A program made the position numbers and the translations under genes. Positions 1 to 20,142 of a stretch of 20,142 bases of DNA are shown one piece after another (within the stretch, counting starts at the first letter, position 1; each line of letters starts with the position of its first letter). A model generated the notes under the pieces. It ran no database searches. It was not told the origin of the DNA and saw nothing but the letters and a program-made list of their open reading frames with translations. This DNA comes from a virus: positions 1-20,142 of the IMG/VR virus record IMGVR_UViG_3300027607_000013. One strand, given 5' to 3'.

Positions 1-263
1 CCGGTGACGACGGCAAGCAGAAAACAACGCCGGCCCGCGACCTGTTGCGGGACATTCTGAGTGCCGCGCCGAAGGTCGTGGATTTCGGCGCAACCGACGT
101 CGGCGATGAGCCAGGCGACGGGATTGCCGATTTCACCTCACCCGATCGCCGCACAGTTGACCCGGCCGGGTTGGAAACAACCCGCCTAGCACAGGCCTAC
201 CAGGCCGAACATCCGGGAACCGATTTTCTGACGGCAGTCAACGTCGTTCAGAACCGCCGCTAA
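1..263 (+). CDS. Phage protease/scaffold protein, C-terminal fragment (Mu gpI-like), 5' end outside the window
   Basis: The reading frame is open from the left edge (first full codon at base 3) to a TAA at 261-263, so only the last 86 or so residues are visible. The tail of the protein has an acidic, Pro/Gly-rich linker followed by a short helical end (LARAYQAEHPG-like pattern: LAQAYQAEHPGTDFLTAV). A similar A-x-x-YQAE-type C-terminal helix is found in Mu gpI-type protease/scaffold proteins. Position supports this: in Mu-like phages gpI lies directly before the decoration and major capsid genes, exactly as here. The catalytic part is outside the window, so protease activity is inferred from position and the C-terminal pattern only. 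A TTG at 45 could start a 72-residue product and would match the separate scaffold Z that Mu makes from inside I, but no convincing ribosome-binding site marks it. Confidence 0.5.
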   Translation, partial: GDDGKQKTTPARDLLRDILSAAPKVVDFGATDVGDEPGDGIADFTSPDRRTVDPAGLETTRLAQAYQAEHPGTDFLTAVNVVQNRR

Positions 264-279
264 CGCCGAAAGGAAAGCC

Positions 280-612
280 ATGTTTCGGGCAGACATCATC
301 ACGCTTCAATACACGGCCGTCGCGACGGCGGCGATTGCCGCGCGCCAGCTCGTCGGCTTTGACGACGCGCCGGCCGGCGACAGTGGCCTGGTCAAGGGGA
401 TGGCGCAAACCGACGCCGCCGTTGGCGAAGCCGTCGCGGTGACCATGGTCGGCATTTCCGACATGACGGCCGGCGCGAATATCGCGGTCGGCGACGAGGT
501 TCGCTCGAACGCGGCCGGCCTGCCGGTCCCGCTCGGCGCTGGCAACAATCCCTTTGGACGGGCGTTGACGGCGGCACAAGCCGGCGAACGCGTCACCGTC
601 GCAATCAAGTAA
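280..612 (+). CDS. Capsid decoration (cement) protein, DUF2190-like
   Basis: This 110-residue protein is rich in Ala, Val and Gly and made of short beta-type segments. It contains the pattern V-G-I-S-D-M-T-A-G-A-N-I-A-V-G-D-E-V (about residues 56-73), then a P-L-G-A-G-N-N-P-F-G-R-A motif and a closing ERVTVAIK strand. This 'GD.V...G...A....PIGRAL..A..GE.V.V' layout is that of DUF2190-type capsid stabilising proteins, which trimerise on the outside of the shell. It sits between the protease/scaffold and the major capsid protein, the usual place. AAAGGAAA lies about 5-12 nt upstream of the ATG. The protein is made of small beta elements with no membrane segment or signal. Alternative: a head-fibre protein; the family call rests on pattern and position. 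Confidence 0.7.
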   Translation: MFRADIITLQYTAVATAAIAARQLVGFDDAPAGDSGLVKGMAQTDAAVGEAVAVTMVGISDMTAGANIAVGDEVRSNAAGLPVPLGAGNNPFGRALTAAQAGERVTVAIK

Positions 613-630
613 CAGGAAGGATCGCCCGCA

Positions 631-1587
631 ATGACAGCCGGTGCAATGAACTCTGGACAGGCACAGGTTATCGACCCGATTTTGTCGACCCATGCCCGTG
701 GCTATTCAAACCTGATGATGATCGGCACGGCACTGTTGCCGTTCGCCACCATTCCAACCCGTTCGGTTCTGCAACTGAATTTCGGCAAGGATGCGTTCCG
801 CAAATACATGCAGACACGGCGTGCGCCAGGTGGGGAAATCCCGACGTTACAATTCGGCTATGGCACCGACCCGGTTGCCTTGAAACAAGAAGCCCTTGCC
901 GGCCTGGTCCCGGTCGAGACAGCAGAGGACGCCGCCCATGTGCCTGGCGTTGACATGGGTGCGATGGCTGTCAAGACGGTTCAGGATATCATCGCGCTTG
1001 GCCGCGAAGTGGAGATTGCAACCAAAGTGCGCAATCCGGCGACCTATGACGCCAACCACAAACTCACGTTGGCCGGGGCGTCCCGTTGGACTGACCCGGC
1101 CAGCGACCCGAAAGAAGACGTAAAGGCGGCGAAGGAAGCCGTACGCCGGTCAATCGGTCGCGACCCGAACGTCCTGGCGCTTAGCTCCACATCCTTCAAT
1201 GCCTTGGATGATCACCCGAAGATCTTGGAAAAGATCAAGTACACATCCTCGGATTCGATCACGCCTGAATTGCTGGCGCGGTATTTCGATGTCGAAAAGG
1301 TCGTGGTTGGCAAAGCGGTTGCGCTAGCCGACAACGCCGACGACGACGCCATGGCCGATGACGTGTGGGGCGATGACGCCATTCTGGCCTATGTGTCGAC
1401 AGGCGGGAACTACATGGTTCCGTCATTCGGCTACACCTATCAGCTTGCCGGCTATCCGGCTGTTGAACAGCCCTACTACAAGCGCAGCCGGAGGTCCTGG
1501 ATCTATCCGACGTTCGAGGAATACCGGCCATATGTGACAGGTGCCGAGGGTGGTTTCCTTTTCCAGAATGCGGGCAACTCAGCCTAA
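631..1587 (+). CDS. Major capsid protein
   Basis: At 318 residues this is the right size for the shell subunit of a Mu/BcepMu-type phage. The N-terminal segment (about 1-30, MNSGQAQVIDPILSTHARGY) corresponds to the usual 'dpvlt..a.gy' start of these proteins. It is followed by a beta-rich region with R-A-P-G-G-E-I-P (residues about 64-71) and a helical segment MAVKTVQDIIALGREVEIA (about 112-130), which fits the long spine helix of the HK97 fold. The C-terminal half has AVRRSIGRDPNVLALSS and ends in strands typical of the A-domain, including SFGYTYQLAGYPAVEQPYY. AGGAAGG at 614-620 is a strong ribosome-binding site 10 nt before the ATG. It lies directly after the decoration gene and before the connector genes. 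No maturation cleavage site can be pinpointed from the sequence. Confidence 0.85.
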   Translation: MTAGAMNSGQAQVIDPILSTHARGYSNLMMIGTALLPFATIPTRSVLQLNFGKDAFRKYMQTRRAPGGEIPTLQFGYGTDPVALKQEALAGLVPVETAEDAAHVPGVDMGAMAVKTVQDIIALGREVEIATKVRNPATYDANHKLTLAGASRWTDPASDPKEDVKAAKEAVRRSIGRDPNVLALSSTSFNALDDHPKILEKIKYTSSDSITPELLARYFDVEKVVVGKAVALADNADDDAMADDVWGDDAILAYVSTGGNYMVPSFGYTYQLAGYPAVEQPYYKRSRRSWIYPTFEEYRPYVTGAEGGFLFQNAGNSA

Positions 1588-1612
1588 ACCCAGACCAGGG
1601 TGGAGCCGGATC

Positions 1613-1936
1613 ATGAAAACCTTTGAAGTGAAATCGCCGCTCAAGCTTGACGGCAACCGCTATGCGATCGGCGACCAGGTCGAGATCGGCGAAACGAAGC
1701 TGGCCAAGCAATTGGAAGCGGCCGGCGTGATTGGCGGCGCGGCGGCAAAGGTTTCCGAACCGGCCGCGCCGACCGACGAAGCCGAACGCCTGGCCGCGAT
1801 CAAGGATGCCGTCGCCAAGCTTGAACCGGGCGATTTCACATCGGGCAATGATCCCAAACCAAAGGTCGACGCGGTCTCAAACCTTCTCGGTTGGGACACA
1901 AGCCGCGCCGAAATCACCAAGGCAACAGCGCAATAG
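1613..1936 (+). CDS. Mu gp35-like head-associated protein with HeH/LEM-type C-terminal domain
   Basis: The frame is open from 1541, but the ATG at 1613 is preferred: it is preceded by GGAG (1602-1605), gives a natural MKTFEV beginning, and avoids overlap with the capsid gene. The product has 107 residues. Residues 1-45 form a beta-rich part (MKTFEVKSPLKLDGNRYAIGDQVEIGE) as in Mu gp35-type proteins. After an Ala/Pro-rich linker, residues about 65-100 read I-K-D-A-V-A-K-L-E-P-G-D-F-T-S followed by K-P-K-V-D-A-V-S-N-L-L-G-W-D. That matches the HeH/LEM helical module seen at the end of gp35-like proteins in Mu-like phages. The exact role is not settled for the family; it is consistently encoded between the capsid protein and gp36. 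A long hairpin follows the stop codon. Confidence 0.7.
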   Translation: MKTFEVKSPLKLDGNRYAIGDQVEIGETKLAKQLEAAGVIGGAAAKVSEPAAPTDEAERLAAIKDAVAKLEPGDFTSGNDPKPKVDAVSNLLGWDTSRAEITKATAQ

Positions 1937-1955
1937 CATTCCCGGCGGTGGGAGC

Positions 1956-2009
1956 GGCGGCGGCCGGATCTTGGTTTTTGAGCCCTTTGACGAGATCCGC
2001 GCCGCCGCC
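1956..2009 (+). repeat. Long hairpin between the gp35-like and gp36-like genes
   Basis: GGCGGCGGCC-GGATCT (1956-1971) faces AGATCC-G-C-GCCGCCGCC (1993-2009). That is 16 base pairs with a single bulged C at 2000, closing a 21-nt loop. It fills most of the 87-nt gap between the two genes, the largest gap in the head block. No U-run follows the 3' arm, so it is not a standard intrinsic terminator. An RNA processing or stability element that lets capsid mRNA outlast the connector mRNA is one reading. A mobile palindromic element is another. Confidence 0.7.
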
Positions 2010-2023
2010 AACACGGAACAACG

Positions 2024-2503
2024 ATGGCCAAGTTTTTAACCCTTGAAGACCTTGAAAGCCGGATCGGCAACCGGGAGCTATTCCGGATTGCCGGCGACGG
2101 CCGGCACAATGCGCCGGAAGGTCCGACCCTTGACCAGGTCAAACTTGACCGCGTGTTGGCGGAAGCCGACTCCGTGATCCTTGGTTATGTCATCGGCCAG
2201 CATGCCTGGCTTGATGGTGTTGCCTATGCGGCCATCCCGGATGTGTTGAAAGGTGTCGCCTCGGATCTGACGCGATACCGGTTGCGCAACGATGGCGGCA
2301 ACCAGTCGCCGATTTCCGACGAAGTCAAAGACCGGCACGACGCGGCCATGAAGATCTTGCGCGATATCCAATCGGGCAAGTTTGACCTGGTACCGCCGCC
2401 TGGCGCGGTGACAGATGCGCCGGCCGCTGATGGCGGGCTTGGTCCGGTGCTTGCTGTCAATTCCGATTCCCGTGCCGACAGTGTCCTGGAGGGGTATTCA
2501 TGA
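2024..2503 (+). CDS. Head-tail connector protein, DUF1320 / Mu gp36-like
   Basis: The 159-residue product begins with the pattern F-L-T-L-E-D-L-E-S-R-I-G (residues 4-15), the family's typical 'yat..dl..r.G...l' opening. It continues with LDRVLAEADSVILGYVIGQHAWL (about 42-65) and the helical stretch LKGVASDLTRYRLRNDG (about 77-93). These are the hallmarks of DUF1320 proteins (gp36 of Mu), which act in head completion or head-tail joining. The last 30 residues are a Pro/Ala-rich extension (VPPPGAVTDAPAADGG), probably flexible. It is the first gene after the 1956-2009 hairpin, and its stop overlaps the next start by 4 nt (ATGA at 2500-2503), implying translational coupling. Confidence 0.8.
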   Translation: MAKFLTLEDLESRIGNRELFRIAGDGRHNAPEGPTLDQVKLDRVLAEADSVILGYVIGQHAWLDGVAYAAIPDVLKGVASDLTRYRLRNDGGNQSPISDEVKDRHDAAMKILRDIQSGKFDLVPPPGAVTDAPAADGGLGPVLAVNSDSRADSVLEGYS

Positions 2504-3000
2504 CCGATCCCCTGGCAATGCCGGCGTCAATAGTCGGGAAAATCGAAGATGGCATTCTTGGATTGCTCAAGGATGCAATGCCGCCGCGTTTCCTGATCGA
2601 AGGGTTTCCGGACGATCCCGGCGAATTCGATCTCGCCAATATCGAGCGCGCCGCCCTGGTCCATTACGTCGGCTCCAAATACCGGGATGCCGAGGCGATC
2701 GAAACCGGCGAAAGCAAGCGCATGCTTCAATACGGCGTGCACTTATACATCCGATCGGTCGGCAAAGGCGATCCGGCCCGGCAGGATTCCTATCGAGCGG
2801 TCGAAGACACACGCCAAGCACTCCAGGGACAACGCCTCCAGGGTGGCGCGCTAACGATCGTATCCGACGAGCTGGCGGAACAGGACGGCGGGCTTTGGCA
2901 CTGGGTTGTCGAAGTCTCGATTGGCGTCAAAGCCGTCGCGCCGCGTCGCCAGGTCCGGCCGATGATTAAAGCCTTTAGCGAGAAGGGAGCCGTTGCATGA
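2500..3000 (+). CDS. DUF1834 / Mu gp37-like tail-completion protein
   Basis: The 166-residue product starts in the ATGA overlap with the gp36-like gene. An N-terminal helix (MPASIVGKIEDGILGLLKDA, about 6-25) is followed by an alpha/beta body with ALVHYVGSKY (about 50-59) and LQYGVHLYIRSVGKGD (about 74-89). Next come the conserved 'yrave.tr.aL.g..l.gg.l..vsde' region (about 95-130) and the closing strand WHWVVEVSIGVKAV. This order of segments fits the DUF1834/gp37 family of Mu-like phages, thought to help join or terminate the tail. It is immediately downstream of gp36, as in Mu. The stop overlaps the following ATG (ATGA at 2997-3000), with AGGGAG just upstream serving the next gene. Confidence 0.75.
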   Translation: MTDPLAMPASIVGKIEDGILGLLKDAMPPRFLIEGFPDDPGEFDLANIERAALVHYVGSKYRDAEAIETGESKRMLQYGVHLYIRSVGKGDPARQDSYRAVEDTRQALQGQRLQGGALTIVSDELAEQDGGLWHWVVEVSIGVKAVAPRRQVRPMIKAFSEKGAVA

Positions 3001-3272
3001 GCGACCAGGCCAAAACCAAGTCACGCGCCGCGACCACGAAGCCGGTGAAAGGCCAGGACCCGAAGGGCAAACAATTCAGCCTGGAGGTCTTTGCTTATTC
3101 CGGCCCGCCGCAATCGATCACGTTCCGCGCCGAAGGTCGCGAAGATCTGACGGTGCGATGCCATCCCGGCAAGCCCGCGAAGGTGCCAGGCGATCATCCG
3201 GTCACAGCCGGCATGATCGCTCGCGAACTTCTGACCAAACCCGCGCCGGAAGCTGACGGCGAAACCAAGTAA
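2997..3272 (+). CDS. Small protein in the Mu gp38 position, function unknown
   Basis: This 91-residue protein has a basic, disordered-looking N-terminus (KTKSRAATTKPVKGQDPKGKQ). The compact middle contains FAYSGPPQSITFRAEGREDLTVRCHPGKPAKVPGDHP, and a helix follows (TAGMIARELL). I do not recognise a family with confidence. In Mu the slot between gp37 and the tail sheath is occupied by gp38 (DUF2635), also a short protein, but the motif typical of DUF2635 is not clear here. It overlaps the gp37-like gene by 4 nt and is preceded by AGGGAG at about 2984-2989. That makes it part of the same translational chain. The sheath gene begins 10 nt after its stop. Confidence 0.55.
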   Translation: MSDQAKTKSRAATTKPVKGQDPKGKQFSLEVFAYSGPPQSITFRAEGREDLTVRCHPGKPAKVPGDHPVTAGMIARELLTKPAPEADGETK

Positions 3273-3281
3273 GGAAACAAC

Positions 3282-4577
3282 ATGGCCACGGCTGAACCCT
3301 ATTTTGGTCCGGAGATTGTCGATCGCCCGATTGGGTCTCAGACGGTCCGGGAACAAAAGGCTGCCACAGCGCTGATTATCGGGACTGCACCGATACACCT
3401 TGTGCATGCCGATGGGGCGGCGCGCGCGCCGTACATCAACACCAAAGTCATCGTGCGCGATCGTAAAGAAATCGCACAGTGGTTCGGCCCGGAAACGGAC
3501 GGATACGATTTGCCGTCACGCCTGGACGCGATCTTTGACCAGGCGGAGGATTCCGGAATTGGAACGCTGGTTGTCGTCAATGTCTTCGATCCTGACGTGC
3601 ATAAGGATGTTGGGAATGCGCCCGATCCAAGCCAGGTTGCGAACACGGATATCATCGGCACATTCGATGCGTCTGGGAAAGCCTCCGGGTTGAAGCTCGC
3701 ATACGAGTGTTTCCAGGCTTTTGGCTGGTTCCCGAAGAACCTGGACGCCGGGTTCTTCTCAAACGATCCGGGCGTGCGCGCCGAACTGGAGGTTATCCAG
3801 AACCGCATCCGGGCGCGCTCCGGCTTGAATGCGCCGATCGGCGTGACCAGGCAGGATGTGATTGAAGCGCGCGGCCCGACCGGCGCGTTCGATTTCCAGA
3901 CCAATTCGCGCCGCTTCACGCTGCATTGGCCGTCCATGTTGAAGATTTCCGAGACAACCGGAAACGAGATCAACATCCCGTATTCATCGGTTCACCTCGG
4001 CGTCTGGCTCCGGTCGATCATTGAATATGGCTATCACCATTCGCCGTCGAACCGGCCGATATACGGGATGGAGGATTCCGCACAGGAGGTTCATTACATC
4101 CCCGGCGACCATCAATCCGACCCGCAATTGTTGCGAGGCGCCGGGGTGGTGACGGTTGAGGAACGGTGGGGCAAGGGCATCCACACATCCGGCAACCGAT
4201 CGGCGGCTTACCCGACCGACACGGATTATCGGAACTTCAATCACGTCCAGTACACCACGGACATGATTGATGAGGCCGTCCTGTTTTATCTGGACGATTG
4301 GAAGGACCGCAACGCCTCAGCCGCCGCGATCGAATTCATCGAAGAGCGGATCAACCGTTACGTGAAGTCGAAAACAACCGGTGATGATCCGGCGCTTTAT
4401 GACGGGCGGTTCTGGTTCGACCGCACGCAAACGACGCCGGAAAGCGTCGCCGAGGGCCAGTTCTTCTATCAGCTCGACATCATGCCGGTTTCCGTCATGG
4501 AGCGCATCACGGTCGAACGCGGCATCAACATTGAACTGGTTCGCAACCCGCTCGGGTTGGCGAATTCAGCAGTTTAA
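3282..4577 (+). CDS. FI: Contractile tail sheath protein (P2 gpFI-like)
   Basis: The product has 431 residues; P2 FI has about 396. The N-terminus (FGPEIVDRPIGSQTVREQKAA, then TALIIGTAP) is the typical start of FI/Mu gpL sheaths, where the first strand weaves into neighbouring subunits. Residues about 75-100 include LPSRLDAIFDQAEDSGIGTLVVVNVFDP, the conserved 'AL..iF.qg....vvVvrV' block. Near the C-terminus the protein has RGAGVVTVEERWGKGIHTSGNRSAAYP and FNHVQYTTDMIDEAVLFYLDDW, both characteristic of the contractile sheath core. It ends with the VMERITVERGINIELV strand. The sheath contracts around the tube to drive genome delivery. Its TAA (4575-4577) lies inside TAAGGAGG, the ribosome-binding site of the tube gene, so expression of the two is tightly coupled. 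Confidence 0.93.
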   Translation: MATAEPYFGPEIVDRPIGSQTVREQKAATALIIGTAPIHLVHADGAARAPYINTKVIVRDRKEIAQWFGPETDGYDLPSRLDAIFDQAEDSGIGTLVVVNVFDPDVHKDVGNAPDPSQVANTDIIGTFDASGKASGLKLAYECFQAFGWFPKNLDAGFFSNDPGVRAELEVIQNRIRARSGLNAPIGVTRQDVIEARGPTGAFDFQTNSRRFTLHWPSMLKISETTGNEINIPYSSVHLGVWLRSIIEYGYHHSPSNRPIYGMEDSAQEVHYIPGDHQSDPQLLRGAGVVTVEERWGKGIHTSGNRSAAYPTDTDYRNFNHVQYTTDMIDEAVLFYLDDWKDRNASAAAIEFIEERINRYVKSKTTGDDPALYDGRFWFDRTQTTPESVAEGQFFYQLDIMPVSVMERITVERGINIELVRNPLGLANSAV

Positions 4578-4589
4578 GGAGGCCAGGCC

Positions 4590-5099
4590 ATGAAGCGCCA
4601 CGGACAGACGACGAATTCCGAGCTGTATTGGGATGACAACACTCTTTGGGGCGTTGCCTCGGAATTCGGCGGCGTGGAGATCGAACATACCACGTTCGAC
4701 CATGAAACCCTTGGGTCCATCGCGATATTTTCTGCGCCGGCCCGGCCGATCAAGGCCATGAACACAAAGCTCAAAGGTCAATTCCTTGAGCCGGATATCT
4801 CGCGCGGGCTCCTGTCGGCAACCAAGACGCTGACGTTCCAGCTTCACGCCGATGTCGACGTCGCCAACCCGGATGGGTTCGACGAGGACGAGTCCTACAA
4901 GCTGATCACCTACGTTCGCGCCTTGTGCACCAAGTACAAGGCCGACGACGCCAAACTTGGCGACGGCCTCGGCTTTGAGGCTGATCTTACGGTCCATTAC
5001 CTCATGCAGCGGGTTCACACGGACCAAACGCCAATCGTCGAAATCGATCTGTTCGCCAACAAATACGAGGTTGGCGGCGTCCCGGTCTGGAAGCGTTAG
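4590..5099 (+). CDS. FII: Major tail tube protein (P2 gpFII-like)
   Basis: At 169 residues the protein is close to P2 FII (about 172). It follows the sheath gene directly, with TAAGGAGG (4575-4582) upstream of its ATG. Segments expected for FII are visible: the N-terminal V-x-x-E-F-G-G-V-E-I-E region, a central strand AMNTKLKGQFLEPDI (about 51-65), the KTLTFQLHADVD strand, and the late ADLTVHYLMQRVHTDQTPIVEIDLFANKYEVGG region. FII subunits stack as hexameric rings to form the inner tube through which DNA passes. Unlike many family members the opening residues do not read as a clear 'p..L....vfv.g' motif. The assignment is still firm because of length, strand pattern and position. Confidence 0.88.
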   Translation: MKRHGQTTNSELYWDDNTLWGVASEFGGVEIEHTTFDHETLGSIAIFSAPARPIKAMNTKLKGQFLEPDISRGLLSATKTLTFQLHADVDVANPDGFDEDESYKLITYVRALCTKYKADDAKLGDGLGFEADLTVHYLMQRVHTDQTPIVEIDLFANKYEVGGVPVWKR

Positions 5100-5150
5100 C
5101 GTCGCCAGGCCTTCTCCCTCCACCTAACGACCTAAAGGGGTTGAATTCCG

Positions 5151-5480
5151 ATGTCTGACATAGAGATTGACGGCGGTGTGATCGCCAAACTCAAAGCGCA
5201 CAAGGACACCAATTCGGGCTTTGATACGATCACGCTGCCGGAAACAGGCGTTATGTTTGCCTATCCGCAGTTCCGCAACCACGGCAAGCTTGCCGCAGCG
5301 TCGCGTGCTGCCAAGGGCGATAGCGCAAAAGCGCAAACCATGTACATCGTGCGGAACTGCAAATTCGACGGCGAGACCATCACCGTCAATGACTTTAACG
5401 AGCTTATCCCTGTCGCCGACTCCACGCTGATCGTCAAAACCCTGTTTGGCGATGAAGAGGGTGACGACGCGGGAAACTGA
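5151..5480 (+). CDS. E: Tail assembly chaperone (P2 gpE-like), 0-frame product
   Basis: This acidic 109-residue protein is encoded between the tube and tape-measure genes, with AAAGGGG 10-16 nt before the ATG. The C-terminal half carries the motif NCKFDGETITVNDFNELIPVADSTLIVKTLF (about 71-101), which is the recognisable gpE-type core. It ends in a very acidic tail. In P2-like and most other tailed phages this gene makes two proteins, E and a longer frameshifted one, which together coat and fold the tape measure during tail assembly. Here the last two sense codons (GGA AAC) belong to a canonical -1 slippery heptamer placed directly before the TGA, so most ribosomes would make this short form. 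The protein is not expected in the finished virion. Confidence 0.85.
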   Translation: MSDIEIDGGVIAKLKAHKDTNSGFDTITLPETGVMFAYPQFRNHGKLAAASRAAKGDSAKAQTMYIVRNCKFDGETITVNDFNELIPVADSTLIVKTLFGDEEGDDAGN

Positions 5481-5665
5481 CCGGCGGCGTCCGCCTATCG
5501 ACGCCGCTTGACCACGCCTACATGATCCGGCGCGGTTGGAGCCACGAAGCCCTTTGCGCCATGGACGAAGACGAGTTTCTGGATTGGCTCGACGTGACAA
5601 TTGAATTGGACGTCGAATTTGCCGAGGCGCAAGAGCGGGCAGCCGAGGAAGCGCAAACCGGCTAA
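5151..5665 (+). CDS. Tail assembly chaperone E+E' fusion made by -1 ribosomal frameshift, join(5151..5477,5477..5665)
   Basis: Reading GGGAAAC at 5471-5477 and slipping back one base continues translation at CTG 5477. The ribosome then runs in the new frame to the TAA at 5663-5665. The extension is 62 residues long (beginning LTGGVRLSTPLDHAYMIRR), giving a 171-residue fusion. Its content is that of P2 E'-type domains: a short hydrophobic and basic start, then RRGWSHEALCAMDEDEFLDWLDV and an acidic helix EFAEAQERAAEEAQTG. The extension has no start codon before the ATG at 5522 and no separate ribosome-binding site, which supports production by frameshift. The fusion is thought to bind the tape measure and recruit tube subunits. 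The tape-measure gene starts 25 nt downstream. Confidence 0.85.
5471..5507 (+). promoter_or_regulatory. Programmed -1 frameshift signal: GGGAAAC plus downstream stem-loop
   Basis: G GGA AAC (5471-5477) fits the X-XXY-YYZ rule in the E reading frame and is followed immediately by TGA. After a spacer of about 6 nt comes GCGGCGTC (5484-5491), loop CGCCTATC, then GACGCCGC (5500-5507). This is a perfect 8-bp GC-rich stem, extendable by a G-U pair. Slippery site, spacer length and stem are all in the range known for -1 frameshifting. Lambda uses the closely related GGGAAAG for the equivalent gene pair. Confidence 0.88.
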
Positions 5666-5689
5666 CCGCAAAGTCCACGGGAGGCGCTC

Positions 5690-8521
5690 ATGAAAGTCGC
5701 GTTGATATTCGAAGCGATCGACCGCGCCAGCCGGGTCATGAAAACTGTCACCGGCAACCTGACCAAGATGAGCCAGGCGGCAGGGCGGCAACTCCAGAAA
5801 GTCACGGGTGCCGGCATCCACGCTGCCAAGCGCGGCGCGCAAGCGGCGGCGGTGGCGACGGCGACGTTATTCACGGTCGCGACCACACAGGCCATTGGTT
5901 TTGAAAGCGCGATGGCCGACGTGCAAAAGGTGGTCGATTTCCCGACGCCGGCCGCATATTCCGAATTGAGCGCTGACCTTCTCAAACTCTCGACTCGAAT
6001 TCCTGTAACCGCAACGGGTTTGGCCGAAATCACGGCCGAGGCCGGTGCGGCCGGTATCAAGCTTTCCGAGCTTGGCGGGTTCGTCGAATTGACGGCCAAA
6101 AGCGCCGTCGCCTTTGATATGACAGCACAAGCGGCGGGCGATGCGTTTGCGAAAATCAAAAACGTCTACGGCTTGACACAGATCCGGCTTTCAGAGACGG
6201 CCGATTCCATCAATCACTTGTCAGATAACATGGCGTCGAAAGCGCCACAGATCATAGACTTCCTGATGCGGGCGGGTGGTGCCGCGCCCATCTTGAAAGC
6301 GACGACGGAAGAAATGGCCGCGCTTGGTTCGGCGATGATCGCAACCGGGACCACGTCGGAAACCGCCGCACGCGGTGTTACGGCGCTGGCAACCAGGCTC
6401 GCTGTTGGTGGTCCAAAGATATCCGGCGCTTTCAAGGACATTGGCCTTGACCTCGGCAAATTCAATAAACTTATGGCCGAGGATACCGGTGCGGCGTTCG
6501 AGCTATTGTTCAAGGTGGTTGGTGAATCTGAGAAAGGGGTATCCGCCCTCAAAGACCTGGTCGGCCAGGACTTCGTTGACGACTTCCTGAAACTGGCCAA
6601 CCGAACCGAGCTGGTCGCCGATGCGTTCGGCCATGTGGCGGACAAAGCCAGGATGGCCGGATCAGTTCAAAGGGAATTCGACGCGCGCGCCGCGACCACG
6701 GCCAATTCCCTTGTCCTGTTCAAGAACAACCTATCGAAACTTTCCATTGAGTTCGGAAGCCGGCTCTTGCCGATGCTGAATTCCGGTCTTGGCGCGGTCA
6801 ACGAGTTTATGTCGACCCTGGACGATCGCGTGACGATTTTTCATCGGCTTGACCAGGGTGTGCGCGGGTTCATGGATGGCCTTGGAGGGTTCGAGGCGGG
6901 CGGGTTCGTTCAAGGCTTGAAAGATTATGTGTTTGGCGTTGCCGACGCGGCCAATGCGACAGCCACTCTGGAGGAAACTTTCGCCGGGGCCAGGTCGATC
7001 GGCGAGTCCTTGCGTGCCAGTGTTGATGTCATTTCCGAAGGCATCGAAAAGCTAAAAGCAGTCGGCCAGGATATCGGCTCCGGGTTTTCCGGTTGGGTCG
7101 ACCCGATCACGGAATCCCTCGGCAAGCTTGGGCCGATCGCCAACAGTATCGGCGGGTCGCTATCTCGAATTTGGGAGAGTTTTTCCAGCCTCCTGGACAT
7201 GGCCGGCGAAAGTGCGGGCTTTACGAATTTCGCTCAAATGCTTGGATCGCTTGCCGGCGCTGGCCTTTCCCTTTTTGCTGACACAGTTGTTGTGGCCGCA
7301 AAAGGGTTGGATCTTCTGCTCAAGGCCATTGCCTGGCTGTTTGAATTCGCGGCCGGCAAGAAAACCATCGATTGGAACGCGATCATTCCGGAACTGCCGG
7401 AAGGCTGGTTTGATTTCAGCGGAATTGAACAATCCATATCCGATTTCTTTTCCCTGGATTGGTTGCCGGATTGGTCCTGGCCGGAGTTCAGTTTGCCTGA
7501 CCTGGAACCGGTAATGAACGCAATTGACCATTTCCATTCCGGGGCCTGGTTGCCAGAGTGGACCTGGCCGGACATCGCGTTGCCGGATCTGCCCGACCTT
7601 GAACCGGCAATGCAGGCGATTGACCATTTCTTTTCCGGCGACTGGTTGCCGGATTGGACCTGGCCGGCGATCCCGTTACCTGAACTGCCCGACCTGTCCG
7701 CCCTGGACGAATGGCTTGATCCGATCGCTGACAAGATCACCGGCATATTCGCCGACGTATCAAAGTCCGTTAGCGATGGCATCAACACTGTTACGGCGTT
7801 GTTCTCGACACGCAGTCCGGTTGAGATTGCCGCGACCGACCCCGCGTCGATCGAGCGGGCAACGGCGGCGGCAAGCGGGCTGGAAACGGCTTTGAAAGGC
7901 GCGGCCGCCGTCGATGTGTCCCCGGCACTTGGACAATTGCACGCGATCGAAAACACGGCCAATCGGATTCCGGGCGTCGTCACGGCAATGGTCGGTAAAA
8001 TCCGATCGATCCTGGCCGCCGCCAATTTCCGGACACAGGGAATGCGGATGATGGACACGCTGGCCGCTGGCATCCGTGCGCGGGCCGTCGCCGTCACCAA
8101 TGAGATCCGCAAAGTCACACAAGCTGTCCGCGATCACCTACCATCGTCGCCTGCAAAGGTCGGGCCGCTTTCGGACCTCCACCGCTTGAAGTTCATGGAA
8201 ACCATTGCCGGCTCAATCCGGCCCGCGCCGCTGGTCAACGCAATGCGCGCCGCGTCGATCGCCGGCCTTGCCGCCATGCAGGTCGGAGCGCCGGCCGGTG
8301 CCGAGCCCGATGGCACGCTCCAGTCCCACGGCCGTACGGCCGGCATCCGCGCGGCCGCGACAGCTCCAATTAGCATAGACGGGTCCATGCATGTGGAGAT
8401 TCACGGCAACGGCGCGGAAGACCTGCGCGGCCAGTTGGATCAATTGCTCCAGGAGCATCGGCACAAACTGACGGATTTGGTTTTGACCGAATTGGCGCGG
8501 CGCGATCGGAGGCGGCACTGA
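5690..8521 (+). CDS. T: Tail tape measure protein (P2 gpT-like, TP901 core)
   Basis: The 943-residue product is the longest in the window, as expected for the protein that sets tail length. GGGAGG (5679-5684) precedes the ATG. Residues about 60-320 hold the TP901-type core: AIGFESAMADVQKVVDFP, then LSTRIPVTATGLAEITAEAGAAGI, TAKSAVAFDMTAQAAGDAF and TSETAARGVTALATRL. A hydrophobic stretch near residues 520-555 (SLFADTVVVAAKGLDLLLKAIAWLFEF) could cross a membrane. Residues about 585-675 form three Trp/Pro-rich tandem repeats, an unusual feature described separately. The region from about 810 contains DHLPSSPAKVGPLSDLHRL, a signature of this family's C-terminal part. In the mature virion it lies inside the tube and is ejected at infection. 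Its TGA overlaps the ATG of U by one base. Confidence 0.93.
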   Translation: MKVALIFEAIDRASRVMKTVTGNLTKMSQAAGRQLQKVTGAGIHAAKRGAQAAAVATATLFTVATTQAIGFESAMADVQKVVDFPTPAAYSELSADLLKLSTRIPVTATGLAEITAEAGAAGIKLSELGGFVELTAKSAVAFDMTAQAAGDAFAKIKNVYGLTQIRLSETADSINHLSDNMASKAPQIIDFLMRAGGAAPILKATTEEMAALGSAMIATGTTSETAARGVTALATRLAVGGPKISGAFKDIGLDLGKFNKLMAEDTGAAFELLFKVVGESEKGVSALKDLVGQDFVDDFLKLANRTELVADAFGHVADKARMAGSVQREFDARAATTANSLVLFKNNLSKLSIEFGSRLLPMLNSGLGAVNEFMSTLDDRVTIFHRLDQGVRGFMDGLGGFEAGGFVQGLKDYVFGVADAANATATLEETFAGARSIGESLRASVDVISEGIEKLKAVGQDIGSGFSGWVDPITESLGKLGPIANSIGGSLSRIWESFSSLLDMAGESAGFTNFAQMLGSLAGAGLSLFADTVVVAAKGLDLLLKAIAWLFEFAAGKKTIDWNAIIPELPEGWFDFSGIEQSISDFFSLDWLPDWSWPEFSLPDLEPVMNAIDHFHSGAWLPEWTWPDIALPDLPDLEPAMQAIDHFFSGDWLPDWTWPAIPLPELPDLSALDEWLDPIADKITGIFADVSKSVSDGINTVTALFSTRSPVEIAATDPASIERATAAASGLETALKGAAAVDVSPALGQLHAIENTANRIPGVVTAMVGKIRSILAAANFRTQGMRMMDTLAAGIRARAVAVTNEIRKVTQAVRDHLPSSPAKVGPLSDLHRLKFMETIAGSIRPAPLVNAMRAASIAGLAAMQVGAPAGAEPDGTLQSHGRTAGIRAAATAPISIDGSMHVEIHGNGAEDLRGQLDQLLQEHRHKLTDLVLTELARRDRRRH
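7442..7714 (+). repeat. Three tandem Trp/Pro-rich repeats inside the tape measure gene
   Basis: Copies start at 7442, 7526 and 7622 and encode 28, 32 and 31 residues. The shared pattern is D-[HF]-F-x-S-[GL]-x-W-L-P-[DE]-W-[ST]-W-P-x-x-x-L-P-[DE]-L-(P-D-L)-E-P-x-M-x-A-I. Each copy carries three tryptophans in the W-L-P-x-W-x-W-P block. Copies 2 and 3 are closest to each other also at the DNA level, which suggests recent duplication. The last copy loses the E-P-x-M-x-A-I end. A three-residue P-D-L insertion separates copy 1 from the others. Confidence 0.85.
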
Positions 8522-8973
8522 TGTTCGCATTGCTCGGAAAGATCCGGATCGGCGTTAGCGCGCATACCGGGCCGACCGCCTCTAACGAGGCCTTGAAGAA
8601 CGACTATGCCGAACACGCCGTCCTGGAAGGCAAGCCCGTCCTGCAGAAAATGGGCGAAGCCCTGGACCTTCGGAACTTGTCGTTTTTCTTTGACGAAACA
8701 TTCTGCGATCCGACAGCCGAAAACGCCAAACTGATGACGGCGCACAAGACGCAGTCACCGATGCCGTTGGTCATCGGCTTATCGATCTACAACGGCAAAA
8801 GCTTCGTGGTTGAAGCCACAACGATCGACCATCGCAAGACCACGCCGTCCGGGGTCGTGACGCGCCTTGAGGGCAGATTGAAGCTTAAGGAGGCGACAGC
8901 CGGACCTTCTTTCCTAAGCGGTCCAGGACGCGGCGCGGCGGCACTGATCAATCCATTTATTCAAAGGGCTTGA
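8521..8973 (+). CDS. U: Tail terminator/tail protein U (P2 gpU-like)
   Basis: The 150-residue product begins within the TGATG overlap with the tape-measure gene. Family features include the N-terminal MFALLGKIRIGV strand and a segment VLEGKPVLQKMGEALDLRNLSFFFDETFC (about 35-63), corresponding to the 'gr.p..q..G.g...i.l.G.ffp' block of GpU proteins. After it comes FCDPTAENAKLMTAHKTQSPMPLVIGLSIYNGKSFVVEAT, the usual 'p...l..l......p.pL..g.g...G.wvi' region. The C-terminus is a Gly/Ala-rich tail. P2 gpU terminates tail polymerisation and contacts the sheath. The order T-U-X-D matches P2. An unassigned gene follows between U and X, which P2 lacks. Confidence 0.8.
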   Translation: MFALLGKIRIGVSAHTGPTASNEALKNDYAEHAVLEGKPVLQKMGEALDLRNLSFFFDETFCDPTAENAKLMTAHKTQSPMPLVIGLSIYNGKSFVVEATTIDHRKTTPSGVVTRLEGRLKLKEATAGPSFLSGPGRGAAALINPFIQRA

Positions 8974-8991
8974 ATGGCCAGGGGAAACGTT

Positions 8992-9420
8992 ATGCCGAAG
9001 ATTGGCGACATACGTTGGAACGCATGGGTAATCGATGAAAAGGTGCAATTTGACAAACATGTCTTGAGATCGATCAGAACGTGGAACGGTACTCGGTACG
9101 GATATCTTGTTGAACATGTTCATGGCGTCACTTGGGTAAAGCAGTCGCGCAAACATGGTGATTGGGGATACGCCAAAAACGTTCATACGCTCTACCGGAC
9201 AAAATTTCGGATTGATGACGGTCTGCCCTACAGCGCTACAAAAGCCGGGGCGCTTTCGAAACTCGCGGCCGGGCTGCGAAGGGATATCGCCAAACACGGT
9301 GAGAATGAAAAGGCTTGGGAGGATGATCCTCTAACATTCGGTCAAGAGCTGAAAAAAGTCGCCGCCGCACAAAAGCGATTGAAAATAGCGACTAAGCGCG
9401 AAGGAAAGAACGATGGTTGA
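8992..9420 (+). CDS. Unassigned protein inserted between tail genes U and X
   Basis: The frame is open from an ATG at 8974, but AGGGGAAA at about 8980-8987 fits the ATG at 8992 much better. The predicted product is therefore 142 residues, starting MPKIGDIRWNAW. It is basic and rich in aromatic residues: WNGTRYGYLVEHVHGVTWVKQSRKHGDWGY in the first half, then a Lys/Arg/Glu-rich C-terminal helix (ELKKVAAAQKRLKIATKREGK). No signal peptide or membrane segment is seen. I do not recognise a family. The base composition is visibly more A/T-rich than in the flanking tail genes, and P2 has nothing here, so it is probably a late acquisition. Its last 8 nt overlap the X gene, so it would be expressed with the tail genes. 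Confidence 0.6.
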   Translation: MPKIGDIRWNAWVIDEKVQFDKHVLRSIRTWNGTRYGYLVEHVHGVTWVKQSRKHGDWGYAKNVHTLYRTKFRIDDGLPYSATKAGALSKLAAGLRRDIAKHGENEKAWEDDPLTFGQELKKVAAAQKRLKIATKREGKNDG

Positions 9421-9652
9421 GTACATCGAACACGAAACCACGGCCGGCGAACGTTGGGACCATATCGCTTACAAATTTTATGGTGACGCAAAGCGCACTT
9501 CGGACCTGATTAGAGCAAACCGCGGTTTGTTTTTGCCAGGCCTGAAACCGGTCCCGATTGTCTTTCGCGGCCGCGTCAAAATCCGTGTTCCGATCGTTGA
9601 GGCGCCACGGTTGGATGATGCCCTCTTGCCGCCCTGGAAGCGCCGGCAATGA
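9413..9652 (+). CDS. X: Tail protein X, LysM-like (P2 gpX)
   Basis: The 79-residue protein carries the pattern E-H-x-T-x-x-G-E-R-W-D-x-I-A-Y-K-F-Y-G-D-A (about 6-26). This is followed by L-I-R-A-N-R (about 32-37) and a closing I-R-V-P. That is the compact LysM-type fold of P2 gpX, in which the 'T..gd.wd.iA...yG....l..l...N' pattern is diagnostic. P2 gpX is needed for tail assembly and is thought to link parts of the baseplate or tail tip; LysM modules in general bind glycan backbones. AAGGAAA lies upstream at about 9400-9407. The stop overlaps the D start (ATGA at 9649-9652). The protein ends PPWKRRQ. Confidence 0.85.
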   Translation: MVEYIEHETTAGERWDHIAYKFYGDAKRTSDLIRANRGLFLPGLKPVPIVFRGRVKIRVPIVEAPRLDDALLPPWKRRQ

Positions 9653-10644
9653 GTGAGCTTCCCGTCCCGGATCTGACCTTGATTGTGAATGGCGTCGATG
9701 TGTCATCGGACATGGCGTCCGACGTCTTGCGCTTCACTTATCAGGACTTCCACCACGGCCAGGCCGACGAAATCGAAGTGGAGTTGCGAGACGATTTGGG
9801 GTTGTGGCGTGGTCCCTGGCGTCCAGAACATGGTGATGTGGTTGAAGCGGCGATCGGCTACAAGAACGGCGCATTGATGGATTGCGGCCGGTTCGAAGTG
9901 GATGAACCGACCGCATCGGGTTCACGCGGGTCCGGTGACAAGCTGACGTTCCGCGCAATCGCCGCCGCGCCGTCAAAGGCCTTACGCACGAAGAACACGG
10001 CCGGATACGAAAACCAGACCCTTGACCAGGTCGCAAACAAAATCGCCGGCAAGCACGGCCTGGCCGTTGTCGGTGATATCGAGCCGGTAACGTTCAAGCG
10101 GATCACGCAACGGCGCAAACGCGACTTGGAATTTCTCACCGAGCTTGCCGAAGATTATGGACATTATTTCAGCATCAAGGGCGACACGCTTGTCTTCGCG
10201 AAACGCAAGAGCCTGGAAGATCGGCCGGCCGTTCGCATCATCACCAGGCGCGAGGTTACGAGCTACAGCCTTAAGGACTCGACGCACAAAACCTACACGA
10301 AAGCCAAGGTCCAGCACCTAAGTTCCGAGACAAAGGAACTGATCAAGGCCGAGGCGACGGACGCATCCGTGAAGACCGGCGATACGCTCAACATCGACGA
10401 ACGGGTGGAAGACGAGGCGCAAGCCCGCAAGTTAGCGGAAGGTCGGCTGGCGAAAGCGAACGACGAAAAGAAAACCTGTTCCGTAACGATCGTCGGCGAC
10501 ATGCTTTTGGTCGCCGGCCAGGTCATCGCGCTTGATGACAGTTTCGGCAAATGGGCGGGACGGTATCTGGTTCGGACGGCACGGCACTCGATCGCGCGGG
10601 GCGCGGGGTATTCGACTGAAATTGAGGTAAAGGGAATCGATTGA
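9649..10644 (+). CDS. D: Baseplate hub / late control protein D (P2 gpD-like)
   Basis: The product has 331 residues, somewhat shorter than P2 D (about 387). The N-terminus P-D-L-T-L-I-V-N-G-V-D-V-S, followed by L-R-F-T-Y-Q-D-F-H-H-G-Q-A-D-E-I-E-V-E-L-R-D, is the typical hub domain opening. G-R-F-E-V-D-E-P, a family-typical strand (about 81-88), comes next. Around residues 125-190 is the inserted domain, with QTLDQVANKIAGKHGL and RDLEFLTELAEDYGHYFSIKGDTLVFAKR, close to gp27-type hub proteins. In P2 the hub trimer joins tube to spike. Whether it also has a late-control role here cannot be judged. The start lies in an ATGA overlap with X. After the stop there is a 70-nt gap before the cargo gene. 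Confidence 0.9.
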   Translation: MSELPVPDLTLIVNGVDVSSDMASDVLRFTYQDFHHGQADEIEVELRDDLGLWRGPWRPEHGDVVEAAIGYKNGALMDCGRFEVDEPTASGSRGSGDKLTFRAIAAAPSKALRTKNTAGYENQTLDQVANKIAGKHGLAVVGDIEPVTFKRITQRRKRDLEFLTELAEDYGHYFSIKGDTLVFAKRKSLEDRPAVRIITRREVTSYSLKDSTHKTYTKAKVQHLSSETKELIKAEATDASVKTGDTLNIDERVEDEAQARKLAEGRLAKANDEKKTCSVTIVGDMLLVAGQVIALDDSFGKWAGRYLVRTARHSIARGAGYSTEIEVKGID

Positions 10645-10649
10645 TCCAA

Positions 10650-10680
10650 TTCCAAAAGGATCTAAAGATCTAGAATGGAA
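10650..10680. promoter_or_regulatory. Nested palindromic element between D and the cargo gene
   Basis: TTCCA (10650-10654) and TGGAA (10676-10680) enclose GATCT-AA-AGATC (10659-10670). The inner palindrome is perfect apart from its 2-nt centre; the outer arms are offset by one base. It lies in the 70-nt gap immediately before the 10715 gene, where a regulator-binding site for an independently expressed cargo gene would sit. No clear -35/-10 pair is seen around it, so its function is unproven. Confidence 0.35.
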
Positions 10681-10714
10681 ATCCTGTTGGGAAACTCAAT
10701 CATTTAGAGGCGTT

Positions 10715-11383
10715 ATGATCGCACCTGCAACAAGCGTTCTGAATTCTTCACCCTTTGACCTGGTCAAGGAAATTGGAGCCTATGGCCTGACGGTTCGGGA
10801 GTTTTCAAACCGGGATGAATTCGAGGAAGCGTCGGCGAACCTGCCTCGCGCGGAAGAAACCGGCGAAGCGCTGAACGCATTGTTCGACAACGATCCGTCC
10901 GCCTGGCGCTGGCAATGTTCGTTCGATGAAAACGGGGCTTGTGTTTCAATGCAGGGTGCGCGCCTTGACACCTTGGAACCGGTCACATTGCGGGACTTCA
11001 TTTCTGAATCCAACCGCCGCTTTTTCAAGGCAGATGCGACGCCGGTTGGACGCGACTATTCAGGCGGTCGCGACCTAGATGCAATGATCGGCGGTACTGT
11101 CGTCTACCTGCATCAAATGTACGTGGATGGCCGTACAAGCCGCGCGTATCGTGACAAACGGCTTGCCGGCCTGCTTTCGGCATCGTTCGCCATTTCTCTA
11201 TACGGCCGCTGGAGTCCGGATTGTTGTTTCGCGCTGATCGCGGCCGGTCTCGTTAGAGACAGATTTGCGGAGCGCTGTTTATTCCATCACGTTGTCCATC
11301 CTGGCGCGGTTCCCGGCGATCCAGACTTTTATGTTTTCAATTTCCGTGAAGACCTTGAAGCGCTTTCCCGGCACTTCGTTTGA
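10715..11383 (+). CDS. Cargo protein with GNAT-acetyltransferase-like features
   Basis: This 222-residue protein lies between D and V and has no counterpart in P2. The first 90 residues are acidic and Ser/Glu-rich. The middle has GGTVVYLHQMYVDGRTSRAYRDKRLAGLLSASFAISL (about 127-163). A beta strand running into Y-R-D-K-R-L-A-G-L-L followed by a long helix resembles motif A of GNAT folds, where R/Q-x-x-G-x-G/A binds acetyl-CoA. Here the second Gly position is Leu/Ala, so the match is incomplete. WSPDCCFALIAAGLVRDRFAERCLFHHVVHPGA follows. I infer a GNAT-like protein with low to moderate certainty; the substrate is unknown. It may be a lysogenic-conversion or anti-host gene. The preceding palindromic element suggests its own regulation. 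Confidence 0.5.
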   Translation: MIAPATSVLNSSPFDLVKEIGAYGLTVREFSNRDEFEEASANLPRAEETGEALNALFDNDPSAWRWQCSFDENGACVSMQGARLDTLEPVTLRDFISESNRRFFKADATPVGRDYSGGRDLDAMIGGTVVYLHQMYVDGRTSRAYRDKRLAGLLSASFAISLYGRWSPDCCFALIAAGLVRDRFAERCLFHHVVHPGAVPGDPDFYVFNFREDLEALSRHFV

Positions 11384-11398
11384 TCAGGGAGATATTCA

Positions 11399-11896
11399 TT
11401 GTCTGACCGCATCATCGAAGGTGACAAGAACCCGCAATTCAAAACCGGCATCGTCAAGGAATACGATCCGAAAACCGGGCTGCACCGGGTCGAGTTTCCA
11501 GACGAGGACGAGGTTGTTTCTTATTGGATTGGCGCATCCTCGCAAGGAAGCCAGGACAACAAGGAAGTCGACCCATTTGCCGTTGGTGAAATGGTCGATA
11601 TCCAATTTGATTGGCGCGGAGAAAACGGCCGCATTACCGGAGCGGCTTTCAACCAGGTCGACACGCCGCCGTGGCAAGATCCGAACAAGCGCGGCCGGCA
11701 ATATTCAGATGGCGCGGAACTGACCCACAATACCGAAACCCACACCACGGAAGCGACGGCGCAAAACGTCAACCTCGGGCCGGAAGGGCGTACACCGTCA
11801 TCCGGGATCGGACACCTGGTGCATGTCACCTATGGGTCATCGGCCGGCCTGCATCCGATCGTTACCGGGTCGCCGGCCGTGAACATCAAGGAGTGA
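11399..11896 (+). CDS. V: Baseplate assembly protein V, central spike (P2 gpV-like)
   Basis: The 165-residue product uses a TTG start: AGGGAG at about 11386-11391 is 7 nt upstream, and the sequence after it (MSDRIIEGDKNPQFKTG) gives a family-like beginning. Residues about 15-95 form the OB-type domain, with KTGIVKEYDPKTGLHRVEFPDEDEVVSYWIG and later VGEMVDIQFDWRGENGRITGAAFN. That matches the 'G.V...d.....vrV.....d....wlp......' signature of V proteins. The C-terminal region (HNTETHTTEATAQNVN and onward) fits a short repetitive beta spike, though the usual metal-binding HxH tip motif is not obvious. V forms the membrane-piercing spike below the hub. It is encoded after the cargo gene rather than next to W, unlike P2. 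Confidence 0.8.
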   Translation: MSDRIIEGDKNPQFKTGIVKEYDPKTGLHRVEFPDEDEVVSYWIGASSQGSQDNKEVDPFAVGEMVDIQFDWRGENGRITGAAFNQVDTPPWQDPNKRGRQYSDGAELTHNTETHTTEATAQNVNLGPEGRTPSSGIGHLVHVTYGSSAGLHPIVTGSPAVNIKE

Positions 11897-11900
11897 GGCT

Positions 11901-12146
11901 GTGGCCAACAATCCTGCTTGCCCTATCATGACAGCCAATTGCCCACGCGATGATTGCCGCTTGGGCATCAACGCTTGTTCGGTTCGACCAGCCGATGAAA
12001 CCCGGCCGGCCGCGTCCTGTTATGATTATGAGTGTCGGACTTGCGGGCAAAAATGGTGCGTGGCGTTTCCGCAGATTCAGCCGGAGTTTGATAAGAATGG
12101 GGTGATTGTTTCTCCGACACCGATTGAAATTGCGGTGGCTGAATAG
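11901..12146 (+). CDS. Small cysteine-rich (zinc-ribbon-like) protein
   Basis: A GTG start with AAGGAG (11888-11893) 7 nt upstream, inside the end of V, gives an 81-residue product. It has eight cysteines: C7, C14, C19 and C26 in the first part, then C40, C45, C48 and C53. The YECRTCGQKWC segment is zinc-ribbon-like, with a C-x-x-C knuckle at 45-48. The protein has no membrane segment and ends in a Pro/Ile-rich tail. I cannot assign a family. Although phage Mu Com is also a small zinc protein, the pattern here differs and Com is found elsewhere in this window (17367). Being coupled to V, it would be made late. A nucleic-acid-binding or virion-associated metal protein are both possible. Confidence 0.6.
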   Translation: MANNPACPIMTANCPRDDCRLGINACSVRPADETRPAASCYDYECRTCGQKWCVAFPQIQPEFDKNGVIVSPTPIEIAVAE

Positions 12147-12194
12147 TCGCATTCCCATTAAAACGGTTTTTTGCTAATATTTTCTGGTTGATTG

Positions 12195-12214
12195 ATGAGG
12201 ATACAATTCCTCAT
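12195..12214 (+). repeat. Short hairpin downstream of the cysteine-rich gene
   Basis: ATGAGGA (12195-12201) and TCCTCAT (12208-12214) form a perfect 7-bp stem with loop TACAAT. No U-run follows. It lies 49 nt after the stop at 12146 and may stabilise the end of the upstream mRNA. Confidence 0.4.
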
Positions 12215-12256
12215 GGCTTGATTGAGATTTGGCCGACCAATCTACGTTCGAAAGGT

Positions 12257-12286
12257 GGACCGCCGCGTTGACGCGGCGATCCTTTT
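12257..12286. terminator. Terminator-like hairpin, possibly bidirectional, downstream of the minus-strand peptide gene
   Basis: On the plus strand GGA-C-CGCCGCG, loop TTGA, CGCGGCG-A-TCC is followed by TTTT, with one C-A mismatch. On the minus strand the same bases form an uninterrupted 11-bp stem using a U-G pair (GGAUCGCCGCG / CGCGGCGGUCC), followed by ACCTTT. The stem is therefore better for minus-strand transcription and the U-run better for plus-strand transcription. It lies 19 nt beyond the stop codon of the minus-strand peptide gene, the expected place for that gene's terminator. Confidence 0.55.
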
Positions 12287-12293
12287 CGCAACG

Positions 12294-12335
12294 GTGTCAC
12301 GTCGCTACGTGGTAAGAAGCTTGGCGACGTGACAC
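12294..12335 (-). repeat. 12-bp perfect inverted repeat overlapping the end of the small peptide gene
   Basis: GTGTCACGTCGC (12294-12305) and GCGACGTGACAC (12324-12335) are perfect reverse complements around an 18-nt loop. The structure takes in the last ten or so codons and the stop of the minus-strand ORF. Such stable 3' hairpins are common in type I toxin mRNAs, where they protect the message. It may equally act as part of a terminator with the hairpin at 12257-12286. Confidence 0.65.
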
Positions 12336-12400
12336 ACTGCCAATGCCGCCTGCAGCATGGCCAGTCCAATTTGTAATCCGACAAGTGCTATATCCAGCAT
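12305..12400 (-). CDS. Small hydrophobic peptide, candidate TisB-like type I toxin
   Basis: The ATG at 12398-12400 (minus strand) opens 31 codons ending in TAG at 12305-12307. The peptide is almost wholly hydrophobic (begins MLDIALVGLQIGLAM, ends HVAKLLTT) and would form one membrane helix. Polar residues fall at D3, Q10, Q17 and H24, exactly seven apart, making a polar stripe. Escherichia coli TisB, as I recall it, has D5, K12, Q19 and K26 at the same spacing. An ungapped alignment with offset 2 gives about 10 identities in 27, including the DIA, LQ and AV pairs. A 13-nt Shine-Dalgarno lies 7 nt or so upstream. TisB inserts in the inner membrane and lowers proton motive force. The gene runs opposite to the tail operon, so late transcripts are antisense to it. 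Function is inferred; an unrelated membrane peptide remains possible. Confidence 0.7.
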   Translation of the reverse strand: MLDIALVGLQIGLAMLQAALAVCHVAKLLTT

Positions 12401-12407
12401 ACGTGCT

Positions 12408-12420
12408 TCACCTCCTTTCT
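12408..12420 (-). promoter_or_regulatory. Exceptionally strong Shine-Dalgarno of the small peptide gene
   Basis: Read on the minus strand the bases are AGAAAGGAGGTGA, ending 7 nt before the ATG. As I know it, alphaproteobacterial 16S rRNA ends in UCACCUCCUUUCU, which would pair with all 13 bases. No other gene in the window has such a site. This decides that the 31-codon ORF is a real gene. Read on the plus strand the same bases are a copy of the 16S 3' tail. Confidence 0.8.
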
Positions 12421-12569
12421 TTTGCCTAAACGAAACGTTAACAGACTACTCATTCAATGGAATATGTTTGTGGCACCTGCGAGGATTTGCCCTACTCTCG
12501 TCCTTTGTTGGCTCGATTGAATATTGATGACTTTTTGGTTTTGAATTCTTCTGATCTATCTGTAATTAC

Positions 12570-12581
12570 AGCGTGTTTTCC
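12570..12581. promoter_or_regulatory. 12-bp perfect palindrome, possible operator
   Basis: CTGTAATTACAG is a perfect palindrome in the gene-free stretch between the small peptide gene and W. It lies about 70 nt before a -10-like hexamer on the plus strand and about 170 nt upstream of the peptide start on the minus strand. A dimeric regulator could bind it, but no protein partner is visible in the window. Confidence 0.35.
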
Positions 12582-12647
12582 CTTGCTTGTTTTTCCGTGT
12601 CCTGGTAGCGGCGGGTGGCCATCTGGTGTTCGGTTCCCGCGATTACC

Positions 12648-12653
12648 TATACT
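12648..12653 (+). promoter_or_regulatory. Candidate -10 element upstream of W
   Basis: TATACT matches the TATAAT consensus in five of six positions and lies 55 nt before the W ATG. No good -35 hexamer is present 16-18 nt upstream. Mu late promoters also have a -10 but a poor -35 because they need an activator. A new promoter here would let W, J, I and the fibre genes escape termination at 12257-12286. Evidence is weak. Confidence 0.25.
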
Positions 12654-12702
12654 TTGAACCCCTTTATTGGCTTTCAGCCCGCGCGCGCGCGAAAACCGCG
12701 CC

Positions 12703-13104
12703 ATGCAAGCGAACCGGCACAATCTGAAATCATTGCATTGGCAAATGGCCGTCACCTTCGACGGGCCATCCGATGGCCATGTCGTCGAGAAGATCGCCGA
12801 CCTTGAGCTTGGCATTCAAAACATCATCCTGACGCCAAAGGGTTCGGTTCCGCTCAATCCGGAAAAAGGATGCGACCTCTACCCGTACATTGACCGGGTA
12901 CCGGCCGAAGGCATCCCGAACATGACGCGGGAAATCTTCGACGCGCTCCGGATCTGGTGCACGCGCATCATCGTCGACCGGGTAGAAGTCGAGCAAATCG
13001 CCTTCCATCACTTCAAGTTCCCGGTGTTCTGGCGACCGATTGAGAGTGTCAATGACGAGCTAATCCGCACCGTTGTCGATTACCAGCCGGAGGCGGCGGT
13101 ATGA
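12703..13104 (+). CDS. W: Baseplate assembly protein W (P2 gpW / T4 gp25-like)
   Basis: The gp25-type core is clear: D-L-E-L-G-I-Q-N-I-I-L-T-P-K-G-S-V-P-L-N-P-E-K-G-C-D-L-Y-P-Y-I-D, at about residues 27-58, matches the 'l...I...L.t..GerPl.P.fG.dl...id' signature. The stretch RVEVEQIAFHHFKFPVFWR is consistent with the closing strands. The ATG at 12703 gives 133 residues, somewhat longer than P2 W (about 115). A TTG at 12667 would add 12 residues. Neither start has a visible Shine-Dalgarno, which is odd compared with the rest of the operon and may reflect the insertion just upstream. W is a wedge component of the baseplate. Its stop overlaps J by 4 nt (ATGA at 13101-13104). Confidence 0.8.
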   Translation: MQANRHNLKSLHWQMAVTFDGPSDGHVVEKIADLELGIQNIILTPKGSVPLNPEKGCDLYPYIDRVPAEGIPNMTREIFDALRIWCTRIIVDRVEVEQIAFHHFKFPVFWRPIESVNDELIRTVVDYQPEAAV

Positions 13105-14231
13105 GCGGCGTGGAAGTCCTGACCCTGGACGAAATCATGGCGCGCGGCGCTCCAAAGTTTGCCGAGACCGACCCGCAACATTTCCTGGATCGCCTGATTT
13201 CCAAGTATGAGGAATTGTCCGGCCGCAAACTCTACGACGACCAGTCGGAAATGTTCGTGTTCGAAACGGTCGCCTACATGCTGGCTTTGCGAGGCGAAGA
13301 AAAGCAGGCGGCGTTTGAACAGAACCTTGTCGCTTTCGCAATCGGCCAATACCTGGACGCCAGGGCGGCGAACAATTCGACCTATCGCTTGAAGGAAAGC
13401 AAGGCGATTACGACCTTGCGCTTTTCCCTTGCCGCCGCCAGTCCCAATCAAACGATCGTTCCGGCCGGGACGCGGGTTTCATCCTCGGATCTGGTCTTTG
13501 CCACGGATGATGACCTGGCAATCGCAGCAGGGCAATTGACGGGCGATGTGACGGCCACGGCCGCGACGGCCGGAAGCGCCGGCAACGGTTTTGAACCGGA
13601 AGCCGTCAACACGATCCTGGACCCGGTCGCAGGCGTCGCGGCCGTGGTCAATATCGATGCAACCACGGGCGGCGCTGACGAGGAGTCCGACGACAGATTG
13701 CGCCGCCGCGCCGCCCATGCCCATGAGCGCATCTCCAAGGCCGGTCCGCGTGAAGGCTATCGGCAAATCGTGTTCGGCGTGAATTCACAAATCGTTTCTG
13801 TCGCCGTGATCCGGCCGGAGCCTGGCAAGATCGATATTTATCCGTTGATGGTTGACGGCATTCCGAGCGCTGCCATCAAACAGGAAATCGCCGACGCCCT
13901 GTCGCCGGAAGATGTTCGCCCGCAAGGTGACGATGTGTCAGTGAAAGATCCAGTCGCCATCGACTTCACGGCCACGCTCACGGTCCAGGTCGACCGCGTC
14001 ACGCCGACCATTGCGGCCGACGTGGTCGCGACAGCGCAAGCCATCGTCGATGCCTGGCGCTTGCGCCTCGGCGGCTACGTCGCGCCGTCCGAACTCTATG
14101 CAGCCATCAAGGCCATGGACGGCGTTGTTGATTGCGATGATCCGGCCCTGGCCTTTGCCACACTTAAACCGTTCCAGTTCCGCAACGGTACGATTGATCC
14201 GCCTGTTATCAACCTGGTTGGAGCGGCATGA
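13101..14231 (+). CDS. J: Baseplate assembly protein J (P2 gpJ / Mu gp47-like)
   Basis: The product has 376 residues, longer than P2 J (about 302). Motifs of the family appear in order: YEELSGRKLYDDQSEMFVFETVAYMLALR (about 35-63), QNLVAFAIGQYLDARAANN, then P-A-G-T-R-V-S (about 121-127). The central domain has T-A-T-A-A-T-A-G-S-A-G-N-G-F. Next is the hallmark G-G-A-D-E-E-S-D-D-R-L-R-R-R-A (about 190-204), seen as 'GG.d.EsD..lR.Ri' in J proteins. After it come SKAGPREGYRQIVFGVNSQIVSVAVIRPEPGKIDIYP and a C-terminal domain. J forms the outer wedge that holds fibres to the baseplate. Overlaps of 4 nt with both W and I show translational coupling. Confidence 0.92.
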   Translation: MSGVEVLTLDEIMARGAPKFAETDPQHFLDRLISKYEELSGRKLYDDQSEMFVFETVAYMLALRGEEKQAAFEQNLVAFAIGQYLDARAANNSTYRLKESKAITTLRFSLAAASPNQTIVPAGTRVSSSDLVFATDDDLAIAAGQLTGDVTATAATAGSAGNGFEPEAVNTILDPVAGVAAVVNIDATTGGADEESDDRLRRRAAHAHERISKAGPREGYRQIVFGVNSQIVSVAVIRPEPGKIDIYPLMVDGIPSAAIKQEIADALSPEDVRPQGDDVSVKDPVAIDFTATLTVQVDRVTPTIAADVVATAQAIVDAWRLRLGGYVAPSELYAAIKAMDGVVDCDDPALAFATLKPFQFRNGTIDPPVINLVGAA

Positions 14232-14899
14232 TGCCGGTGATGTGGGGCGACAATCGCGTTCAAACCTTGACGCCGCCTGGCGTGGCCGATGAACGGACGC
14301 GGCTCATGGTCGAGACCATCGCGGCCGTGATGCTTGAGGAAGATGTTTCCGCCTGCATCGTCGATTGGGACAATGCGCCGGCATCCATGTTGCCGGCCAT
14401 GATCATCGAAAATTCCTTGCAGGAATTCATTGAACCTGGCTTACCCGAGGCGCGAATCCGCGAGCTTGGCAAACAGGCTTTTTACCTGCATTCCATCAAG
14501 GGCTTTGATTTCGGCGTCAAACACGCGTTCGGCCTGTTCGGCATGACCGCGCAGATCCGGCAGTGGTACAAACAAGACCCGCAAGAGCATCACAACACGC
14601 ACACGCTTGAAGTCGAGATAGACGCCGCTTTGTTCGAAGACGGCGACCCGCTCGGGGACCGCGTCGACCGGCAAATCAACCGCTTGAATGATCAGATGAA
14701 GCGCTACAGCCAGGACACGGCGTTGCGCCTGGTCAGCACGGCGCGCGGCAAGGTCCATGTCGGCGGTTATGCGCAGGCGGGTGGTCTGTTCACCGTCTTT
14801 CCAATCGCGCCCGAACCCGATCCTTCCGAAGGGCCGGTCTATATGGGCGCGCATACTCACGTCAGCGGCCGATACACGGCGCATGAGGTTGCAGCATGA
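14228..14899 (+). CDS. I: Tail protein I (P2 gpI-like)
   Basis: The 223-residue product starts in a 4-nt overlap with J. P2 gpI (about 176 residues) and relatives share an opening helix bundle. Here it runs DERTRLMVETIAAVMLEEDVSACIVDWDNAPASMLPAMIIENSLQEF (about 21-67), then LGKQAFYLHSIKGFDFGVKHAFGLFGMTAQIRQWY, the 'h...GT..ai...l..lg' block of the family in variant form. The C-terminal part holds VEIDAALFED and RPVDRQINRLNDQMKRYSQDTA-type helices, followed by a Gly-rich strand region. Gp I is a baseplate wedge or fibre-attachment protein. The ATGA overlap continues into the fibre gene (14896-14899). Confidence 0.85.
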   Translation: MMPVMWGDNRVQTLTPPGVADERTRLMVETIAAVMLEEDVSACIVDWDNAPASMLPAMIIENSLQEFIEPGLPEARIRELGKQAFYLHSIKGFDFGVKHAFGLFGMTAQIRQWYKQDPQEHHNTHTLEVEIDAALFEDGDPLGDRVDRQINRLNDQMKRYSQDTALRLVSTARGKVHVGGYAQAGGLFTVFPIAPEPDPSEGPVYMGAHTHVSGRYTAHEVAA

Positions 14900-16566
14900 C
14901 CAATCCGCAATATTCCATTCTGACGGTTGCAGGTAAGAACGCCGAAGCGGCGGCGATGGCCAATGCCACGCCGATCACCATTGCCCAAGTGGCACTTGGT
15001 GATGGCAATCGGTTCCCGACCGGGGCTGAAATCGCGTTAGAGAATGAAGTGCATCGCGGAGCGCTAACGGCAAGCGGCGTGGTCGATGGCAATGCAAACA
15101 TCGCCTATTTTGATCTGTACATCCCTGTTGAGGTCGGCGGGTTTGTGATCCGCGAAGCCGGATTATTCGACGACGTCGGGACCATGATTGCAATCGCGCG
15201 GTTTGATCCGGCCATCCCGAAATTCGATCCGGCGACCGGCGCGACCAATGACCTGACGATCCGCGTTCATGTCGTGTTTTCCGATCTGGCAAACGTTGTG
15301 TTCTCGATTGAGCCGCTACAGGCCGTGACCGTCAACAACATTGCGCAGGCAATTCCATGGGCGACAAGCGCCGAAGCGCAGGACCCGACCGTCCAAAACA
15401 AGGCGCTTGATCCGCAACGCCTCCATGAGGGTTTGCCGTGGGCAACGGAAGCGCACGCCGAAGACGAGACCCAAGAATTCAAGATCATCGATCCGAAACG
15501 GCTCTGGCATGTGCTCAAGGGCTTTTTTGTTCCCAGCATCAAAGTCGACACAACCTACAAGATCGGCTCGCATGTCGACGACGATTTTCCGACCCTGACG
15601 GCGGCCCTTGCCGAAATCATTCTGAAAGTCATCATGCCGTGGGTCACGGTCACGCTGGAAATGCGTGATGAGGTGCACACTTACAACGCTGATGTGATTT
15701 TCGATCACCCGCAATCGCGCCAAATCCAGATCAAGGCGTCCTCTGTCCCTGGCATCAAACCTACAAAAGCCGGATTTCAGTTGGGATCAACCAGCCCAGG
15801 ATTTTACAGTTCGCGGTTGGCGGATAACGCGGCAAACAAGGCCTATACGCAAGGGCTGTACGCGTGCCAGATCGTGTTTACATCCGGTGGCCTTGTGTTT
15901 GAGGCTGGCTTGAAGCTGCTGAAGGATGTGTGGATCGACGGAAATAACACGCACTCACCGATCTGGAATAAGGGCAAGGAAATTCGCCTGGAGAATGTCT
16001 CCATTGTGGAGGGGCTGACGCAAATCTCAAACAGTCATGGACGGATCACTTGTGAAGATGTGTTCCTAATTGGGTCGGATGCATCCGCTCTATCGATGTC
16101 CGGAGGGCACTGTGAAATCAATGCCGGCGAGTTTCTGGTTTTGGGTGCTACCACGTCAGGTCTTTCCATGGCTTGGAACAGCCAGTTTGTTTCCACCATC
16201 AGCGCAAACATGTGGATCTATGGATGTGGCGGTGATGGTGCCCAGTTGAGCTGGAACAGTTCGGCTCACATGGAGGCGGTGAATATTTGGGGTTGCGGCG
16301 GATCGGGGGTTCACGTCGCTGCGACAAGTTCGGTTTATTGCCCTGCATCCGTTCTGATCCACAACTATCAGGCCGGTATAGCGGTGTTCAATCAAGGGTT
16401 TGCTGACTGCAATACCTCAAACATTACCTCGAATTATCGAGCTAGCGGCTACACAGATATTTATGCGGCAAGAGGCGCGCATATCTATTCATCGCCGCAC
16501 AACGGCACGGTGTATTACTCGCCGGCCTTTGGTTCGATCGGCAACCAGAACTCCATGATCTCGTAA
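14896..16566 (+). CDS. H: Tail fibre protein (P2 gpH-like), DUF3751-type N-terminus with C-terminal beta-helix-like region
   Basis: The 556-residue product starts in a 4-nt overlap with I. Residues 1-150 match the phage tail-collar fibre N-terminal domain: YSILTVAGKNAEAAAMANATPITIAQVALGDGN, then NEVHRGAL, IPVEVGGFVIREAGLFD and a closing beta stretch. That domain docks to the baseplate. Two 27-residue repeats (154-180 and 181-207) follow. From about residue 215 on, the protein is made of short turns and strands with many G, N, S and W residues (for example WNSSAHMEAVNIWGCGGSGVHVAATSSVY). This fits a right-handed beta-helix and probable receptor binding or polysaccharide processing. The second half is more A/T-rich than the first, suggesting mosaic exchange. 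The fibre ends QNSMIS before a 25-nt gap to the assembly protein. Confidence 0.82.
   Translation: MTNPQYSILTVAGKNAEAAAMANATPITIAQVALGDGNRFPTGAEIALENEVHRGALTASGVVDGNANIAYFDLYIPVEVGGFVIREAGLFDDVGTMIAIARFDPAIPKFDPATGATNDLTIRVHVVFSDLANVVFSIEPLQAVTVNNIAQAIPWATSAEAQDPTVQNKALDPQRLHEGLPWATEAHAEDETQEFKIIDPKRLWHVLKGFFVPSIKVDTTYKIGSHVDDDFPTLTAALAEIILKVIMPWVTVTLEMRDEVHTYNADVIFDHPQSRQIQIKASSVPGIKPTKAGFQLGSTSPGFYSSRLADNAANKAYTQGLYACQIVFTSGGLVFEAGLKLLKDVWIDGNNTHSPIWNKGKEIRLENVSIVEGLTQISNSHGRITCEDVFLIGSDASALSMSGGHCEINAGEFLVLGATTSGLSMAWNSQFVSTISANMWIYGCGGDGAQLSWNSSAHMEAVNIWGCGGSGVHVAATSSVYCPASVLIHNYQAGIAVFNQGFADCNTSNITSNYRASGYTDIYAARGAHIYSSPHNGTVYYSPAFGSIGNQNSMIS
15355..15516 (+). repeat. Two 27-residue repeats in the fibre neck
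   Basis: Copies at residues 154-180 and 181-207 share P-W-A-T-[SE]-A-x-A-[QE]-D-[PE]-T-Q/V-x-x-x-x-[LI]-D-P-[QK]-R-L. Repeats of this kind ('ATEAEA..gtd..k.mtPkr') mark shaft segments in tail fibres. Copy number may vary between related phages. Confidence 0.7.
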
Positions 16567-16591
16567 CGAATATCCCTGGAAAGGAAAACAC

Positions 16592-17197
16592 GTGATTATT
16601 TTAATTCAGGGCGGCTTTGTTATTGGCGAATACCCGGATGATGCGAACATCGGAGAGATCTTTGCTGCAACCGTTGCACCCTATTTGGCCGACGATCCGA
16701 ATGCAGATCCGGGCGTTTTTGTTGCTAAGTTGCCGGAGGATCTAGCAATAAATCCGGAAGTTTTGGGGCCGACTCCGGCGCCAGAGATTACACCTGAAAT
16801 CCTCGCGGCGACGAAGGACATGGCCAAGCGCCGCGTTGTGGTCGAAGCCGACAAGCTTGCCGATTTGATAACCGGGCAAGTGCCGCGCGGCGAACGCGAT
16901 GCATGGTCATCGAAGGCCCAGGCAGCGCGGGATTACCAGGACGGCGTGGCCAAGGCCTGGCAAACCGCTATGCTGCAAACCGAAGCCGACTTGCGCGGTG
17001 AAACGGTCGATGTGTTGACCGACAAAATCATCGCGGCGGCATCCACCTATGAAACGATTTCTGCTCAAATCGCCGCACAACGCTCCAGCGCGTTCACGGC
17101 GATCGACGCGGCGATGTCGCCGGCGGAGATAGAGGCAACGCTGGCAGCGGCACAAACGGCCGCGTTTCAAATCCTGGCAGCGGTCCAGGCCGGATGA
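16592..17197 (+). CDS. Probable tail fibre assembly protein
   Basis: A GTG at 16592 is preceded by AAAGGAAA (about 16580-16587) and opens 201 codons. The first 60 residues look like the N-terminal beta part of fibre-assembly or fibre-tip proteins (MIILIQGGFVIGEYPDDANIGEIFAATVAPYL). Residues about 75-201 are helical and Ala-rich, including DMAKRRVVVEADKLADLITGQVPRGERDAWSSKAQAARDYQDG. That is close to the 'e...R...l...dw...........y..W' pattern of DUF4376-type and gpG/Tfa-like chaperones. P2 places its assembly protein G in this position, directly after H. I see no gene symbol level match, so the role as fibre chaperone rests on position and general pattern. It is the last structural gene of the operon. 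Confidence 0.6.
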   Translation: MIILIQGGFVIGEYPDDANIGEIFAATVAPYLADDPNADPGVFVAKLPEDLAINPEVLGPTPAPEITPEILAATKDMAKRRVVVEADKLADLITGQVPRGERDAWSSKAQAARDYQDGVAKAWQTAMLQTEADLRGETVDVLTDKIIAAASTYETISAQIAAQRSSAFTAIDAAMSPAEIEATLAAAQTAAFQILAAVQAG

Positions 17198-17366
17198 ACC
17201 ACATGTCCAGTTCAAACCGAAAGGAGAGCGAGCGGCCCTGAGCGCGAAAACGCTCAAAGCGGCGGGACTAAGCGCCAACCTGAACCCCGCCCGATGACGC
17301 ACTAGCATAATCACCGCGCCCGCCCTGCATGCGCGCATGCGGCCGCGATATATGCATAGGCTATTC
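17198..17366 (+). other. Leader region before com
   Basis: No gene is seen in these 169 nt. A 6-bp hairpin (TGAGCG 17239-17244, loop CGAAAA, CGCTCA 17251-17256) is present but lacks a U-run. A CATAAT hexamer at 17306-17311 could be a -10 element but has no -35 partner at 16-18 nt. A 14-bp palindrome sits at 17327-17340. In Mu the corresponding region holds the activator-dependent and methylation-sensitive mom promoter, so this is where control of com would be expected. Confidence 0.45.
17327..17340. promoter_or_regulatory. 14-bp perfect palindrome upstream of com
   Basis: GCATGCGCGCATGC is its own reverse complement. It lies 27 nt before the com ATG, at the end of the leader region. A regulator site or a stem in the com leader are possible; nothing in the sequence distinguishes them. 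Confidence 0.45.
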
Positions 17367-17555
17367 ATGGAGTCGATACGGTGTTCGAAATGCGCAAGAC
17401 AATTGGCGCGACACGCGCCAGGCGCAATCCGGGACGTGCTGGAAATCAAGTGTCCACGCTGTTCCACAATCAATTCATTAAGGCCTTTAGAGCCAAAACC
17501 CGAGCGCCGAACCGAGCGTCAACAGGACGTTCGAAATGTCGGAAAATACCCCTAA
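17367..17555 (+). CDS. com: Com-like zinc-finger translational activator
   Basis: The frame is open from 17337, but the ATG at 17367 gives MESIRCSKC..., which aligns from the first residue with Mu Com (MKSIRCKNC...). The 62-residue product has C6-x-x-C9 and C29-P-R-C32, with the shared E-I-x-C-P-R-C segment, then a basic tail (PKPERRTERQQ). In Mu, Com is a small zinc-binding protein that binds mom mRNA and opens a hairpin hiding the mom ribosome-binding site. Here com overlaps the start of a DNA methyltransferase gene by 20 nt, just as Mu com overlaps mom. A fitting hairpin lies at 17513-17533, inside the end of com. The com ribosome-binding site is weak (AGG at 17358-17360). Confidence 0.8.
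   Translation: MESIRCSKCARQLARHAPGAIRDVLEIKCPRCSTINSLRPLEPKPERRTERQQDVRNVGKYP
17513..17533 (+). promoter_or_regulatory. Hairpin that buries the methyltransferase ribosome-binding site
   Basis: CGAGCGTC (17513-17520), loop AACAG, GACGTTCG (17526-17533) forms 8 base pairs including one G-U. The only Shine-Dalgarno candidate, AGGA at 17524-17527, lies across the loop and 3' arm, and the ATG begins two nt after the stem. Translation would start poorly until the stem is opened, which is the task Com performs for mom in Mu. The regulatory link is inferred. Confidence 0.7.
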
Positions 17556-18291
17556 ACTGCCATCGCACATCCGCAAGGAAGTGATCGGAAACTGCATACT
17601 CTATCAGGGCGACTGCCTGGAGATTCTGCCACTGATCGACCAGGTCGATTGCGTTCTCACGGATCCGCCCTATTCAAGCGGCGCGCTGCACAGTTCCGGC
17701 CGTGCCGCGCCAACGTCACAGAAATACCAATCGTCAGAAAACGCCGGTATCTACCCGGAGTTTCTCGGCGACAACAGGGATCAGCGAAGCCAACTCCTTT
17801 GGTGTTCTCTTTGGCTGTCGGCCGCGTTGCGAAAGACGCGGCCGGGTGGTCTTTGCATGATGTTCTCTGATTGGCGGCAACTACCTATCTCGACAGACGC
17901 GGTCCAGGTCGGCGGCTGGATCTGGCGCGGAATCACGGTTTGGGACAAAACCCAAAGCGTCCGGCCGAGAAAGGGCGGGTTTCGGAGCCAGGCGGAATAT
18001 GTAGTCTGGGCAAGCAAGGGGCCGATGAACACGCCGGACAGATATGCGCCTGGGCTGTTTAGGCATTCAGTTCAATCGGAGAAGAAGCACCATATTGCAG
18101 GAAAGCCGGTACGGTTGGCGGTCGACCTTCTTCAACTATCGACAAGCGGAGATACGGTGTTGGATCCGTTTATGGGCTCTGGGACGACTGGATTGGCCTG
18201 TGTTGAGCTTGGCCGTAATTTTGTCGGAGTCGAGTTGGATCCGGCTTATTTTGAAATCGCATGCGAGAGAATGCGCAAAGCGATTCGATGA
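17536..18291 (+). CDS. Beta-class site-specific DNA methyltransferase (N6-adenine or N4-cytosine)
   Basis: The 251-residue protein has motif IV, DPPY, at 43-46 and the AdoMet-binding motif D-P-F-M-G-S-G-T-T-G at 210-219, followed by G-V-E-L-D-P. That order, catalytic motif first and AdoMet motif last, defines the beta class of amino-methyltransferases. DPPY favours N6-adenine, but N4-cytosine cannot be excluded. The target-recognition part is the central region (about 55-190), which has Arg/Lys-rich stretches such as SVRPRKGGFRSQAEYVVWASKG. No partner restriction gene of an obvious matching type is adjacent. It replaces mom in the Mu-like right-end module and probably marks phage DNA against host restriction late in infection. 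Expression appears to be held down by the 17513-17533 hairpin and raised by Com. Confidence 0.9.
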   Translation: MSENTPKLPSHIRKEVIGNCILYQGDCLEILPLIDQVDCVLTDPPYSSGALHSSGRAAPTSQKYQSSENAGIYPEFLGDNRDQRSQLLWCSLWLSAALRKTRPGGLCMMFSDWRQLPISTDAVQVGGWIWRGITVWDKTQSVRPRKGGFRSQAEYVVWASKGPMNTPDRYAPGLFRHSVQSEKKHHIAGKPVRLAVDLLQLSTSGDTVLDPFMGSGTTGLACVELGRNFVGVELDPAYFEIACERMRKAIR

Positions 18292-18320
18292 CCATTAACT
18301 GTCTGCGTGGACCCAACTTA

Positions 18321-18359
18321 TTGCACGATGACTGGATTAGTCGGTGCTAATAGGTGCAA
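18321..18359. repeat. Cluster of short repeats between the methyltransferase and HNH genes
   Basis: TTGCAC (18321-18326) and GTGCAA (18354-18359) are reverse complements. Between them ATTAG (18336-18340) and CTAAT (18347-18351) form a second inverted pair. The parts TTAGTCGGTGC and CTAATAGGTGC are also imperfect direct repeats (8 of 11 bases). Such a cluster could be transposase-binding sites at a phage end or a regulator site for the HNH gene. The 127-nt gap that holds it has no other feature. Confidence 0.4.
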
Positions 18360-18418
18360 AGTGTGGCCAACACGTTCCTAAAACTTGAATTCTTAAATTT
18401 TTGCGGCAAGATGCCGTT

Positions 18419-19807
18419 ATGGGACTTGCAGACATAACCGCCGGAGCCATTGTTGCCGCATGTAAAGAATTTGATGAAGTCGGAAAGACCAGGTTTCTAA
18501 AAAAATACGGCTTTAAATCGTCGCGCACCTACAAGCTGCGCCGCAATGGCAAATTTTATGACTCCAAACCGATAGTCGGCGCGGCGCATGGGTACGTTGG
18601 GTCAGGTTATGAACCTCTCCGAGCGCAAGAGTTTTCCGGCGGGCACCAGCAGGCCGTTCGCGTTCTGGAGAACCTCGAATTTGAAGTGATCGAAAACCCT
18701 CCACCAACACGAAATCCAGATTGGTCACGAGATGAGCTAATCCTCGCTACGGAATTTTACCTGAGCCACGCGCCAAGCATTCCCGGCAAAACTACTCGCA
18801 AGTTGACGGATTTGGCCGATGAAATTCGCGCCGCAGCTACTTTGCAGGGTTTGGAGGGCAACGACACGTTTCGCAATCCTAACGGCGTCTATATGAAGTT
18901 GATGGAACTCCGGAAATATGACGAAACTTACACGGGTGTAGGTTTGGGGCACGAGCGACTTCGCGAAGTTGAGCTTGAGGTTTGGAGCCTGCCGGAAGTC
19001 GAACTTCTGCTCGCCGCGCGGGACGTCCGAATAAGAATCGCGAAATTTTTTGAAAACGGAGGTGACGTTTCAAAAATTGAACGCTCATTGCCAAAATCTG
19101 AGGTCCTTCAAGAATTGCTTGCAAGCGATGACAAATTGGACAACCGCCTTGCAGATGTGCTCATCGATTGGCAGGAAACGAAACGCGACATTGGGCGGCA
19201 CGCGGGACTTGGTCGGGAGCCGGATAAAATCAAAAACCATGGTGCCGAGTTTGTCATTGAACAGCGAGTGCGCGCTCGTGCAAGCGGCTTTGATGAAGTG
19301 TCTGCTTCTGGCAAGAGTTATGAACAAATCGTTGTAGATCACCCCGATCGCTTTCCAGACGATGTGGTGAAGATTGCCAAAGAACGCATCGTTCAATTTG
19401 AACTAGCCAAGCCAACGGCTGATCGGTTGGAGATTGAGAAAAAGACAAAGGGCATTCTCGACCAACCGGATATGATTAATGAGCCGCCTGCCGGAAATCC
19501 AACACCAAAAAAGGAGTTGGCGACGGGGATCGTATTCGTTCGTGATCCCCGGGTCGTCGCATACACGCAGAAACGAGCGAAGGGCGTTTGTGAGCTTTGT
19601 CGAGCGGAAGCGCCATTCAAGAGATCAGACGGTACGCCTTATCTTGAAACACATCATGTAATTCCGCTGGCCGAGGGTGGCCCGGACACTCCCAGCAACT
19701 GTGTTGCTATCTGCCCCAACTGCCATCGTGCGGTGCATTCAGCATCTAACCGCCAGAAACTTACAGAAAAATTGAAAGTTGCGATCTCTGATCCAGCTGC
19801 CCCATAA
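18419..19807 (+). CDS. HNH endonuclease, ScoMcrA-like, probable modification-dependent (type IV) restriction enzyme
   Basis: A TTG at 18401 opens the frame, but the ATG at 18419 gives MGLADITAGAIV, the normal start for this family, and 462 residues. Residues about 1-95 match the N-terminal head domain of ScoMcrA-type proteins: AIVAACKEFDEVGKTRFLKKYGF, then Y-D-S-K-P-I-V-G-A-A-H-G-Y and FSGGHQQAVRVLENLEFEV. A second module (about 102-190) carries NPDWSRDELILATEFYL and NPNGVYMKLMELRKYD, common in HNH restriction proteins. The C-terminal HNH domain has C391-x-x-C394, H412-H413, N427, C432-x-x-C435 and H440. ScoMcrA cuts phosphorothioate or methylated DNA; whether the sulfur-binding part is present here is unclear. 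Composition is more A/T-rich than in the phage genes. It may belong to the phage or to the host next to it. Confidence 0.8.
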   Translation: MGLADITAGAIVAACKEFDEVGKTRFLKKYGFKSSRTYKLRRNGKFYDSKPIVGAAHGYVGSGYEPLRAQEFSGGHQQAVRVLENLEFEVIENPPPTRNPDWSRDELILATEFYLSHAPSIPGKTTRKLTDLADEIRAAATLQGLEGNDTFRNPNGVYMKLMELRKYDETYTGVGLGHERLREVELEVWSLPEVELLLAARDVRIRIAKFFENGGDVSKIERSLPKSEVLQELLASDDKLDNRLADVLIDWQETKRDIGRHAGLGREPDKIKNHGAEFVIEQRVRARASGFDEVSASGKSYEQIVVDHPDRFPDDVVKIAKERIVQFELAKPTADRLEIEKKTKGILDQPDMINEPPAGNPTPKKELATGIVFVRDPRVVAYTQKRAKGVCELCRAEAPFKRSDGTPYLETHHVIPLAEGGPDTPSNCVAICPNCHRAVHSASNRQKLTEKLKVAISDPAAP

Positions 19808-20101
19808 TTTTTTCGGGGATCGCGGATTGAAGTCGGGGCCGAGCTCTTCTGTTACCGAGACGAAAGACCTGAGACCCCGTCAAGCTATTGGAAACAGTGT
19901 GCACTGTCAGTTCGCCGCTTTCACTCTCACACGGCGCTGAAACTGTCCATCTACCCTTTTTGACGCAGGATCGTTGTCCCAAAGGTGATGTCAAATTGTC
20001 CAGAACGTGAAGGCGCGCTACAGTTGGATGTGGTTTTCAGACAACCAATCAGACGGGTTTCAGAAAATATTCCACTGTTCCTGCTAAGCCATTGATTTTA
20101 A
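19808..20101. other. Gene-free stretch between the HNH gene and the tRNA
   Basis: No convincing gene is seen in these 294 nt. A TTTTTT run follows the HNH stop at once, without a good stem. ACAGTG-TG-CACTGT at 19894-19907 is a 14-bp interrupted palindrome. CCATT and AATGG at 20084-20105 or so, flanking GATTTT, form a small inverted pair touching the tRNA end. A 35-codon plus-strand ORF near 19988 has no ribosome-binding site and was not called. Confidence 0.5.
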
Positions 20102-20142
20102 TGGTGCCGGCACCAGGATTCGAACCCGGGACCTACTGATTA
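20102..20142 (-). tRNA. Partial tRNA, probably tRNA-Thr, 3' half with encoded CCA
   Basis: Read on the minus strand the edge sequence ends ...GGTTCGAATCC...GCCGGCACCA. The T-arm is a CCGGG/CCTGG stem (one G-U pair) around TTCGAAT. The 3' acceptor strand is TGCCGGC, then discriminator A and CCA (20102-20104). Just upstream of the variable loop AGGTC stand the anticodon stem TCAGT and loop bases TAA. An acceptor 5' strand of GCCGGCA and an anticodon ending in T fit tRNA-Thr, but the anticodon itself is beyond the right edge. The gene's 3' end faces the prophage, as when an element has inserted at a tRNA. Confidence 0.85.

Follow-up and report, generated by a model that had tools for sequence, protein, structure and literature searches.

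TisB is the closest described system to the locus presented here. It is a peptide of 29 residues encoded by the tisB/istR-1 locus of E. coli (Pfam family PF13939). Its residues K12 and Q19 are essential, and K12 cannot be replaced even by arginine, while Q19 tolerates D as a substitute (PMC11449926). The residues D22 and K26 are of lesser importance (PMC11449926). The charge-zipper model for TisB has been disputed, and the peptide has been reported from Enterobacteriaceae only (PMC11449926). Other small membrane type I toxins are Hok, Fst/Ldr, DinQ, ZorO, and AapA. At the level of the genome, the antiviral hotspots of P2-like phages are comparable, since they combine a fixed genome site with exchangeable cargo genes (PMC9122126).

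We studied a virus record of 20,142 bases, and "the window" refers to this whole stretch of DNA. It presents the gene set of a contractile-tail phage: major head protein, sheath, tape measure, gpU, gpX, gpV, gpW, gpJ, gpI, and tail fibre. Its closest relative with annotation is Rhizobium phage RR1-B, whose gpJ is 44% identical. Between the gpV/PAAR genes and gpW, the window carries a small peptide gene on the minus strand (Table 1). Our best explanation is tentative, with a probability of about 0.45. It consists of a phage "moron" in this slot that encodes a toxin-like membrane peptide.

Table 1. Coordinates of the peptide gene, its signals, and the flanking genes in the window.
Feature	Position	Strand	Remarks
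gpV-like baseplate assembly gene, left flank	11399..11896	plus	
81-aa cysteine-rich orphan gene	11901..12146	plus	occupies the place of the relatives' PAAR spike-tip gene
Accessory-gene slot, from the 81-aa gene to gpW	12147..12702		48% GC, against about 58% around
GC-rich terminator-like hairpin	12257..12282		T-runs of TTTT (plus side) and TTT (minus side)
Perfect 12-bp inverted repeat, 18-nt spacer	12294..12335 (arms 12294-12305 / 12324-12335)		hairpin straddling the ORF end in the minus-strand RNA
Peptide ORF, 31 codons, MLDIALVGLQIGLAMLQAALAVCHVAKLLTT	12305..12400	minus	one predicted transmembrane helix, polar stripe D3/Q10/Q17/H24
Shine-Dalgarno AAGGAGGTGA, 10/10	12408..12417	minus	7 nt before the ATG, read from the sequence
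gpW/gp25 baseplate wedge gene, right flank	12703..13104	plus	ATG 12703 set by the RR1-B alignment

Some further features of the window accompany these genes. At 17536-19807, a DNA methyltransferase gene precedes one for an HNH nuclease (type IV-restriction-like, 468 aa); in RR1-B, a methyltransferase occupies a comparable position. An imperfect palindrome (12672-12695) stands directly before gpW. A tRNA or att site at 12590-12660 was considered and rejected, as no tRNA was found there.

A preliminary description of this DNA had proposed a minus-strand ORF of 31 codons. Its frame and length held when the sequence was read again. The Shine-Dalgarno, called near-perfect there, turned out better, since AAGGAGGTGA matches in all ten bases. 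Among all ORFs of 18-60 aa in the window, only this one has a 10-nt Shine-Dalgarno; the next best has 6. We compared the 556-bp gap with 3000 dinucleotide shuffles of itself. A comparable ORF was defined as an ATG ORF of 20-60 aa, with a Shine-Dalgarno of at least 8 and a 19-residue mean hydropathy of at least 2 (2.08 for the hydrophobic 19-mer of the peptide). None of the shuffles gave one, and a Shine-Dalgarno of at least 8 by itself appeared in 4. This combination of Shine-Dalgarno and ORF lies far beyond chance. We regard the ORF as almost certainly real, and the peptide as probably translated.

The AlphaFold model of the peptide consists of one helix spanning residues 2-30 (pLDDT 90.9). 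The polar residues reported earlier at 3, 10, 17, and 24 are indeed there. More precisely, D3, Q10, Q17, and H24 are the only strongly polar residues at positions 2-26, and they form an exact heptad. The probability of an exact 7-7-7 spacing of four polar residues within 2-26 is 4/12650 (3e-4), for a stripe that was spotted before testing. Likewise, of 97 natural small hydrophobic ORFs that contain at least four polar residues, none shows the same stripe. This stripe is a stronger resemblance to TisB than the identities between the two peptides. In an antiparallel pair of peptides, the geometry would place D3 opposite H24 and Q10 opposite Q17. With the same geometry, D5 and K26 of TisB would oppose each other, as would K12 and Q19.

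The peptide resembles TisB in its length (31 residues against 29), in its single amphipathic helix, and in a polar residue at each seventh position, in a shared register. The preliminary description put the identity at about 10 of 27 ungapped positions, and the tisB of the MG1655 record, our reference sequence, confirms it, with 10 identities in 27 at offset 2. Shuffles of the peptide composition reach this identity count with p = 0.02. When the hydrophobic and polar classes are kept in place, p is 0.05 for the identities and 0.16 for the score. As a natural null, we took 175 small hydrophobic ORFs from the fetched DNA. One of them reaches 10 identities and four an equal Smith-Waterman score to TisB. 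Random peptides of the same pooled composition reach 10 identities in 0.5% of cases. So, the identity is real, yet within the reach of chance for hydrophobic peptides (p about 0.005-0.16, depending on the null), and it is only suggestive.

In the alignment at offset 2, D3, Q17, and K27 match D5, Q19, and K29 of TisB. The peptide thus has a counterpart for the essential Q19, and it joins a short amphipathic membrane helix (2-30, predicted) to a C-terminal positive charge at K27. However, it differs from TisB in having Q10 at the position of K12, L20 for D22, and H24 for K26. The Pfam TisB model (PF13939), a profile search that the preliminary description had suggested, gave no match to the peptide up to E 10, while the E. 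coli TisB control scored 37.4 bits. Across the window, PF13939 also had no match. No LexA control was found either. Within 500 bp upstream of the ORF there is no LexA/SOS box of the form GAAC-N7-GAAC with at most one mismatch. For CTGT-N8-ACAG, the only upstream site has one mismatch, which is the chance level. A search by promoter, terminator, and complementary site found no IstR-like antisense RNA for the peptide gene. Unlike TisB, it is located in a phage. Therefore, the peptide may act like TisB, yet it appears to fall outside the TisB family.

Searches for homologues covered several collections. Neither Pfam nor NCBIfam matched the peptide, and tblastn found no homologue in annotated phages and plasmids. 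It is absent from 12 related phage records (11 related viral contigs and RR1-B). Exact and relaxed codon patterns, scans that reach near matches only, detected no homologue in the IMG/VR viral contigs. An SD-anchored peptide pattern, with the same reach, returned five loci in 84,980 genomes, none of them alphaproteobacterial. The matches of the pattern scans were rejected as homologues. Some are artefacts (out of frame or in repeats) and others longer proteins; the rest are Gram-positive-like peptides in L018 and L019 and one orphan, similar in design but unrelated, from a Desulfobacterales MAG (L024). Within the databases searched, the peptide is an orphan.

Three of these loci present small peptides of their own. 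In L024, MIDILIIVIQFVLVLLDIIKLVID is encoded at 3373-3447 (+) after a perfect 10-nt Shine-Dalgarno, with polar residues at 3, 10, 17, 20, and 24; it has no homologue among 292 genomes of its order. L018, a viral contig, carries several different small hydrophobic ORFs with strong Shine-Dalgarnos, at 1070-1198, 1335-1451, 1888-2025, and 5478-5603. Those of L019 are at 1118-1234, 5264-5332, and 7357-7422. In both, the ORFs resemble Gram-positive type I toxins.

To place the gene in its context, we compared the gpV/PAAR-gpW gap across RR1-B and the 11 related contigs. Among these, L015 differs little from RR1-B, and L016 is almost identical to L017 in the slot region. The gap is nearly empty in four records (111-115 bp in L002, L011, L013, and L015) and measures 289 bp in L016 and L017. 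The remaining six (L007, L008, L009, L010, L012, and L014) have gaps of 1.1-1.5 kb. Each long gap holds one gene of 0.9-1.4 kb, on the minus strand in five of the six, and is AT-richer than its own contig. In L007, L009, L012, and L014, the cargo genes belong to one minus-strand family, whose products have about 310-343 residues and hydrophobic segments at the N-terminus. This family shows the motif NELGDxLAGxxAPxAFxWL, then a coiled-coil-like stretch, and has neither a Pfam nor a PADLOC assignment. L010 carries a SLFN_AlbA_2 protein on the minus strand, and the protein of L008, encoded on the plus strand, begins with a hydrophobic stretch. In L002 (4525-4547), L009 (4525-4547), and L010 (4524-4548), a plus-strand hairpin with a T-run is found about 33 nt before gpW. 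If this hairpin terminates, gpW, J, and I need read-through or another promoter.

From these comparisons, the slot looks like a transcription-unit boundary where accessory genes accumulate, in most cases on the strand opposite to the tail genes. The peptide gene fits this pattern because it is on the minus strand and has 48% GC amid about 58%. It lies between conserved structural genes, is absent or replaced in relatives, and deviates in base composition, as morons do. Most likely, the peptide is a translated "moron" of the slot. We know of no description of the gpV/PAAR-gpW slot of rhizobial contractile-tail phages, and on this evidence its role as an accessory-gene slot in the related rhizobial phages is new here. 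It resembles the hotspots of P2-like phages in its fixed site and exchangeable cargo. It differs in its position between gpV/PAAR and gpW in rhizobial-type phages, and in that PADLOC gave no match for any slot cargo gene of the related contigs.

The peptide gene ends in two hairpins. The 12-bp 3' hairpin of the preliminary description corresponds to an exact repeat. Read as minus-strand RNA, the repeat has its 5' arm within codons 22-26, and the 3' arm starts with the final base of the stop codon. The terminator-like hairpin has the better T-run on the plus strand (TCCTTTTCG), and the minus side has merely CCTTTCG. It is, therefore, at best bidirectional. Between the 81-aa gene and the peptide gene, which converge, it is probably a terminator for both directions. 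No sigma-70-like promoter was found for the peptide gene. Upstream of it, a perfect 12-bp palindrome (CTGTAATTACAG, 12560-12571) might be an operator; chance would give about one per seven such gaps.

The best explanation starts from what the DNA presents: an ORF behind a perfect Shine-Dalgarno, two 3' hairpins, and a slot with mostly opposite-strand genes in relatives. The product is probably a membrane-active toxin-like or exclusion peptide. It may plausibly act as a toxin; in that case, its most likely effect would be to let the membrane potential leak. Transcription of the minus strand would give a short mRNA that stops at the GC-rich hairpin, and translation from the strong Shine-Dalgarno would be efficient. 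The peptide would then enter the inner membrane as one helix and oligomerise through the D3/Q10/Q17/H24 stripe. Such an oligomer would be a leak that lowers the proton-motive force. For the phage, this could mean dormancy of the lysogen, exclusion of other phages, or addiction. Control would probably pass through RNA structure (the start codon in a stem and the pairing of the Shine-Dalgarno with the tail, both predicted) or convergent transcription.

Among the alternatives, a translated but non-toxic membrane peptide survives best, and we consider it somewhat unlikely. It would serve superinfection exclusion or another accessory function, with the stripe binding a membrane partner. The slot cargo of the relatives agrees with this, as it consists of membrane/coiled-coil proteins and a SLFN-AlbA protein. 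Proteins of this kind are often carried by phages. Likewise, no antitoxin RNA was found in the gap, and a harmless peptide makes its absence easier to explain. However, the agreement of the stripe and its register with a known pore-forming toxin exceeds expectation.

A strict type I toxin-antitoxin locus is decidedly less probable. The antisense RNA would be read on the plus strand from about 12283 rightwards, or it would be trans-encoded outside the 20-kb record. The toxin-like peptide and its strong Shine-Dalgarno speak for such a locus. The RNA is also structured (z -3.3 to -4.2), with the start codon inside a predicted stem. Like Hok, Fst/Ldr, DinQ, ZorO, and AapA, the peptide is short and hydrophobic, is positively charged at its C-terminus, and comes from a structured mRNA. 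Nevertheless, it differs from them in lacking a Pfam/NCBIfam match and a detectable antisense RNA. For plus-strand RNA over the ORF, neither promoter nor terminator was found, and the gap has no second complementary site for an antitoxin RNA. Moreover, the low fold energy is due mostly to the two 3' hairpins. These had been taken to add to the look of a type I toxin; both exist, but they are not diagnostic of one. The Shine-Dalgarno is predicted to pair with the 3' tail of the RNA (GAAAGG stretch) with a probability of 0.83-0.98. This pairing was not counted as support, since 14% of shuffled and 26% of U-run control tails pair equally well. A fold-back of the tail in the style of hok/AapA is predicted, yet not above controls.

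It is very unlikely that the region is a non-coding RNA or regulatory region with an incidental ORF. The Caulobacter sRNA CC2171 (RF01867) gives a full-length, sub-threshold match on the minus strand (12256-12427, 24.4 bits, E 0.0019-0.0064), the only Rfam match. The two share a GC-rich terminator and, close to the 5' end, the AAAGGAGGUGA motif. However, the score is far under the gathering score of 75. The middle aligns poorly, and the aligned part is mainly the motif and the terminator. The motif is complementary to the 3' end of 16S rRNA in CC2171 as well. An ORF directly behind a perfect Shine-Dalgarno is also improbable by chance. Separately, CC2171 shares the SD-like motif, and a small peptide may be encoded in this sRNA too.

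The least likely reading is a true distant TisB homologue that arrived in an alphaproteobacterial phage: 10 of 27 ungapped identities and an in-register D, Q, and C-terminal K favour it, but the TisB model is silent, the essential K12 is missing, TisB is known from Enterobacteriaceae only (PMC11449926), and no intermediates were found.

Of the two origins first proposed, a distant relative or a convergent peptide, only the second finds support, and this support concerns the design (single predicted helix, heptad stripe, and the D3/Q17/K27 matches). Since no relative was found and the essential lysine of TisB is missing, the gene appears to be an independent, toxin-like cargo gene and not a TisB. 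A more specific form of the "moron" reading can be stated, although it is unlikely in full. The peptide would be a membrane-depolarising phage peptide that converged on the heptad stripe of TisB. It would be carried as exclusion or dormancy cargo in the variable gpV/PAAR-gpW slot of rhizobial contractile-tail phages.

The peptide would allow the requirements of the TisB stripe to be tested on a natural sequence. It keeps the D, the Q, and the C-terminal K, but a Q stands where TisB has the lysine that is reported to be indispensable. For the rhizobial phages, the slot is a place to seek accessory genes that are still unknown. Annotation is nearly blind to very short membrane toxins, and a Shine-Dalgarno together with a stripe in a phage cargo slot hints at a way of finding more of them.
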